A DNA stretch of 64,000 bases, from the NCBI GenBank assembly GCA_028697725.1, contig JAQVEG010000003.1, forward strand, positions 53,741 to 117,740, read 5' to 3'. Positions within the stretch are counted from its first letter, which is position 1. Each line of letters opens with the position of its first letter. Origin of the DNA: Anaerostipes sp. (GTDB taxonomy: Bacteria > Bacillota > Clostridia > Lachnospirales > Lachnospiraceae). The translations under genes and the position numbers were made by a program. This document shows positions 1 through 64,000 of this stretch, piece by piece. The notes beneath the pieces were generated by a model. The model searched no databases. It saw nothing but the letters and a program-made list of their open reading frames with translations, and was not told the origin of the DNA.

Positions 1-700
1 TATCCTGACTATGCTCCACCATGTCAAGAATCATGGTATTCATTCGCTCTCTTACACTATTTCCTAAGGTATTCCGAATTTCTTTTGGAATATCTTCTTC
101 TGTTAATACATTTCCCCGAATTGAGTCATCAATATCGTGACTGATATATGCAATCTTGTCTGCGAGACGAACTACTTTTCCCTCTAACGTTGCTGGCATT
201 CGTTTTGTTGAATGATTTTTCATTCCATCCTTTACTTCCCATGTTAGATTTAATCCAGCCCCTTCCTTTTCCAGACACTCTACCACACGAATACTCTGGA
301 GTGCATGTTCAAATCCTCCTGGAGTAATTTTATTTAATACACCTTCTCCTGAATGACCAAAAGGCGTATGCCCCAAATCATGTCCAAGAGCAATTGCTTC
401 TGTCAAAAGCTCATTTAAATCTAAGGCTCTAGCCACTGTCCTTGCATTCTGTGCAACCTCCAATGTATGAGTCATTCTTGTACGATAATGATCTCCTCTT
501 GGCGATAAAAAGACCTGGGTTTTGTCTTTTAAACGGCGAAAAGCCTTACAGTGGAGAATGCGATCTCGATCTCGTTGAAAACAAGTTCGTATCTCACACT
601 CCACCTCAGGCTTTTCTCTTCCTCTTGTATTAGAACTTAGCGTAGCAAACCTACTAAGTAATTCTTCTTCTCTTTTTTCTTGGCTTTCTCGAATGTTCAT
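1..700 (-). CDS. dgt: dGTPase / HD-domain dNTP triphosphohydrolase (5' part, runs off left edge)
   Basis: Hydrolyses deoxyguanosine triphosphate to deoxyguanosine and triphosphate in the cytoplasm. Translating the minus strand from the ATG at 700-698 gives an open frame to the window edge with no stop. The metal-binding HD motifs are visible: an RMTHTLEV segment followed by [15 protein letters not shown], and downstream a [11 protein letters not shown] segment that provides the last aspartate. The start is supported by a GGGAGGG ribosome site just upstream. About 233 codons are present; the C-terminal part lies outside. In many Clostridia dgt is followed by dnaG and rpoD, which would be off the left edge here; that is inference. 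Confidence 0.93.
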
Positions 701-712
701 ACAGTCCCTCCC

Positions 713-1462
713 CTATTTGGCAGGTGTAATCTCCGTATTCATAACAGAAATCGCATCCAAAGATAACTTCATAATGTCTTTTACTTCTTCCACATCCATT
801 GATAGATAATCTGCTAGTTCTTCTGCGGATGCTTCTCTCTCAAATTTCTTTGCAAGATATGTTGCAGCTTCATCTAATCGATTGGCTTTCTTTGCCATAG
901 CATCACCTACTGCATTGGAGCCTTTTTGCTGCATAATCATCTCCTCCATTGCTTGCCTGATTTGATGATATACCTTCGCTTTTACATCCTTACTATCCCC
1001 TTTTATCTCCATCAAAGCTTCTAAAAGTCCAATGTTCCCTTCCTGAATTAAATCTCCAAACATCACTCCTTGTCCCTGATATTCTTTTGCAAATCCAACA
1101 ACATCAGAAAGCATGCTTTCAATTAATTCTTCTCTTACATCTTCTCCCTTTAAAAATCTTTGAAGAAGCTGTTCTTTCTCCTCTTCACTGACAGAATCCA
1201 TCTGTCGTAGTTCTTCTTCATAAAAAGCAATGACTCCAATATCTTCTGGTGTTGTTTCTTGTCTGTCTTCTTCTTGCTTTTCATAACCAATTACCTTGAT
1301 TCCAGCTTCTAAAAAATAATCACACAAGGTTGTAATTATCTCATCATTTAATTCTAACTCTTCAAAATAGGATATGATTTCTTTTTTTGAAATCTGATCG
1401 CCGTTGGTTTTAGCAATCTGAATCAATTCTCCTAATTCTTGAAACAATGCCTGTTTATCCAT
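713..1462 (-). CDS. Sigma-70-like protein lacking region 4
   Basis: The 249-residue product aligns by eye with RpoD/SigA over its length. Residues ~5-55 look like region 1.1 (FQELGEL... ending EAGIKVIGYE), ~75-105 like region 1.2, ~118-165 like region 2 (FGDLIQEGNIGLLEAL matches the core-binding part) and ~190-240 like region 3. The protein stops there: no region 4 helix-turn-helix follows, so the -35-binding part is missing. The usual aromatic run of region 2.3 (FSTYATWWIRQAI in SigA) is replaced by AKVYHQIRQAM, without tryptophans, so promoter melting looks lost. It lies 12 bp upstream of dgt, which often precedes dnaG-rpoD. It may be a degenerate rpoD paralogue that binds core polymerase or regulates sigma; function is unknown. 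Confidence 0.75.
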   Translation of the reverse strand: MDKQALFQELGELIQIAKTNGDQISKKEIISYFEELELNDEIITTLCDYFLEAGIKVIGYEKQEEDRQETTPEDIGVIAFYEEELRQMDSVSEEEKEQLLQRFLKGEDVREELIESMLSDVVGFAKEYQGQGVMFGDLIQEGNIGLLEALMEIKGDSKDVKAKVYHQIRQAMEEMIMQQKGSNAVGDAMAKKANRLDEAATYLAKKFEREASAEELADYLSMDVEEVKDIMKLSLDAISVMNTEITPAK

Positions 1463-1473
1463 TAAAAACTCCT

Positions 1474-2301
1474 TTATCTAAGTACGAAGAAATACGCAAC
1501 AACTAAAATACCAAGGACAATTCGGTACACTCCAAATGCCTTAAAGTCGTGATTTTTAATGTATTGTAGTAAGAATTTAATTGCAAGAACTGATACTACA
1601 AAAGATACAATCATTCCCACAAGAAGCACCGTAAGTTCTGTCCCTGTAAAATGAAATCCAAACTTTACAATCTTTAGTAAACTTGCACCAAACATCACTG
1701 GAATTCCTAAGAAAAATGAGAATTCCGCTGCAACGGTTCTAGAACATCCAATTAAAATTCCCCCAAGAATTGTTGCTCCTGATCTTGAAGTTCCAGGAAT
1801 TAATGACAATACTTGAAACACTCCAATGACTAAAGCCATCTGGTATGTAAGCCCTGACAATCGGTTCATTCCACGCACGTGATTTCTTTCATTGTGATTC
1901 TCAATGACAATATATAAAACTCCATAAATAATCAAGGTAGCAGCAACTACAATTGGATTGTAGAATTTATCATGCATCCAGTCATCAAATAGTAGTCCAA
2001 TCACTGCCGCTGGAAATACTGCAATAATAACCTTTACCCATAAAATCATTGTATCTTTCTTTTCTATGGTTGATTTTCTTGGAGAAAATGGGTTTAATTT
2101 GTGAAAATACAATACAACAACTGCCATAATAGCTCCTAGTTGAATGACAACATCAAACATCTCCATAAATGCATCTGACATGTTAAGTTTAATAAACTCA
2201 TCTGCTAAAATCAAATGTCCCGTACTACTGATTGGCAGCCATTCTGTGATCCCCTCGACAATTCCCAATAAAACTGTTTTTAAAATTAATAATATGTCCA
2301 T
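1474..2301 (-). CDS. uppP: Undecaprenyl-diphosphatase (bacitracin resistance family)
   Basis: Integral membrane enzyme that dephosphorylates undecaprenyl pyrophosphate, recycling the lipid carrier for peptidoglycan synthesis. The 275-residue product has both family signatures: [15 protein letters not shown] near residue 16 and PGTSRSGAT near residue 169, with about eight hydrophobic segments. The frame is open further up to 2358, but the ATG at 2301 is chosen because it has AGGAG nine to ten bases upstream and because the longer version would be translated through a transcription terminator hairpin (2317-2352) that belongs to the preceding gene rpoZ. Confidence 0.95.
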
Positions 2302-2316
2302 CCTAAATAATCTCCT

Positions 2317-2352
2317 TAAAAAATAAGGGTTCCCCCATACTACTAGGAACCC
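2317..2352 (-). terminator. Rho-independent terminator after rpoZ
   Basis: On the minus strand GGGTTCC and GGAACCC form a 7-bp perfect stem (arms 2346-2352 and 2327-2333), followed by a T-rich run TTATTTTTT. It sits 14 bp after the rpoZ stop and ends the yicC-gmk-rpoZ unit. It also excludes the upstream start of uppP. Confidence 0.85.
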
Positions 2353-2365
2353 GTTCATTTTATTC

Positions 2366-2611
2366 TTATTGTTCGCTTGGTTCTAATGTTTCATCTAAAA
2401 TCTTAACCATCTGGCTTTGTAATTCATCTACAGCAACAGACAATGGTTTACGATTCTCTGGCTCCGCTACCATAGGTACGTCTCCTGCAATTAATTGTCT
2501 TGCACGCTTTGAACTTGCAATTACAATAGAGTAACGACTTGAAATAATATTCTTGTCCTCGTCATCTCCGTTTACAACTTCCATTAATTCTGAATATGAT
2601 GGGTGTAACAT
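2366..2611 (-). CDS. rpoZ: RNA polymerase omega subunit
   Basis: An 81-residue product that helps assemble and stabilise RNA polymerase by holding the beta-prime subunit. The family core is present: [32 protein letters not shown], with the conserved KRARQL helix near residue 35-40. The ATG has AGGAGG seven bases upstream. It lies 14 bp after gmk, the usual Firmicutes order yicC-(remA)-gmk-rpoZ, with remA absent here. A terminator follows immediately. Confidence 0.95.
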
Positions 2612-2625
2612 AATAAATCCTCCTT

Positions 2626-3240
2626 CTATAATACCTTTAGACCTTCTATGGTTTCTTGTATCAAATCTAAATTATTGTCCTTTAAACATCCTTGGGCTAC
2701 AACGACTGAATTCACATCATCCACGCATTGATCTAAATCATCATTCACAATGATATAATCATATTGATCCATATCTGCGGATTCTTCTAACGCACGATTG
2801 AGTCTCTTTTGAATCACTTCTTCCGTTTCAGTTCCTCGTCCAAGAAGACGATTCTTAATCTCCTTTGCACTTGGTGCTGTAATAAATACAAGAAGTGCAT
2901 CTGGATACTGTTCTCTAATACGAAATGCTCCTTGAACTTCTATCTCTAGGATAACATTGTGTCCAAGCTTTAATTCATCTTCTACAAACTTACGTGGAGT
3001 CCCATAATAATTCTCCACATATCTAGCATACTCTATAAACCCATTGTAATCAATGAGATTCTTAAATTCATCTACAGACTTAAAGAAATAATCTTTTCCG
3101 TCTACTTCTCCCTCTCTTGGCTTTCTCGTCGTTGCTGAAACAGATAAGCTGTATCCATATCTCTCTACTAACTGCTTTGCAACCGTTCCTTTTCCAACCC
3201 CAGAGAACCCGGATAAAATCAATAAAGATCCTTTTTTCAT
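2626..3240 (-). CDS. gmk: Guanylate kinase
   Basis: Phosphorylates GMP to GDP using ATP, in purine salvage and GTP supply. The 204-residue product opens with the P-loop GFSGVGKGT (residues 11-19), then the GMP-binding SATTRKPREGEVDGKDYFF segment and the lid region LLGRGTETEEVIQKRL. Length is typical. The start has AAGGAG upstream. Between yicC and rpoZ with gaps of about 14 bp, so one transcript. Confidence 0.97.
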   Translation of the reverse strand: MKKGSLLILSGFSGVGKGTVAKQLVERYGYSLSVSATTRKPREGEVDGKDYFFKSVDEFKNLIDYNGFIEYARYVENYYGTPRKFVEDELKLGHNVILEIEVQGAFRIREQYPDALLVFITAPSAKEIKNRLLGRGTETEEVIQKRLNRALEESADMDQYDYIIVNDDLDQCVDDVNSVVVAQGCLKDNNLDLIQETIEGLKVL

Positions 3241-3253
3241 CTAAAATATCTCC

Positions 3254-4135
3254 TTACTCAATATTCTGAACTTGTTCTCTAATTTTTTCTACATTTGTCT
3301 TTAATTCAATTGCATGATTGGACAATTCCACATCATTACTCTTAGATAGAATCGTGTTAGCTTCTCGATTCATCTCCTGTGCCATAAAATCAAGTTTACG
3401 TCCCACACTGTCATCCTGATTCAAGATATTCTCCATCTCAGCAATATGACTTTGCAAACGCACAATCTCTTCATCCACTGAAATCTTATCCGCATAAAGA
3501 GTCACTTCTGCTGCAATTCGATTCTCATCAATCCCTGCTGTTTCAAGTAAATCTTTCACTTTCTCTTCTAACTTTAGACGATATTCTTCTACAATTTGTG
3601 GAGAGCGACTCTCAACAAAGGCAACGTCTGCCTTCATCTGGTGAAGCTTTTGAATTAAGTCTTCTCTTAACCTTTCACCTTCTACTTCTCTGGATGAAAC
3701 AAACTGCTTTCCTGCTTCTTTCACTGCCTGCTCAATTAATCCCCACCATCTATCTTCATCCATAGATTGTTCTTGAAGAGTTAATACTTCAGAACACTGA
3801 GACAATTCTCTTGCAGTTACCCGCGAAGAAATACCAAAGTCTTCCTCCATTGCTTTAAAAGCATTCATATACTCTTTTGCCATTTCTCTATTGTAATGTA
3901 ACTTTACAGTATTCTCTGACATATCTTCATATGAAATTGCCAAATCCACTTTTCCACGATTGGCATATTCTTTAAATAAATTGCGAATCTTTGGTTCAAA
4001 CATTGTGAACTTTCTAGGATTCTTTAGTGTAACATCACAGTATCTGTGATTCACTGACTTTACTTCCACAACGATTGTTTGATTCAATTCATTGGACACT
4101 TCACTGCGCCCAAATCCAGTCATGCTTCTTATCAT
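3254..4135 (-). CDS. YicC/YloC family endoribonuclease
   Basis: A 293-residue member of the YicC family, proteins described as RNA endonucleases linked to stationary-phase fitness. The N-terminal signature IRSMTGFGRSE (residues 2-12) and the C-terminal DUF1732 part (GRKLDFMAQEMNREANTILSKS, then an acidic helix) are both intact. First gene of the yicC-gmk-rpoZ operon, with a strong promoter at 4183-4211. Confidence 0.93.
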   Translation of the reverse strand: MIRSMTGFGRSEVSNELNQTIVVEVKSVNHRYCDVTLKNPRKFTMFEPKIRNLFKEYANRGKVDLAISYEDMSENTVKLHYNREMAKEYMNAFKAMEEDFGISSRVTARELSQCSEVLTLQEQSMDEDRWWGLIEQAVKEAGKQFVSSREVEGERLREDLIQKLHQMKADVAFVESRSPQIVEEYRLKLEEKVKDLLETAGIDENRIAAEVTLYADKISVDEEIVRLQSHIAEMENILNQDDSVGRKLDFMAQEMNREANTILSKSNDVELSNHAIELKTNVEKIREQVQNIE

Positions 4136-4182
4136 AATCTATTCTTCCTTTTATGTATTTACTTACAGACGTTCGGTTTATT

Positions 4183-4211
4183 ATTATACAAAAAATCTAT
4201 CTTTAAGTCAA
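4183..4211 (-). promoter_or_regulatory. Promoter of yicC-gmk-rpoZ
   Basis: Minus-strand -35 TTGACT (4206-4211) and -10 TATAAT (4183-4188), with a 17-bp spacer. It lies just after the recU stop and about 48 bp upstream of yicC, giving a short leader. Confidence 0.85.
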
Positions 4212-4217
4212 CTTTCT

Positions 4218-4754
4218 TCAAGACTTACCATTTTCCATTACTTTTTTTAGGGTTTCAAGATAATGAAGCACCATTCCCTTTTTCATTGGCACAAAACGTC
4301 CCAAATCAAGTTCTTCATATTTGAAATGCTTCATTCCGCCTTCCTCTCCTCTCATCCAGTAAACATTCGCTTCTTCATAGGTCATAAAATAGCACACTTG
4401 GCGATGGGTATAATAAATCAAAAAGAAACTTATACCTCCCTGCTCTTCAAATTCTTTCATAAACTTCATCTGATGCTGGTGGATATTGTTCAGCGGAAAG
4501 GTGTCTTTCCCACATTCTTTTGCATCAAAACATATTGGAACTCCCTGTACCACACCTATATAATCCACTGTACTTTTCTGATCAAAATATGCAAGAGAAA
4601 TCTGTCTTGTTTTCTTATCAAATTTAACTGGTTTTATTGAAGTGGGAATTTTCTGAACAAGTGCGAGCCTTTGTTCCCTATATATATCATTGGTATGGTT
4701 CACCAGTTCTTCTAAGACCGATCCCCTTAACCCTTTTAAATTCCATGTTCCCAT
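4218..4754 (-). CDS. recU: Holliday junction resolvase RecU
   Basis: Resolves four-way DNA junctions during recombination and chromosome segregation in Firmicutes. The 178-residue product keeps the PD-(D/E)XK nuclease core: STVDYIGV supplies Asp64, and CFDAKE supplies Asp77 and Lys79, where the usual DFEAK glutamate is replaced by aspartate. The downstream FPLNNIHQHQMKFMKEFEEQGG stretch is a RecU signature. The ATG at 4754 is chosen over an in-frame TTG at 4769 because AGGAGG sits seven bases upstream of it. RecU is usually next to a penicillin-binding protein gene; here it follows an RluA-type synthase instead. Confidence 0.9.
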   Translation of the reverse strand: MGTWNLKGLRGSVLEELVNHTNDIYREQRLALVQKIPTSIKPVKFDKKTRQISLAYFDQKSTVDYIGVVQGVPICFDAKECGKDTFPLNNIHQHQMKFMKEFEEQGGISFFLIYYTHRQVCYFMTYEEANVYWMRGEEGGMKHFKYEELDLGRFVPMKKGMVLHYLETLKKVMENGKS

Positions 4755-4769
4755 TGTAGCCTCCTGCAA

Positions 4770-5732
4770 TTAAAATAATATGTCAATTATCTTTTGAAAA
4801 TTCTCAGGAACTCTGGCTTTGATATGCTTTCCTTCTAATTCCTTCAAGCGTTTCATTTCCTCTGGAAAAACTAGTTCCTCACAATGTAATAATTGATGTT
4901 TTAAGGAAAACAATTGTTTCATTTTCCTATTGATTTCTTCATCTCCATACTTACTGTCTCCAACAATAGGATGTCCTTGGCTGGCTAAATGAGCGCGAAT
5001 CTGATGTGTCTTTCCTGTGATTAGTTTTACACGAAGTAAGGTATACTCCCCATTGTTCTTTCTTGGATCATATGATGTTTCAATTGGATCTGCTCCATCC
5101 TTTGCCTGTGGAGATACTGTCACTTTATTGGTTTTATGATTCTTTACCAAATATCCAGAAATCTGTTCCTTTTTTGTTATCACACCTTTTACAATTGTAA
5201 GGTAATATTTATCTATGGTTCGCTCTTTTAACATCTGTGCCATAGTCTGAAGTCCTTCTAAAGAAATTCCTGCAATGATAATTCCTGTTGTATTTCGATC
5301 CAGACGATTGCAGATGGACGGCTTCATCATCTGAATATCTTTCTGTGTCAAAATCCCATGTTCCATACAATAAGGGAGAATCTCATCATTGATAGAAATG
5401 TCTTCTGGCTTTGATTTTTGAGAAAGCATTCCATATGGCTTATTTATAAACATAACATTGGTATCCTGATAGATTACATCTAAGGATACTTTTTGTTTTG
5501 CCACTGTCACTTCTTTTCGGAATTTAGCAACTGTATCGTCAGAAAGATAAATGTTAATTTGATCTCCCATCACAAGCTTTTCATTTCCAGTGGCCTTTTT
5601 TCCATTTAATTTTATATTCTTCTTTCTGAGCATTTTGTAGATAAAACTTTTGGGTGCCTGATTTAAATACTTTCCAAGCATTTTATCAAATCTTTGCTCT
5701 GCCTCTTGATTTGAAACAATGATTTCTTTCAT
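4770..5732 (-). CDS. RluA-family pseudouridine synthase
   Basis: Converts specific uridines in rRNA (or tRNA) to pseudouridine. The 320-residue product has an N-terminal S4 RNA-binding domain (residues ~12-75) and a catalytic domain starting VMFINKPYGMLS. The catalytic aspartate lies in NRLDRNTTG, a variant of the HRLDRxTSG motif, and the GKTHQIRAHLASQGHPIVGDSKYG block is intact. The exact target base cannot be read from sequence; RluC or RluD-like 23S modification is likely. Confidence 0.9.
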   Translation of the reverse strand: MKEIIVSNQEAEQRFDKMLGKYLNQAPKSFIYKMLRKKNIKLNGKKATGNEKLVMGDQINIYLSDDTVAKFRKEVTVAKQKVSLDVIYQDTNVMFINKPYGMLSQKSKPEDISINDEILPYCMEHGILTQKDIQMMKPSICNRLDRNTTGIIIAGISLEGLQTMAQMLKERTIDKYYLTIVKGVITKKEQISGYLVKNHKTNKVTVSPQAKDGADPIETSYDPRKNNGEYTLLRVKLITGKTHQIRAHLASQGHPIVGDSKYGDEEINRKMKQLFSLKHQLLHCEELVFPEEMKRLKELEGKHIKARVPENFQKIIDILF

Positions 5733-5742
5733 ACTGCCCTCT

Positions 5743-6504
5743 CTAACGGATAAATTTCATAGCAAAATCCCAAGGGAATACTTTGCATAGGATTTGAACC
5801 ATTTTCATTGGAAGTCCATATACGGATACACTTTTTTTGTTGGCTCCATCCTTTAATGCCTTTTCTACTACCTTTTCTGGTTTTGCCATAACCAATAATT
5901 TATACATTTTTATATTTGTCTTTTCATATGCTAAATCAAAAAATTCTGTTTTTACTGGGCCTGGACAAATAGCTACTACTTGAATATGACGGTCTTTTAA
6001 TTCTACATTAAGTGATTTTGAAAAACTTAATACAAAGGATTTTGTTGCCGCGTAAATTCCAAACTTAGGTTGTGGAACAAATGCCGCAGAGGATGCAAAC
6101 TGATAGATATAAGCACCTTTTGCCATAAATGGCAACACTTTATATGTCATCATAGTCAAGGCTCTACAATTAATATCAATCATGCCTGCTACGTCTTTTT
6201 CATCTAAATCTTCAAACAACCCAACACTTCCAAATCCTGCACTGTTCACTAAAAAGAAAACTTTAGGTTTCTCTTCTTTTAATTTATTCTCTAATTCTAA
6301 AAACTGGCTCATGTCATTTAAATCCATTGCCATTGGTACAATCTTAATTTTAGAATTATTACTTTTTAATTCTTCTAACCGATCCATTCTTCTAGCAATA
6401 ACCCATACTTCATCTAAAAATGAATATCTCATGGTGATTTGTTTGATAAATTCCCTTCCCATTCCAGAAGAAGCTCCTGTTACAATTGCTATCTTTTTAC
6501 GCAT
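5743..6504 (-). CDS. Short-chain dehydrogenase/reductase (SDR)
   Basis: A 253-residue NAD(P)-dependent oxidoreductase. Visible motifs are the nucleotide-binding TGASSGMGRE (residues 9-18), NSAG (87-90), catalytic Ser139, and Tyr151-x3-Lys155 in YAATK. Substrate is unknown. It lies 10 bp upstream of the pseudouridine synthase and 9 bp after a HAD phosphatase, so it is probably carried along in one transcript of small housekeeping genes starting at 9255. Confidence 0.88.
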   Translation of the reverse strand: MRKKIAIVTGASSGMGREFIKQITMRYSFLDEVWVIARRMDRLEELKSNNSKIKIVPMAMDLNDMSQFLELENKLKEEKPKVFFLVNSAGFGSVGLFEDLDEKDVAGMIDINCRALTMMTYKVLPFMAKGAYIYQFASSAAFVPQPKFGIYAATKSFVLSFSKSLNVELKDRHIQVVAICPGPVKTEFFDLAYEKTNIKMYKLLVMAKPEKVVEKALKDGANKKSVSVYGLPMKMVQILCKVFPWDFAMKFIR

Positions 6505-6513
6505 ATCATCACC

Positions 6514-7179
6514 TTACAACCTTTCGTATGTCCCATTTAACACATCAAAATAGGATTGAATATAGTAATTTGCTAACTCCTTTTTCTCATTTATAACATC
6601 CTCTGAATATTTATCCCACACTGCACAAGTCTCCATATTGGCACTGTTTCCTGCCATAATTCCATATGGAATATCTTCAAATACAAGGGTTCTCTTAGGT
6701 TCAATACTTAGTTCCGCCGCCGTTTTCAAATAAACATCTGGTGCTGGCTTTCCTTTTTTCACTTCATTGGATGTACAAATATAATCAAAATAATCTGATA
6801 TGTTATGTGTTTTTAATGTGGCAATGGCCAATTCTCTTGAATTACTAGTAGAAATACCAATCTTCATATTTCTACCTTTTAGTTCTTCTAAGAACTCTAC
6901 CACTCCATCTTTTAGGGGAACTTCATTGGTATAAATCTCTGTTGCCATATGGTTCCATTTTGCTTTGATTTCCTCAATGGATAAATCAAGTTCAAAACGC
7001 TTTTTAAAATAAATTGCTGTTTCATGGAAACTGCAACCTTCTAAATCATCGGAAATATCTTCTGGCACCGAAATTCCATATTCTCCAAGGAATCGATGAT
7101 CAACTACACCCCAAATCCATACAGAATCCACCAATGTACCGTCTAAATCAAAAATAACTGCCTCTTTATTCTCTAACAT
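6514..7179 (-). CDS. HAD-family phosphatase, beta-phosphoglucomutase-like
   Basis: A 221-residue haloacid dehalogenase superfamily hydrolase. Motif I is DLDGTLVDS (residues 11-19), motif II is STSNS, motif III the lysine in KKGKPAPDVY, and motif IV FEDIPYG. The insertion of the alpha-helical cap between motifs I and II places it with sugar-phosphate phosphatases and beta-phosphoglucomutases. Substrate is not determinable. Its ATG overlaps the end of the upstream pseudouridine synthase by 14 bases with AAGGAG inside that gene, so translation is coupled. Confidence 0.85.
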   Translation of the reverse strand: MLENKEAVIFDLDGTLVDSVWIWGVVDHRFLGEYGISVPEDISDDLEGCSFHETAIYFKKRFELDLSIEEIKAKWNHMATEIYTNEVPLKDGVVEFLEELKGRNMKIGISTSNSRELAIATLKTHNISDYFDYICTSNEVKKGKPAPDVYLKTAAELSIEPKRTLVFEDIPYGIMAGNSANMETCAVWDKYSEDVINEKKELANYYIQSYFDVLNGTYERL

Positions 7180-7897
7180 ATAACTCCTTTAACTGCTTAA
7201 TCTCTTCTTTTGTTAAAAAACGTGCTTCTCCTTCTTGTAAACTATCATCTAATAAAAGTGGTCCCATTGAGATTCGCTTTAATTCTAACACATCCATTCC
7301 CACTTTATGAAACATTCGCTTAATCTGATGAAACTTACCTTCTCGTATAGTAACCAAAACTTTAGACTCTGTATCTGCTGCCTCCACAATATCAAGAATT
7401 GCCGGTTTGGTAAGATTCTTCTCCCCAATATCTAATCCCTGCTCAAATTGTCTTTGTTCTTCTGTTGTAATTTTACCAGATGCAATAACCTCATACACTT
7501 TGTCTACATGCTTTTTAGGCGATAACAATTCATGACTCATCTCACCATCATTGGTCAATAAAAGTAATCCTGTCGTATCTTTATCTAATCTGCCCACTGG
7601 AAAAATATCTTTATGGGTCATGTGAGAAACTAAATCAATCACTGTCTCATCTCTATAATCCTTCGTGGCACTGACAACCCCTTTTGGTTTATGGAGCATT
7701 ATATATACAAGAGTATCTCCTTTTATTTTCTTTCCATTGAGAAAAACACAACTTTTCTCCTCGTCAATCTTATATTCTGGTCGTTTCATTCTCTCGTCAT
7801 CTACAAGAACCTGTCCATTTTTAATGTATAGTTTTGCTTCTTTTCTCGTGCATCCTGTACGGTCACATAAGAATTTATCTAATCTCATTTGTCCCAT
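7166..7897 (-). CDS. RsuA/RluB-family rRNA pseudouridine synthase
   Basis: The 243-residue product has an S4 domain (MRLDKFLCDRTGCTRKEAKLYIKNGQVLVD) followed by the catalytic domain with GRLDKDTTGLLLLTNDG, in which the aspartate is catalytic, and the C-terminal EGKFHQIKRMF motif. It modifies a uridine in 16S (RsuA-type) or 23S (RluB-type) rRNA. The ATG at 7897 overlaps the stop of the preceding methylase by one base (TAATG), and the GGAG sits inside that gene, so the two are translationally coupled. An in-frame start three codons earlier is disfavoured by its position relative to the GGAG. Confidence 0.9.
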   Translation of the reverse strand: MGQMRLDKFLCDRTGCTRKEAKLYIKNGQVLVDDERMKRPEYKIDEEKSCVFLNGKKIKGDTLVYIMLHKPKGVVSATKDYRDETVIDLVSHMTHKDIFPVGRLDKDTTGLLLLTNDGEMSHELLSPKKHVDKVYEVIASGKITTEEQRQFEQGLDIGEKNLTKPAILDIVEAADTESKVLVTIREGKFHQIKRMFHKVGMDVLELKRISMGPLLLDDSLQEGEARFLTKEEIKQLKELYVRE

Positions 7898-9255
7898 TAT
7901 AACCATCTCCAGCTTGGTGCATACTTATTTTTTAGTGAGTTTTTATTTACCTTTCCCCATCCAAGAGGAAATCCCTGAATACATACAAGATACATTCCAC
8001 TGTTCTTAGTTTCCACTGACAGTGTTTCGCCTTTTAAATACTTAATCACTCTTTCATCTTCAAGTGAAAAATCAATAATATTACAATACTGCTCTTTGGT
8101 CAATGCCATGGCAAGAGCCTGACTTGGCTCAAATCGATTCTTTTTTACCTCTCCAAGGTAAAGTCCTTGTCGAAGCATTCTAAGACCTGTTCCCTTTGGC
8201 ATACCTTCAGAAACTTTGTATAGCTTTCCTTTGTTTTCATATACTCCATGTTCAAAATCAATCCCAGAAATCTGATTTAAAAATTCCCTTGTCTCTTGGG
8301 TTAATTTTATATTTTTAAAATCAACTTTTTCACTAGAGAAATCCTTTGTTCCGCCCTTTTGAAGCAATGCCACAAAATGTCCTTCTCCTTTTATCTTATG
8401 AGGCCACAAACGGACACACTTTTTAAGTTCTGGGTTCTTGCTCTTTGTCCACTCTGGATGGCCATGGTCAAAACCTTCTACTTGGGGCAATTCTAAAATC
8501 TTCAAATCTTCTTGTTCCATTAAATATTCAATCATCTGTTCATCTTCTTCTGGAGAAAATGTACAAGTAGAGTATAGAAGCATGCCCCCTGGTTTTAACA
8601 TATGGACTGCATTTATTACAATCTCTTTTTGAATTGCAACATAAGGCTCTATGCCTCGTTCTTCCCAGCTCCGAATTTCCTTATTTCCCTTTCGAAACAT
8701 CCCTTCTCCAGAACAGGGAGCATCCACAAGAATTTTATCGAAAAATTGCGGAAATAAATTCTCTAACTTATCTGGACTTTCACTGACTACCATTCCATTC
8801 ATGGTTCCAAACAATTCTAAATTCTTCACTAATGCTCTAGTTCTTGACACACTTATGTCATTGGAAACTAAAAGTCCAGTTCCATCTAATCTTGATGCCA
8901 GCTGGGTTGACTTTCCCCCTGGCGCAGCACAAAGATCAAGAATGCGATCTCCTTTTTCCACTGGCAAAAATGCCCCTGGTGTCATAGCACTTGGTTCTTG
9001 AATATAATATAATCCTGCATGGTAATAGGGATGTTTTGCTGGTTGACACTCCTTGTCCACATAAAATCCCTGATCACACCAAGGTACTTCTTCCATCTCA
9101 AATGGAGAAATTTTCTGAAAATCTTTGACTGAAATCTTATGTGTATTCACTCTGATTCCATAATAATGAGGCTTATGAAAACTAGTTTCATAGGCCTCAT
9201 AGTCATCTCTAAGTAATTCTTTCATCTTCGCAGTAAATGCGCTTGGTAATTCCAT
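7897..9255 (-). CDS. RsmF-type 16S rRNA (cytosine-C5)-methyltransferase
   Basis: A 452-residue NOL1/NOP2/Sun family RNA m5C methylase. SAM-binding motif I is LDLCAAPGGKSTQLA (residues 107-120). The two catalytic cysteines are visible: Cys181 in DAPCSGEGMF and Cys231 in STCTFSPEEDE. After residue ~300 there is a C-terminal RsmF-like extension ending in a PUA-like part (GFPLGWGKVNKN). First gene of an apparent run rsmF-rsuA-HAD-SDR-rluA-recU, all with short gaps or overlaps. AGGAG upstream of the ATG. Confidence 0.92.
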   Translation of the reverse strand: MELPSAFTAKMKELLRDDYEAYETSFHKPHYYGIRVNTHKISVKDFQKISPFEMEEVPWCDQGFYVDKECQPAKHPYYHAGLYYIQEPSAMTPGAFLPVEKGDRILDLCAAPGGKSTQLASRLDGTGLLVSNDISVSRTRALVKNLELFGTMNGMVVSESPDKLENLFPQFFDKILVDAPCSGEGMFRKGNKEIRSWEERGIEPYVAIQKEIVINAVHMLKPGGMLLYSTCTFSPEEDEQMIEYLMEQEDLKILELPQVEGFDHGHPEWTKSKNPELKKCVRLWPHKIKGEGHFVALLQKGGTKDFSSEKVDFKNIKLTQETREFLNQISGIDFEHGVYENKGKLYKVSEGMPKGTGLRMLRQGLYLGEVKKNRFEPSQALAMALTKEQYCNIIDFSLEDERVIKYLKGETLSVETKNSGMYLVCIQGFPLGWGKVNKNSLKNKYAPSWRWL

Positions 9256-9287
9256 AATGTCTCCTAAATTCTGTGTTTGGCATCTAT

Positions 9288-10091
9288 CTAAGATAAACTT
9301 TGGGCGCGATATCCTTCTGCAATAATATCTAGCTGCTTATTAAAATGCATCAGTTGTTCTAAGTTCCCCTGCTGATATATCTTATAGAATTCATCCTGAA
9401 TCTTAATCACCTCATGCTTATTGGCAACCTTATATAAATTCTGCATCGTTGTCAGAATCTCAGATACAAGATTCGCTTTCTTTCGGAATGAATTCTGTGC
9501 ATCCATAATCTCATCTCTTACGGCAGACATCTCATTGTCTAAAACAACTAACGCATCTGCTGCATTCATCAATTTATCTGAAATATGCTCTGGAATATTC
9601 TCTTTATATTTGTACTGTAAAGAATGTTCCACCGTCGCCCAGAAATTCATAGCAAGGGTTCTTACTTGAATCTCTGCCTGAATCTTCTGTTCCCCATAAA
9701 TCGTATGCACTGTATAATATATAATCATATGATAGCTTCGATATCCACTATCCTTTGCTGTCGTTACGTAGTCTTTGATGCTTTTCACTTCCATATCAGA
9801 TCGGTCCTTGATAATGGCAACTACACGCTCAATATCTTCCACAAACTGACACGTAATACGAATTCCTGCAATATCTTCTAGTTCTGTCTCCACTTCATTG
9901 ATATTAATCTTTTTACGCTGCATCTTATCTAAAATACTTGAGATGCTTTTTACTCTTCCGTCTATCTGTTCAATCGGTGAATATTTTCCGGCTTTTCGAT
10001 ATTCTTCTCTCATATGTGTGAATTTTAAAATCAATTCATCAACCGCTAAATCATAGGGGCAAAGAATCTCTTTCCACATCTGTAATTCCAT
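9288..10091 (-). CDS. Small alarmone synthetase, RelQ/YjbM-type GTP pyrophosphokinase
   Basis: Makes (p)ppGpp from ATP and GDP/GTP. The 267-residue product carries only the RelA/SpoT synthetase domain (residues ~25-210), without the HD hydrolase, TGS or ACT domains of long Rel. Visible motifs are RVKSISSILDKMQRK (substrate-binding arginines and lysines), EDIAGIRITCQF and EIQVRTLAMNFWATVEH. The start at 10091 is chosen because GAGGAGG lies nine bases upstream; a longer open frame to 10142 would have to begin upstream of that site and overlap the promoter. Confidence 0.9.
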   Translation of the reverse strand: MELQMWKEILCPYDLAVDELILKFTHMREEYRKAGKYSPIEQIDGRVKSISSILDKMQRKKININEVETELEDIAGIRITCQFVEDIERVVAIIKDRSDMEVKSIKDYVTTAKDSGYRSYHMIIYYTVHTIYGEQKIQAEIQVRTLAMNFWATVEHSLQYKYKENIPEHISDKLMNAADALVVLDNEMSAVRDEIMDAQNSFRKKANLVSEILTTMQNLYKVANKHEVIKIQDEFYKIYQQGNLEQLMHFNKQLDIIAEGYRAQSLS

Positions 10092-10125
10092 ATCAAACAC
10101 CTCCTCGTAACATCTTCTTGTTCTC

Positions 10126-10134
10126 ATTATATCA
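10126..10134 (-). promoter_or_regulatory. Extended -10 promoter of the RelQ-type gene
   Basis: Minus-strand TG-A-TATAAT: the -10 is 10126-10131, with TG one base upstream. No good -35 is seen at 17 bp, which fits an extended -10 promoter. It lies between the fabH terminator and the synthetase gene. Confidence 0.6.
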
Positions 10135-10145
10135 TATTTCACATT

Positions 10146-10169
10146 AAAAAAAGTAGGTAAAACCTACTT
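10146..10169 (-). terminator. Rho-independent terminator after fabH
   Basis: AAGTAGGT and ACCTACTT form an 8-bp perfect stem with a 3-base loop (10151-10169). On the minus strand it is followed by a run of seven T. It lies 27 bp past the fabH stop. Confidence 0.85.
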
Positions 10170-10195
10170 TTCATACATCTTATCTTTTATCGTAA

Positions 10196-11158
10196 TTACC
10201 ACTCTAGATAAATGGCTCCCCATGTCAATCCACCACCAAAGCCACAAAGAATAATCTTGTCTCCTCGCTCTAACATTCCCTCTTTATTCATCTGATCTAA
10301 TAAAATAGGAATGCTGGCTGCAGATGTATTCCCGCACTGATCTAGATTCATAGGAAACTTGTCTAAATCAACCTTTAATCGTCTAGCTACAGATTCAATA
10401 ATTCTCTGGTTTGCCTGATGAAGTACAAAATACTTAATATCATCTTTATCAATATGCCCCTGATCTAACACAGCCTGCACTGTCTTTGGCACTTTCTTTA
10501 CTGCAAAGCGAAACACTTCTGATCCATTCATACTCACGTAAGACATCGATTCATCATTGTCCACTAAAAAGTTCTTCAATGGTCGTTCTTCACACATTAA
10601 AACTTTGCCTAAAGATCCATCGGAACCAACATCTACAATCACATCTTTTGACTCATCTGCTTCCACTACTGCACAGCCTGCTCCATCACCAAATAATACA
10701 CAGGTACTTCTGTCATTCCAATCCATTAACTTGGATAATGTTTCAACTCCAATCACAAGTATCTTCTTTGCCATCTTGGCCTTTGTATATGCCATGGCTG
10801 TATTCAAACCAAAAAGGAAACCAGAACATGCTGCATTAATATCCATACAAGTTGCATTCACTGCACCTAATTCACTTTGTACAAGGCAGGCTGTACTTGG
10901 TGTTGCACAGTCTGGCGAAACAGTTGCTAAGAAGATATAATCCAACTCTTCTGGGGCAACCTTGCTTTCTTCTAATGCAATTCTTGCTGCTTTCACTGCC
11001 ATATCACAAGTGGTATCCTTCACTGAAATGTGTCTTGCTCTAATTCCAGTTCTTGAAGAAATCCATTCATCGCTTGTATCCATTACCTTTGATAAATCAT
11101 CATTTGTAATTCTTTTTTCTGGAAGATAACTTCCTGTTCCTAATATTTTAATCGACAT
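10196..11158 (-). CDS. fabH: 3-oxoacyl-[ACP] synthase III
   Basis: Condenses acetyl-CoA (or a branched acyl-CoA) with malonyl-ACP to start fatty acid synthesis. The 320-residue thiolase-fold product has the triad Cys111 (NAACSGFLFG), His in VLHQANQRI and Asn in GNTSAASIP, plus the C-terminal GFGGGLTWGA. ATG at 11158 follows TGAGG; an in-frame start eight codons earlier has no ribosome site. Unusually it stands alone here, with its own promoter and terminator, and not beside fabD/fabG/acpP. Confidence 0.95.
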   Translation of the reverse strand: MSIKILGTGSYLPEKRITNDDLSKVMDTSDEWISSRTGIRARHISVKDTTCDMAVKAARIALEESKVAPEELDYIFLATVSPDCATPSTACLVQSELGAVNATCMDINAACSGFLFGLNTAMAYTKAKMAKKILVIGVETLSKLMDWNDRSTCVLFGDGAGCAVVEADESKDVIVDVGSDGSLGKVLMCEERPLKNFLVDNDESMSYVSMNGSEVFRFAVKKVPKTVQAVLDQGHIDKDDIKYFVLHQANQRIIESVARRLKVDLDKFPMNLDQCGNTSAASIPILLDQMNKEGMLERGDKIILCGFGGGLTWGAIYLEW

Positions 11159-11249
11159 AATAACCTCATTTATCTTTAGCAATTGTCTGCTATATTTTCA
11201 AGGGCAAAGCTAAATAAACTTTCGTCAAAAACAAAACTTTGCCTCTCAA

Positions 11250-11278
11250 AGTATATTCTTTTTTCGTGGATTTGTCAA
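11250..11278 (-). promoter_or_regulatory. Promoter of fabH
   Basis: Minus-strand -35 TTGACA (11273-11278) and -10 TATACT (11250-11255), spacer 17 bp. The leader of about 85 bases contains a 7-bp inverted repeat, CTTTGCC (11237-11243) and GGCAAAG (11203-11209), which could fold or bind a regulator. Confidence 0.85.
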
Positions 11279-11287
11279 TGTAGATCC

Positions 11288-12769
11288 TCATATGATGATA
11301 CAGACTAAACCACCATTACTTTCATTGATAATCTTCTCCATGGTGTCTTGAAGTTTTTGCTGACTTTCATCTGTCATTTTCAAGGCTTTGGTCTGCATTC
11401 CATCTCCTACCAGTTGTTCTAATGTTTTTCCAAAAATATTCACATCCCAAATGCTTTCTTTTTCACTTTCTTCTCCCTGCTTCATATAACTCATCAAATC
11501 TTTCGCTTGATATTCTTCCCCTACAATGGGTGCAATTTCTGTTGAAATATTAGCACGAATCATATGAATGGAAGGTGCACTTGCTTTTACTTTTACCCCA
11601 TATTTATTTCCATGTTTAATAATCTGTGGCTGTTCAAGTGTAATATCTTCCTTTGTCGGTGTCACAACTCCATAGCCCCTTTGTTTTACAGCTTTTAGAG
11701 CTTCCCCAACTTCTTCATATTCTATTTTCTTTTCTGCAAGTTCTTTCATAACTCCAATAAACTCATATTCATTATGAATTGGCAAACCAATCGTCTCACT
11801 TAAAAATTCATAATAATATGTATCATCCATTTGCAGCTGTATATCAATCTCTCCAGAATCCATTGCAACAGATTCTAATTTCCACTGCTTTACATATGGA
11901 TTGTCATATATCTTCTCTTCATAAATATCCTTCATGGTATCCTTTTCTTTCATAAATTCACTTACTGTTTCCATCAAAGAATCCTTGATGACGTGATGAC
12001 TTGGAAGTGTCTCCACCCATTTGGGTAAATAAAATCCAACAGAAGTAATTGGAAATTCAAGAAGAATACTCTTTAAAAGTTCATAAATATCCTGTTTTTT
12101 CATTTGATCGCAGTTCACTGGCAATACCTTAACTTGGTATTCATCTTCTTTTTTCTTTGCTAACTCTTCCGTCTCTTTTGAAAAGGGATGGCTCGTATTT
12201 AGAAGAATCACAAATGGCTTTTTTAATTCTTTTAACTGTTCTACTGTTTTTTTCTCTGGTTCTTCGTATTGACTTGCATCTAATTCCCCAAAAGATCCAT
12301 CTGTGGTAATCACAATGCCAATGGAAGAATGTTCTGTAATTACCTTATCTGTACCAATGGATGCTGCCTTACGAAAAGGAATTTCATAATCAAACCATGG
12401 TGTCTGCACCAGTCGTTCCTCTCCGCCTTCAATATGCCCCATGGCTCCATCTACCATATATCCCACACAGTCAATGAGTCTTACTTTTAATTCAATCTCG
12501 TCTTCTACCTGAATACTCACCGCTTCACTTGGAACAAATTTAGGTTCTGTGGTCATAATGGTTTTTCCGCTTGAGGATTGTGGCAATTCATCAATAGCAC
12601 GCTTTTTTTCATTCTCATCTTTTATGTTGGGCAATACAAGCAGCTCCATAAATCGCTTAATAAATGTGCTTTTTCCTGTTCTAACCGGTCCCACTACACC
12701 TATATATACCTCTCCATCTGTTCGGGTTTTCATATCCTGGTAAAGATTAAATTCATTCATTTCTTTCAT
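11288..12769 (-). CDS. spoIVA: Stage IV sporulation protein A (spore coat ATPase)
   Basis: Self-assembling ATPase that forms the basement layer of the spore coat on the outer forespore membrane. The 493-residue product has the family start (MNEFNLYQDMKTRTDGEVYIGVVGP), the Walker A GPVRTGKST (residues ~27-35), the SIGIVITTDGS segment and the conserved C-terminus (NGGLVCIII). Full-length for the family. It is direct evidence that the organism can form spores or descends recently from one that could. A SigE-like promoter precedes it. Confidence 0.96.
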   Translation of the reverse strand: MKEMNEFNLYQDMKTRTDGEVYIGVVGPVRTGKSTFIKRFMELLVLPNIKDENEKKRAIDELPQSSSGKTIMTTEPKFVPSEAVSIQVEDEIELKVRLIDCVGYMVDGAMGHIEGGEERLVQTPWFDYEIPFRKAASIGTDKVITEHSSIGIVITTDGSFGELDASQYEEPEKKTVEQLKELKKPFVILLNTSHPFSKETEELAKKKEDEYQVKVLPVNCDQMKKQDIYELLKSILLEFPITSVGFYLPKWVETLPSHHVIKDSLMETVSEFMKEKDTMKDIYEEKIYDNPYVKQWKLESVAMDSGEIDIQLQMDDTYYYEFLSETIGLPIHNEYEFIGVMKELAEKKIEYEEVGEALKAVKQRGYGVVTPTKEDITLEQPQIIKHGNKYGVKVKASAPSIHMIRANISTEIAPIVGEEYQAKDLMSYMKQGEESEKESIWDVNIFGKTLEQLVGDGMQTKALKMTDESQQKLQDTMEKIINESNGGLVCIII

Positions 12770-12811
12770 ATGTCACAATACCCCCTGGCTCTAACATTCT
12801 ATCAACGATAT

Positions 12812-12839
12812 AGTATATGCAGATTACAGAGGGTATATG
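12812..12839 (-). promoter_or_regulatory. SigE-like promoter of spoIVA
   Basis: Minus-strand CATATAC (12833-12839), 13-bp spacer, CATATACT (12812-12819). This resembles the sporulation SigE pattern (ATA-rich -35, 13-14 bp, CATACAnT -10). spoIVA belongs to the SigE regulon in Bacillus, so the assignment is plausible but based on eye matching. Confidence 0.5.
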
Positions 12840-12842
12840 TCT

Positions 12843-13331
12843 TTAATATTTTTGATTATAATACTGGCGGACTAAAAGGTATACAAGGAGATATCCCATT
12901 ACCATAATCCAGAACGTCCAGAAAACTGCCAAGTTAAAGAATCCCATAACAAGCATTCCTATATACGCAAATACAAGAATGATAAGTCCTGCGGTTGCCA
13001 TTGCCTTTTGTGACAATGCTTTTGTTCTCTCGTCTTGTACATTGAGTCTAATCTCGTGAAGCTTCTTATCGTCTTTGAGCATTCGTTTTGTCATGACAAC
13101 TCTTAAGATGCCCATTACGACCAAAGCCACTCCGATTCCAACATAAACTCCACTTAAAAAGTCTCCTTGCTTTAATTGTACATAATTAGAACATATATAA
13201 GAAATCAAAAGAGTTACCACTCCTAAACATGCTAAAAAATAATATAGTTTTATTTTACCCTTTAATACTTCTTTGTATTCCTCATCTGTTTTCGCATTTG
13301 AATTCCATAAATGATTGATTAACATCTTCAT
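12843..13331 (-). CDS. Four-TM membrane protein paired with an XRE regulator
   Basis: A 162-residue protein of unknown function with four predicted membrane segments, arranged as two pairs (residues ~30-50, 58-80, 107-130 and 133-153) around a charged cytoplasmic loop ([23 protein letters not shown]). The upstream regulator's stop overlaps its first ATG (ATGA). A second ATG at 13325 has GGAGG at ideal spacing and may be the real start. Small DUF-type membrane proteins of this kind commonly follow 65-70-residue XRE regulators in Firmicutes; the pair may sense membrane or growth state. No enzyme motif is seen. Confidence 0.75.
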
Positions 13332-13528
13332 TCCTCCTCTCCAAATATAAATATATCTTCGATTGATGTTCCAAAAAACTGTGCTATCTTATGTGCTAAC
13401 ACTAAAGATGCATTGTACTTCCCATTCTCTAATGAAATAATGGTCTGTCTGGAAACTTCCACTGCCTCTGCTAGTTCACTTTGCGTCATCTTCCGTTCTT
13501 TTCTCAACTTCTGGATACAATTCTCCAA
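13328..13528 (-). CDS. Small XRE-family transcriptional regulator
   Basis: A 66-residue protein that is almost entirely a Cro/CI-type helix-turn-helix: [35 protein letters not shown], followed by [16 protein letters not shown]. It starts with TTG (GGGAG upstream). Its promoter overlaps a perfect inverted repeat, so it probably represses itself and the membrane gene behind it, with which it is translationally coupled. Confidence 0.88.
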
Positions 13529-13555
13529 ACAATCACTCCCTTTCTATCTATAAAA

Positions 13556-13597
13556 AGTATAGCACACTTTACATTTGATGTAAAGTATGTTTTACAT
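13556..13597 (-). promoter_or_regulatory. Promoter and operator of the XRE/membrane gene pair
   Basis: Minus-strand -35 TTTACA (13579-13584), 17-bp spacer, -10 TATACT (13556-13561). A perfect inverted repeat ACTTTACAT-N3-ATGTAAAGT (13566-13586) covers the -35 and spacer. A second, overlapping repeat ATGTAAA-N6-TTTACAT (13578-13597) shares one arm. Three half-sites in a row suggest cooperative binding, most simply by the XRE protein itself. Confidence 0.75.
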
Positions 13598-13602
13598 TTT
13601 CA

Positions 13603-13629
13603 CAAAAAAAGAACTGCAAATGCAGTTCT
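13603..13629 (-). terminator. Rho-independent terminator after murE
   Basis: AGAACTGCA and TGCAGTTCT (13610-13618, 13621-13629) form a 9-bp perfect stem. On the minus strand it is followed by seven T. It lies eight bases past the murE stop. Confidence 0.9.
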
Positions 13630-13636
13630 CTTTCTA

Positions 13637-15094
13637 CTATCTTCCTTCTATAATTTCCTGAATCAAATCTCTTTCATCCATATGGTGTTTCACGCCTTTT
13701 ATTTCCTGATAATCTTCATGTCCTTTTCCTGCAAGAATCACAATATCTCCTTTTCCTGCATGTTCCATACAGTACTGAATTGCTTCTTTACGATCTGGTA
13801 TGGTCACATATTCTCCATCTGCTTTATGAACACCAATCAAAATATCATTAATAATATCCATTGGCTCTTCATTCCTTGGATTGTCTGAAGTTACCACTGT
13901 CAAATCGGCCAGCTTAGAAGATACTTCTCCCATCTCATATCGACGATCTTTGGATCGATTTCCTCCACATCCAAATAAACAATAAATCTTATTTGGATTG
14001 TATTTACGAATGGTTGTAAGAAGACTTTCTAAACTCATAGCATTGTGTGCGTAATCAATCATTAAAGTATACTCTCCCGGTGTCTTTACAATCTCAAGAC
14101 GACCTTTTACTTGAATTACATTTAATGCGGTTAATACATCATCCTTTGAAATTCCCATATGACGACATAGAGAAATCGCTGCAAGAGAATTATACACTGT
14201 AAAATCTCCTGGAATATCTACATGGACCTGATACTCCTGTTTTCCCTTTAAATCATAAGAAACACCTAAATATCCTGGTTCTTGAATTCTTGAAATATTT
14301 GTAGCATACACATCATTGGTATCCTTTTCACCAAATGTCTCAACACTACAAGTATGCCCTTCTAAAATACGCTCCACATAAGCATCATCTCCATTGACAA
14401 TTCCCTGTTTACACTGTTGGAACAACAAACTCTTACAATGAATATAATCATCCATATCCTTATGCTCATTTTCTCCAATATGATCCTTTGCCAAGTTTGT
14501 AAACACACCATAATCAAAGGTAAATCCACTCACACGATGAAGCATAAGTCCCTGAGAAGAAACTTCCATTACAACATTCTTACACCCTGCATCTACCATC
14601 TTTCGGAAAGACTCTTGTACCACATAGGATTCTGGTGTTGTATTCACTGACGGAATCACTTCATCTCCAACAATTGTTTCTATGGTTCCAATTAATCCTG
14701 TTTTTTGTCCTGCATGCTCTAAAACAGAGCGAATCATATACGTAATAGTTGTCTTTCCCTTGGTTCCTGTAAGTCCAATGGTTGTAAGCTGTTCCGCCGG
14801 ATACCCAAAATAAGCCGCAGATAACTCTGCCAATGCTTTTCTTGTATTCTCAACCTTTACAACTGTTACTCCCTCTGGAATCTCTACATCTTTTTCAACT
14901 ACAATGGTTGTAGCTCCTGCCTTGACAACTTCCTTTACAAATTTATGTCCATCAAATGCCGCTCCACTGATACACACAAACACACTGTCTTGTTCTACTT
15001 TTCTTGAATCATATACCAATGTACTCATTGGAATTTCAAGGTTTCCACTCACAATTTTATAATCTACACGTTCAAATAATGTTTGTAACTTCAT
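13637..15094 (-). CDS. murE: UDP-MurNAc-tripeptide synthetase (meso-DAP adding)
   Basis: Adds the third amino acid to the peptidoglycan precursor UDP-MurNAc-L-Ala-D-Glu. The 485-residue product shows the ATP-binding GLTGTKGKTTIT (Mur ligase P-loop), VMEVSSQGL, and SDNPRNEEP near residue 405; the DNPR motif is the mark of meso-diaminopimelate specificity, consistent with dapF next to it. The ATG at 15094 has AAGGAG six bases upstream; in-frame codons to 15145 overlap dapF and lack a site. It stands outside the mra/dcw cluster with dapF, a known Clostridia arrangement. Confidence 0.95.
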   Translation of the reverse strand: MKLQTLFERVDYKIVSGNLEIPMSTLVYDSRKVEQDSVFVCISGAAFDGHKFVKEVVKAGATTIVVEKDVEIPEGVTVVKVENTRKALAELSAAYFGYPAEQLTTIGLTGTKGKTTITYMIRSVLEHAGQKTGLIGTIETIVGDEVIPSVNTTPESYVVQESFRKMVDAGCKNVVMEVSSQGLMLHRVSGFTFDYGVFTNLAKDHIGENEHKDMDDYIHCKSLLFQQCKQGIVNGDDAYVERILEGHTCSVETFGEKDTNDVYATNISRIQEPGYLGVSYDLKGKQEYQVHVDIPGDFTVYNSLAAISLCRHMGISKDDVLTALNVIQVKGRLEIVKTPGEYTLMIDYAHNAMSLESLLTTIRKYNPNKIYCLFGCGGNRSKDRRYEMGEVSSKLADLTVVTSDNPRNEEPMDIINDILIGVHKADGEYVTIPDRKEAIQYCMEHAGKGDIVILAGKGHEDYQEIKGVKHHMDERDLIQEIIEGR

Positions 15095-15122
15095 CTTATC
15101 TCCTTTATAAATGTGATGATTT

Positions 15123-15959
15123 TTAGATATTAATTTCTCCATCAAATACAGTTGTAGCAGGTCCTGTCATAAAGATTGTATTCTTTTCCTTATCATATTC
15201 AATTTGAAGATCTCCTCCAATTAAATGAACCAATACTTTATTTCCTGTTTTCCCATTTATATAAGATGCATAGGCAGTTGCACACGCTCCAGTTCCACAA
15301 GCTAATGTTTCCCCTGCTCCTCTTTCCCATACTCTCATCTTCACAGTGTTATGGTCTATCACTTCTACAAACTCAGTGTTTACTCGGTCAGGGAACATAG
15401 GGTGATGCTCAAACTTTGGTCCAATCTTTTCAATATCTATATCATCAACAGAATCTACAAATACAACACCATGGGGATTCCCCATAGATATACATGTAAT
15501 ATGATATTCTTTTCCATCTACAATCACTGGCTCATTAATAACGGTATCCTGGTCATTGTAACTTACTGGAATCTGATCTGCCTTTGTTATTGGTTTCTCC
15601 ATATCAACTTTAACCCAGCTAACCTTTCCATCTTCCACTGTAAGGTCTAACTCTTTCATTCCACCCTTTGTCTCTATGGTAATGGTTGTCTTATCTGTCA
15701 ACCCATAATCATATACATACTTTGCAATACAACGGACTCCATTTCCGCACATAGCTCCCTCTGATCCATCAGAATTGTACATAGCCATTCTAAAATCTGC
15801 CTTATCCGAAGGATGAATGCAAATCATTCCATCAGAACCAATTCCAAAATGACGATCACTCACCATCTTTGCCACTTTATTAGGATCATCTATCTTCTCT
15901 TCAAAACAATTCACATATACATAGTCATTGCCACAGCCGTGCATCTTTGTAAATTTCAT
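15123..15959 (-). CDS. dapF: Diaminopimelate epimerase
   Basis: Interconverts LL- and meso-2,6-diaminopimelate for lysine and cell wall synthesis. The 278-residue product has both catalytic cysteines: one in MCGNGVRCIAKY (residue ~73) and one in LACGTGACATA (residue ~219), plus MHGCGNDYVYVN at the N-terminus. It lies 28 bp upstream of murE, which uses its product. Confidence 0.96.
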   Translation of the reverse strand: MKFTKMHGCGNDYVYVNCFEEKIDDPNKVAKMVSDRHFGIGSDGMICIHPSDKADFRMAMYNSDGSEGAMCGNGVRCIAKYVYDYGLTDKTTITIETKGGMKELDLTVEDGKVSWVKVDMEKPITKADQIPVSYNDQDTVINEPVIVDGKEYHITCISMGNPHGVVFVDSVDDIDIEKIGPKFEHHPMFPDRVNTEFVEVIDHNTVKMRVWERGAGETLACGTGACATAYASYINGKTGNKVLVHLIGGDLQIEYDKEKNTIFMTGPATTVFDGEINI

Positions 15960-16004
15960 AAAATCACTCCTTTATATTCTGCTTCATTAATTAATGTTAA
16001 TGTT

Positions 16005-16013
16005 ATTTTAGCA
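16005..16013 (-). promoter_or_regulatory. Possible extended -10 promoter of dapF-murE
   Basis: Minus-strand TG-C-TAAAAT, -10 at 16005-16010. No clear -35. It lies between the upstream aminotransferase terminator and dapF, about 45 bp from the start codon. Confidence 0.4.
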
Positions 16014-16020
16014 TAAAAAA

Positions 16021-16059
16021 CTAAAAATGTTTAGACCATCTCTTTCATGGTCTAAACAT
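16021..16059 (-). terminator. Rho-independent terminator after the aminotransferase gene
   Basis: A 13-bp perfect stem, ATGTTTAGACCAT and ATGGTCTAAACAT (16027-16039, 16047-16059), loop 7. On the minus strand the stem is followed by TTTTTAGTTTTTT. The other strand also has a T run, so it could act both ways. Confidence 0.88.
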
Positions 16060-16074
16060 CTTTGTTTTTTTATA

Positions 16075-17346
16075 TTATTTACTTTCTAACAACTTAGCAA
16101 TTCCTGCCTTTTTCACACAAACACAAAATAGATTCATTGCCTGTTGTAACTCTTCCTCTGTTGGATATGTTGGAGCAATCCGAAGATTACTGTCCTTTGG
16201 ATCATTTTTATAAGGATAAGTTGCTCCGGCTCCTGTTAATATAACACCAGCTTCTTTTGCAAGACGAACTGTTTCTTTTGCACATCCATCTAATAAGTCT
16301 ACAGATACAAAGTATCCTCCCTTTGGAGACTTCCAAGAAATCAATCCAGTGCCAGCTAACTCTTTTTCCAATGTATCTAATACAATTTCAAATTTACTTC
16401 TCATACATCCTGCAAGAACCTGCATATGTTCACGTAATCCCTGTGCATCTTTGAAAAATTGTACATGTCTTAATTGATTAATTTTGTCATACCCAATGGT
16501 CTGTGCACCCATAATCTTTTTAATTTCTCCAATGTTCTCAGGACTTGCAGCAACTAAACTGACTCCTGCTCCTGGGAATGTAATCTTTGATGTGGAGAAG
16601 AAATAATATGGACGATTGTCTGTTCCTGCTTTTTTACATTCATCTAAGATATTTAATACCTTTATATCTTCAAACACTGGATGAACACCATATGCATTGT
16701 CCCAGAAAATCTTGAAATCTGGTGCAGCTGTCTTCATATTTGCCAAACGTTTTACTGTTTCATCACTGTAGCAGACACCTTCTGGATTTGAATACTTTGG
16801 AATACACCACATTCCTTTTATTGCTTCATCCTCAGCTGCTAACTTTTCAACAATATCCATATCTGGACCATTCTCAGTCATTGGAACTATAATCATTTCC
16901 ATACCAAGAGTCTCACAGATTGTAAAATGTCTGTCATATCCAGGACTTGGACATAGGAATTTAACGTGTTCTAACTGTCCCCATGGTTTTTCTCCCATAG
17001 TTCCAAACACATATAATCTCATCATAGCATCAAACATAAGATTTAAACTTGCATTTCCACCAATAATCAATTGATCTGGTGAGATTTCAAGAAGTTCTCC
17101 CAACAGTTCTTTTAATTCAGGAATTCCATCTAACAAACCATAATTCCTCACATCCAGCCCAGACTTTGTATGAAAATCTTTCATCTCTTTGAGCATGGCA
17201 TTGGCGTGATCAATTTGACTTGGTGCTGGCTTTCCTCGGGACATATCAAGAGCTAAATTCATTTCCTGATATCCTTTATATTCTGCCTCAACTTCTTTCT
17301 GTAATGCTAATAATTCTTCTTTTGTCCTGGCTGCTAATTCTGACAT
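16075..17346 (-). CDS. PLP-dependent aminotransferase, aspartate aminotransferase-type (PF12897-like)
   Basis: A 423-residue class I-fold aminotransferase. The segments NLALDMSRGKPAPSQ, NYGLLDGIPELKELLGELL, GGNASLNLMFDAM and CPSPGYDRHF are typical of the subgroup once called MocR-type but without any DNA-binding domain. The PLP-binding lysine is in FFSTSKITFPGAG. Likely makes or uses aspartate or alanine; the amino donor cannot be deduced. AAAGGA upstream of the start; gpsA ends 13 bp before it. Confidence 0.85.
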   Translation of the reverse strand: MSELAARTKEELLALQKEVEAEYKGYQEMNLALDMSRGKPAPSQIDHANAMLKEMKDFHTKSGLDVRNYGLLDGIPELKELLGELLEISPDQLIIGGNASLNLMFDAMMRLYVFGTMGEKPWGQLEHVKFLCPSPGYDRHFTICETLGMEMIIVPMTENGPDMDIVEKLAAEDEAIKGMWCIPKYSNPEGVCYSDETVKRLANMKTAAPDFKIFWDNAYGVHPVFEDIKVLNILDECKKAGTDNRPYYFFSTSKITFPGAGVSLVAASPENIGEIKKIMGAQTIGYDKINQLRHVQFFKDAQGLREHMQVLAGCMRSKFEIVLDTLEKELAGTGLISWKSPKGGYFVSVDLLDGCAKETVRLAKEAGVILTGAGATYPYKNDPKDSNLRIAPTYPTEEELQQAMNLFCVCVKKAGIAKLLESK

Positions 17347-17359
17347 TTTCTTATCCTTT

Positions 17360-18373
17360 CTAATTATCCCATTCCAAGTTTGTATGTTCTTTTTTCTTAT
17401 CGCGAATCAATAAATCTGTTACTGCTTCTTTTGGATCTTTTCCATTAAATAATACCTGATTTACTTCTTCTACGATTGGTACATCTACGTTAAATTTGTG
17501 GGCAAGTCCCAGCGCTGCTTTTGCTGAATAAACACCTTCCACAACCATTTTAACTTCTTTCATGGCTTCATCTGCTGTCATTCCCTGTCCCATCAATAAC
17601 CCAGCTTTACGATTTCGGCTATGCTGACTTGTACAAGTAACAATCAAATCTCCAATTCCAGTTAATCCTGCAAATGTCTCCATTTGTCCACCTAATGCCA
17701 CTCCAAGTCTTGTAAGTTCCGCAATTCCTCTGGTCATCAATGCGGCTTTCGTATTATCTCCGTACCCAAGACCATCTGTAACTCCTGCTGCAAGTGCAAT
17801 TACATTTTTTAATGCTCCACCAAGTTCAATTCCAATAACATCTGGACTTGTGTAAACTCGGAAGCATTCGCTCATAAATAAATCTTGAAGCATTTTTGCT
17901 GTTGCCTCACTTTTAGCTCCAACTACAACAGTTGTAGGAATCTTTCTTCCAACTTCTTCTGCATGACTTGGACCAGAAAGAACACAAACATCTGCTCCTT
18001 TAATTTCTTCTTCAATAATATCTGTTAAAGTATCGTAGGTTACATCTTCAATTCCCTTTGCAACGTTGACAATTACCTGTCCTTCTTTTACAAACGGACT
18101 CATTTGCTTTGCAACTTGACGAACCACTGGAGAAGGAACTGCCATAACAATTACATCTTTGTTTGTAAGGCTTTCCTTCAAATTGTCAGAAGGTGTAATG
18201 TTGTCAGGTAAAATCACTCCTGGTAATTTATCCTTTTGTTCATGGAATTCTCTCAGCATATTCACTTCTTCTATACTGTGAGACCATAATGTAACGTCAT
18301 TCCCATTGTCCGCTAAAAGTACCGCTAAAGCACTCCCCCAGCTTCCAGCTCCAATAATACTTACTTTTTTCAT
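17360..18373 (-). CDS. gpsA: NAD(P)H-dependent glycerol-3-phosphate dehydrogenase
   Basis: Reduces dihydroxyacetone phosphate to sn-glycerol-3-phosphate for phospholipid synthesis. The 337-residue product has the Rossmann motif IIGAGSWGSALA (residues 5-16), catalytic lysine in GGALKNVIALAAGV, and GDLIVTCTSQHSRNRKAG. ATG at 18373 follows AGGAGG; the upstream in-frame codons lie at the end of plsY's spacer and are not used. Its product is the substrate of PlsY, encoded immediately upstream. Confidence 0.96.
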   Translation of the reverse strand: MKKVSIIGAGSWGSALAVLLADNGNDVTLWSHSIEEVNMLREFHEQKDKLPGVILPDNITPSDNLKESLTNKDVIVMAVPSPVVRQVAKQMSPFVKEGQVIVNVAKGIEDVTYDTLTDIIEEEIKGADVCVLSGPSHAEEVGRKIPTTVVVGAKSEATAKMLQDLFMSECFRVYTSPDVIGIELGGALKNVIALAAGVTDGLGYGDNTKAALMTRGIAELTRLGVALGGQMETFAGLTGIGDLIVTCTSQHSRNRKAGLLMGQGMTADEAMKEVKMVVEGVYSAKAALGLAHKFNVDVPIVEEVNQVLFNGKDPKEAVTDLLIRDKKKEHTNLEWDN

Positions 18374-18383
18374 ATTGCTCCTC

Positions 18384-19010
18384 CTATCGGTCAACTTTTT
18401 GACCTAGTTTATTCTCCGTTCCATTTATCAATCGTTTAATATTCTCACGATGTCTCCATATTGCCATAGCTGTAAAAATACATCCTACAGCAACAAGTTT
18501 TATATTGTGTGGCTGACTAAAATATAAGATAAACGGAATGATAACTACCATGCAAATGGATCCAAGGGATACATACTTAGATATTGCTGTCACTACAAAA
18601 AATACCAACGCACAAATAAGTCCAAGTCTCCAGTCAAATGCAAAAATAACACCACCTGTTGTGGCAATTCCCTTTCCACCTTTAAACTTAAGATAAAACG
18701 GAAAATTATGTCCCATTACAACTGCAAAGCCTGTTAAAAGCCAGAGTGCTGCTTCTGAATTTACCCCAAAAAAAGGAATAATCAAATATCTTGCCAAATT
18801 CACAGCAATTAAACCCTTCAAAGCATCTCCTAAAAATGTAATTAATGCCGCTGACTTCCCCAGTGTCCGAAGTGTATTTGTCGTTCCTGAATTTCCACTT
18901 CCATAATCGCGAATATCAATATGATTTACTTTTCCAACAATATATCCAGTCTGGATACAGCCTAGACCATATCCAACAATAAAACAAACAAGAATACACG
19001 CTATGTTCAT
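18384..19010 (-). CDS. plsY: Glycerol-3-phosphate acyltransferase PlsY
   Basis: Membrane enzyme transferring an acyl group from acyl phosphate to glycerol-3-phosphate, the first step of phospholipid synthesis. The 208-residue product has about five membrane segments and the three PlsY motifs: SGNSGTTNTLRTLG (residue ~38), GHNFPFYLKFKGGKG (residue ~100) and the C-terminal MAIWRHRENIKRL. It sits between der and gpsA, the common der-plsY-gpsA order of Firmicutes. Confidence 0.96.
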   Translation of the reverse strand: MNIACILVCFIVGYGLGCIQTGYIVGKVNHIDIRDYGSGNSGTTNTLRTLGKSAALITFLGDALKGLIAVNLARYLIIPFFGVNSEAALWLLTGFAVVMGHNFPFYLKFKGGKGIATTGGVIFAFDWRLGLICALVFFVVTAISKYVSLGSICMVVIIPFILYFSQPHNIKLVAVGCIFTAMAIWRHRENIKRLINGTENKLGQKVDR

Positions 19011-19012
19011 AA

Positions 19013-20335
19013 CTATTTCTCCTTCCTCTCCCTTGCAATGATGTGGATTGGAGTCCCCCTAAATCCAAACGTATCTCGAATTTGATTCTCAATATATCTT
19101 GTATAAGAGAAATGCATTAACTGCTTATCGTTAATAAATACAACAAATGTAGGTGGCTTTACAGAAACTTGAGTCATGTAGTAAAGCTTTAACCTTCTTC
19201 CTTTGTCTGAAGGCGGCTGCTTCATAGCCACTGCCTCTGCTAAAATTTCGTTCAATACCCCTGTTTGAACTCTCATAGCATGATTCTCGATGACAGCATC
19301 TAACGTATCAAAAATCTTAGGAAAACGCTGACCTGTCTTAGATGAAACAAATACAAGTTCCGCATATGACATATATGCCAATACTTCTCGAATCTTACTG
19401 GTAAATTTATAAATTGTTTTATCATTCTTTTCTACAAGATCCCATTTGTTCACTGCAATAATCATACCCTTTCCACGTTCATGGGCAATTCCTGCAATCT
19501 TGGCATCTTGCTCTGTAATTCCTTCTGTTGCATCAATTACTAAAATAGCAACGTCACAGCGTTCCACTGCTGCCACTGTTCGGATAACACTATATCGCTC
19601 TAGCTCTTCTTTGACTTTATTCTTTCTTCTAAGTCCAGCTGTATCAATAAATACATACTCTTTATCATTTCGATGAATCACTGTATCAATGGCATCTCTT
19701 GTTGTTCCTGCAATATCAGAAACAATCAATCGCTCTTCTCCAAGCATCTTGTTAATCATTGATGACTTTCCAGCATTGGGTTTTCCAATAATGGCAATCT
19801 TTGGACGTTCGTCTTCCTCTTCTTCTAAAGCTGAAACATCACAATTCTTAATTACTTCATCTAGCAAATCACCGAATCCAAGTTTAGAATTTCCTGAAAC
19901 AGGAAGCGGTTCTCCCAGTCCTAAATTATAAAATTCATAGGTATCTGGTAAAAATTTCTCAAAATTATCTACTTTATTTACAGCTAAAATAACTGGTTTA
20001 TGAGACTTTCGTAGCATATCTGCCACCTGAAAATCTGCATCCATAAGTCCTTGTCTTACATCAACCAAAAAGATGATAACATCTGCTGTTTCTATGGCAA
20101 TCTCTGCCTGATCTCTCATACGGGACAATAACAAATCTCCAGTATCTGGCTCAATTCCACCAGTATCAATCATTGTAAAACTATAATTAAGCCATGAAAT
20201 CTCGGCATATATACGATCTCTTGTCACACCTGGTGTGTCTTTTACAATTGAAATATCTTCCCCTGCTAAGGCATTAAACAATGTGGACTTTCCAACATTT
20301 GGTCTTCCTACGATTGCAACAATCGGTTTACTCAT
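19013..20335 (-). CDS. der: Double-GTPase ribosome biogenesis factor Der (EngA)
   Basis: Essential GTPase for 50S subunit maturation. The 440-residue product carries two tandem G domains: [10 protein letters not shown] (residues 8-17) with DTPG and NKVD, and [10 protein letters not shown] (~182-191) with DTAG and NKWD, followed by the KH-like C-terminal domain. AGAGAGGAAG precedes the ATG; its own promoter lies at 20383-20411. Confidence 0.97.
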
Positions 20336-20382
20336 AACTACTTCCTCTCTTCGCTTTCTTACATTGAGACATGTTCTGTTTG

Positions 20383-20411
20383 ATTATAAATGAATCCCTA
20401 TCTCTTGTAAA
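20383..20411 (-). promoter_or_regulatory. Promoter of der-plsY-gpsA
   Basis: Minus-strand -35 TTTACA (20406-20411), 17-bp spacer, -10 TATAAT (20383-20388), in the gap after pgeF. Confidence 0.8.
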
Positions 20412-20413
20412 GG

Positions 20414-21232
20414 TTACAACACAACAAAACCGCCAAGGTTACCTCTTTTCCCTTTGGACGCACGATGTGAAAATAACAGTTTGTGATTACAGCAGGTACA
20501 AACATCTGTCACATCCAAATGTTCCTCTGTAATTCCCGCTTCTTTTAATATATGTTCGTTTACTTTCCATAAATCTAACTGGAACTTGCCATTTCCTTTC
20601 TCAATTAAATAGGACTCTTGTGGCAGTTCTTGAAATTCATGGATAAATTCCAGTGCCACATCCTCGCTAATCTCATAGCAATCCTGACAGATTGATGGAC
20701 CAACAGCTGCCACAATATCCTTTACATCACAGGCAAATTCACGCCCCATAACTTCAATCATATTTGCACCAATTCTTCCAACCGTTCCTCTCCATCCAGA
20801 ATGAGCCATTCCTGCTACCTTTTTCTCTGGATCATAGAAAAATAAAGGGACACAGTCTGCATAGCCTGTATAAAGTGGAACTCCTTTTTCCTTTGTAACT
20901 AATCCATCCATATTAGTCATAACACTTCCACAGTTTTCACTTGTCACCACTGCAATGTCCGTCTTATGAATCTGGTTGGAAAACACTAAGTTCTCTGCCT
21001 TAAATCCAATTGCTTTTCCAATTCGTCTAAAATTTTCATCTACTTTCTCTTCGTCGTCTCCACGTGTATAACTTAGATTCATGGATGCATACATGCCTTC
21101 ACTGACTCCACCTATTCTCGTGGAAAATCCATGCACTAAACCTGCGTTATCTAATTTGGGAAATGTAATATAAGGAACATCTCCCTGGTGAAGAACCGTT
21201 GATTGATTATTGTTTGACTTATTAAAATGCAT
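20414..21232 (-). CDS. pgeF: PgeF/YfiH family (purine nucleoside phosphorylase / peptidoglycan editing) protein
   Basis: A 272-residue member of the multicopper-polyphenol-oxidase-like family (DUF152). Members have been reported as purine nucleoside phosphorylases and, in E. coli, as an editor of muropeptide precursors. The zinc-site residues are visible: the His in VFSNQIHKTDI, Cys in YADCVPLFF, and His in GMAHSGWRGT; the C-terminal CTCCNHKLLFSHRASKGKRGNLGGF is intact. It overlaps yraN by 11 bases. Confidence 0.88.
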   Translation of the reverse strand: MHFNKSNNNQSTVLHQGDVPYITFPKLDNAGLVHGFSTRIGGVSEGMYASMNLSYTRGDDEEKVDENFRRIGKAIGFKAENLVFSNQIHKTDIAVVTSENCGSVMTNMDGLVTKEKGVPLYTGYADCVPLFFYDPEKKVAGMAHSGWRGTVGRIGANMIEVMGREFACDVKDIVAAVGPSICQDCYEISEDVALEFIHEFQELPQESYLIEKGNGKFQLDLWKVNEHILKEAGITEEHLDVTDVCTCCNHKLLFSHRASKGKRGNLGGFVVL

Positions 21233-21563
21233 TTTTTATCACTCTTATTTTCTTTCCTATAATTTCTACAACATCAAAACGAATAGGTGCCTCTTCTTTT
21301 ATTCCATATCGAATCAAATAAAATTCACATGACCTTCGTATTCTCTGCTGTTTTTTATATGTAACTGCCTGAGAAGGAAATCCATACTCTTTGCTTCTTC
21401 GGTATTTTACTTCAATAAAAACTAAATAATTCTCATCCTTTGCAATGATATCAATCTCGCCAAATCTTGTATAAAAATTCCGCTTCACAATCTCATATCC
21501 TTGACTTTCTAAGAACACACAGGCAACCCGTTCTGCCCATGCTCCAACTGCTCTTGTACTCAA
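21222..21563 (-). CDS. YraN/UPF0102 family nuclease-like protein
   Basis: A 113-residue protein with the endonuclease-fold core RFGEIDIIAKDENYLVFIEVKYRRS, i.e. the Asp and Glu-x-Lys of a PD-(D/E)XK site. Function is not established; partners suggest DNA or RNA processing. It starts at a TTG that overlaps the rnhB stop (TTGA), so it is probably translated by coupling. Gene order rnhB-yraN is conserved across bacteria. Confidence 0.85.
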   Translation of the reverse strand: MSTRAVGAWAERVACVFLESQGYEIVKRNFYTRFGEIDIIAKDENYLVFIEVKYRRSKEYGFPSQAVTYKKQQRIRRSCEFYLIRYGIKEEAPIRFDVVEIIGKKIRVIKNAF

Positions 21564-22219
21564 GAAATATATTTTCCTACAAAAGAACGGCGGTGAATCT
21601 CACATATTCCCTGACTCCTAATTCCTTCAATATGTGCTTTCGTTCCATATCCTTTGTTCTTTGCTAAATCATACCCTGGATAAAGATTCTCATATTCTTC
21701 CATCATTCGATCTCTTGTTACTTTTGCTACAATACTTGCCGCAGCTATGGATGCACTCTTTGCATCTCCTTTGACAATAGGTACTTGTTCAATGGATACT
21801 TCTGGTATATTTACCGCATCATTTAAGAGTAAATCCGGTGTAACTTCCAGCTTTTCTATTGCACGCCGCATGGCACGATAGGTAGCCTGAAGAATATTAA
21901 TCTCATCAATTTCCTCTACTGTAGCCATTCCAATTCCCACAGCAATTGCTTTTTCGTAAATTTCATCATATAAAATATCTCTTTTTTTTGCAGATACTTT
22001 CTTAGAATCATTTAAATATAAAATGTCACAGTCCTTTGGTAAAATAACTGCACCTGCTACCACTGGTCCTGCAAATGGACCTCTTCCCACTTCATCGATT
22101 CCACAAATATACATGCGATCTGCATATTCTCTCTCAAAAGAAAACATCTCATGCATACGTTCTTTCTCGATTTGAAGCTTTTCTAGTTTTCTTAATTCAC
22201 GTTCTTCCTTCTTTGTCAT
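21560..22219 (-). CDS. rnhB: Ribonuclease HII
   Basis: Removes RNA from RNA-DNA hybrids, including single ribonucleotides in DNA. The 219-residue product begins with the usual lysine/arginine/glutamate-rich region and has CGIDEVGRGPFAGPVVAGAVIL (acidic Asp-Glu pair), LNDSKKVSAKKRD, KGDAKSASIAAASIVAKVTRD and HRRSF at the C-terminus. AGGAG upstream of the ATG. Confidence 0.96.
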   Translation of the reverse strand: MTKKEERELRKLEKLQIEKERMHEMFSFEREYADRMYICGIDEVGRGPFAGPVVAGAVILPKDCDILYLNDSKKVSAKKRDILYDEIYEKAIAVGIGMATVEEIDEINILQATYRAMRRAIEKLEVTPDLLLNDAVNIPEVSIEQVPIVKGDAKSASIAAASIVAKVTRDRMMEEYENLYPGYDLAKNKGYGTKAHIEGIRSQGICEIHRRSFVGKYIS

Positions 22220-22227
22220 ATGTACTC

Positions 22228-22785
22228 CTATTGAATCTTTCCAAATTTAGAAAATGGATAAATTCTAAATACAACTTTTCCTACAACATTATCTTTTGAA
22301 ATGAAACCAATTCTATGATCTCTGCTATCCATACTGTTATATCGATTATCGCCTAACACAAAATAACAATTCTTTGGCACCGTAATCTCTTTTTCCATAT
22401 CAAACGGAATCGTATATCCATCTAGAGATGTATCTTTTTCCAATGATTTTCCATTGATATATACAATTCCATCCCGTATGAGAATACGCTCTCCTGGAAA
22501 TCCAATCAAACGCTTAACTAAATACGTTTTCTCATCTTCTGGTTTGTGAAATACTATTACATCGTATCTTTTTTCCTTATGTAATCGATAAGATATCTTA
22601 TCAACGATAACGTTATCCTCGTCTCTAAGGGTAGGTTCCATGGACTCTCCATTCACGACAGTTCGATATCCCACGAAAAATAAAAACCCTGACACCAAAA
22701 CAAAAGAAACCACAACGGTAATAACATAAAACAAAATATTATGATAGCTTTCACTTTTTCGGTGTCTTACACGATATGCTGCCAT
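22228..22785 (-). CDS. lepB: Type I signal peptidase (active copy)
   Basis: Cleaves signal peptides from exported proteins at the outer face of the membrane. The 185-residue product has one N-terminal membrane anchor (residues ~18-40), the catalytic Ser48 in NGESMEPTL and the catalytic Lys91 in YLVKRLIGFPGE, then the GDNRYNSMDSRD box. Both members of the Ser-Lys dyad are present, unlike the neighbouring second copy at 23649-24203. Confidence 0.95.
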   Translation of the reverse strand: MAAYRVRHRKSESYHNILFYVITVVVSFVLVSGFLFFVGYRTVVNGESMEPTLRDEDNVIVDKISYRLHKEKRYDVIVFHKPEDEKTYLVKRLIGFPGERILIRDGIVYINGKSLEKDTSLDGYTIPFDMEKEITVPKNCYFVLGDNRYNSMDSRDHRIGFISKDNVVGKVVFRIYPFSKFGKIQ

Positions 22786-22798
22786 ACAAACTCCACTT

Positions 22799-23638
22799 CT
22801 ACGGTCTTTCTAACGTAATTTTTCCAATCTTTCCATTCCTATATTCTTCTAATAAAATATGTGCCGCTTTCTCGTAATCAAATTGATTTCCTTTTACTTT
22901 GCAATTACGATTTTCAGCAATCTGTCCTAGAATCTCAACCTTATCCGCTGTTTCATCCACCTGATATCTCTGGTTTAAGATTCCTTGATAATTTTCCTTA
23001 AGAAATTCAATTAATTCAATTGCCATCTCTTCTTTATTTAAGATTTCCTCTTTCATAGAGCCAATCCATGCCAATCTTAATCCAACTACTTGGTCTTCAA
23101 ATTTAGGCCATAGAATTCCTGGTGTGTCTAACAATTCAATATTCTTATTTAACTTAATCCACTGTTTTCCTTTTGTAACACCTGGCTTATTTCCTGTTTT
23201 TGTACATGCTTTTCCAACAAGGGAATTAATGAAAGTAGACTTTCCAACGTTTGGAATTCCAACAATCATAGCTCTAATTGGACGATTCTTAATTCCTCTT
23301 TTTCTATCTCTTTCAATCTTCTCTTTACAAGCCTCTAGCACAATTCCCTGAATTGATTTTACCCCTGTTCCCTTTTTAGAGTTGATTCGACTGACATAAA
23401 AACCTTTTTCCTTATAGTATGCTTCCCATTCTGCCGTCACTCTCTCATCCGCCAAATCAATCTTATTTAGTAAAATAAGTCTTGCTTTGTTCGTTGCCAG
23501 TGAATCAATATCTGGATTCTTACTGCTAATAGGTACTCTGGCATCTACTAATTCAATTACAATATCAATTAATTTGATATTTTCCTGCATCATTCTTTTT
23601 GCTTTGGTCATATGACCTGGGTACCATTGAAATTGCAT
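22799..23638 (-). CDS. rbgA: Ribosome biogenesis GTPase RbgA/YlqF
   Basis: Circularly permuted GTPase for late 50S assembly. The 279-residue product starts MQFQWYPGHMTKAKRMM and shows the permuted order of G motifs: NKIDLA (G4) first, then VGIPNVGKST (G1) and DTPGILWP (G3). The ATG at 23638 has AAGGAG upstream; the longer frame would overlap the second lepB. It sits between two lepB genes, a layout shared with other Clostridia near rplS. Confidence 0.95.
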   Translation of the reverse strand: MQFQWYPGHMTKAKRMMQENIKLIDIVIELVDARVPISSKNPDIDSLATNKARLILLNKIDLADERVTAEWEAYYKEKGFYVSRINSKKGTGVKSIQGIVLEACKEKIERDRKRGIKNRPIRAMIVGIPNVGKSTFINSLVGKACTKTGNKPGVTKGKQWIKLNKNIELLDTPGILWPKFEDQVVGLRLAWIGSMKEEILNKEEMAIELIEFLKENYQGILNQRYQVDETADKVEILGQIAENRNCKVKGNQFDYEKAAHILLEEYRNGKIGKITLERP

Positions 23639-23648
23639 CTCTATCTCC

Positions 23649-24203
23649 TTATAAATTGGTCCAGTATTTAAATGAAACCTTTCCAATAATATTCTTTCTC
23701 TTTACATTACCGATTGTATCACTTCTTGAATCCTCACTATTGTTGTAGTTGTCACCAACCACAAAATACTCATCATCCTTCAGCTTTATCTTATTCTTTG
23801 CTAATCCGGCAGAGACAATCTTCTCGTCAGAAAAGCTCTTTGTTTTTTTATCATTCACATAAATATATCCAGATTTAATCTGCAGCGTATCTCCTGGAAG
23901 TCCAACAATTCTCTTCACATAATACTTCTTGCTGTTTTCCTCTGTCTTAAACAATATTATATCATATTGTTCCGGGCTTTTCACTTTGAATGTCAACTGA
24001 TTAATCAAGTGATGCTCCCCATTCTTATAGGTTGGTTCCATTGCATCTCCTTTGATTGTATAGCTAAAACAGATAAAGCGAATTATGAAAAATGCAAGAA
24101 AGATGGCAAGAACAACACATAATCCATAGGAAAAAATTCTTCTACGCACTTCTCTTTGATGCTTTCGCATCTCATAGGTTACTGTATAACCTTTTCTTCT
24201 CAT
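23649..24203 (-). CDS. Type I signal peptidase homologue without the catalytic serine
   Basis: A 184-residue S26-family protein with a membrane anchor at residues ~27-47. The substrate-binding and lysine boxes are intact (Lys97 in YYVKRIVGLPGD; VVGDNYNNSEDSR), but the motif that should be G-x-SM-x-PT reads KGDAMEPTY: the nucleophile position is Ala54, encoded GCA. All other family features are kept, so this is more likely a maintained pseudo-enzyme than a decaying gene. It could regulate or scaffold the active LepB encoded two genes downstream. Start codon follows AAAGGA. Confidence 0.85.
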   Translation of the reverse strand: MRRKGYTVTYEMRKHQREVRRRIFSYGLCVVLAIFLAFFIIRFICFSYTIKGDAMEPTYKNGEHHLINQLTFKVKSPEQYDIILFKTEENSKKYYVKRIVGLPGDTLQIKSGYIYVNDKKTKSFSDEKIVSAGLAKNKIKLKDDEYFVVGDNYNNSEDSRSDTIGNVKRKNIIGKVSFKYWTNL

Positions 24204-24221
24204 AATAAATCCTTTCTATTT

Positions 24222-24256
24222 AAAAAAATACGGGGATAAGCTATGCCTATCCCCGT
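24222..24256 (-). terminator. Rho-independent terminator after rplS
   Basis: ACGGGGATA and TATCCCCGT (24230-24238, 24248-24256) form a 9-bp perfect stem, followed on the minus strand by ATTTTTTT. It separates rplS from the lepB-rbgA-lepB genes. Confidence 0.9.
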
Positions 24257-24275
24257 CTGATAATCCATCGCTAGA

Positions 24276-24617
24276 TTATACTCTTTCTTTAACTTTTGCA
24301 GCTTTACCAACACGATCACGTAAGTAGTATAACTTAGCACGTCTAACTTTACCTTTTCTTACTACTTCTACCTTCTCAATAATTGGAGAATGTACAGGCC
24401 ATGTCTTTTCTACTCCAACACCACTAGCTTGCTTTCTAACTGTGAATGTTTCACGAGCTCCACCGTTTTGTCTTTTAATTACAGTTCCTTCAAAAATCTG
24501 AACTCTCTCACGGTTTCCTTCTTTTACTTTTGCGTGTACTTTAACAGTATCACCTGTTCTAAAATCTGCTACTTCTTTTAATTGAGCATCTTCAATGCTT
24601 TTAATAATATCGTTCAT
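24276..24617 (-). CDS. rplS: 50S ribosomal protein L19
   Basis: A 113-residue ribosomal protein at the 30S-50S interface. The family motifs are clear: [29 protein letters not shown], then [18 protein letters not shown] and [21 protein letters not shown] with a slight variant ([16 protein letters not shown]). AAGGAGG precedes the ATG. It has its own promoter after trmD as well as likely read-through. Confidence 0.97.
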
Positions 24618-24725
24618 GTTGTTCCTCCTTGAACTAATTTAGATGTTCTTAATACCTTCCGTAACAGAGGACCATCCTATTTATAACAACTCAAATAGAA
24701 TACCATAATTTTATCTGCCTTGCAA
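24618..24725 (-). promoter_or_regulatory. rplS promoter and possible L19 autoregulatory leader
   Basis: Minus-strand -35 TTGCAA (24720-24725), 17-bp spacer, -10 TATTCT (24697-24702), starting inside the 115-bp gap after trmD. The remaining ~75-base leader has a GGATGGTCCTCTG segment of the kind found in Firmicutes L19 leaders, but I cannot confirm a fold by eye. The promoter is well supported; the leader role is a guess. Confidence 0.5.
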
Positions 24726-24732
24726 GTATTTT

Positions 24733-25437
24733 TTACTGATTGGTCTTTTTTTGATATTCTTCATATAAATCTGGTCTTCGTTCCTTGGTTCTTAGAATTG
24801 ACTGTTCCTTTCTCCACTCTTCAATCTTCCCATGATGACCTGAAAGTAAAACATCTGGAACCTTTCGTCCTAAATATTCTGGTGGTCTTGTATACTGTGG
24901 ATATTCTAACAATCCATTCTCAAAGGATTCTGTGTCTGCGGATACATCATTATGAAGAACCCCTGGCACTAAACGAGAAATGGCATCTACCATCACCATG
25001 GCTGGAAGTTCCCCTCCAGTTAATACATAATCACCAATGGATACATAATCTGTAACGATTTCTTCTAACACTCGTTCATCCACACCCTCATAATGTCCAC
25101 ATAGAAATACCAGTTCTTCTTCCTGTGCAAATTCCTTTGCCATCTCTTGATGAAACACGTCGCCTTGTGGTGTCAAATAAATCACTCTTGGTTTTGTCTT
25201 CATCTTAGATTCTAAATCTTTATATGCTAGATAAATAGGTTCTGGCTGCATCACCATACCCGCACCTCCACCATAGGGAGTGTCATCTACCTTATGATGT
25301 TTATTCGTTGAGTAATCACGAATATCAATTGCTTCTATAGAAATATGCCCTGCCTCAATTCCTCTTCCAATAATGCTTGTATTCAAACCATCTAGCACCA
25401 TTTGAGGAAACAAAGTTAATATATGAAACTTATTCAT
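24733..25437 (-). CDS. trmD: tRNA (guanine-37-N1)-methyltransferase
   Basis: Methylates G37 next to the anticodon to prevent frameshifting. The 234-residue SPOUT enzyme shows [11 protein letters not shown], the trefoil-knot segments [12 protein letters not shown] and [15 protein letters not shown], and [12 protein letters not shown]. It overlaps rimM by 8 bases and is followed by rplS, the classical rimM-trmD-rplS order. Confidence 0.97.
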
Positions 25438-25945
25438 CTAACAATCCTTTCATAACCACAACATCCATTCTTTTTTCTTCTATATTAAAACTTTTAATAC
25501 AATCTTTAATTGCAGGAAGTAACACTTCCTTTCCATTCTCTCTTTTTACTACATATACATCATTGGCTCCTGTCTCAAGAACGTCTACTAAAGTCCCTAA
25601 AACTTTCTCATTTTCTTCATAAACTGTGGCGCCAATCATATCTGCTACAAAAAATTCATTGGGTGCAAGTTCGATTGCATTCTCTCGATTCACATACAAA
25701 CCACATCTTTTATATCCTTCAATATCATTGATGTTATTAAATTCTTCAAACTTAAGAATCGGCTGATTTTTGAAAAATTTACAAGACTGAATGTGAAGCA
25801 GTTTCATCTCTTTTCCTGTATCAAGATATACTTCCTTTAACTCTCGAAAACGATTCACATCATCTGTCATTGAATAAATCTTTACTTCTCCTCGGACTCC
25901 ATGAGTTGATGCAATGGCACCTACCTGTAATAAATCTTCCATCAT
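25430..25945 (-). CDS. rimM: 16S rRNA processing protein RimM
   Basis: Binds S19 and assists maturation of the 30S head. The 171-residue product has [25 protein letters not shown] at the N-terminus and a PRC-barrel C-terminus ([35 protein letters not shown]). Its ATGATG start overlaps the stop of the upstream Fic gene, whose last codons supply the GGAG, so translation is coupled to Fic. In most Firmicutes rpsP and khpA stand here; they are absent. Confidence 0.95.
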
Positions 25946-26751
25946 ATCTCTCCTTCTTGGTAATCAAGTTCTCTTTTTATCTCATTTATATCAATATTCT
26001 CACGATAGTCGAACAACATATGAATTGTCTGTTCTAGGTAATCTATTTGTTCCATTTTAAAATACGTGGTCAAACCCTTTATATCTCCATGCAACTGTGC
26101 ATTGTTTAAGTATCTTAAGTAAGCCACCTTGTCCACATCCTTAACAATAGTTGGAACAATCTCGTTGTGCAGACATTCCCGAAAGATAATCATACGTCCA
26201 ACACGACCATTACCATCTTGAAACGGATGTATATTTTCAAACTTTGCATGAAACAATGCAATATCCTGCAATGTAATACTTTGCTTTGCATGATACTCTT
26301 CTAGCAGTTCCTGCATACGTTCTGGCACATCCTCAGGAAGTGTTGTTATTATATCATTCACTCTATTTGCTCTTGTTTTATATGCACCAATAGCATATCC
26401 ATTGGCTAAATCCTCAAATACACCTTCCTTTAAACTTTTATGCATCTGACATATAATTTCTTCAGACAGTGCTTCCTCTATGGTGGTAATAGCATAGTTA
26501 AACATCTTAAAATGACCTGTCATTTCTTCGATATCTTTTGTTCTAAAAATAGTATTCGTATCATCCGTATACAAAGTTCCCGTCTCAAAAATAGAAGCTG
26601 TCTGTTTCTGGGTTAATGTACTACCTTCTATTTTGTTAGAATTATAAGCCATAGATCGCTGTGTGAATCCATAAACGCCACCTCGATCTCGTTTTTCAAG
26701 CTCAATCTTTAAACGTTCTTTTAATTGTAAAATATATTCACGAATCAGCAT
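25942..26751 (-). CDS. Fic-domain AMP-transferase with built-in inhibitory helix
   Basis: A 269-residue Fic protein, a family that usually transfers AMP to hydroxyl groups of target proteins. The catalytic loop HPFQDGNGRVGR (residues ~175-186) is canonical, with the base histidine and the Asp and Asn all present. Near the N-terminus SNKIEG (residues 38-43) matches the inhibitory S/T-x3-E-G/N motif placed before the Fic core (class II). A C-terminal winged-helix-like part may follow. The start at 26751 has AAGGAG nine bases upstream. It is wedged between the ssrA terminator and rimM and overlaps rimM by four bases. Target unknown; the neighbours suggest a translation component, but this is inference. 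Confidence 0.9.
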   Translation of the reverse strand: MLIREYILQLKERLKIELEKRDRGGVYGFTQRSMAYNSNKIEGSTLTQKQTASIFETGTLYTDDTNTIFRTKDIEEMTGHFKMFNYAITTIEEALSEEIICQMHKSLKEGVFEDLANGYAIGAYKTRANRVNDIITTLPEDVPERMQELLEEYHAKQSITLQDIALFHAKFENIHPFQDGNGRVGRMIIFRECLHNEIVPTIVKDVDKVAYLRYLNNAQLHGDIKGLTTYFKMEQIDYLEQTIHMLFDYRENIDINEIKRELDYQEGEI

Positions 26752-26803
26752 ATGAAGCCACTCCTTTCTTTGACATTTTGCCTCCATGCCCCAATGTATC
26801 GTA

Positions 26804-26844
26804 GAAAAAATGGCTCAAACCTTATAAAATCAAGATTCAAGCCA
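26804..26844 (-). terminator. Rho-independent terminator after ssrA
   Basis: TGGCTTGAATC and GGTTTGAGCCA (minus strand; 26834-26844 and 26811-26821) form an 11-bp stem with G-U pairs, followed by TTTTTT. It begins 11 bases past the tmRNA end. Confidence 0.8.
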
Positions 26845-26854
26845 CTTCTATTAC

Positions 26855-27203
26855 TGGACTAGGCGAGAATCGAACTCGCGTCCAAAAACCCATCCCCTCA
26901 AGGCACTCCCATTACAGTCGATATATTAACATTCCCTCTATAAGACTCCCACCGACAGGATTCTTACGTTAGTAGCTTCATAAATACTTCATCTATCGCA
27001 AAGCTTAGATATATGAGTGTCCCACATTCATTTGAAGCCTAACAAACCAGCTGTAGGTGACTGGTAAGTAGACTGCTGAACAGCTCTAGGCTGCAGCGTA
27101 CGCTAATTTATTATCTGCGTTTAATTTAAGTTTACACCGTAACGTGGTCGCTCCGAATGGCTCCTCGAGCTTCAAGATCCCTGTCGAAACCTGTACTAGC
27201 CCC
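26855..27203 (-). ncRNA. ssrA: Transfer-messenger RNA
   Basis: Rescues stalled ribosomes with SmpB. The 5' end GGGGCTAG with GGTTTCGACAGGG and the 3' T-arm GTTCGATTC followed by CTAGTCC form the tRNA-like domain; GGGCTAG pairs fully with CTAGTCC. The tag frame runs 27118-27086: GCA resume codon then a ten-residue tag ADNKLAYAAA and TAG. CCA is not encoded after the discriminator A and must be added. It has its own promoter (27214-27242) and terminator, and lies just after smpB. Confidence 0.96.
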
Positions 27204-27213
27204 TAGACATTTA

Positions 27214-27251
27214 ATTGTACCGTATCCGTTGATTTCTGTCAACAGATACGG
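27214..27251 (-). promoter_or_regulatory. ssrA promoter overlapped by a 13-bp dyad
   Basis: Minus-strand -35 TTGACA (27237-27242), 17-bp spacer, -10 TACAAT (27214-27219). An inverted repeat, CCGTATCTGTTGA and TCAACGGATACGG (27239-27251 and 27220-27232, one mismatch that is G-U in RNA), fills the -35 and spacer. It could end smpB transcripts or be an operator. No T run follows the stem, so it is not a normal terminator. Confidence 0.75.
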
Positions 27252-27275
27252 GGGATTCTTCAGATTCTCCAGATT

Positions 27276-27746
27276 TTATCCAAGATTCCTTACTTTAAAG
27301 TCTCTTTGTGCTTCTCTTCTTTGATCCTTTTTCGCAATGTCTTGTCGCTTGTCATACAACTTCTTACCTCGGCAAACTCCAAACTCCAGCTTCACTAAAC
27401 TTCCTCGAAAATATACACGAAGTGGAATCAAGGTAAATCCCTTTTGTTTCACTTGCCCTTGTATCTTGGCAATCTCACTGTTGTGAAGAAGAAGCTTTCG
27501 CTCCCTCAATGGATCCTTGTTAAAAATATTTCCTTTTTCATATGGACTGATATGCATCTGCTTAATGTACACTTCTCCATTATCAATACTGATAAATGCT
27601 TCTTTGATACTACAGTGTCCCTGCCTTAAAGACTTTACTTCTGTTCCATGAAGAACAATCCCTGCCTCAAAGGTATCCTCTACAAAATAATCATGTCTTG
27701 CTTTTTTATTATTTGCAATCAGTTTAATTCCACCTGACTTACTCAT
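27276..27746 (-). CDS. smpB: SsrA-binding protein
   Basis: Binds tmRNA and delivers it to stalled ribosomes. The ~156-residue product has [35 protein letters not shown] at the N-terminus, the [16 protein letters not shown] block and a basic C-terminal tail. Two in-frame ATGs exist; the second (27746) is preferred because AGGAGG abuts the first. It overlaps the 3' end of rnr, and ssrA follows about 70 bp on. Confidence 0.95.
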
Positions 27747-29892
27747 TTGGTTCTTCATCCTCCTCTACCAATTCAAAATCAATATTTTTCAATAAAATAT
27801 CAACTTCCTTAACTCTAATCTTCACCTTTTGTCCCAGCTTAAACGTACGATTTGTTCTTTCTCCAACCATTGAATAGGTGTGTTCATCATAAAAATAATA
27901 ATCTCCTGGAAGTTTTGAAACATGAATCATTCCTTCGATTGTATTTGGTAATTCTATATAAACACCCCATGCTGTCACACTTGAAATCACACCTTCATAT
28001 TCTTCGCCAATATGACGTTCCATATATTGTGCTTTCTTCAATTTCTCAACTTCACGCTCTACCTCTTCTGCACGACGTTCCGTTTTTGATGAATCTAAAG
28101 CAACTTTTGACAAAGTCTCTTCATAATGATGAATTCTCTTTTTATTTAAATTCCCACGTAGATTCTCTTTGATAATTCGATGAATCTGTAAATCTGGATA
28201 TCTACGAATTGGTGATGTAAAATGACAGTAATACTTAGTAGAAAGTCCAAAATGTCCTGCACTTTCTGTTGTGTAACGTGCCTGCTTCATAGAACGAAGG
28301 GTTAGTCTGCTAATCAACGGCTCCTCTGGTGTTCCTTCCACTTTTTCTAACAGTTTTTGCACCTCTTTTGGGTGAATCTCATCCTTCGTGGACTTTAAAT
28401 AAATTCCAAAGTTCTCTAAAAATGCTCGAAGCTGATTGATCTTCTCTGTGTCTGGATTCTCATGGTTACGATATACAAAAGGAATTTCCTGCCAGTAATA
28501 TTCTTCTGCAATGGTTTCATTTGCCATTAACATAAAATCTTCAATAATCTTCGTTGCCGCATTTCTCATGGAAGGAAATACATCCGTTGGTCTTCCATCT
28601 TCATCTAACAAAATCTTAGACTCTGGAAAATCAAAATCAATGCTTCCTCTTTTGTGACGGCTTCTTCTAATAATCTCAGACAGCTCTGCCATCAAATGAA
28701 ACATAGGAACTAAAGGCTTATATCTCTTGCACTGCTCTTCTTCCTCTTTTAGAACAGCAGAAACATCTGTATAAGACATTCTCTCATTGACATTAATTAA
28801 AGTCTCAGCAATCTCATGGTCAGTAACTTTTCCGTTAAAATCAATATCCATAATACAGCTTAAGGCTAAACGGTCACAGCCAGCATTCAAGGAACAAATA
28901 CCATTGGATAACTGATGAGGAAGCATAGGAATCACACGGTCTACTAAGTAAACACTTGTTCCTCTTTTTTTAGCCTCTTTATCTAATGGAGAATTCTCGG
29001 TCACATATTCAGATACATCTGCAATATGAACTCCCAACCGATATCCCTTTTCATTCTTTGTAAGTGTAATGGCATCATCTAAATCCTTAGCATCTTCTCC
29101 ATCAATCGTTACTGTATCCCAAGTTCTAATATCCTTACGATTCATAAACTTAGAAGTATCAACCTCTCCTGGCACTTGTCCAACTTGATGAATCACACTC
29201 TCATCAAATTCCGTTGGAATATTATATGCTTTTACAATGGATAAAATGTCAACTCTTGGATCATCTTTATGACCTAAAACTTCTGTAACCTTTCCCTCTG
29301 GACTATGATTCTCATCTCCATAAGAAAGGATTTCTACTACAACTTTAAATCCAGTGGTCAAATTCCCACAGTTCTTCTTTGCAATAAAAATATCACTGTC
29401 AAACTTTTGATTATCTGGTGTTACAAACCCAAAGCTTTTATTTTGCTGGAATGTTCCAACCATATGTGTAATTCCACGCTCTAAAACCTTTATCACTCGG
29501 GCTTCTTTTCTTTTCCCTGGTTTTGGATCTGCTACTGTCACTTCAATAAGAACTGTATCTGACTGGAAGGCATCCTTCATATCACGTTCTCCAATGAAGT
29601 AATCTCCTTCTTCTCCCTCTACACTTACAAATCCAAATCCACGTTGATTACATGTAAATACACCAGTCTTGGTTTCAATCTCCATCTTTTTATATTTTCC
29701 ACGTTTGGTAACCTGAATCTTACCTTCTTTTATCAAATCCTTTAAAAGATGAACAAACTCTTTTCTTTCTTCTGGTGCCACACCAAGCAAATAACCTAAT
29801 TCCTTCTGCTTTAATGGCTGATATTGTGGATCATATATCAAATTCGTTATTTTCTTTTTTCTTTCTTTATATTCTTTTTCTTCTCTATCCAT
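27739..29892 (-). CDS. rnr: Ribonuclease R
   Basis: Processive 3'-5' exoribonuclease that degrades structured RNA and, with tmRNA, non-stop mRNA. The 717-residue product has a winged helix (~1-65), cold-shock domains (~70-230), an RNB catalytic domain with [14 protein letters not shown] (metal-binding aspartates, residue ~268-280) and a C-terminal S1 domain ([30 protein letters not shown]). Part of secG-rnr-smpB-ssrA. Confidence 0.97.
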
Positions 29893-29950
29893 ACTACTCC
29901 TCTTGTTTTCTTCATTCTTGTGTTGTTATTATTTCTCGTGAAATAACAAA

Positions 29951-29978
29951 AGGTACTTCTTAAACTTAAGAAGTACCT
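29951..29978 (-). terminator. Hairpin between secG and rnr (partial terminator)
   Basis: A 12-bp perfect stem, AGGTACTTCTTA with TAAGAAGTACCT, loop 4, followed on the minus strand by TTTGTTATTT. It could reduce read-through from secG into rnr. Confidence 0.7.
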
Positions 29979-29984
29979 AAATCT

Positions 29985-30221
29985 CTAAATAAACTTAGAA
30001 CAAAGAATTGCTGCTGTTATAAAGAACACAACTGTAAAAAATGTGGTCATCTTAATAATTGTTCCTTCCTTTGAACGTCCCTTATTCTTGCTCCAATATG
30101 TTCCTGAAGTTGTCTGTCCTGTTAAGGAACCCAACCCAGCTTCTTTTCCTTCTTGCATCAATACTAATATAATTAAACCGATACATGCGATAATAAAAAT
30201 TACGGTTAATGCTGTTTTCAC
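29985..30221 (-). CDS. secG: Preprotein translocase subunit SecG
   Basis: Small accessory subunit of the SecYEG channel. The 78-residue product has two membrane segments (residues ~3-22 and ~57-76) around the conserved LMQEGKEAGLGSLTGQTTSGTYW loop. It starts with GTG, preceded by AGGAGG at good spacing. Upstream of rnr, downstream of eno, a standard Firmicutes order. Confidence 0.95.
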   Translation of the reverse strand: MKTALTVIFIIACIGLIILVLMQEGKEAGLGSLTGQTTSGTYWSKNKGRSKEGTIIKMTTFFTVVFFITAAILCSKFI

Positions 30222-30302
30222 GATAAATTCCTCCTAAATTGCTATTCACTGTTGTCCATTCTATCATATTTATTTTTCACATGCAAGTTAGAATCCCTGA
30301 TT

Positions 30303-31598
30303 TTACAAAATCTCATGGTAACTTTTTACATCACTTAACAATTCCTCAATGCGAATTAATTGATTATATTTTGATGTGCGGTCTGATCTACATGGAGCCC
30401 CTGCCTTAATATACTGACTGCTAACGGCTACTGCCAAATCTGCAATCACAGAATCTTCTGTTTCTCCTGAACGATGAGAAATAATAATATCATATCCGGC
30501 TTTTTTTGCAGTTTCAATGGTTTCTAGCGTTTCCGTTAATGTTCCTACTTGATTAAGCTTAACCAAGATACTATTTCCAATGCCCTGCTTGATTCCTTGC
30601 TCCAATCTGTCTTTATTTGTTACAAACAAATCATCTCCAACAAGTAAAATCTTATCTCCAAGACGATAGGTCAATACTTTCCATCCATCATAATCCTCCT
30701 CGTTTAACCCATCTTCAATAGACATTATAGGAAAATTTTCTACTAAAGTTTCAAAATATTGAACCATCTCTTCAGAATTTCGTTTTATCTCTTTCCCTTT
30801 CATTTCACTTTCCCCGGGAAAATAATAAACATCCTCGTCTTCATTATATAATTCTGATGCTGCACAGTCCATGGCAATCATGACTTCTTCCTCTGGTTTA
30901 TACCCAGCAGATTCAATTGCCTCTACAAGAAGATCTAAGGCTTCTATGGTACTGCCCAAATCAGGAGCAAATCCACCTTCATCTCCAACTGCCGTATTCA
31001 TACCATCTTTTTTTAGAATTTTCTTTAATGTATGATATATTTCTGTCCCCATAACCATTGCATCTTTTAAAGACTCTGCACCAACTGGAACAATCATAAA
31101 CTCCTGAAAATCAACAAGATTATCTGCGTGTTTTCCTCCATTTAATATATTCATCATGGGCATTGGCATTCCCTTTGTAAAACATCCCCCAAGATATTGA
31201 AACAGTGGAATCCCAAGAAAATCTGCTGCTGCCTTTGCTGTTGCCAATGAAACCCCAAGAATTGCATTTGCACCAAACTTTTCTTTGTTCTTCGTTCCAT
31301 CTGCTTCTATCATAATAGTGTCAACTAGCATTTGTTTTTTTGCACATTTTCCAAGGAGTCGGTCTGCCAGTCTATGATTCACATGGTTTACGGCTGTTTG
31401 CACCCCTTTTCCATGGAACCTCTTTTCCTTATCCCTTAATTCTACTGCCTCAAACTTTCCTGTAGAAGCTCCAGATGGAACCATTGCTCGTCCCATACTT
31501 CCATCTTCCAAAACTACATCTACCTCAACTGTTGGATTTCCTCTAGAGTCTAAAACTTCTCGACCTATGATATTTTTAATATTGCATCCACTTTTCAT
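30303..31598 (-). CDS. eno: Enolase
   Basis: Interconverts 2-phosphoglycerate and phosphoenolpyruvate in glycolysis. The 431-residue product contains [83 protein letters not shown] and [10 protein letters not shown], i.e. all catalytic blocks. The ATG at 31598 has AAAGGA upstream; the extra codons upstream begin with TTG and lack a site. Confidence 0.97.
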
Positions 31599-31674
31599 GA
31601 CTTTATCCTTTCTCAAAATAATTCTGATAATATTGTATCCATGTCATGAAAAAATATACAGTTTTCAGGTATTT

Positions 31675-32313
31675 CTATAATGATATCACTCGATTACACG
31701 CCTCCATGACATCATCATCGTGGGATACAATCAATATGGTTTTCCCTTGTTTTTGAAAATTATGGAGCAAGGAAATCACATCCCTTTTATTATCCCAATC
31801 TAAAGAACCCGTTGGTTCATCTGCTAAAATCAAATCAAAATCACGTAAAAATGCTCGTGCAATGGCAACTCTTTGCTGCTCACCTCCGGACAGTTGATAT
31901 ACTTTCTTTGATAAATCAACTTCTAGTCCAACTTTCTTTAATGCTTCTATCTTTGCTTTTTTCTTCTCTTGTTTTGACAACTTTGAGTCTATCATTGGAA
32001 TTTCCAGATTGTAATCGATACTTTTTTCATCGACTAGAGCATAATTTTGAAATAAATATAAAACCTTTTCTCTCATCAATGCAACGGACTTCTTGCTCCC
32101 AAACTTCGGAAGATCTTCTCCAAATAAACATACTTTCCCCTCATCTGGCTGCTCAAACATTCCTATAATATTTAGAAGAGTACTCTTTCCACATCCACTT
32201 TTTCCTTTGATTCCAACCATTTCTCCCTGTTCTACCGTAAATGTAATGTCCTTTAAAACATGCTTTTCTTTGAAACTTTTATGGATATGCTCTACTTCGC
32301 AAACTTGATTCAT
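31675..32313 (-). CDS. ABC ATPase of the lactococcin 972-type export group
   Basis: A 212-residue cytoplasmic ATPase with Walker A GKSGCGKST (residues ~38-46), signature LSGGEQQRVAIARA, Walker B LILADEPTGSLD and the switch histidine in IVSHDD. The LYLFQNYALVDEKSIDYNLEI stretch after the Q-loop is characteristic of ATPases paired with bacteriocin-associated seven-TM proteins (TIGR03608-like). Its partner is the 713-residue protein immediately upstream (gap 2 bp). Last gene of the accessory island; role probably export or self-protection. Confidence 0.85.
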   Translation of the reverse strand: MNQVCEVEHIHKSFKEKHVLKDITFTVEQGEMVGIKGKSGCGKSTLLNIIGMFEQPDEGKVCLFGEDLPKFGSKKSVALMREKVLYLFQNYALVDEKSIDYNLEIPMIDSKLSKQEKKKAKIEALKKVGLEVDLSKKVYQLSGGEQQRVAIARAFLRDFDLILADEPTGSLDWDNKRDVISLLHNFQKQGKTILIVSHDDDVMEACNRVISL

Positions 32314-32315
32314 TT

Positions 32316-34457
32316 CTATACTCCTCCCTTTAATGTTTTCAACAGCATCTTCTTTTCTAAATGGCTAATATAAATAGAAAGTAAAATCCAATCAAAAATT
32401 GTAATTATTATTGCCTCTACAAGAAGCATAATGACATCTTCCCCTTGGTTCAAAAGAATAGACCCAAGAACTGAAATTGCTGTCATTCCAAATTCCAGCA
32501 AATATATCTTTGTATATACTTGTTTCCTTTTCCATCCAAACAACCGTTTTATAGCATAATCTTGTCGTTTCCGCTCAAATAATATAGTGCTAGTCTGCAT
32601 TGTTAAATACAACACAGCAGCTCCCGCAATGACCATCATCAACACTTGAATTCTTAAATCCATCTTCAATTCATTTATCTTAATTCTTGCTTTCTCGTTA
32701 ATCTGAATAAAATGTACAAAATTATCATCCAATTGGTATTTTTTAAGAATTGGCAGCAGACTCTTATAAGTATCTTTACTTGACTTTATAATCGGTATTT
32801 TTAATGGGTCACTATCTGAATTTCCAAGAATTGCATCTCTATCCCCCAGACAGCTATTTTCTTCTGTTACAACCTGAATAATAGAATCCCAGACCATATT
32901 CCCCTGATTTTCATTGACCTCTGGATGAAAAGAAAATATACTCTGGTTATTCTTCATCCATACAATTTTTAATTTTTGCTCCATTACTTTTTTTGATGGC
33001 TGTATTTTATAATAATCAATATCTGCATCTTTTTTCATGGATGCTCTATCTTCAAGATAGTATTTTCGTATCTTCTTTTCTTCTTGTTTATATTTTTCTG
33101 GAACAAGCAATATCCAGTCTGATTCCTTCTCAGAAATTGATATTCTTTGTCCCTTTGTGTCATACAATGCATACTTTTTCAAGTAATTAGGATTTACTTT
33201 ACAGTCATTGTATCCTTTCCATTCTTGATTTTGCTCATCTTCTACCTGCTGTTTTTCATAACTTGCTGCATTGATTAAAATTGCACCCATTTGATTTAAT
33301 TTTGGATATAAATCTCGGCGTACTGTAATCTCTGTTTCCCGTTCTCCTTCTTCACCACTGTCATTTCCATTACACCAAGCATCAAAAACTCCATAGTTAC
33401 TGCTTTGATCCCAGCCTTGATACATTTTCTGTTTACTTCGTATTGTGCCATATTGATGAAACACTCCAGCTATAAACAAAATCAAAAAGACTGTTGCCAA
33501 TACTTTGATTCCCATATTCACCATTGTAATAATTAATGTTCTATCTTTCCCTTTTAATTCATCCCTCACTCTGCATCCTTTCACAAGCCCAATTCCAATG
33601 AGCATTGTAATAAAAAAGAAAGCAAGAAATCCAATTCCCATATATTTTATGAGGAAAAGAATATACTCCTGTCTTTTTTGAAGAAGAATCATAAGAAGTG
33701 TTTCTATTAACATCAGACCAAGATATAGTTTATAAAAATAAGACTGTAGAAATAACACAGCCTTTCTTTTTCCATATCCAAAGATCCTTAATATTGCCGT
33801 TTCCTTTGCACTTCGATATAAGTAATACAAAAATAGCAAGAAAAATAATCCGATAAAAAACAGATTTGCTTCTATAAATATGGTTTCATCCATAATCGGT
33901 AATGTAACCGCATCATCTCCACTTTCCAAATTTTTTAGCGTCGTAATCTTTGGTGCTAGATTTTTTTTGCTTTTTTTATTTATCTCTTTACACAATACTT
34001 TCTTATATCCTTCAATATCATCCTTATTCTTTAATTCTACATAATAGGTTCCCCCAGCAGGAATTGCATCTACGATTTCTGACATATCTTCTAGTTTTAC
34101 GTGTAGTTGATTCTTATAGTATCTATTCCACGTTTCTGCCTCTTTCCATTTGTCAAAGCACTTACTATCCCCCTGAACCATAGAATAATTCACCAAGTTA
34201 GTCCGTCCACTTGAAGTCTGTGTTATGGTTGTACGAAACACATTTGCATTATATTGTTTAGATGCTTTCATTAAGGCATCCATCATATCATCGTTTGTAT
34301 TGCCTGTTTCAGATGCTTTCGGCAAGTAGAATCGATTTCCACTTGATTGATTTATTTTTGAAACTTCCTGTATCTTTTGATTCGAAAACTGTATTGACAA
34401 AATTCCAGCCTGAAGTGCAAGAAAACAAATCAGGATAATAGAGCATATTCTTTTCAT
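32316..34457 (-). CDS. Bacteriocin-associated integral membrane protein (FtsX-like permease)
   Basis: A 713-residue membrane protein. It has an N-terminal signal/anchor (residues 1-25), an extracytoplasmic part, a group of membrane segments at ~190-340, a second large outside domain (~340-600) and further segments at ~620-705. This plan and the paired ATPase match the TIGR01654-like 'bacteriocin-associated integral membrane' family, permeases found beside class II or lactococcin 972-type bacteriocins and thought to give immunity or aid export. GAGGAGG precedes the start. Whether it serves the island's peptide or another compound is unknown. Confidence 0.75.
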   Translation of the reverse strand: MKRICSIILICFLALQAGILSIQFSNQKIQEVSKINQSSGNRFYLPKASETGNTNDDMMDALMKASKQYNANVFRTTITQTSSGRTNLVNYSMVQGDSKCFDKWKEAETWNRYYKNQLHVKLEDMSEIVDAIPAGGTYYVELKNKDDIEGYKKVLCKEINKKSKKNLAPKITTLKNLESGDDAVTLPIMDETIFIEANLFFIGLFFLLFLYYLYRSAKETAILRIFGYGKRKAVLFLQSYFYKLYLGLMLIETLLMILLQKRQEYILFLIKYMGIGFLAFFFITMLIGIGLVKGCRVRDELKGKDRTLIITMVNMGIKVLATVFLILFIAGVFHQYGTIRSKQKMYQGWDQSSNYGVFDAWCNGNDSGEEGERETEITVRRDLYPKLNQMGAILINAASYEKQQVEDEQNQEWKGYNDCKVNPNYLKKYALYDTKGQRISISEKESDWILLVPEKYKQEEKKIRKYYLEDRASMKKDADIDYYKIQPSKKVMEQKLKIVWMKNNQSIFSFHPEVNENQGNMVWDSIIQVVTEENSCLGDRDAILGNSDSDPLKIPIIKSSKDTYKSLLPILKKYQLDDNFVHFIQINEKARIKINELKMDLRIQVLMMVIAGAAVLYLTMQTSTILFERKRQDYAIKRLFGWKRKQVYTKIYLLEFGMTAISVLGSILLNQGEDVIMLLVEAIIITIFDWILLSIYISHLEKKMLLKTLKGGV

Positions 34458-34501
34458 GTTATTCCTCCTCGTATTATTTCATCCGTTGGAAATTGGTTGC
34501 A

Positions 34502-35146
34502 TTATATTCCATATATTACTCTATCTAGAAATCCAAGAGAAATTGCTATCACAATTGGCACAATAGCAGAAAAAACTGTTCCTGCTTCCTCTATCTTTTG
34601 TAGTGAATATTGTTCACTACTAAATTTCATAACAAATCTAAAAAACATCTTTTTACATAAGCAATATATGAAATACCCAAGCATTGTTCCTAATGTATTT
34701 AAAAATAAATCTACTACATCAGATCCTCGAAACAAGAATAACTGCCAGCACTCAACAAATAAGGAAATCAAGAATCCAAATAAGGTTACCTTCAAAAAAG
34801 AATTATATCTATTACAAATCAAAGGAACCAAAAACCCAACAGGCATAAACAACAATACATTTCCAACGATATTGTACACTCCAAACATTCCTTCATTTAA
34901 CATTTCACCAATTCCATTTATCAAATTTATATTTATTGTTGAAATATCTATTTTTAAATGAAATCCACTCATTGGTGTAATTCCTGTAATAACGGTAATT
35001 ACATTCATTATGCTGCCAAAACACAAAAGTCCGACCATATTCCATTTGTTATACGTTATCTTCAGGTTATATTTAATTACCAAAAACCATATTAAATAAA
35101 AAACCATTATTACTATTTCATTTCTTATAAGTAATTGTGAATCCAT
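34502..35146 (-). CDS. VanZ-like membrane protein
   Basis: A 214-residue protein with five to six membrane segments. The VanZ-family core is visible as NIVGNVLLFMPVGFLVPLI followed by LISLFVECWQLFLFRGSDVVDLFLNTLGTMLGYFIY (residues ~113-165). VanZ of Enterococcus raises teicoplanin tolerance by an unclear route; relatives are common in peptide-antibiotic clusters. Located between the ABC exporter and the bacteriocin-associated permease, it may add to producer protection. Confidence 0.8.
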   Translation of the reverse strand: MDSQLLIRNEIVIMVFYLIWFLVIKYNLKITYNKWNMVGLLCFGSIMNVITVITGITPMSGFHLKIDISTININLINGIGEMLNEGMFGVYNIVGNVLLFMPVGFLVPLICNRYNSFLKVTLFGFLISLFVECWQLFLFRGSDVVDLFLNTLGTMLGYFIYCLCKKMFFRFVMKFSSEQYSLQKIEEAGTVFSAIVPIVIAISLGFLDRVIYGI

Positions 35147-35163
35147 ATTGTTATCTTCCTCTC

Positions 35164-36918
35164 TTATATATTATCTTGTAGAGAATAGAGTTTATAATAT
35201 ATGCCTTTATTTTTCAACAAGTCATCATGAGTACCAATCTCGTTTATTCTACCTTTATCTAAAACAATAATCTTGTTTGCCTTCAACATTAACTCACTAA
35301 ACCTATGCATAATTAATATTTTAATTTTTCCATCAGTTTCAGAAATAATTGAATTCAACACTTTTTTCTCTGACATCAAATCTAACGAGGAATTAGGTTC
35401 ATCAAAAATATATAGCTCTGCGTCACTAATTAATGCTCGAGCAGTAGCCAATTTTTGCCATTGTCCAATAGAAATCTGTTGTCCCTCTGAAAATTGATAT
35501 CCTAGTATTTGATTCTTTTTTTCTTTGAACTCATTAAGTCCTACTTTTACAAGCAACTCATCTATTCTCGACGATCCCTTTTCTTCTAAATTACCATACA
35601 AAATATTTTCAGATATCTTTGTTTCATATTTTATATAATTTTGAAACATCACTCCTACCTTTTCTCGATAGGCTTCTTTGTTCAAAAGCTTCAAATCTAT
35701 CCCATTTACATATATCATTCCCTCATAATCATGATAAACACACATTAATATCTTCATAAGTGTCGATTTTCCTGACCCATTGTATCCCATTAATATAACA
35801 AAATCTGATGGATCAAATGAAATATTAATATTCTTTAATGTGTAATCTTGCTGATTCTTATATTTATAAGAGACATCTTCTAATTTTATATTCAATATTT
35901 TGTCTATTATAATACCATTTGAATTAACATTCTCAAGTGGTAATTCAAAAAAATTTTTAACTTGAATTATTACAGCTACATTCTTGTATATTGTTGATAG
36001 TTGTTTAAAGATTGAAATCATATTTTGCTTTAGACTACTAATAGAATTATTATATAAAATAAATTGACCAATTAATAGTTTTCCAATAAATGTTTGAAAA
36101 ACAATTGTCGCCGTTATCAAAAAATCAATTACTGTTTCTACCATACTAAGTATACTGTATAGTAAAGTTTTTCTATTGTATATATTTTCTAATTTTGAAT
36201 TTGTGACTCCTTTTATTTCTTCATACTGTTTAATAAAATGCGAGAATAAATTAAATACTTTTATCTCTTTAAAAGACTCTGCATTTGTTAATACATATGA
36301 AATATATGAACTTCTCCTTTCTAATTCTGTATTTTCAATTATTGTATCATATTCAAGCAAACTATATTTTTTTTCAAAATAATATCTAACGATTGGAACT
36401 GCAATTATTGTTAAAAGAAATAGTATATTATATTTCATCAGTATTACTATATAGGAAACTGTACCAATTAAATTTGATATTACATTAAAAAATGTTTCCA
36501 AATTCCCTAATATTCCGGTGTTTGCATCATATTGTGTTCTATTAATCAAATCATACACATCACTGCTTTCAAATTCCTTACTATCAAGTTTGGATATCTT
36601 TTTTAATATCTTTATCTGCATAAAAGTTTCAAATTTTATTTCATTTGTCTTTAATCTTAACTGAACAAAATTTAATAACAGTTCATTTAATATTTCATAT
36701 ATTGACAATGCAATTATCAATATCATAATAATTTTTAGGCTCTCTGATTTTAATTGAATATCATTGATTATCCTTTGGGTTAATAATAGAGATATTATTG
36801 GATTAATTCCATTTAAAATTGCTTCTAATATTAAAAGAACAAAATAAGATGCTTTAAAACTAACTATTCTTTTTATTGACCAAATCAATCCCTTAATTAT
36901 TCTTTTGGTATTTTTCAT
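35164..36918 (-). CDS. ABC exporter (fused permease-ATPase), no peptidase domain
   Basis: A 584-residue half transporter: six membrane segments (~20-310) then an ATPase with Walker A MGYNGSGKST, a shortened signature ISIGQWQKLATARA and Walker B LYIFDEPNSSLD. The SIGQWQK signature form recalls lanthipeptide and other peptide exporters. No N-terminal C39 protease is fused, so it should export the peptide without cutting the leader. AT content is higher than in the flanking housekeeping genes. Likely the exporter for the modified peptide encoded at 41814-41987. Confidence 0.85.
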   Translation of the reverse strand: MKNTKRIIKGLIWSIKRIVSFKASYFVLLILEAILNGINPIISLLLTQRIINDIQLKSESLKIIMILIIALSIYEILNELLLNFVQLRLKTNEIKFETFMQIKILKKISKLDSKEFESSDVYDLINRTQYDANTGILGNLETFFNVISNLIGTVSYIVILMKYNILFLLTIIAVPIVRYYFEKKYSLLEYDTIIENTELERRSSYISYVLTNAESFKEIKVFNLFSHFIKQYEEIKGVTNSKLENIYNRKTLLYSILSMVETVIDFLITATIVFQTFIGKLLIGQFILYNNSISSLKQNMISIFKQLSTIYKNVAVIIQVKNFFELPLENVNSNGIIIDKILNIKLEDVSYKYKNQQDYTLKNINISFDPSDFVILMGYNGSGKSTLMKILMCVYHDYEGMIYVNGIDLKLLNKEAYREKVGVMFQNYIKYETKISENILYGNLEEKGSSRIDELLVKVGLNEFKEKKNQILGYQFSEGQQISIGQWQKLATARALISDAELYIFDEPNSSLDLMSEKKVLNSIISETDGKIKILIMHRFSELMLKANKIIVLDKGRINEIGTHDDLLKNKGIYYKLYSLQDNI

Positions 36919-36933
36919 TAAATGAAATCCTTT

Positions 36934-38136
36934 CTAATTCTCCTTCTCTTGTATTCTCAACTGAAACATCCATGGTGCCACTACTGCACATATAACAATA
37001 TAGGCTATTGCTGATAATACTATTGCTGTAACAGGTAAAACAAAAAAAGAACCTATTTGATACTGAAATAATTTATCTAGATATGAAAAAATACTAATTC
37101 CATTGGCTGGTTGTATTAAGGCTATCTTTCTTACTACATAAGGAACATAATCACTACTGCATAAAACTTTAGGTATCAGCAAAATTACACCGGTTAAAAT
37201 CAGTGACGGATAGGTTTTTTGAATCATAGCATTCAAAAGAGTTCCTGTAAAAGCAATTGCCATAATTGATATCCATGCAACAAAAATAAAGTAGATATAT
37301 AACTCACCAAAATTCCAGTTATAAGGAACCAGAAAAAAATCCGCCATCATTTGTATTTGTGAATTCCATCCTGATATTCCTCCAATTGAAAAAGTAATCA
37401 ATGATACAATGGCTGTACAAAGGACAAACACTAGGCTCAAATAAAAACTCATAGATAATATTTTCTTTACACCAATCAACATAAGTCGTTTTTTATCCAT
37501 AGAATTTAAAATCAAATCCATATGCGTTTCCTTTTCAAAAGAGAACAACTGATTTGAGATAATAACTGCAAGAAATGCAATTATCATATATACAAAATGC
37601 ATTGATTTTAATAAAACCGGCCATTGCTCAACAAACTCAATCTTGAATGTCTGCTTCATTTTTGACACATATTTTAAAAGTGCCCCTCTTTCTTTTATTG
37701 GTACTTTAGAATTAGTTGCTTGTTCTTTTATTTTTTCTCTATGCAGTTTATAAAAGTAATTTGTATTTTTTATTTTCCGAAGTTGAAAGCTGTCCTCCTC
37801 GCCAATGGGAGCATATGCTACTCTCAACAGTTGATATAATCCTGGATACTTGCCATCAATGATTATATCTGATTCATCCTTATCTGGTAATTTCTTATAA
37901 AACGCTAACACTTCGTTTAATCTTTTTGTCGATAAGCTTCCTTGAATTTTTTTGTATTTTTCTTTTCTTGCCTTTATTGCTTTTACTCCTGATATCTTGG
38001 TTTCCTTTCCTTTTGAAAAAGAATACATATCATAATCGTGAACAAAAAATAATGGAAGAGCTGCTGATAATATAAATAATATAAAAACAAGAATAACAAC
38101 AGCCATATTGCTTTTATTTTTTTTTAATTCATACAT
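36934..38136 (-). CDS. ABC-2-type membrane protein, copy B
   Basis: A 400-residue membrane protein: one N-terminal segment (~13-32), an extracytoplasmic domain (~35-170) and five segments to the C-terminus. It shares layout and short motifs with the upstream gene: a LNEVLAFYKKL helix, a YPGLYQLLRVAYAP stretch and VVRKIALIQPANG near the end correspond to similar parts of copy A, so the two arose by tandem duplication. With the ATPase at 39320 it would form a heteromeric ABC-2 pump, a common immunity device. Confidence 0.7.
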   Translation of the reverse strand: MYELKKNKSNMAVVILVFILFILSAALPLFFVHDYDMYSFSKGKETKISGVKAIKARKEKYKKIQGSLSTKRLNEVLAFYKKLPDKDESDIIIDGKYPGLYQLLRVAYAPIGEEDSFQLRKIKNTNYFYKLHREKIKEQATNSKVPIKERGALLKYVSKMKQTFKIEFVEQWPVLLKSMHFVYMIIAFLAVIISNQLFSFEKETHMDLILNSMDKKRLMLIGVKKILSMSFYLSLVFVLCTAIVSLITFSIGGISGWNSQIQMMADFFLVPYNWNFGELYIYFIFVAWISIMAIAFTGTLLNAMIQKTYPSLILTGVILLIPKVLCSSDYVPYVVRKIALIQPANGISIFSYLDKLFQYQIGSFFVLPVTAIVLSAIAYIVICAVVAPWMFQLRIQEKEN

Positions 38137-38142
38137 TGGTTA

Positions 38143-39330
38143 CTACCCCTCTCTTATACTTTTCGTATATATTTTCTCAATTGCCACCATACATACCACT
38201 GATAAAAAAGAAAGATTTAAAATCATTCCTGTTGAAGTTAATACATGAAAGAACATGATTTTGTATGTATACAATGAAGATATTATTTTTTCAAAAAAGC
38301 AGGCGTTTATAGGCATCAACATACAAATTTTTCTTATAATATGAGGAAGTCCTGTAAATCTTATTAGAAAAAATGGAACTACAAACAAAACAAAACCAAC
38401 TACAAACGATGTATATGTTTTCTGAATTATCGTATTAATCAGGCATGTTACAACACCAATTGTTATCATTGCCAACCAACCAATTAATATGAACAATAGA
38501 TACGCCGAACCAAAGCTTATATTTAAAAGTGACGTAAAATACTGAATTTGTAATTGCCTGTTCCATGCACTTGTTCCAACAGCCACAAAAAATACAACAC
38601 TTGATATTCCAACACTCATGAAATACATTTTTGATAGAAAGACAATAAATACATTCATTTTGTTGCGTATTATGTTTTTTAGCTTTTGTTCCTCTATCGT
38701 ACACAAAATTAAATTCATAGAATTTTCATTTTCAACAGAAAATATTCTTGTTCCCATAAAAACTGCAAAAACAGAAAATAACATGGCAATGAACATCAAC
38801 GTCTTATATGCATAAGTCCATGTATTACTATATTCTGAACTATATGGCTTTTTAATTGCTTTCGCTTTTTTTACTGCGTTTGAAATTTCTTGTGCTGTGT
38901 ATTCTTGATCCGTATCTTCCATTCGATGCTTTATTTGAACCCAATTCCTTTTATAAAAATCATCTGCGTTTTTTATTTTTTTATTTCCATTTATATCTAA
39001 TTCCGGATATGCACTAAATAACAAATTGCTAAGGGTGGGATATTTGTAAATACAGTTTACATATGCACTATCACTTGACGCGAAAGATTTATAATAATTC
39101 AACACTTTATTCATCTTCTTTTTCGTGATAACTCCATTTGATGCACTATCCCTATTTTTCTCCTTTGAAAAAGCGCCTACTCCTTTTTTCACAACTAAAC
39201 TGTTTGGATTGGTCATGGTGTCATATGTGAGCAGCGGCAAAAAAGCAATGAGAACTGAAAATATGATAATTCCAATGATTACTATTTTTCTTTGTTTACT
39301 ACTCAATATTTTCATCAATTCACTTTTCAT
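38143..39330 (-). CDS. ABC-2-type membrane protein, copy A
   Basis: A 395-residue membrane protein with the same plan as copy B, six bases apart: anchor at ~12-32, outside domain to ~170, then about five membrane segments. Matching motifs are KMNKVLNYYKSF, YPTLSNLLFSAYPEL and IIRKICMLMPINA. It overlaps the ATPase gene by 11 bases with GGAGGAG inside that gene, so the pump parts are translationally coupled. Confidence 0.7.
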   Translation of the reverse strand: MKSELMKILSSKQRKIVIIGIIIFSVLIAFLPLLTYDTMTNPNSLVVKKGVGAFSKEKNRDSASNGVITKKKMNKVLNYYKSFASSDSAYVNCIYKYPTLSNLLFSAYPELDINGNKKIKNADDFYKRNWVQIKHRMEDTDQEYTAQEISNAVKKAKAIKKPYSSEYSNTWTYAYKTLMFIAMLFSVFAVFMGTRIFSVENENSMNLILCTIEEQKLKNIIRNKMNVFIVFLSKMYFMSVGISSVVFFVAVGTSAWNRQLQIQYFTSLLNISFGSAYLLFILIGWLAMITIGVVTCLINTIIQKTYTSFVVGFVLFVVPFFLIRFTGLPHIIRKICMLMPINACFFEKIISSLYTYKIMFFHVLTSTGMILNLSFLSVVCMVAIEKIYTKSIREG

Positions 39331-40189
39331 AATCTCCTCCTTCTCTTTTAAAATTAACTAGATATACATCATTGAGTGTGGGCGCTACTTCTTTTGCATA
39401 TTCTACTGGTCTAGTTGGGTGTATTACACGTGCCTGTATTTTATTCCCCTTATCATAAATCATAGATATTGTATGATTCTCAGCAAACTGATTCAAATCT
39501 AACTCATTGTTAAATTCTACTTCCCAGACAAAACCAGAACATTTTTCAATCAAATCTTCTTCTTTTCCAGACATTACAAATCCGCCATCTTTCAATATAT
39601 AGATTTCTTTTGAAATGTACTCTAAATCACTCACTATATGGGTTGATATTAATACAATTTGATTATGTCCCACCCCATTCATATAATTTTTGAATTTAAT
39701 TCTCTCTGTAGGATCTAATCCCGTTGTTGGTTCATCTAACAAAACAATTTTAGGATTTAACTGAAATGCTTGTGCTAATCCAACTCTCCTTAATTGTCCT
39801 CCAGAAAGATGCTTCAATTTCTTATTTTTTAATTCAGACAAGTGAAATAATTCCAATTTTTCTTTGATATCATTTTTAATCTCTTTTTTCTTATATTTAG
39901 ACTTCACTGACCCTAAATAAAATAAAAATTCTTGAACTGTCATATCTGGATATCCACAAAAATTCTGTGGCAAAAAACCGATTAAAACATCTTGCTTTTG
40001 TTCCACTTTGGGATACTTAACAGTTCCATCATATCCTGAAATATTCATACTAATAATATGAAATAACGTAGTTTTACCAACTCCATTTGCACCTAAAAAA
40101 CCATAGATTCCTGGCTCCAATTCCATATTAATGTTGTCCAGCACCAATTGTTTTCCGTACGACATACTGACTTGTTCTAGCTTTAACAT
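39320..40189 (-). CDS. ABC ATPase of a BcrA/ABC-2-type pump
   Basis: A 289-residue ATPase: Walker A GANGVGKTT (residues ~34-42), signature LSGGQLRRVGLAQA, Walker B IVLLDEPTTGLD, H-loop ISTHIV, and a ~70-residue C-terminal tail typical of bacitracin/lantibiotic immunity ATPases. It follows the maturase by 47 bp and drives the two tandem ABC-2 proteins. Expected role: pushing the mature peptide off the producer's membrane. Confidence 0.85.
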   Translation of the reverse strand: MLKLEQVSMSYGKQLVLDNINMELEPGIYGFLGANGVGKTTLFHIISMNISGYDGTVKYPKVEQKQDVLIGFLPQNFCGYPDMTVQEFLFYLGSVKSKYKKKEIKNDIKEKLELFHLSELKNKKLKHLSGGQLRRVGLAQAFQLNPKIVLLDEPTTGLDPTERIKFKNYMNGVGHNQIVLISTHIVSDLEYISKEIYILKDGGFVMSGKEEDLIEKCSGFVWEVEFNNELDLNQFAENHTISMIYDKGNKIQARVIHPTRPVEYAKEVAPTLNDVYLVNFKREGGDYEK

Positions 40190-40236
40190 TTTAAAATACC
40201 TCCGTTTCCATCCTTAGCAATATATTTCAAATACAA

Positions 40237-41712
40237 CTAACTGAACTCTGTTTTCTTTAACAAATATTCCAATCCTTCTCTATCTTGTTCAAATAATCTA
40301 TAATAATTTATAAACAAGTCTTTTATTATACGCCTAGAACTGTCACATATTTCTTCTTGGGATATTTTTTTAACTCCATTTCCATCCATTGTTTGGTCAT
40401 AACAAATAGAGCACATTGGTCTTGCCCAGCATTTATCACATGATTTTTCAAAGTTCTTTATATAATCTTCAATATATAATTTATAAGATTTATCAAAATC
40501 ATATCCATCTTTATAATTTCCTAATAGTACTGAGTTTCCTACCTTCTCACATGGTCTGAAATCACCATCTACCGTAACATATATTCTTCTCTGTCCAGGA
40601 ATACAATTCCCTTGTAAATATGTACGTTCTATTATTCCTTTTTCTTCTTTCATTCTTCCCGCAACTCTTGCCATATCAGTACCAACTATATTAAAAAACT
40701 TAAGTTTATCTTTTCCATTAATCATATTATCTACTGCCCATTCTTCTAACGGACTCGTCTTCAATTTCCCTGTAATATCATCTGCAATTATTTCATTCTC
40801 CTCAAAATCAAATGTCATGTTTCCACCATCGACATAAGAATAATTACAAATAATCTCTTCTGGAATATTTAATATCTTGTAAAAAAAATCATTTATTGTA
40901 TCCATGTTTTTTTTACTATATGGCGGTGTCAATACACAATTTATTGAAACTGTTTTTTTCTTTTTTACATCATAAAATTTATCTACAAGCAACTTTAGCC
41001 CCTTAACTGCATCATCAAACGTTCCTCTACCATTTGCATATCTTCGATATTTATCATGTAAATCGCTGGGTCCATCTAGGCTACACATAATATCAACATC
41101 ATCATCTAAGCTCTGAAAATACCGAACCATTGATTCCGTTAACAAAGTTAAATTAGTTGTAAAGGCAATTTGCAACTTAATATTTTTATACTTCTTCTTT
41201 GTATAATCTATACATTTTTGCATAAGACTAAAATTCATCAATGGCTCCCCACCATAAAACGTTAATGCAAATTCATCTCTCTTATAATCTTCCAAAACAT
41301 AGTCAATGCTTTTTTTAGCAATATCAAATTTCATTTCTTTATTTGAAAATCCTCTAAAATCCGGATGATATTCATTATATATACAATATCCGCATCGCAA
41401 ATTACAAATCTCTGTTAATTCTAAAATTATTTGCTCACAAGAACTTTTTACTGCTTTTACAAATTCTTCTTTTGTAGGAACAATAAATTTTCTTTTTTCT
41501 GGACACTTAAATAAATCCTCTTTTTTTATAAACATTCTAAAATCTACATTTGTACTACATGCTTCATTCAATGTCAAACTATTATTTAAAATATTTTCAA
41601 TAATAGTTTTTTCTTCTTTATTGCACTTTATAACTTTTCCATTCCCTGAATCATAATAATAAAATATATTTTCAGATGTCTGAAATAACATCCCATATCT
41701 TTGATTATTCAT
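40237..41712 (-). CDS. Radical-SAM/SPASM peptide maturase (sactisynthase-like)
   Basis: A 491-residue radical SAM enzyme. The SAM-binding 4Fe-4S cluster motif is C103-x3-C107-x2-C110 in EICNLRCGYCIY; the GGEP motif is at ~154-157. A SPASM domain holds seven cysteines (C370, C388, C425, C428, C434, C437, C456) for two auxiliary clusters. Residues 1-95 form an N-terminal part likely to bind the leader. This set is that of enzymes linking Cys sulfur to alpha or other carbons of a precursor (sactipeptides, ranthipeptides). The cysteine-rich precursor gene lies 101 bp upstream. GGAG eight bases before the ATG. Confidence 0.9.
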   Translation of the reverse strand: MNNQRYGMLFQTSENIFYYYDSGNGKVIKCNKEEKTIIENILNNSLTLNEACSTNVDFRMFIKKEDLFKCPEKRKFIVPTKEEFVKAVKSSCEQIILELTEICNLRCGYCIYNEYHPDFRGFSNKEMKFDIAKKSIDYVLEDYKRDEFALTFYGGEPLMNFSLMQKCIDYTKKKYKNIKLQIAFTTNLTLLTESMVRYFQSLDDDVDIMCSLDGPSDLHDKYRRYANGRGTFDDAVKGLKLLVDKFYDVKKKKTVSINCVLTPPYSKKNMDTINDFFYKILNIPEEIICNYSYVDGGNMTFDFEENEIIADDITGKLKTSPLEEWAVDNMINGKDKLKFFNIVGTDMARVAGRMKEEKGIIERTYLQGNCIPGQRRIYVTVDGDFRPCEKVGNSVLLGNYKDGYDFDKSYKLYIEDYIKNFEKSCDKCWARPMCSICYDQTMDGNGVKKISQEEICDSSRRIIKDLFINYYRLFEQDREGLEYLLKKTEFS

Positions 41713-41751
41713 AATATATCTCCATTTTATCTGTATTTTAATGTATTAAAC

Positions 41752-41793
41752 AAAGGGAACGAAGGGAAACTTGAGTTTCCCTTCGTTCCCTTT
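41752..41793 (-). terminator. Strong hairpin between precursor and maturase genes
   Basis: Two perfect 20-base arms (41752-41771 and 41774-41793) separated by two bases. On the minus strand the stem is followed by only a short GTTTAAT run, so it probably acts as partial terminator and 3' stabiliser, giving much more precursor mRNA than maturase mRNA. Confidence 0.8.
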
Positions 41794-41813
41794 AACTTTA
41801 TTGATTATATACG

Positions 41814-41987
41814 TCATGCTTTTTTTGCACGTGCATGATTCTGATTATTATTTTTGGTTCCATGACTACATTGACACTTGCAACTCCAAATTGGATCAAA
41901 TAATCCTCTTGTTTTTGCTTGTCCACTACTACACACACATCCTGCTTTAGGTGTTGCTCCTACATTTAAATCATTTACTACTTTCAC
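41814..41987 (-). CDS. RumC-like sactipeptide precursor, five cysteines
   Basis: A 57-residue open frame, GTG start, with AGGAGG (41995-42000) exactly seven bases upstream. Residues 1-14 (MKVVNDLNVGATPK) look like a short leader ending in Lys; residues 15-57 are the core. The core starts AGCVCSSG and has Cys17, 19, 36, 38 and 40, then an Asn/His-rich tail ending AKKA. Ruminococcin C has core cysteines 3, 5, 22 and 26; shifting by 14 puts Cys17, 19, 36 and 40 on these four positions, with Cys38 extra. Lys56 falls on the RumC acceptor Lys42. A Trp sits two residues before the second cluster. It is directly upstream of the maturase. Too short and with a non-ATG start, it is easily missed. Confidence 0.9.
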   Translation of the reverse strand: MKVVNDLNVGATPKAGCVCSSGQAKTRGLFDPIWSCKCQCSHGTKNNNQNHARAKKA

Positions 41988-42081
41988 TTTTTTTCCTCCT
42001 TAATTTTTTATATTACATACATAATAAAAGCACAAACATCATAATTTCTATGAATATTCTAGTCGACTTGCTTTTGAATAC

Positions 42082-42110
42082 ATAATACACCAACTCTCGT
42101 TCATCGTCAA
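42082..42110 (-). promoter_or_regulatory. Promoter of the precursor peptide gene
   Basis: Minus-strand -35 TTGACG (42105-42110), 17-bp spacer, -10 TATTAT (42082-42087), about 95 bases upstream of the GTG. The decamer ATACATAATA (plus strand) occurs at 42078-42087 over the -10 and again at 42017-42026 in the leader; these may be binding sites for the divergently encoded BlaI-like repressor. Confidence 0.75.
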
Positions 42111-42206
42111 TATTTTTTTATCGTCGTTATCTATTTTTATTTCGCCTCTATTTTATTATTGCATTTTGAGTAGATATGTTATATCATTAAAAAAAGGAGT
42201 TAAAAT

Positions 42207-42596
42207 ATGATAAACAAAAAGAAATTAACCAAAAAGCAATTAGAAACTATGAAGATTTTCTGGTCTTCGTCCAATCCACTGACTGCATCTGACATTGTAG
42301 AAAGGAATCCTTCCCTCAACATCAATACTGTACGGGCAACGATTAAGTTTCTACTAGATAACAACTATATTAAAGCTGACGATGTGGTCCTAAAGAACAA
42401 GTCTCTGACTCGTACATATTCTCCCACAATAACAGCGGATGAATATGTTGTGTCTACATTTTCTAAATCTAGCAAGACTTTATTCTCTACTGCTATTGTT
42501 TCAAATCTAGTAAGCCAAGAGAATGATTTAACTAAGATTAAGGAATTAAAAGCAATCATCGAACAGAGGGAACAAGAATTAAAGGAGAATCAATAG
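42207..42596 (+). CDS. BlaI/MecI-family transcriptional repressor
   Basis: A 129-residue winged-helix repressor: LTKKQLETMKIFWSSSNPLTASDIVERNPSLNINTVRATIKFLLDNNYIKADD is the DNA-binding part, and residues ~85-125 form the dimerising helices that in BlaI are cut on induction. It is divergent to the peptide gene with a 219-bp shared control region, and followed at once by its M56 partner. AAGGAG precedes the ATG. Confidence 0.88.
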   Translation: MINKKKLTKKQLETMKIFWSSSNPLTASDIVERNPSLNINTVRATIKFLLDNNYIKADDVVLKNKSLTRTYSPTITADEYVVSTFSKSSKTLFSTAIVSNLVSQENDLTKIKELKAIIEQREQELKENQ

Positions 42597-42597
42597 C

Positions 42598-43746
42598 ATG
42601 TTAGTACCATCATATGGCTCAGTCATATCTTGCTTATTATTTGGAAACATATTAATCTTATATTTTTATTTACAATCTAAGAATCATCTATACATTTTAA
42701 AGTATGGATGTCATATTGTAATAATCAGCATGGTTTTTCTTATGTTGCGTATGTTCTTTCCATGCAATTTTGTATTTACCTATAGCATATACATGAAGCC
42801 ATTGGTTATTCCATTGATGGATTTTTTGAGAACAGAGATTTTTCCTGGAATTCAGTTATTAACTATATTATTGTATCTATCTCTTGGTGGATTTTTGATA
42901 AAGTTATCTTTACTTCTTTATCAGCAATATCAGTTTTTTCAGATGATTCAAATTTATCCTCCATTAGAACATAAGCTCGCAAATAGCATATTAGAACAAC
43001 GAAAAGCCGTACATGGGATTAAGAAAAGAATTTATCTCATCGAGACTTCTCTCATAAAAAGTCCCTGTATCACTGGTTTTCTACATCCCACGATATTACT
43101 ACCAGACAATAACTTTTCAGTGAGCGAACTTACATATATCTTGGATCACGAACTGCAGCATTATCTCCATCACGATTTATGGATTCGTCTTCTTTGTGAA
43201 TTAATGGTATGTTTTTACTGGTGGAATCCTTTGTCTTATTTATTACGAGGACATCTAGGAAAAACATTAGAATTTACTGCAGATTTTTCCACAACGAAAT
43301 CTATGGATAAATCAAATCGACTACATTATATGAAGTGTATTCTAGACGTAGCTGACCAGCCTGATATAAGAACTATCCCCGTTGCTCCCCTATGCTTTTG
43401 GGAAGGTGATACCAATATTCTAGAACAAAGATTCACTCTGATTCTAGACCGTCCAGATAAAGTCAAGAAATCTTTATCTTATATTATCAACATTGCTATT
43501 ATCACTGTAATTATGTTCATATCTATCTACTGTGCATTTGAACCAGATTATGAGGTTCCAAAAGAAATTACAGAGACTACAGTCGCCTTGGAAAAAGACA
43601 AGACTTTTTTTATCAAAAACAACGGTAAATATGATGTATATTACAAAGGCAACTATAATGGTTCTGCTGATAGCGTAAAAGATTTTTCAGGATACCACAT
43701 ATATTCAAGTAAAAAGGAGGCTAAAACACATGAAAAGTTTAATTAA
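42598..43746 (+). CDS. BlaR1/MecR1-like M56 metalloprotease, no penicillin-binding domain
   Basis: A 382-residue membrane protease. Membrane segments at about residues 8-28, 35-55, 85-110 and 298-318; the zinc motif H184-E-x-x-H188 in DHELQHYLHHD follows. BlaR1 carries a ~250-residue beta-lactam sensor outside; this protein ends with only ~60 extracellular residues (with paired YYKGNYNG and YHIYSSKKEA parts). It probably senses something else, such as wall damage or the peptide itself, and frees the peptide operon by cleaving the BlaI-like repressor. One base separates the repressor stop from its ATG. Confidence 0.85.
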   Translation: MLVPSYGSVISCLLFGNILILYFYLQSKNHLYILKYGCHIVIISMVFLMLRMFFPCNFVFTYSIYMKPLVIPLMDFLRTEIFPGIQLLTILLYLSLGGFLIKLSLLLYQQYQFFQMIQIYPPLEHKLANSILEQRKAVHGIKKRIYLIETSLIKSPCITGFLHPTILLPDNNFSVSELTYILDHELQHYLHHDLWIRLLCELMVCFYWWNPLSYLLRGHLGKTLEFTADFSTTKSMDKSNRLHYMKCILDVADQPDIRTIPVAPLCFWEGDTNILEQRFTLILDRPDKVKKSLSYIINIAIITVIMFISIYCAFEPDYEVPKEITETTVALEKDKTFFIKNNGKYDVYYKGNYNGSADSVKDFSGYHIYSSKKEAKTHEKFN

Positions 43747-43963
43747 AATAAGTTTATTTTCTTGTATTCTTATTTGCGGAATCTGTTCAATTCAACCTAC
43801 TTATGCAGCTTCACCAATAGAATCCATAACCGTTTCTGATATTTCTATCACACCAAGAAAAGATAAAATTATATGGAAATACAGATTTATAAATGGAACA
43901 TTGTATAAACGAAAATACAACGTCACTCAAGAAAAGTGGCTTGGAAGCTGGGTCAAAGTATAA
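43730..43963 (+). CDS. Small secreted protein coupled to the BlaR1-like gene
   Basis: A 77-residue protein with a clear signal peptide (MKSLIKISLFSCILICGICS..., cut predicted after YAA near residue 27), leaving ~50 residues with two Trp and many basic residues (IIWKYRFINGTLYKRKYN, WLGSWVKV). It overlaps the 3' end of the M56 gene by 17 bases, with AAGGAGG inside that gene. No family recognised. Could be a ligand or modulator of the sensor, or an accessory immunity peptide. Confidence 0.8.
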   Translation: MKSLIKISLFSCILICGICSIQPTYAASPIESITVSDISITPRKDKIIWKYRFINGTLYKRKYNVTQEKWLGSWVKV

Positions 43964-43975
43964 TTTTCAAATAGT

Positions 43976-44021
43976 GAAGACACCGCCAAACTGATACATC
44001 ATTCAGTTGGACGGTGTCTTC
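43976..44021. terminator. Convergent hairpin between the BlaR1-like set and the aldolase gene
   Basis: GAAGACACCG and CGGTGTCTTC (43976-43985, 44012-44021) extend into CCAAACTGA/TTCAGTTGG with one bulge, giving an ~18-bp stem. T-rich sequence follows on the plus strand. It can stop transcription from both sides. Confidence 0.8.
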
Positions 44022-44040
44022 GTTATATTAATTCTTTTTA

Positions 44041-44895
44041 TTATTCTGCTTTTCCTACGCTTCCTACTACTTTCATTTTCTCCATAACATATTTCTTGAC
44101 TTCATCTCGTCCAGCTGCATTATATTTTTTTGGATCAATTACATCTGAATCTACATCCATCACAGATTTTACACCCTTTGTAAATGCAATACGAAGGTCG
44201 GTTGCATAATTAACCTTACAGATTCCACGTTTCACACATTCTGTCACTGTTGTATCTGGCACACCAGATGTCCCATGTAATACCAATGGAATGCTAACAA
44301 CTTCACGTATCTCAGACAATCGATTTAAATCTAATTTTGGTTCCCCTTTGTAGACACCATGTGCCGTTCCAATGGCTACTGCAAGAGAATCAATTCCTGT
44401 TTTTTCTACAAACTCCACTGCCTGTTTTGGATCTGTATATGGATTATCATCTCCAGCTTCCAGCTCGTCTTCTTTCCCTCCTACTTTTCCAAGCTCTGCC
44501 TCCACTGGTACACCTCCTGGATGTACTGCTTCTACTACTTTTGCACTCACTGCCACATTTTCCTCAAAAGTTCCATGGGAACCATCAATCATAATAGATG
44601 TATAACCAGAACGATATGCCTTCATTGCCAGTTCAAAGCTACTTCCATGATCCAAGTGAATCACAACTGGTATATTTGCATTTTGGGCTGCTGTCTTCAC
44701 ATTGGCATAAAAATAGTCTGTTGAAGCATATTTTACAGTAGATGGTGTTGTCTGCATGATAACTGGGGATTTTAGTTCCTCTGCTGCTGCGATAACTGCC
44801 TGTACCATTTCCATATTTTCTACATTGAATGCTCCTACTGCGTATCCGCCTGCCTGAGCATCTAATAACATTTGTTTTGTTGTAACCAATGACAT
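44041..44895 (-). CDS. Class II aldolase, tagatose/fructose-bisphosphate type
   Basis: A 284-residue zinc aldolase that splits a ketohexose bisphosphate into dihydroxyacetone phosphate and glyceraldehyde-3-phosphate. Motifs: VIHLDHGSSFE (catalytic Asp and zinc His), EAELGKVGGKEDE, AIGTAHGVYKGEPKLD (zinc His) and LVLHGTSGVPD. Length equals GatY/KbaY (284), which favours tagatose-1,6-bisphosphate, but fructose-1,6-bisphosphate is possible. Last gene of the PTS operon, one base after the kinase. Confidence 0.9.
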   Translation of the reverse strand: MSLVTTKQMLLDAQAGGYAVGAFNVENMEMVQAVIAAAEELKSPVIMQTTPSTVKYASTDYFYANVKTAAQNANIPVVIHLDHGSSFELAMKAYRSGYTSIMIDGSHGTFEENVAVSAKVVEAVHPGGVPVEAELGKVGGKEDELEAGDDNPYTDPKQAVEFVEKTGIDSLAVAIGTAHGVYKGEPKLDLNRLSEIREVVSIPLVLHGTSGVPDTTVTECVKRGICKVNYATDLRIAFTKGVKSVMDVDSDVIDPKKYNAAGRDEVKKYVMEKMKVVGSVGKAE

Positions 44896-44896
44896 T

Positions 44897-45817
44897 TTAT
44901 TTCACCTTCCTTACTTGAATATTTTCTTTATATTCTTTGACTTTTTCTAATGTTCCAATGGCATTGCTCTCAGCTACATTTGCGCCAGTTGCTGCCGATA
45001 ACTTCATTGCTTCCTCCACGTTTTTTCGATTTTCTAACCAAACACTTAGAAATGCTGCTAGTGCAGAGTCTCCAGCACATGCAGAACTCAATAATTTTAC
45101 TGGCTGAGATGTTGAAGCATAAACATTTTTTTCATTGTAAAAGTAAGCTCCTTTTTCTCCCATGGTTAATAAAATATTTTGAGCCCCCTTGGTATGTAAA
45201 AGTGAGAGTGCCTCCAAGATATCTTTCTCTGTCTTCATTTCCAAACCGAAAATGTCTGCCACTTCTTCATCATTTGGTTTAATTAAAAGTGGCTTATATT
45301 TTAGCAAATCTGCTAATTTCTCGGAGCTAATGTCTAAGATAACATCCACATCTTTTTTCTGACATATCTCAAAAACTCTATCATAAAAATCAGGCATGAT
45401 TCCCTGTGGAAGACTCCCACTAATTGATAGATAGTCCATATCTTCTGCCTTTTCTATCATATCTAATAATTCCATCTTATTTTGTTCATTAATAAATGAG
45501 CCTTCATTTACAAGCTTATACTCCGCAGAACCATCATTTAAAAATACATTGATTCTTGTGGTATCGTCAATCCAGACTGGAGCCACTTCAAATCCTTTTT
45601 CCTCCGAAGCTTCCACAATATATTTTCCAGAAAACCCACCAAAGAACCCCATGATTTTCGATGCAACTCCAAAGTGTCCAAGGACAAAACTTACGTTTAA
45701 TCCTTTTCCATTTGGTGTATAAACAGCATCAAAGGTTCGATTCACTTTTTTTGCTTCCAGTTCATTACTGCATATGTTCATGTCAATGGCTGGATTCATT
45801 GTTAATGTATATATCAT
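44897..45817 (-). CDS. PfkB-family sugar-phosphate kinase (FruK/LacC type)
   Basis: A 306-residue kinase: N-terminal YTLTMNPAIDMNI, NGKGLNVSFVLGHFG, the SISGSLPQGI segment, KPNDEEVADIFG, LLTMGEKGA and the anion-hole CAGDSALAAFLS near residue 250 with the catalytic Asp. The group phosphorylates fructose-1-phosphate or tagatose-6-phosphate. In this operon it would make the substrate of the aldolase encoded next. Confidence 0.88.
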   Translation of the reverse strand: MIYTLTMNPAIDMNICSNELEAKKVNRTFDAVYTPNGKGLNVSFVLGHFGVASKIMGFFGGFSGKYIVEASEEKGFEVAPVWIDDTTRINVFLNDGSAEYKLVNEGSFINEQNKMELLDMIEKAEDMDYLSISGSLPQGIMPDFYDRVFEICQKKDVDVILDISSEKLADLLKYKPLLIKPNDEEVADIFGLEMKTEKDILEALSLLHTKGAQNILLTMGEKGAYFYNEKNVYASTSQPVKLLSSACAGDSALAAFLSVWLENRKNVEEAMKLSAATGANVAESNAIGTLEKVKEYKENIQVRKVK

Positions 45818-45834
45818 CGTTTTTTCACCTCTTT

Positions 45835-46881
45835 TTAGAAGTTCACAACAACTCTGAATTTGTCGCCTTCAATTGCTGATTCAAATGCTTCTTTTATATC
45901 TTCACAATCATACACTTTGCTCACAAAAGGTTTTGTATCAATCACACCTTCTGATACCATACGTGCTGCTCGGACAAAATCTCTGTCATTGGAGTTTGCA
46001 GTTCCTAGAATCTGTATGGATTTGCTATGTACCCAACCTGGATCAAATGGAACTGGTTTCTTTGGATGGATTGAGCTATAGAGAACAATTTTTCCTGCAT
46101 TTGCTACACACTGGAATGCATCCTCAACAACAGAAGCAATTGGTGTTGTATCGAAAATTACCTGTGCTTTGATACCCTTTGTTATTTCTAATACCCTTGT
46201 TGTCAAATCCTCTTTTGCTGGATTGATTATGTGTTTTGCACCTAATGATTTTGCAATTTCCAAACGTTTTTCATTTACATCAGATACAATCACTTCTGCT
46301 CCTTGTTTGCTTGCAATGGCAACATGTAATAGTCCCATTATTCCACATCCAATGACAAGAACTGTATCACCTAACTGAATATCTGCAGTTTCAACACTAT
46401 GTACAACGCAAGAAACGGGTTCGATAATTGAAGCTTCCTCAGGTGTTACATTTTCATATTTAAACATACAATCTGGTGAGACTAGCATATATTCACTGAG
46501 ACCTCCCATACCCTTATGAGGCATACCTTCTAATTGGGCACTGTGGTTGAAATGGTCACAACTTTGTGAGTTTCCTGTTTTACAATGAAAACAATTTCTG
46601 CATTGAAGCGTGGCTCCTACCACAACCTTATCTCCTACTGACCATTCATTTGTATTTACCCCATCCCCAAGGTCTACAATATGTGCTGCAATTTCATGTC
46701 CTCCGATAAATGGAAATTCCACTTCATTGACACCAGTATATACACGTTGTTCCCATGTACAAATTGCACATGCATCTATTTTTACCAATGCTTTATTTCC
46801 TTTTGCGACTGGTCTGTCACATTCCTCTAATCCAATTTCTTTTATATCTGTAAACACAGCTGTTCTCATTTTCTCACTCAT
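45835..46881 (-). CDS. Zinc-dependent medium-chain dehydrogenase (hexitol-phosphate dehydrogenase-like)
   Basis: A 348-residue alcohol dehydrogenase. Catalytic zinc ligands are Cys in ACAICTWEQ and His-Glu in GGHEIAAH; structural zinc comes from CRNCFHCKTGNSQSC. The cofactor site is VIGCGIMGLLHVAIASKQGAEVIVSD, whose Asp favours NAD. In a PTS operon with a kinase and aldolase it most likely oxidises an imported polyol phosphate to a ketose phosphate, as GatD does for galactitol-1-phosphate. Substrate not proven. Confidence 0.85.
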   Translation of the reverse strand: MSEKMRTAVFTDIKEIGLEECDRPVAKGNKALVKIDACAICTWEQRVYTGVNEVEFPFIGGHEIAAHIVDLGDGVNTNEWSVGDKVVVGATLQCRNCFHCKTGNSQSCDHFNHSAQLEGMPHKGMGGLSEYMLVSPDCMFKYENVTPEEASIIEPVSCVVHSVETADIQLGDTVLVIGCGIMGLLHVAIASKQGAEVIVSDVNEKRLEIAKSLGAKHIINPAKEDLTTRVLEITKGIKAQVIFDTTPIASVVEDAFQCVANAGKIVLYSSIHPKKPVPFDPGWVHSKSIQILGTANSNDRDFVRAARMVSEGVIDTKPFVSKVYDCEDIKEAFESAIEGDKFRVVVNF

Positions 46882-46899
46882 GCTGTTATATCTCCTTTC

Positions 46900-47727
46900 T
46901 TATCCTAAGATACCTGTTGCGCCTAACACCAATCCAAGGACTACTAGGATTAGCATAACGGTTGTAGATTTCATTTGCTTGTTCTTTAATAAATATAAAG
47001 TTAATAATGTGATTCCAAGAGGTACTCCTCCTTTTAACAATTTATCTAAAATATCTGCCTGTAATGCCAGTTTCGATGCTCCAACTTTAATGGTCATATT
47101 GGATGTGGCTGAAACATAATTTGCCGTCAAGGATCCAAGAACCGTAGCTCCCATAATGGATGCCGCCTGAATTAACTGTTTCATTTTTCCTCCGCCTAAG
47201 ATTGCCTCCACACCAGATTTTCCAGTAGAATATCCTTTCATATACATGAAGTATGCAAGAGGGAACATAACCGCAAACATAATTGCTGCAAATACTAGAG
47301 CACCCATCATATTTCCAGCAGATGCAATACTAATACCAACGGCTAATGCAATAGGCTGTAAGGTTCCCTGCCATAAAGTATCACCAATCCCTGCCATAGG
47401 TCCCATAAGTCCTGTCTTAATACTGTTAATTGCCTCGTCATTAATGTCTGCACCGTTGGCTCTTTCTTCTTCCATAGCTAAAACCATACCATTGATAATT
47501 CCACCAAAATGAGGTTCGGTATTATAAAAGGACATATGCCTTTTCATAAACTTCTTTTGCTCTTCTAGATTATCTGGATATAACTTTGCTGGAATATGAG
47601 ACATAGACTGAAGCATACCACTTGCCTGTAAGCGCTCATAGTTATAGTTGGAATGAGAGAAGAAAGTCCATTTCCAGAAAGCTTTTAATACATCTTTTTT
47701 ACTTAATTTCACTTTATTTTCTACCAT
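46900..47727 (-). CDS. Mannose-family PTS component IID
   Basis: A 275-residue membrane subunit. It begins KKDVLKAFWKWTFFSHSNYNYERLQASGM, shows GLMGPMAGIGDTLWQGTLQPI and ends in membrane segments (LTLYLLKNKQMKSTTVMLILVVLGLVLGATGILG). The start at 47727 has AAGGGAG upstream; an upstream frame extension of sixteen residues lies within the IIC stop region. Works with IIC to move sugar. Confidence 0.92.
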   Translation of the reverse strand: MVENKVKLSKKDVLKAFWKWTFFSHSNYNYERLQASGMLQSMSHIPAKLYPDNLEEQKKFMKRHMSFYNTEPHFGGIINGMVLAMEEERANGADINDEAINSIKTGLMGPMAGIGDTLWQGTLQPIALAVGISIASAGNMMGALVFAAIMFAVMFPLAYFMYMKGYSTGKSGVEAILGGGKMKQLIQAASIMGATVLGSLTANYVSATSNMTIKVGASKLALQADILDKLLKGGVPLGITLLTLYLLKNKQMKSTTVMLILVVLGLVLGATGILG

Positions 47728-47743
47728 GATTAAACTCCCTTTC

Positions 47744-48547
47744 TTAGATAAAATCCTCATCATAATCATCATCAACAGCTACAGCCACTTGTTTTCCCTC
47801 AGTCTTAGCAATAATATCTGTATAAATATAAGCTACAATACCAGCAATAATTGCGATTGGCATTGTTTCCAACCCTAGGTAAACAGCGACAATAAATCCA
47901 AGAATATACCACATTAAAATACCTGGCTTACTGATTGCACGAAGATTCATGGCAATACCAATCGCCGGCAGGATTCCACCAATCACTTGTAATGTTTCCA
48001 ATGGTCTTCCTTCTAACATATGAATCAAATTAGTTACAACCCCAGATCCAAAATAACATCCAAGTGCAACAGGAATTCCTCCAAGTAACACAGCTACCAC
48101 TTGAGGTGGCACAATATGAAGGAATACTGCTTTCTTCATATTCCCTTCTTCTGCCGCCTGATCAATCATATGTACAAAAGCCACATCGATTGTCATATGC
48201 AAAACCCAGATAATTGTTCCTAGTAATCCAATGGGAACGGCCATGGCAATTGCTGCTTTGGGTTCTACTCCTGCTGCCATTGCTAACGCTGTACCTAAAG
48301 TACCTGCAAGTCCTGGGTCTGTTGGAGGTGCTCCACCTGCAGAAATATATGCAATAAATGGTAACTGAATTGCTGCACCAATAATTGCTCCTTGTACTGG
48401 GTTCCCTAAAATAATTCCCACAAGTAAACCGGATACCAATGGTTTTTGAAGGAGTGTACTTCCAAGAAGTGAACACCAAGGTGTTCCGTTGATTCCTAAA
48501 TAATATAAAATTCCGATTAATATTGCTTGTATAACTGAAATATGCAT
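47744..48547 (-). CDS. Mannose-family PTS component IIC
   Basis: A 267-residue transmembrane sugar channel of the sorbose/mannose family with about seven hydrophobic segments and the signature SAGGAPPTDPGLAGTLGTALAMAAG (residues ~70-95). Its acidic tail (VAVDDDYDEDFI) overlaps no other gene; 16 bp to IID. Confidence 0.92.
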   Translation of the reverse strand: MHISVIQAILIGILYYLGINGTPWCSLLGSTLLQKPLVSGLLVGIILGNPVQGAIIGAAIQLPFIAYISAGGAPPTDPGLAGTLGTALAMAAGVEPKAAIAMAVPIGLLGTIIWVLHMTIDVAFVHMIDQAAEEGNMKKAVFLHIVPPQVVAVLLGGIPVALGCYFGSGVVTNLIHMLEGRPLETLQVIGGILPAIGIAMNLRAISKPGILMWYILGFIVAVYLGLETMPIAIIAGIVAYIYTDIIAKTEGKQVAVAVDDDYDEDFI

Positions 48548-48569
48548 CTTTTATTCCTTTCTACATTTC

Positions 48570-49049
48570 TTATAATAGTTTTTCTACATCCACTGCTTCA
48601 TTTTCAGCAATAATTTGTATCTCTAATTTGCTTCCTGAGTCAATAATTTGCTTCAACATTCTCTTTTCTTCTTGGGATGCCGAAATATTTTTATAAAATT
48701 TCTCTCGTCCTTCTGCGGCTCCCATACCACCAATATTAACTTTGTCAAACTTCACTCCGCTTTCAATCATTTTCACAATAGTAGCCGGATATTTTACAAG
48801 AATAATCACTCTATCATTTTCAGGAAATCCTTTTCCTAACAAACGCTCTGCTGCCTTTTTTGCTGTAAATACACCAAGTCCTACATTCTTAGGAACTGCA
48901 TTCTTCAATACGGTCTTTAAAAATGGGTCTTCTGCTGATTTATCGTCTACTACCATAATCTTAGTTGCACTCGTATAGTTTAGCCACGACGTCATTACCT
49001 GCCCATGAATTAAACGATCATCAATTCTTGTTAATACAATATTTTTCAT
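48570..49049 (-). CDS. Mannose-family PTS component IIB
   Basis: A 159-residue cytoplasmic phosphotransfer subunit. Phosphorylated His15 lies in RIDDRLIHGQVMTSW, the family signature. It receives phosphate from IIA and gives it to the sugar during transport. 22 bp from IIC. Confidence 0.95.
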   Translation of the reverse strand: MKNIVLTRIDDRLIHGQVMTSWLNYTSATKIMVVDDKSAEDPFLKTVLKNAVPKNVGLGVFTAKKAAERLLGKGFPENDRVIILVKYPATIVKMIESGVKFDKVNIGGMGAAEGREKFYKNISASQEEKRMLKQIIDSGSKLEIQIIAENEAVDVEKLL

Positions 49050-49060
49050 TTTCCATCTCC

Positions 49061-49501
49061 TTAAAAATCATCTTCACTGCTTGCTGCTGCTTCTTTTTTC
49101 ATTTCCTGATATTTTTCATGTACCAGTACTTGTCCTTCCTCTCCTGCCTTAGAACAGGCCTCACACAATTCTTCGATTGTGCTGTCATCCCTTGTCATCA
49201 CCGCCTGAATTACCATAGGCATATTCACGCCTGCAATTGCTTTTACTTCTGACTTTCGATTCATCAGTTCCATCACTGCATTACATGGACTTCCTCCTAA
49301 AATGTCCACAAAGGTCATCACACCATCACCGTCATCAAGTTCTTCATAAGCTGTGGCAACTTTTTCTTTGAATCCATCAATTCCATCTCCATGATACAGA
49401 CCAATGGTCTTTACCTTTTCTTGTTTCCCTGCTAACAACTCCACCGCACTTAGCAATCCTTCTGCCAAGCCTCCATGTGTTGCTATTAAAATTCCAATCA
49501 T
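49061..49501 (-). CDS. Mannose-family PTS component IIA
   Basis: A 146-residue cytoplasmic subunit with the phospho-acceptor His9 in LIATHGGLAEGLL and the DILGGSPCNAVMEL segment. First gene of an operon IIA-IIB-IIC-IID-dehydrogenase-kinase-aldolase. GAGGAGG precedes the ATG. The gap upstream (49502-49806) holds palindromes likely to bind a regulator. Confidence 0.95.
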   Translation of the reverse strand: MIGILIATHGGLAEGLLSAVELLAGKQEKVKTIGLYHGDGIDGFKEKVATAYEELDDGDGVMTFVDILGGSPCNAVMELMNRKSEVKAIAGVNMPMVIQAVMTRDDSTIEELCEACSKAGEEGQVLVHEKYQEMKKEAAASSEDDF

Positions 49502-49572
49502 TTTGTTATCCTCCTCAGTTCCTTCATTTTGTAGTTGCTGTTGTTTATGGTTTTATTCTAACAGCTGAAATC

Positions 49573-49719
49573 TGAAAAGGTTTTCAATGTAAATCCCCTG
49601 AAAATTCTTCCAAAAACAAAATCCTGATATATTCGTCACTTTTAGATACTGACTTGCTTGAAAATTACATATTTTCATTTCCAAACAACAAAAATCATAT
49701 GTTTTTGAAAATATTTTCA
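49573..49719 (-). promoter_or_regulatory. Palindromic operator sites upstream of the PTS operon
   Basis: Three related inverted repeats built on TGAAAA/TTTTCA lie in the 305-bp gap: TGAAAA-N2-TTTTCA at 49573-49586, TGAAAAT-N5-ATTTTCA at 49659-49677 and a perfect 14-bp TGAAAATATTTTCA at 49706-49719. They may bind the RpiR protein encoded just upstream or, given resemblance to cre sites, a CcpA-type regulator. No convincing -35/-10 pair was found; nothing else is seen in this gap apart from the rpiR terminator. Confidence 0.6.
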
Positions 49720-49733
49720 GAAAATAAAAACAC

Positions 49734-49783
49734 AAAAAAAGAGCTTAGTATTTTCATTCTCATGAAAATACCAAACTCTTTTT
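49734..49783 (-). terminator. Terminator after the RpiR regulator gene
   Basis: AAGAG...GTATTTTCAT pairs with ATGAAAATAC...CTCTT around a short loop (49739-49780) with two small mismatches. The minus strand ends in seven T; the other strand also ends in T, so it may work both ways. Confidence 0.75.
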
Positions 49784-49806
49784 AACATTCGTTTTTTTAT
49801 TTAATT

Positions 49807-50544
49807 TTATAACATAAGATAATCAATTAATGTCCTCGATATAATATGAAGTGGCAGTCTCGATGCAATATTAAATTCTTCAATAATATTATTATTTTTA
49901 GGACCTCCAAGAATCGTCAAATCAGAATACTGTTCCAACGATGTACCCGAAATACAACAGCAAGTAACAACCTTTCCACCATTCTCCTTTGCAAACTTCG
50001 CTGCCATTTCAAGATCTGGTGTACTGTTTTTGACTGTAAAAATAATAACCAAATCATCTTCTTTAAACAGTCGATGGGATATCTGCAAAATCTGTGAATC
50101 TGAAAGAACATATGCATTATATCCAAGCATCTGAAGTTGAAACTCAAAATCATCAGCAATTAATTTTGTTGTCCCTCTTGCTACAATATATATTTTCTCT
50201 GAAAACTTAATATATCGAATCACTCGCAAAATAGTATCTACATCCAGCGCCTCAATGGTTTTTCGGCATTCGGATATGGAACGATTAAAAATCTCGTTCA
50301 CCACTTTTTCATCTGCAACATAATTCATCTTTGCCGAAATGCGATACTTTAGTTCCGCAATTCCATGAAATCCAGCTTTTCGAATTGTCCTGGAAACCGT
50401 TGCCGGTGAAGTAAAACTTGCATCTGCAATCTGGTTAATTGAATAATTTGGTATCTCTTCTTCATTCTCATTGAGCCAGTCGATAACTTCTTGTTCCGAT
50501 GATGTTATATTTGATTTTACTTCGTCTGTGATTTCAATCAGCAT
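49807..50544 (-). CDS. RpiR/MurR-family sugar-phosphate-responsive regulator
   Basis: A 245-residue regulator with an N-terminal helix-turn-helix (NYSINQIADASFTSPATVSRTIRKAGFHGIAELKYRI, ~residues 32-70) and a C-terminal SIS domain (~105-235: YIVARGTTKLIADDFEFQLQMLG, VIIFTVKNSTPDLEMAAKFA) that binds a phosphosugar. It lies 305 bp upstream of the PTS operon on the same strand and 18 bp after gpmI. Likely controls the PTS operon through the palindromes at 49573-49719. Confidence 0.88.
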   Translation of the reverse strand: MLIEITDEVKSNITSSEQEVIDWLNENEEEIPNYSINQIADASFTSPATVSRTIRKAGFHGIAELKYRISAKMNYVADEKVVNEIFNRSISECRKTIEALDVDTILRVIRYIKFSEKIYIVARGTTKLIADDFEFQLQMLGYNAYVLSDSQILQISHRLFKEDDLVIIFTVKNSTPDLEMAAKFAKENGGKVVTCCCISGTSLEQYSDLTILGGPKNNNIIEEFNIASRLPLHIISRTLIDYLML

Positions 50545-50562
50545 GAATCCTACCTTTATATT

Positions 50563-52101
50563 CTATTGAAGTAATGACTTTCCTGTCATCTCTTCTGGCT
50601 GATCCATTCCCATCATATCAATTAATGTTGGAATAATGTCAGCTAAGCATCCACCTTCTCTTAGTTTCGCATCTTCTTTGTAGTTTACTAAGATAAATGG
50701 TACTGGATTTGTTGTATGTGCTGTAAATGGTGCTCCAGTTGTATAATCTACTAACTGTTCTGCATTTCCATGGTCAGCACAGATAAACATCTGTCCGTCT
50801 ACCTTCTTAATTGCTTCTACAGCACGTCCAACACAACCGTCTACGGTTTCAACTGCTTTTACTGCTGCTGCATCAATTCCTGTATGTCCTACCATGTCAG
50901 GATTTGCAAAGTTTACAACAATCACATCATACTTATCAGATTCAATTGCATCTACTAACTTACTTCCAACCTCTAATGCACTCATCTCTGGCTGAAGATC
51001 ATATGTTGCAACAGAAGGTGATTTAACAAGGATTCTTTCTTCCCCTTCATTTGGTTCTTCCACTCCACCGTTAAAGAAGAATGTTACGTGAGCATATTTT
51101 TCTGTTTCTGCTAAACGTAATTGTTTCATTCCTTTATTTGCAAGGTATTCTCCAAATGTATTTGTTAATTTTACTTTATGGAATGCAACTAATTTATTTG
51201 GAATTGTCACATCATATTCTGTAAAACAAACATAAGTTGTCTTAAAGTATCCCTTTGGACGTTCAAAACTGTCAAACTTATCATCACATAATGAACGTGT
51301 CAACTCTCTTGCTCTATCTGGTCTAAAGTTAAAGAATACAACAGAATCATCTTCTTTAATTGTAGCTGTAGGCGTTCCGTCTTTTGTAATAACAGTTGGT
51401 AATACAAACTCGTCATTTACTTCTTCTTTGTAAGAATCAGCAATGGCTTCTACTGCACTTGTTTTTTGGACACCTTCTCCTGCTACAAGAGCTTTGTATG
51501 CCTTTTCCACACGATCCCAGCGATTATCACGATCCATTGCATAGTAACGTCCAGAGACAGTTGCTACTTCTCCAACACCGATTTCTTTCATCTTTGCTTC
51601 TAGTTCTTCTACAAATCCTTTTCCAGAAGTAGGAGCTGTATCTCTTCCATCTAAGAAAGCATGTACATATACTTTTTCAATGTTATTTCTCTTTGCAAGT
51701 TCTAACAATCCATAAATATGTGTATTGTGGCTATGAACCCCACCATCAGAAACAAGTCCTAACAAATGTAATGCACCACCATTTTCCTTGCAGTTTTCCA
51801 CTGCTTTTAATAATGCTTCATTCTCAAAGAAATCTCCATCGTTAATCTCTTTTGTAATTCTTGTTAGTTCCTGGTACACGATTCTTCCTGCACCCATATT
51901 CATATGACCTACTTCAGAGTTACCCATCTGTCCCTCTGGAAGTCCTACTGCCATTCCTGAAGCCTCTCCTTTTACAAAAGGATAGTCTTTCATTAATCCA
52001 TCCATCACTGGAGTATTCGCCTCTGCAACAGCGTTTCCTTCAGTCTTATCATTTAATCCATATCCATCTAAAATCATTAATACGGTTGGTTTTTTACTCA
52101 T
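50563..52101 (-). CDS. gpmI: 2,3-bisphosphoglycerate-independent phosphoglycerate mutase
   Basis: Interconverts 3- and 2-phosphoglycerate in glycolysis with a metal-bound phosphoserine. The 512-residue product shows LMILDGYGLN (metal Asp), GQMGNSEVGHMNMGAGR with the catalytic serine (~residue 62), FLDGRDTAPTSG, VSGRYYAMDRD, ADHGNAEQL and AHTTNPVPF. Length typical. Its own promoter lies at 52141-52169. Confidence 0.97.
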   Translation of the reverse strand: MSKKPTVLMILDGYGLNDKTEGNAVAEANTPVMDGLMKDYPFVKGEASGMAVGLPEGQMGNSEVGHMNMGAGRIVYQELTRITKEINDGDFFENEALLKAVENCKENGGALHLLGLVSDGGVHSHNTHIYGLLELAKRNNIEKVYVHAFLDGRDTAPTSGKGFVEELEAKMKEIGVGEVATVSGRYYAMDRDNRWDRVEKAYKALVAGEGVQKTSAVEAIADSYKEEVNDEFVLPTVITKDGTPTATIKEDDSVVFFNFRPDRARELTRSLCDDKFDSFERPKGYFKTTYVCFTEYDVTIPNKLVAFHKVKLTNTFGEYLANKGMKQLRLAETEKYAHVTFFFNGGVEEPNEGEERILVKSPSVATYDLQPEMSALEVGSKLVDAIESDKYDVIVVNFANPDMVGHTGIDAAAVKAVETVDGCVGRAVEAIKKVDGQMFICADHGNAEQLVDYTTGAPFTAHTTNPVPFILVNYKEDAKLREGGCLADIIPTLIDMMGMDQPEEMTGKSLLQ

Positions 52102-52140
52102 ATTAGTTCTCCTTTTTCATCATAATGCCTGCCACCTTTC

Positions 52141-52169
52141 ATTATAATATATCTGCCTACCAATATCAA
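52141..52169 (-). promoter_or_regulatory. Promoter of gpmI
   Basis: Minus-strand -35 TTGATA (52164-52169), 17-bp spacer, -10 TATAAT (52141-52146), directly after the terminator of the upstream gene. Confidence 0.82.
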
Positions 52170-52171
52170 AT

Positions 52172-52219
52172 AAAAAATAGCCACGTTATAAACCCACGTT
52201 ATAAACATGGCTATTTTTT
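52172..52219 (-). terminator. Terminator after the large secreted protein gene
   Basis: AAAAAATAGCCA and TGGCTATTTTTT (52172-52183, 52208-52219) form a 12-bp stem. The 24-base loop contains a tandem direct repeat of CACGTTATAAAC-like sequence. The minus strand ends in six T. Confidence 0.85.
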
Positions 52220-52237
52220 GGATAAAACTATCCTGAT

Positions 52238-52278
52238 TCGAGGTCACAATGCCTCATTTACGAGATCGTAATGTCTCA
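52238..52278. repeat. Two tandem ~22-bp mini-hairpin units
   Basis: Between the large secreted protein gene and its terminator, two similar units CGAGGTCACAATGCCTCA and CGAGATCGTAATGTCTCA follow each other. Each has short complementary ends (GAGG/CCTC, GAGA/TCTC), with compensatory changes between units. Confidence 0.5.
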
Positions 52279-52285
52279 CTATAAT

Positions 52286-55200
52286 CTATTTTACAGTAAT
52301 GGTACAAACTACTTTTTTACTACCACTATAAGCTGTAATCTTTACTTTACCCTTTTTCTTCTTTGCAGTAATCTTACCTTTGCTGCTTACTGTTGCAATC
52401 TTCTTGTTTGAAGTTTTGTATTTTACCTTTCCAAGTAAATATACTTTTGGCTTTAAGGTATAAGATTTCTTACGTTTGATTGTTTTTTTGGTTGGTACAT
52501 TTCGAATGGATGATGTTACCGTAACATTTACTGTCTTTTTTAATCCACTAGCAAGCGTAATGGTAATGGTAGCTTTTCCATTTCCTTTTGCATATACCTT
52601 ACCACTTCCATTTACCGTTGCAATCTTTGTATTACTTGAAGTAAATGACTTAACAGAATCTCCGTTTGCAAGTCCTGATACCTTAATTGCATCGTTGGTT
52701 CTTGCATAGTATAAACTAATGCTCGTCTTGTTTAAACTAATGGTTGGATTTAACTTTGCTCCAAAGATGGATGTTTCCACCTTTCCACATCGTTCGCACG
52801 TATGCTTCCTTAATTCAGGTGCAAATACGGTTGTTTCGCTAACTGTAGTCCATTCTCCATAGTTGTGACCTAACGCTTTTAGCACTTCAATCTTTGTTTC
52901 TTTACAATCCTTGCAAGTAAAAGTCTTTTCTCCTAATGTATCGCATGTTGGATTCTTTGTTACAACGCCTTCATCATAGTTATGTGAATCTGACTTAGGA
53001 ATTACTTCTGTCTTTGTTGTGTGGCAAACACTACAAGTAAATGTCTTGATACCAGTTTCTGTACAAGTGGCTTTCTTCGTTACTGTTCCTTCATCCCACT
53101 TATGGCTTTCTGTTTTAGGAATCGTTTCCGTATAAGTATCCTTACACTTCTTACAAGTATATGTTTTGACTCCTGCTTCTTTACATGTTGCAGGTGTTGT
53201 AACTTTTGATTCATAATCATGGCCAGTTGCATTGATCTTCTCTCCTGCTTTGATTACTTGTTTACAATCCTTACAATAGGTATCTCCTGTATAACCATCT
53301 TCACTACATGTTACATCTTTCTTATTTTGAATTTCTGTGTTTTGATGTCCAGTGGCTGCAATCACTTCCTCATAGGTTGCGTCACATCCATCTTCTGTAC
53401 AGGTAAATAGCTTGATTCCTGTTTCAATGCAAGTTGGTTCTTTCGTAATCTTTCCACTATCCCATGTATGTTGTTTCATTGGAATGACTTCTGTTTTTGT
53501 TTTTTTACAGTTACTACAAGTAAATGTCTTTTCTCCATCTGATTCATAGGTTGCTTCTTTTGTTACAACCCCATCATCCCATGCATGACCTAATGCTGCA
53601 ATCACAGAACCTTTTTGAAGAACCGTATTACAATCAGTGCAAGTTAAATCTCCTGTATATCCCTCTTCTTCGCAAGTCGCATTTTTTTGATGTAACAATT
53701 CTTCATGGATATGTCCTGTTGCTGGAATTGTTGTATATTTTTCATTATCACAATTTTTACATTTTTCTATTTTACATCCATCTTCCGTACATGTTGGTGC
53801 TTCATCTAATGTGACTTCATATTCGTGATCTAATTTAGGAGCATCATCATCTGTTTCCCAATAGGAATCTCCACAAACATTACAAGTAAAAACCTTTCGT
53901 CCTCTTCTTGTACAAGTGGCTGGTTCTTTTGTTTCTACATATTTATGTGCAACTTTACTTAATATTTTTGTATCAGAATCTCCACACTTTGTACAAGTAT
54001 AAGTGGCTGTTCCTGTAGATGTACAGGTTGGTTGTTTTGTAATTGTTTCTACATAATCGTGGTTCGTTGCTTTGATCACCGTTCCACTCTTAATTTTTGT
54101 ATTACAATCTGTACAGTAAATATCTCCCGTATATCCATCTTTACTGCACGTTGCTTCTTTTGCATTGCGAATTTCAGTATGTTGATGACCAGTTTTTGGA
54201 ATTACTTCTGTTTTTAAATCGTCACATCGAGTACACTTTGTCTTAATGTAACCATCTTCGGTACATGTAGCTTCTTTTGTTGTTACCTCTCCATTATAAT
54301 CATGACCTAGAGCAGCTTTTGTTTCTTTTGTTATTTTTGCATGACAAGAAGGATAGACTTCATCTCCACGTTGACAAGTATATGTTGTAATTTCAGGCAA
54401 TGTACACGTAGCTTCTTGTGTTACTTCACCAGAATCTAAATTATGACCTAATGCTGGAATTACTTCTTTTTTTATATATTTGCAATTTTTACATTGAAAA
54501 GCATCATATCCATCATTTGTACATGTAGGATAGGCACCCCCCGTAGCTTTTTCAGAAAAATCATGATTTCCATTACAAGATGAATGTTCTTTAAAGTAAT
54601 CATCCTCTGAAATATTCGTATATGTTTCTTCAATTGTTTTATCATTAGAAATATAATTTTCTAATTTATGTGTAATAGAACCATCTAAAAATTCTTTTGT
54701 TGGTGTTCCTGATTTTAAAGAAGACGCATCACCTGATGGATCAATATAATAATATGTTCCATCAATTTGAACTAGATTCCATGCATGACCATTTTTAGCC
54801 ATCGTACCGTCATCATAGAGTGCATGAAGTCCAACTAAATTTGCCATATAATAAAAAGTTTCTGCGTATCCGTCACAAACTCCCCATCCATCTAAGACAG
54901 GCCCTGTCATATCATGTGGATTTTTTGTTTTTGGTGTATCAGAACTTCCAATATAATATCCATCATATTTTACATTATTTCCAATCCAAACCATAATGGC
55001 TTTACATTTCTCATAATCTAAATTATCTGCTATATTTAATTTGATTACAATATTTTTAATTTTTTGAACTGATTCATTATATCGACTTAATTTTAAGTGT
55101 CCAGCGTTTGAATAATATAAAACTCCACTATATGCTTGATCTTCATAAACAATTTGACCACCAGAAGATGATTGTAATAAACCTCTGGTTCCACAATAAG

Positions 55201-55621
55201 TTTTCAACATATATCCTTCATCTGGATTTCCAGTTTCCTTATATGTTTCATTATATACATCAGTATTAAAAGCCTTACTATTTTTTTCATCTATTTTAGA
55301 AATTGCAACATCTGAATTAATTTTTACTGGAATATCTAAAGAATAATTTTCATATTTACATTCTGTTAATAGTTTTCTCGATAATATTGATAATTTTTCA
55401 ACAGCCTCATCATAAGAATTATATTCTTGAACAGTATCCGAAGTACAAGTAATTGTTCCATTTGTGTTTTCCTGATAATAAAATCCTTCAATACTAGATG
55501 CAACTTTATCCGCTGCATAAATAGAAATAGGACAAACACCTTCTATTATATTAGATAAAATCAATAACAGACTTAACATTGTTGTTATTAACATTTTGAA
55601 TTTTGTTGTTTTTTGTTTCAT
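52286..55621 (-). CDS. Large secreted transglutaminase-like protein with Cys-rich repeats and Ig-like domains
   Basis: An 1111-residue exported protein. Signal peptide at residues 1-36 (ending SIYA). A transglutaminase-like fold at ~190-300 has the triad Cys249 (GVCDGYAETF), His279 (NGHAWNLV) and Asp294 (YYIDPSGD). From ~355 to ~940 there are about 14 repeats of 38-42 residues, each with ATC-x5-G-x5-C-x2-C and ending in PATGH or similar; paired Cys-x2-Cys suggests metal-ribbon or disulfide modules. Residues ~955-1111 hold two bacterial Ig-like (Big_2) parts, basic at the end. No LPxTG or SLH anchor is visible. Perhaps a surface crosslinker, protease or adhesin; single gene with own promoter. 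Confidence 0.85.
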   Translation of the reverse strand: MKQKTTKFKMLITTMLSLLLILSNIIEGVCPISIYAADKVASSIEGFYYQENTNGTITCTSDTVQEYNSYDEAVEKLSILSRKLLTECKYENYSLDIPVKINSDVAISKIDEKNSKAFNTDVYNETYKETGNPDEGYMLKTYCGTRGLLQSSSGGQIVYEDQAYSGVLYYSNAGHLKLSRYNESVQKIKNIVIKLNIADNLDYEKCKAIMVWIGNNVKYDGYYIGSSDTPKTKNPHDMTGPVLDGWGVCDGYAETFYYMANLVGLHALYDDGTMAKNGHAWNLVQIDGTYYYIDPSGDASSLKSGTPTKEFLDGSITHKLENYISNDKTIEETYTNISEDDYFKEHSSCNGNHDFSEKATGGAYPTCTNDGYDAFQCKNCKYIKKEVIPALGHNLDSGEVTQEATCTLPEITTYTCQRGDEVYPSCHAKITKETKAALGHDYNGEVTTKEATCTEDGYIKTKCTRCDDLKTEVIPKTGHQHTEIRNAKEATCSKDGYTGDIYCTDCNTKIKSGTVIKATNHDYVETITKQPTCTSTGTATYTCTKCGDSDTKILSKVAHKYVETKEPATCTRRGRKVFTCNVCGDSYWETDDDAPKLDHEYEVTLDEAPTCTEDGCKIEKCKNCDNEKYTTIPATGHIHEELLHQKNATCEEEGYTGDLTCTDCNTVLQKGSVIAALGHAWDDGVVTKEATYESDGEKTFTCSNCKKTKTEVIPMKQHTWDSGKITKEPTCIETGIKLFTCTEDGCDATYEEVIAATGHQNTEIQNKKDVTCSEDGYTGDTYCKDCKQVIKAGEKINATGHDYESKVTTPATCKEAGVKTYTCKKCKDTYTETIPKTESHKWDEGTVTKKATCTETGIKTFTCSVCHTTKTEVIPKSDSHNYDEGVVTKNPTCDTLGEKTFTCKDCKETKIEVLKALGHNYGEWTTVSETTVFAPELRKHTCERCGKVETSIFGAKLNPTISLNKTSISLYYARTNDAIKVSGLANGDSVKSFTSSNTKIATVNGSGKVYAKGNGKATITITLASGLKKTVNVTVTSSIRNVPTKKTIKRKKSYTLKPKVYLLGKVKYKTSNKKIATVSSKGKITAKKKKGKVKITAYSGSKKVVCTITVK

Positions 55622-55658
55622 TTCCTTCTCCTTTCAAATATCTTCTAATGTAGTTATA

Positions 55659-55688
55659 TTATAACATTTTGCAATGAGCTAATTCAAC
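55659..55688 (-). promoter_or_regulatory. Promoter of the large secreted protein gene
   Basis: Minus-strand -35 TTGAAT (55683-55688), 18-bp spacer, -10 TATAAT (55659-55664), about 38 bp from the start codon. Confidence 0.7.
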
Positions 55689-55737
55689 TGAATTGGATTT
55701 TAATTTTGGATATGAAAAAGTTTGCATTTTATGGGAA

Positions 55738-55779
55738 CAAAAAACATCGCCAAAACTAATTTTACTTAGCTTTGGCGAT
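55738..55779 (-). terminator. Terminator after the SecB-like gene
   Basis: ATCGCCAAA and TTTGGCGAT (55746-55754, 55771-55779) form a 9-bp stem. The minus strand continues GTTTTTTG. Confidence 0.8.
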
Positions 55780-55815
55780 ACTATGCTTTCAATGATTCAC
55801 TATAATACTTGAATA

Positions 55816-56270
55816 TCACTCATCATAATTCATAAATTTAACTTTATTGTCATTCATATTGATAAATGGGATTTGCATATTTGGTAATCTGGCATTGCTA
55901 ATAAGATTTCCAAAAATAGGACGAGCATAAGAAAGTAATAATGTTGGGGCTGTTTGTTTTAATAATTCATGAATTTGTTCCTCTGTAAAATCATCATCCC
56001 AGAAGAAAACTCCATTCATTACAAGATTTGAAACAAACGGAATATCATCACTCATATCTTCCATATTCTTATAATCTACCTCATCTGCATTTATTTTTAT
56101 GGATAAAAAAACTGTTGCTTCTTGCTCTTCTTTCTCTTGAAATACGATTGTTTCAAGGTCAACTTTCATTGTATTACTTTTTAACCCTATATCAAAGCAT
56201 GGATTCAATTGAAATATATTTGAAATCAATTTAGGATTTGTAAATTGAAAAGAACTTTTTTTGCCTTCAT
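55816..56270 (-). CDS. SecB-like chaperone, start separated from body by a frameshift at A7
   Basis: The body (to 55816) carries the SecB-family C-terminal pattern PTLLLSYARPIFGNLISNARLPNMQIPFINM (~residues 105-135). No good start exists in its frame: the only one is a TTG at 56229 without a ribosome site. At 56270 an ATG with AAGGAG five bases upstream reads MKAKK and then meets seven A (T7 on the plus strand, 56256-56262). A -1 shift or one extra A there continues SSFQFTNPKLISN into the body, an N-terminus typical of SecB-like proteins. So either the gene is broken, phase-variable, or read by slippage. SecB is rare in Firmicutes; such homologues often go with toxin-antitoxin or secretion genes. 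Confidence 0.7.
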
Positions 56271-56281
56271 TTTGACTCCTT

Positions 56282-56854
56282 TTAACCTATACAAACACAT
56301 GGTTGCGACATTGTTGTTTTATTATGTTCCTTTTTCAATTCGCTATTTCCTTTTGCTTGAATAAAATTATAATACAGAACATAATTAAAAAAATCATTTT
56401 CTGTTTTATCTATTTTTATTTCGTTTTTAATAATTGCTGCATATTCTGATTGCTTCTCACGTTCATAGTAATGTTGAAAATCATTTATCTCATCTGAATC
56501 TGCTTCAAAATAGCAATTTTCTACTGGAAAATCTAATTCATCAACAATTTCTATCGTTCCCTTTACTACTGTTTTTTTTGATTCTTTTTCTATAATTATA
56601 TAATATTCATTTGATGATTCTACAAATACTTCACGCATTGTTTTTTCATTATTCATCATTTGATTTAAAAAATTATAATCTGTTTTTGTCATGATCCATC
56701 TTAACTCATTTCTGTCATCGCACAAAACAGTCAGGTATAATTTTTTATCGTTCCCATTCTTACAAGAAAAAAGAATAGGCACATCATCTTCGAAAAAAAC
56801 ATAATCATAGAAAAAATCAGTATCACAATCTCTAAAAAATAATTTATTTTTCAT
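56282..56854 (-). CDS. Unknown protein encoded with the SecB-like gene
   Basis: A 190-residue acidic cytoplasmic protein without signal, membrane segment or recognised catalytic motif. The N-terminal part (YDYVFFEDDVPILFSCKN... RNELRWIMTKTDYNFLNQMM) resembles DUF6575-type proteins by memory, which I cannot verify. Ends in PCVCIG with two cysteines. It overlaps the upstream metallo-hydrolase fragment by 11 bases and lies 11 bp before the SecB-like start, so the two may work as a client-chaperone pair. Confidence 0.6.
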   Translation of the reverse strand: MKNKLFFRDCDTDFFYDYVFFEDDVPILFSCKNGNDKKLYLTVLCDDRNELRWIMTKTDYNFLNQMMNNEKTMREVFVESSNEYYIIIEKESKKTVVKGTIEIVDELDFPVENCYFEADSDEINDFQHYYEREKQSEYAAIIKNEIKIDKTENDFFNYVLYYNFIQAKGNSELKKEHNKTTMSQPCVCIG

Positions 56855-57359
56855 ATAAATACACTCCTTTTTTTAGATAAAACTTAGGATTTAAATGTTC
56901 AAGCTCCCAAGTTTGATGAAAATTTTTAAAAAGCAAAATTTTATCTGTAATATACGTGATATCATCTGTCACTCTTTCTATTTGAATCTTCTCTTTCAAA
57001 AGGTCTGATTCCCTATAGGAATTCCCGTTATATTTATAAGTACCATCTTCTAATATTTTATATTTTTCCTGAAAAAATCCTTCTCCAAGATACATTTTCT
57101 TTTTTTCTTTGAAAAGATTCATCAAATCCAGCACCCCGCTACTGTGATCATAATGTCCATGACTTACAATAAAAAAATCAATATCCTTCACTGAGATTTC
57201 TAGTTTTTTCGCATTTTCTAAAAATGAACCTGTCTGTCCTGTATCAAACAAGAACTTCTTTTGGTCAAACTCAATATAAAGAGAAAACCCATGTTCATAA
57301 AGCAGTGACTTTTTGTCATCTCCCTGATTCTCAATTAAAGTTGTAATTCGTAACTCCAT
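56844..57359 (-). CDS. Metallo-beta-lactamase-fold hydrolase, truncated at the C-terminus
   Basis: The 171-residue product has the N-terminal half of an MBL-fold hydrolase: LYEHGFSLYIEFDQKKFLFDTGQ, and the metal motif SHGHYDHSSG (His67, His69, Asp71, His72). Relatives are about 260-280 residues and supply further metal ligands (a later GCSHxG and Asp/His) that are missing here; the frame ends after VYLYEK, just where the unknown gene begins. Likely inactive, or a fragment left when the downstream pair arrived. Good GGAGG upstream of the start. Confidence 0.75.
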   Translation of the reverse strand: MELRITTLIENQGDDKKSLLYEHGFSLYIEFDQKKFLFDTGQTGSFLENAKKLEISVKDIDFFIVSHGHYDHSSGVLDLMNLFKEKKKMYLGEGFFQEKYKILEDGTYKYNGNSYRESDLLKEKIQIERVTDDITYITDKILLFKNFHQTWELEHLNPKFYLKKGVYLYEK

Positions 57360-57473
57360 ATGATTCCTCCAATATCTATTGAAATCCCTTATTTTAATAT
57401 TATCTTATTTATTTTACCACATAATTTAATATATTCGCGTCAAAAGGTATTTTACCCTAAGAGATGTCAAATA

Positions 57474-57482
57474 TGATATAAT
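57474..57482 (+). promoter_or_regulatory. Extended -10 promoter of the alpha/beta hydrolase gene
   Basis: TG-A-TATAAT: the -10 is 57477-57482 with TG at 57474-57475. No clear -35. About 45 bp upstream of the start codon. Confidence 0.65.
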
Positions 57483-57527
57483 TTAGATAACAATTTAATC
57501 ATATCAAGAATGCACGGAGGTATTTTT

Positions 57528-58454
57528 ATGTTACATGAAGTAAGTTTTAAATCCTTTAATAAGCGTGACGATGTACAAGGCTGGATTTATGTTCCAGCTG
57601 CCAAGCCAAAAGGAATTGTTCAGGTAATTCATGGCTTTGGCGAACACTCAAGACGCTATCTGCATATGATTGTCAAATTTATGGATGCAGGTTACATTGT
57701 AGCAGCAGACGACCATGTGGGACATGGAAAAACAGCGATGATGAATGACACCTGGGGTGACTGGGGAGATGCAGGATTCCATACTATGATGGAAGATGAA
57801 CATACATTCAAAGGAATTGTGTGCGAGAAATATCCTGACTTACCCTATTTCCTCTTTGGTCACAGCATGGGATCTTTTATTGCAAGAGATTACATTTCAA
57901 AGTACGGAGATGATTTAGCTGGAGTTACAATCTGCGGAACCACTGGTGTATTTCGTGGAGCAGCCGAGACAAAGAAGAAACTAGAAGAAGTGATTGCTCA
58001 GGGAAAAGGAAAGGAATCCGATGCATCCTTTACTATGGACTTAATGGGATGGATGTGCGAGCGATGCGATAATGTCACTCTTGGAAACGAGTGGATTTGT
58101 TCCGATTCTTATGTACAGGTAGACCATGCCAATGACCCATTTGATGCATTTACAAAACCAACCTCCAATCAATCCATTTTTTATTTTATTGAGATGATGG
58201 AAGCAATTTATGGAACTAGCTGGGCTGAAAAAGTTCCAACAAAACTTCCAATTTACAATATTGGTGGCGATCAGGACCCTGTTGGTGAATACGGAAAAGG
58301 TATCTACGAGACAACAAACTGGCTCTATGAGACAGGACATAACGTTACAACAAAAGTTTATTCTGGCTATCGCCATGAAATTCACAATTATTCTGATATC
58401 AAAGATGAAGTAGAAGCAGGTATTATCGAATTTATGGATAATATCTTAGATTAA
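57528..58454 (+). CDS. Alpha/beta-fold hydrolase, monoacylglycerol lipase-like
   Basis: A 308-residue serine hydrolase. Oxyanion-hole HGFGEHSRRY (residues ~35-44), nucleophile Ser113 in FGHSMGSF, a lid region with GWMCERC, then the acid (GGDQDPVG) and histidine (GYRHEIHN). The order and HGxxEHxxRY match monoacylglycerol lipases and lysophospholipases. No signal peptide, so cytoplasmic. The ATG at 57528 has CGGAGG seven bases upstream; an in-frame ATG at 57510 overlaps that site. Confidence 0.88.
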   Translation: MLHEVSFKSFNKRDDVQGWIYVPAAKPKGIVQVIHGFGEHSRRYLHMIVKFMDAGYIVAADDHVGHGKTAMMNDTWGDWGDAGFHTMMEDEHTFKGIVCEKYPDLPYFLFGHSMGSFIARDYISKYGDDLAGVTICGTTGVFRGAAETKKKLEEVIAQGKGKESDASFTMDLMGWMCERCDNVTLGNEWICSDSYVQVDHANDPFDAFTKPTSNQSIFYFIEMMEAIYGTSWAEKVPTKLPIYNIGGDQDPVGEYGKGIYETTNWLYETGHNVTTKVYSGYRHEIHNYSDIKDEVEAGIIEFMDNILD

Positions 58455-58469
58455 TATTTATAACAAAAA

Positions 58470-58511
58470 CAGCTAAATTCCAAAAGTTTATAAAACTATG
58501 GAATCTAGCTG
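58470..58511. terminator. Convergent terminator between the hydrolase and galM genes
   Basis: CAGCTAAATTCCA and TGGAATCTAGCTG (58470-58482, 58499-58511) pair with one mismatch. CTTTTCT follows on the plus strand and GTTTTTG on the minus strand. Confidence 0.75.
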
Positions 58512-58521
58512 CTTTTCTATT

Positions 58522-59541
58522 CTATTTGACCAGTGAAAACTTATATTCGGTAGAAGAAACATACTCTTCTCCCTTTCGCAAGATAGCTTTTGGCTCATCT
58601 TCAATATGAACAGAATCAGGCAAATACTGTGTCTCTAAACAGATGGCATCTCCACCCCCATAACAGACATTATCTTTTCCCCTTGGCTCTCCTCCAAGAA
58701 AATTAGAACTATAAACTTGGGTTACTGGAAGTGAAGTTGAAATTATCATCTCACGCCCAGATTCTGGATGAAGCAATGTTATCTGATTCTTTTCCTCTGA
58801 CAATATATACGGGATATCATATCCAGAACCAAACTTTAACTGCTGATGCTCTTCGTGAATTCGTTCTCCCACAGTATGAAATTCCCGAAAGTCAAATGGT
58901 GTGCCATCTACGTCCATGAATTCCCCTGTAGTACATCCCATCTCATCTATCATAGCTATTTGATTTGCTTTCACTTGAAGCTTGTGATTGTAAATTTTCT
59001 CTTTTGCATTCCCTGCCAAATTAAAATAACTATGATTGGTTAAGTTAATTAGGGTATCCTGATCACAAACCCCATAACATTTCATTAATATACTTTTCTC
59101 TTTTAATTCATAAGAAATTTTAACTGTTAGATTCCCTGGAAATCCTTGTTCCATATCCTTTGATACATAAGTAAATATGACTTTGTTTCCCTCTACTTCA
59201 TAGTCGTAGATTCTGCTGTCAAATCCATCATCTCCACCATGAAGACAATTGGGACCATTGTTTACTTCCAATGGATACTTCTGCCCATTTAATATAAATC
59301 TTCCCCCACTGATTCGGTTGGCTACTCGTCCAATAACACCTCCCATATGGTTTATATCACCATAGTAATCCTCGATACATTCATATCCAAGAACAATGTC
59401 TTCTTTGACTCCATAACAATCTGGCATCAAAATAGATAGAATATGGCAGCCAAGATTTGTAAAGCGTACTGTCAAAAAATCATTTTTCATTTGAATGACA
59501 ACAATCTCATCTTTCCCGTACTCTAGAATCTCTACACTCAT
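58522..59541 (-). CDS. galM: Aldose 1-epimerase (galactose mutarotase)
   Basis: Interconverts the anomers of galactose and glucose. The 339-residue product shows FTNLGCHILSILMPD, GYECIEDYYGDINHMGGVIGRVANRISGG, LHGGDDGFDSRIYD, LTNHSYFNLAGNA (catalytic His) and CLETQYLPDSVH (catalytic Glu). The start at 59541 overlaps the HAD gene stop (ATGA), with AGGAG inside that gene; a longer frame to 59622 lies wholly within the HAD gene. Confidence 0.94.
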   Translation of the reverse strand: MSVEILEYGKDEIVVIQMKNDFLTVRFTNLGCHILSILMPDCYGVKEDIVLGYECIEDYYGDINHMGGVIGRVANRISGGRFILNGQKYPLEVNNGPNCLHGGDDGFDSRIYDYEVEGNKVIFTYVSKDMEQGFPGNLTVKISYELKEKSILMKCYGVCDQDTLINLTNHSYFNLAGNAKEKIYNHKLQVKANQIAMIDEMGCTTGEFMDVDGTPFDFREFHTVGERIHEEHQQLKFGSGYDIPYILSEEKNQITLLHPESGREMIISTSLPVTQVYSSNFLGGEPRGKDNVCYGGGDAICLETQYLPDSVHIEDEPKAILRKGEEYVSSTEYKFSLVK

Positions 59542-60197
59542 AAAGTCTCCTGACTGAAATCCTCTATGGTACGAATAACCCCTGGAAATTGTAGATATTC
59601 TTCCCTTTTCTCGTTGGGACAAATTACTACAATATTTTCACATCCTGCTGCATATGCATTTTTAATTCCTGAATAAGAGTCCTCATATATTAAAGTATCT
59701 TCTATCCTTACCCCAATTACGTCTGCTGCATTTTGAAACATTTGGACTTTATTATCATAGGTTCCGTCATCATATATAATATCCGAAGGTTTCATCCATG
59801 TATCTAGATGAAATGATTCAACAAAGAAATCAATATTCTCTTTTATAGATGCACTGGCGATAGTAAATGGCACTTGATTTTCTTTTAATTCATTGAAGAA
59901 TTCAACCACACCTTTCACCAAATGAAATGTTTCTTTATCTTTTCTGCAAAAATCTCTATAATACTCCTCTTTTAATAAAGAATATTTAATTTCTTCTTCT
60001 TTGGTTGCTTTTCCATCCATCATATATTGAACATTGTGAATATTCGGTGTTCCATTTAATTTCTGATGCAATTCCTCGTTGGTAATATCCCTGCCTCGAA
60101 GTAACTTTGAAATCGCACCCCACGCTAATGTATGCTTTTCATTATCAAAAAATAATGTTCCATTGAAATCAAAAATAATTCCTTTTGTCTTTGTCAT
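59538..60197 (-). CDS. HAD-family phosphatase, beta-phosphoglucomutase-like
   Basis: A 219-residue HAD hydrolase: motif I is shifted to DFNGTLFFD (residues 10-18), with Asn replacing the usual second-position residue while both aspartate positions of D-x-(D/N) are D and N, so the second carboxylate is missing. Motif II ASASIKENI, motif III with KPSDIIYDDGTYD, motif IV YEDSYSGIKNA. Replacement of the acid/base Asp by Asn is known in several HAD groups with changed chemistry. Coupled to galM. Confidence 0.82.
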   Translation of the reverse strand: MTKTKGIIFDFNGTLFFDNEKHTLAWGAISKLLRGRDITNEELHQKLNGTPNIHNVQYMMDGKATKEEEIKYSLLKEEYYRDFCRKDKETFHLVKGVVEFFNELKENQVPFTIASASIKENIDFFVESFHLDTWMKPSDIIYDDGTYDNKVQMFQNAADVIGVRIEDTLIYEDSYSGIKNAYAAGCENIVVICPNEKREEYLQFPGVIRTIEDFSQETL

Positions 60198-60232
60198 ATT
60201 ATGTATGCCCTTCTTCCTGCTTTTATTATCTG

Positions 60233-61402
60233 TTAAAAAATTGATGACATAAAGTGTTTAATCTGCCATAACAATGTCTTTTCTTCCACCTTTGCAGAAG
60301 TAAAAACATCTTGTTTTTTCACACATTCATTTCCAATGTAATAAGATACCGTTCCAACTTTCTGATTCTTTTTTACTGGTGCAACTAGATTCTTCTTATA
60401 ATCATACTTTACCTGTACTTGTTCCTTCTTCTTACATATCAGCTGAACCTTATTTTCTTTTACATATGTATCTACAGTATCTGTGACACCCTTAGAAACA
60501 CTAACAGCCTTTAATTCATCCTGTGCTGCCACCTGCTTTCTTTCATAAGTCTTTCCAGCATATGTAATAATCTTACTCATATCTCTCCACTTAAAATCCC
60601 AGTTTGATGGCACTCCTGACCGAAGTAATGCAACAATATATGTAATTCCATCTTTCTCTACTGCACCAATATAGCAATAACCAGCCCGATCTGTATAGCC
60701 TGTTTTTCCTGAAATGGCACCCTTCATAGTAGTCAATAGTACATTGTGATTATAGCATTCAAATGACCTTGTCCCAGCTACATTTTTAAATGTATATTTC
60801 TTTGTTCTGGTAATCTGCAAAAATGTCTTATTCTTAATGCATCTTCTCATAATCAATGCCAAATCTTTTGCTGTTGTACGATGCCACCCTTTGCTATCCT
60901 TCTTATCCAATCCATTTGGAGTCACAAAATGGGTATTGGATGCTCCTATCTTCACCGCTTCTTGATTCACTGCTTCCTCAAACTTCTCAACACTTCCACA
61001 AGCATATTCAGCAAGTGCATATGCACAATCATTATAAGACTCAAGCATTAATGCATATAAAAGATCCTTTACTTTATACTCTTCCCCTTTACGCATCTGT
61101 AAATGCACTTTTGGCTGAGATGCGGCAAGCTTCGACACTTTTACTGTAGCATTCAAATCACAATGTTCAATTACATACAGACAGGTTAAAATCTTTGTCG
61201 TACTGGCATTGGCTCTGGACTTATCTCCGTTCTTTTCCATTAAAATGCGTCCTGTATTCGCCTCCATAACACAATAAGACTGTGCATATAAATTCAATTG
61301 GTCTGCAGCAGCTACTGGCATTCCTGCTGTTCCTATCATTAAAATTGCACTAAAAACACAGACAACTGTCTTTTTCCATCTTTGTTTCCATTTTCCTAAC
61401 AT
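60233..61402 (-). CDS. D-alanyl-D-alanine carboxypeptidase (PBP5/DacF type)
   Basis: Trims the terminal D-alanine from peptidoglycan stem peptides outside the cell. The 389-residue product has a signal peptide (~1-33, ending VAAA), S-x-x-K (Ser67-Thr-Thr-Lys70), S-Y-N (Ser122, Asn124), K-T-G (Lys233) and a C-terminal PBP5-like domain followed by an amphipathic anchor (LLWQIKHFMSSIF). The ATG at 61402 has GGAG upstream; a GTG eleven codons earlier is less likely. Extended -10 promoter at 61444. Confidence 0.92.
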   Translation of the reverse strand: MLGKWKQRWKKTVVCVFSAILMIGTAGMPVAAADQLNLYAQSYCVMEANTGRILMEKNGDKSRANASTTKILTCLYVIEHCDLNATVKVSKLAASQPKVHLQMRKGEEYKVKDLLYALMLESYNDCAYALAEYACGSVEKFEEAVNQEAVKIGASNTHFVTPNGLDKKDSKGWHRTTAKDLALIMRRCIKNKTFLQITRTKKYTFKNVAGTRSFECYNHNVLLTTMKGAISGKTGYTDRAGYCYIGAVEKDGITYIVALLRSGVPSNWDFKWRDMSKIITYAGKTYERKQVAAQDELKAVSVSKGVTDTVDTYVKENKVQLICKKKEQVQVKYDYKKNLVAPVKKNQKVGTVSYYIGNECVKKQDVFTSAKVEEKTLLWQIKHFMSSIF

Positions 61403-61443
61403 TACTTTTCTCCATTTTTCTTTTGTTTTTGACACATGTATTG

Positions 61444-61452
61444 ATTATATCA
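61444..61452 (-). promoter_or_regulatory. Extended -10 promoter of the carboxypeptidase gene
   Basis: Minus-strand TG-A-TATAAT, -10 at 61444-61449; poor -35. Confidence 0.55.
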
Positions 61453-61518
61453 TAAAATCATATAAATTCCAGTGAAACAATCCCTCTTAATTTTGTTGAT
61501 TTTAAAAGTAATTTGTAC

Positions 61519-61575
61519 CCACAATCCATTGAAATAATTGAGTTTTTCTAGTATAATTATCTTGACAGATTGTGG
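61519..61575 (+). promoter_or_regulatory. Promoter of pgi, framed by an inverted repeat
   Basis: -35 TTGAAA (61529-61534), 17-bp spacer, -10 TATAAT (61552-61557). CCACAATC (61519-61526) and GATTGTGG (61568-61575) are perfect 8-bp inverted copies flanking the promoter, one before the -35 and one at the likely transcript start. Confidence 0.75.
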
Positions 61576-61664
61576 ATGTGATTTTACATTTTTTTGCATC
61601 CATTCATATTATTTCATTCGTATTTTTTTGGGATGAATGCTCACAGTTTAAGGAGGAATTACTT

Positions 61665-63248
61665 ATGGCAACATGGAACAATCTTGACACATTAGCATCT
61701 TATGAAAAACTCACTGGTATGAAAGATAGAGTGAACATTGTAGAAGCAATGTCTGGTGAAAATGGCGCTGATCGTGTCGCAAAGTACAACGTACCTATGG
61801 TAGCTGGTTTGAATTTTAATTATGCAGCGAAAGAGGTTGATGACACAATCTTAAACACTCTTAGCGAATTAGCAGATGAACATCAATTAGTTGAAAAGTT
61901 CGAAGAGTTATATAATGGTGCTGTTATTAACACCGGAGAAGGTCGTATGGTTCTTCATCACTTAGCTCGTAGACAATTAGGAAATCCTGTTCTTGACAAC
62001 GGAGTTGACAAGCGTGATTTCTATGTATCTCAACAAAAGAAAGCTGCTGAATTTGCAGAAAAAGTTCACGCAGGTGAAATTACAAACGCAGCTGGAGAAA
62101 AGTTTACAACAGTTGTTCAAATTGGTATCGGTGGAAGTGATTTAGGACCACGTGCTTTATATATGGCTCTTGAAAACTGGGCAAAGGCAAATGATACTTT
62201 TAAGATGGAAGCAAAGTTCATCTCTAATGTTGATCCTGATGATGCTGCTGCTGTTCTTAATTCAATTGATGTATCTCGTTCTTTATTTATTGTTGTTTCC
62301 AAATCTGGAACTACATTGGAAACTCTAACCAACGAAGCTTTTGTAAAAGATGCTTTAAAGAAAGCTGGATTAGATTCTTCTAAACACATGCTTGCAGCAA
62401 CAAGTGAGACATCTCCTTTAGCTCAAGGTGATGATTACCTTGAATCATTCTTCATGGATAACTACATCGGTGGTCGTTATTCTTCTTCATCTGTTGTTGG
62501 TGGAGTTGTTCTTTCACTTGCATTTGGTGGTGATATCTACGGAAGAATTCTTGAAGGAGCTGCAGATGCAGACGAACTTTGCAAGAATAAAGATTTAACA
62601 AAGAATCCTGCTATGTTAGATGCTTTAATTGGTGTTTACGAACGTAATGTACAAGGATACCCAAATACAGCAGTTTTACCATATTCACAAGCTTTAATTC
62701 GTTTCCCAGCACATTTACAGCAATGTGATATGGAATCTAACGGTAAGACAGTAAACCGCGATGGTAAACCTGTAAACTATGCAACTGGACCTGTTATTTT
62801 CGGAGAACCTGGTACAAATGGACAACATTCTTTCTATCAATTATTACATCAAGGAACTGATATTGTTCCATTACAATTTGTTGGATTTAAGAAGAGCCAG
62901 TTAGCAACTGACGTTGTTATCGAAGGAAGCACAAGTCAACAAAAGTTATGTGCTAACGTAGCTGCTCAGATTATCGCATTTGCATGTGGTAAAGATGATG
63001 AGAATCCAAACAAGAAGTTTGAAGGTGGACGTCCATCAAGCATCATCATTGGAGATCAATTAACACCAGAATCTCTTGGTGCAATCTTAGCTCACTTTGA
63101 AAATAAGATTATGTTCCAAGGCTTCATCTGGAATGTTAATAGTTTCGACCAAGAAGGTGTACAACTTGGTAAAGTACTTGCTACAAAAGTGCTTGCTCAT
63201 GAAACAGACGGTGCATTAAAAGCATTTAGTGATTTATTAGATATCTAA
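61665..63248 (+). CDS. pgi: Glucose-6-phosphate isomerase
   Basis: Interconverts glucose-6-phosphate and fructose-6-phosphate. The 527-residue product has IGIGGSDLGPRALYMAL, VVSKSGTTLETLTNEAF, the FGEPGTNGQHSFYQLLHQGT signature with the catalytic residues and a final GVQLGKVLATKVL. It is of the long Pgi type. The start at 61665 follows AAGGAGG; an upstream frame to 61572 would need to begin at the promoter. Codons are more biased to GTT/GCT/AAG than in neighbours, as expected for a highly expressed gene. Confidence 0.96.
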   Translation: MATWNNLDTLASYEKLTGMKDRVNIVEAMSGENGADRVAKYNVPMVAGLNFNYAAKEVDDTILNTLSELADEHQLVEKFEELYNGAVINTGEGRMVLHHLARRQLGNPVLDNGVDKRDFYVSQQKKAAEFAEKVHAGEITNAAGEKFTTVVQIGIGGSDLGPRALYMALENWAKANDTFKMEAKFISNVDPDDAAAVLNSIDVSRSLFIVVSKSGTTLETLTNEAFVKDALKKAGLDSSKHMLAATSETSPLAQGDDYLESFFMDNYIGGRYSSSSVVGGVVLSLAFGGDIYGRILEGAADADELCKNKDLTKNPAMLDALIGVYERNVQGYPNTAVLPYSQALIRFPAHLQQCDMESNGKTVNRDGKPVNYATGPVIFGEPGTNGQHSFYQLLHQGTDIVPLQFVGFKKSQLATDVVIEGSTSQQKLCANVAAQIIAFACGKDDENPNKKFEGGRPSSIIIGDQLTPESLGAILAHFENKIMFQGFIWNVNSFDQEGVQLGKVLATKVLAHETDGALKAFSDLLDI

Positions 63249-63262
63249 GAATGAATTTAGAA

Positions 63263-63298
63263 AACAGGCAAGGAATGATGAATTCCTGCCTGTTTTTT
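63263..63298. terminator. Terminator between pgi and the hydroxyacid dehydrogenase gene
   Basis: AACAGGCAAGGAATT-like and AATTCCTGCCTGTT arms pair with one bulge; seven T follow on the plus strand. It lies between convergent genes and the minus strand ends in TTTTCT. Confidence 0.88.
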
Positions 63299-63300
63299 TC

Positions 63301-64000
63301 TTATACTTTATTTCTAACCGTTCCTTGAAAAAAGCTTTCTATGTTTTTATACACTTCTTCTACACATCGTCTTCTGGACTCTACTGTCGCCCACGCAATA
63401 TGCGGCGTAATATATAATTTTTTACTATCTTGAATTCTATATAATGGATTGTCTAAAGGCATAGGTTCTTGATTTAAGGCATCAAGACCTGCAGCCCCTA
63501 TAATTCCATCCTCCAATGCTTTCGTCAAGTCCTCATCGTTTACAATGCCTCCGCGACCAACATTAATCAAAACTGCTGTCTTTTTCATTTGTGACAAAGT
63601 ATCTTTACAAATAAGCTCCTTGGTATCCTTCGTCAATGGTGCATGAATGGAGAGAATATCTGATTGTTCCAATAGCTGCGGCAAAGTCACCTGTTCATAT
63701 GGTACATCATCTCTTTTGTTTCCAGAAGGAGAGTAAAAGATAACACGACATCCAAAGACAGCCGCAACCTCAGCAACTCTTCTCCCTATATTCCCTAAAC
63801 CAACAATGCCCCAGGTCTTTCCTTCCAATTCATGAAATTTTTCTGGATAACACCCAAAGCCTTCTGCTTTGGAATATTCCCCTTCCTTCACATACTCATC
63901 ATAAAATCTAGACTTCTCCCAAAGATAAAATAACAAAGCAAAGGTATGCTGTACCACAGATTCCGTTGAATATGCCACAACATTAGAAACTGCAATTCCA
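63301..64000 (-). CDS. D-2-hydroxyacid dehydrogenase (glycerate dehydrogenase-like), cut by right edge
   Basis: The frame stays open from the stop at 63301 to the window end; a GTG at 63978 is internal, since the residues before it (IAVSNVVAYST) belong to the family. Visible: NAD site WGIVGLGNIGRRVAEVA, catalytic Arg in LINVGRGGIVND, Glu in AGLDALNQEP and His in YITPHIAWAT. Resembles HprA/glycerate dehydrogenase. The N-terminal third is missing. Confidence 0.92.
   Translation of the reverse strand, partial: GIAVSNVVAYSTESVVQHTFALLFYLWEKSRFYDEYVKEGEYSKAEGFGCYPEKFHELEGKTWGIVGLGNIGRRVAEVAAVFGCRVIFYSPSGNKRDDVPYEQVTLPQLLEQSDILSIHAPLTKDTKELICKDTLSQMKKTAVLINVGRGGIVNDEDLTKALEDGIIGAAGLDALNQEPMPLDNPLYRIQDSKKLYITPHIAWATVESRRRCVEEVYKNIESFFQGTVRNKV

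What the first reader, a model, noticed from the sequence alone, without database searches (positions are those of the whole stretch)
41814..41987. Unannotated five-cysteine ruminococcin C-like precursor peptide
Seen: a 57-codon GTG-start frame with ideal AGGAGG, directly upstream of a radical-SAM/SPASM maturase. Cysteines at 17, 19, 36, 38, 40. Known: ruminococcin C1 (Ruminococcus gnavus) is a 44-residue sactipeptide with bridged cysteines at 3, 5, 22, 26. An offset of 14 matches four of the cysteines exactly (C-x-C-x16-C-x3-C), the GCVCS start, an Asn/Ala-rich tail and Lys56 on acceptor Lys42. The leader also resembles the RumC one (K-V-V...L...GA). New: a fifth cysteine inside the second pair (CKCQC), a different loop with Trp34, and changed acceptor positions (Phe30, Thr26 and Asn48 where RumC has Asn16, Ala12 and Arg34). 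I infer a new subgroup of RumC-like sactipeptides with altered ring pattern.
Basis: partly seen in the sequence, partly recalled or inferred. Interest (0 to 1): 0.95.

Follow-up and report, generated by a model that had tools for sequence, protein, structure and literature searches.

The report
Five-cysteine cousin of ruminococcin C
This stretch encodes a small, well-conserved bacterial peptide precursor with five cysteines beside a radical-SAM enzyme; it is predicted to be stitched into a two-hairpin antibiotic like ruminococcin C, with a likely extra fifth bridge whose place can be tested directly.

Summary
Window 41814-41987(-) is a 57-codon GTG gene with AGGAGG, and its product belongs to a conserved peptide family (38 aligned; all 36 complete rows keep C-x-C ... 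C-x-C-x-C). Eight of 37 precursor clusters share a contig length with a maturase cluster. The neighbouring radical-SAM/SPASM maturase is nearest to RumMC (403 bits, cut-off 720) but in its own clade. Ruminococcin C is the top PDB match of the peptide profile, though weak (E 0.33).

C-x-C-x-C is not peculiar to this peptide: members of two NCBI-named families (CA_C0660, Apre_1838) contain it. And the gapped profile alignment puts RumC's second-hairpin acceptors on Asn47 and Lys55, not Asn48 and Lys56.

Best explanation: a double-hairpin sactipeptide. RumC bridges follow a register of two residues per donor and four per acceptor, and RumC's second hairpin skips one rung. The extra cysteine would fill it: Cys17-Phe30, Cys19-Thr26, Cys36-Lys55, Cys38-His51, Cys40-Asn47. 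The leader likely ends at Lys14, matching the trypsin site that frees RumC. Bridges, activation and activity are predicted, not shown. A new variant of a known kind.

The parts
41814..41987 (-). Precursor peptide gene, 57 aa, GTG start, Cys 17/19/36/38/40
41946..41987 (-). Predicted leader, residues 1-14, ending in Lys14 three residues before the first Cys
   Evidence: K/R at C-3 in 25 of 38 rows; RumC cleavage after Lys19, three before Cys22 (PMC6779426 passages)
41898..41939 (-). Predicted hairpin 1, Cys17-Phe30 and Cys19-Thr26
   Evidence: register of RumC bridges; Thr26 in 34 of 38, Trp/Phe30 in 30 of 31 filled rows
41823..41882 (-). Predicted hairpin 2, Cys36-Lys55, Cys38-His51, Cys40-Asn47
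   Evidence: profile alignment to 6t33; column 51 His/Tyr/Phe in 31 of 36 filled rows; inference
41995..42000 (-). Shine-Dalgarno AGGAGG
41752..41793 (.). Perfect 20-bp inverted repeat between precursor and maturase genes; partial terminator or mRNA stabiliser (inferred; the terminator scan called it on the + strand only)
40237..41712 (-). Radical-SAM/SPASM maturase, 491 aa; CxxxCxxC at 103-110, seven SPASM Cys, likely RRE at the N-terminus
39320..40189 (-). ABC transporter ATP-binding subunit, 61% identical to the copy in L007
38143..39330 (-). Membrane permease 1 of the ABC pair, 35% identical to L007
36934..38136 (-). Membrane permease 2, 39% identical to L007
35164..36918 (-). ABC exporter, 584 aa, no peptidase domain matched; 54% identical to L007
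34502..35146 (-). VanZ-like membrane protein; possible immunity, role inferred
32316..34457 (-). Bacteriocin-associated integral membrane protein, TIGR01654 over cut-off
   Evidence: 211.3 against 189.35
31675..32313 (-). Lactococcin-972-type ABC ATPase, TIGR03608 over cut-off
   Evidence: 271.9 against 254.85
42207..42596 (+). BlaI/Penicillinase_R-type repressor, divergent
42598..43746 (+). BlaR1-type M56 membrane peptidase, divergent

Best explanation
The gene encodes a five-cysteine precursor peptide that the neighbouring radical-SAM/SPASM enzyme is predicted to turn into a double-hairpin sactipeptide like ruminococcin C, likely with a fifth thioether bridge in the second hairpin. Shown: the coding gene, its family, the conserved cysteine pattern, linkage to maturase genes, and the maturase's cluster-binding cysteines. 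Inferred: in RumC the bridges run +7 and +13 residues from donors two apart in hairpin 1, and +8 and +20 from donors four apart in hairpin 2, that is, two residues per donor step and four per acceptor step. On that register RumC's second hairpin skips one rung, and Cys38 fills it. The predicted bridges are Cys19-Thr26, Cys17-Phe30, Cys40-Asn47, Cys38-His51 and Cys36-Lys55. The modified peptide would leave by the ABC exporter, which has no recognised peptidase domain, and would likely be activated outside the cell by a protease cutting after Lys14, such as host trypsin. Likely role: killing related Gram-positive gut bacteria, with the VanZ, TIGR01654 and ABC genes as self-protection. The confidence given is for a thioether-bridged double hairpin; the exact five-bridge map is about 0.35.
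Against: No chemistry can be seen here. The RumC match is weak (E 0.33; NF035950 13.9 bits against 40; 13 of 38 relatives match it at E <= 0.01). His51 does not track Cys38: by eye, the CKSNC paralogue in L008 keeps His and L040 (CxxxC) has Tyr there, while L038 and L045 (with the triad) have neither. The loop test is weak, since nearly all loops exceed the need. Conserved Arg27 in loop 1 (35 of 38) could itself be cut by trypsin; 13 of 38 rows, and 7 of 14 precursors from other loci, lack Lys/Arg at C-3. A SCIFF peptide with six Cys was reported with a single identified thioether (PMC8326336, passages), so a free Cys is possible. 5wgg/5why is, from recall, CteB, a SCIFF maturase, so its fold does not settle the bond type.
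Confidence: 0.6

Rival explanations
1. Four thioethers exactly as in RumC, with Cys38 left as a free thiol or joined in a disulfide.
For: The four RumC cysteine positions are all present; a paralogue without the middle Cys exists (L008, CKSNC); a SCIFF with six Cys was reported with one identified bridge (PMC8326336 passages).
Against: Cys38 is kept in 36 of 36 complete rows of the family, and five of nine other maturase loci carry the triad too; an unused thiol would not be expected to be kept so strictly (inference).
Confidence: 0.22
2. A ranthipeptide: the maturase makes beta- or gamma-carbon thioethers rather than alpha ones.
For: Closest solved fold is 5wgg/5why, from recall the SCIFF maturase CteB; the PapB-family model matches at 140.8 bits, below its cut-off 340.
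Against: RumMC scores far higher (403 bits) and RumMC2 abstracts the alpha hydrogen (PMC8188230 abstract).
Confidence: 0.12
3. The product is a signalling peptide rather than an antibiotic, under the divergent BlaI/M56 pair.
For: A BlaI/M56 pair sits next to it; another RumMC-like locus (L040) also has an M56 gene.
Against: ABC exporter, VanZ-like protein and bacteriocin-associated membrane protein and ABC ATPase over cut-off suit a bacteriocin cluster; RumC and several other sactipeptides inhibit Gram-positive bacteria (PMC8326336 passages).
Confidence: 0.12

Closest known systems
Ruminococcin C / RumC family (NF035950) with RumMC (NF035951)
   Same: GCVCS start, 16-residue loop, first and last cysteine of the second cluster in register, similar N-rich tail, K/R three before the first Cys, radical-SAM/SPASM maturase
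   Different: Fifth Cys in the second cluster, tail one residue shorter before the NAN-like stretch, below both curated cut-offs, one precursor and one maturase instead of five and two (PMC6779426 abstract)
CA_C0660 family putative sactipeptide (NF035954)
   Same: Best family match: 37 of 38 aligned members at E <= 0.01; a member over cut-off (L045) also has CxCxC as second cluster
   Different: L045 has CxCxC as first cluster too; window 25.8 bits against 60
Apre_1838 / CLOSPO_01332 family (TIGR04067) with CcpM maturase (TIGR04068)
   Same: 28 of 38 match at E <= 0.01; the member over cut-off read here (L052) has CxC then CxxCxCxC
   Different: Window 24.7 bits against 45, maturase 257 against 500
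Thioether maturase 5wgg/5why (CteB, name recalled)
   Different: 21-23% identity; different substrate family
Gnavucin D
   Same: Gut Mediterraneibacter sactipeptide
   Different: 29-residue thurincin H-like core with 9-residue leader (PMC13239113, first two of six parts read); not this peptide

Membership tests
RumC family (NF035950) | Precursor reaches curated cut-off of 40 bits | tested here: not met
   13.9 bits, E 0.038; 13 of 38 members match at E <= 0.01
RumC family (NF035950) | Cysteines CxC-x16-CxxxC in register | tested here: met
   Cys 17, 19, 36, 40, with an added Cys38
RumMC (NF035951) | Maturase reaches 720 bits | tested here: not met
   403.3 bits; a RumMC over cut-off in G543 scores 958
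SPASM radical-SAM peptide maturases | CxxxCxxC plus seven SPASM cysteines | tested here: met
   Cys103/107/110 and Cys370/388/425/428/434/437/456, invariant in 46 aligned maturases; Pfam Radical_SAM 65 bits over cut-off, Pfam SPASM 19.5 just under 21.5
SPASM radical-SAM peptide maturases | N-terminal RRE | tested here: inconclusive
   The alignment to 5why runs from model residue 1 and the model shows three strands then helices at 7-65, but the N-terminal part was not folded or searched alone
CA_C0660 family (NF035954) | Reaches 60 bits | tested here: not met
   25.8 bits
Apre_1838 family (TIGR04067) | Reaches 45 bits | tested here: not met
   24.7 bits
SCIFF maturase (TIGR03974) | Reaches 425 bits | tested here: not met
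   99.8 bits
[quoted passage not shown]
   Needs MS/MS or NMR
Double-hairpin sactipeptides (RumC) | Two nested hairpins with acceptors after each cysteine cluster | tested here: inconclusive
   Spacing and loop lengths agree; no structure

The most novel reading that the evidence does not exclude
RumMC-type maturases build hairpins on one fixed register, two residues per donor and four per acceptor, and the number of cysteines sets the number of rungs (two, three or four). This peptide is the five-bridge form (2 + 3 rungs), and ruminococcin C is the form with a skipped rung.
Probability: 0.3. Interest if true: 0.68.

Novelty: new variant of a known kind. Interest (0 to 1): 0.47.

Why it matters
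RumC1 is spoken of as a drug candidate (PMC8172795, passages), and its two-hairpin structure was called unique among sactipeptides (PMC6779426, passages). The precursors read here have 2+2, 2+3, 2+4, 3+2 and 3+3 cysteines, so one can ask whether a single register rule predicts every bridge. Five alpha bridges would exceed the four reported for sactipeptides in PMC6779426. Maturases that place 2 to 4 bridges per hairpin would also be useful tools for peptide stapling.

Tried and rejected
Precursor in viral contigs: 19 stretches matched a pattern, none encoded a relative. Plasmids: no match. Genome contigs: 58 stretches matched a pattern, 1 encoded a relative (L007). Family and order genome samples: 5 of 299 and 8 of 392 genomes had a hit, the own genome counted in both. 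I read the surroundings of G209, G026, G019, G154, G543, G580, G302 and G575; only G209 and G543 showed a precursor with the cysteine pattern next to bacteriocin-type genes. G520, G467 and G294 were not read further; their hits are weak and hold stop codons. TIGR04067 in 245 class genomes: 2 weak hits, one of them the window's own, 0 over cut-off.

Gnavucin D and mediterrocin (lactococcin 972 family; passages) were checked and are not this peptide. Searches for family names and for five-bridge or RumC-like sactipeptides showed me no title or abstract start on a CxCxC RumC-like peptide. Limits: the library holds open-licence papers only; one search listed 30 of 497 papers and was swamped by an unrelated abbreviation; one search listed 40 of 59. 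I read passages of ten papers and one or two parts of two others, none whole. The 2023 paper on RumC isoforms is not held.

Conservation as a guide to acceptors was considered and dropped. Tail columns 48, 50 and 54 are the most conserved, but they align with RumC Asn35, Asn37 and Ala41, which are not acceptors. The maturase tree is a quick one with long branches and warnings, so the minimum of 3 changes of the middle-Cys state (14 labelled rows) is only indicative.

Full report
What is there. The frame at 41814-41987 (-) is as described: 57 codons, GTG, AGGAGG seven bases upstream, cysteines at 17, 19, 36, 38, 40. It is a real gene. Searching the peptide alone finds five other clusters at 65-73% identity and E 1.1e-20 to 9.4e-16 among 5.8 billion proteins. 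Searching their alignment finds 43 clusters at E <= 10. I aligned the window, L007 and 36 of these; six short fragments (P0038-P0043) and the window's own cluster P0001 were left out. Every complete row, 36 of 36, has CxC then CxCxC; two rows are truncated. The consensus is roughly MKVVNE...AGCVCSSG...TRG.W.PIWNCNCQC.GGT.N.NAN..KA. Against the M. agrestimuris gene (L007), changes fall mostly on third codon positions (18, 13, 33) with dN 0.35 and saturated dS.

Linkage. Among 37 precursor clusters, 8 have a longest contig of exactly the same length as the longest contig of one of the first 84 of 120 listed maturase clusters (for example 29,081, 186,066 and 23,824 bases); length jitter gives 0.15 by chance. 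In L007 a partial maturase, ABC ATPase, two permeases, the precursor and the ABC exporter lie together, at 61, 35, 39 and 54% identity for ATPase, permeases and exporter. The gene order differs: in L007 the precursor lies between the second permease and the exporter.

The wider family. I read 12 loci with RumMC-like maturases (L034, L036-L045, L052); 9 gave a precursor that I accepted. Second clusters were CxCxC or CxxCxCxC in five (L036, L038, L039, L045, L052), CxxxC in three (L034, L040, L041) and CxC in one (L037). L034 and L041 are RumC by cut-off (104.7 and 113.8 bits against 40), L045 is a CA_C0660 member and L052 an Apre_1838 member; L039 matches no family. Over all 51 usable precursors CxCxC is the second cluster in 40 and CxxxC in 7. 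That count is biased, since 36 of the 40 come from the search for the window's own family; the nine loci are the fairer sample. On it the triad is at least as common as RumC's spacing, so the fifth cysteine is no oddity of this peptide. G209 carries two tandem precursors, one with CHCQC and one with CKSNC, which places the middle cysteine inside the CxxxC frame.

How it likely works. In RumC the bridges are Cys24-residue 31, Cys22-Asn35, Cys45-Arg53 and Cys41-residue 61 in precursor numbering (PMC6779426 passages; PMC8172795 passages): +7, +13, +8, +20. Donors two apart pair with acceptors four apart, so hairpin 2 of RumC leaves one rung empty. The profile alignment to 6t33 has one gap after the second cluster; with it, RumC Arg34 and Lys42 align with columns 47 and 55. 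The empty rung then is Cys38 with column 51. The predicted bridges are Cys19-Thr26 (+7), Cys17-Phe30 (+13), Cys40-Asn47 (+7), Cys38-His51 (+13), Cys36-Lys55 (+19). Column 51 is His, Tyr or Phe in 31 of 36 filled rows, but the CKSNC paralogue keeps His too, and L038 and L045, which have the triad, do not show an aromatic there, so this is no proof. His, Tyr, Phe, Lys, Asn and Thr are all known acceptors in sactipeptides (PMC8326336, passages). Loop lengths agree with the rule: two-donor loops run from 11 to 21 with 11 needed, and the two three-donor loops are 17 and 19 with 15 needed. This is a weak test.

Export and activation. The 584-residue ABC exporter and five other exporters of such loci match no peptidase domain in Pfam at E <= 0.01. 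Position C-3 is Lys or Arg in 25 of 38 rows, against 0 to 3 of 38 at C-4 to C-9, 9 at C-10 and 7 at C-12. Trypsin cuts RumC1 after Lys19, three before its first cysteine, and this is needed for activity. A host-protease switch is therefore likely here, but rows without Lys/Arg at C-3 (13 of 38, and 7 of 14 precursors of other loci) and the conserved Arg27 in loop 1 speak against a simple version.

Neighbours. VanZ-like (34502-35146), TIGR01654 (32316-34457, over cut-off) and a lactococcin-972-type ABC ATPase (31675-32313, over cut-off) follow the exporter and may give immunity. A BlaI/M56 pair (42207-43746) diverges upstream. A perfect 20-bp inverted repeat lies between precursor and maturase genes; it may keep precursor message in excess of maturase message. 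The roles in this paragraph are inferred.

Verdict. Real, coding, RumC-related and likely a five-bridge double hairpin. Its main value is a rung rule that a few mass spectra could confirm or kill.

Noticed in passing
L008 5475-5877 (G209): Two tandem precursors (CHCQC and CKSNC) in a 98% complete genome without a RumMC-type maturase at E <= 1e-30; an orphan pair or an assembly gap.
   Followed up: partly
42017-42026 and 42078-42087: A 10-bp direct repeat (TATTATGTAT on the minus strand) upstream of the precursor, overlapping two -10-like hexamers (promoter-like sites 11 found against 6.9 in shuffles); possible operator of the divergent BlaI-type repressor.
   Followed up: no
31675-34457: Lactococcin-972-type ABC and membrane protein, both over cut-off; I noticed no lactococcin 972 gene next to them but ran no search for one beyond one 77-residue ORF.
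   Followed up: partly
43730-43963: 77-residue ORF with a signal-peptide-like start overlapping the end of the M56 gene; no convincing family match.
   Followed up: partly
L040 3218-4486: A second RumMC-like cluster (G082) also has an M56 BlaR1-like gene.
   Followed up: no
   Followed up: no
L045 2260-2457: A CA_C0660-family precursor with three cysteines in each cluster (3+3), a natural test of the rung rule.
   Followed up: partly
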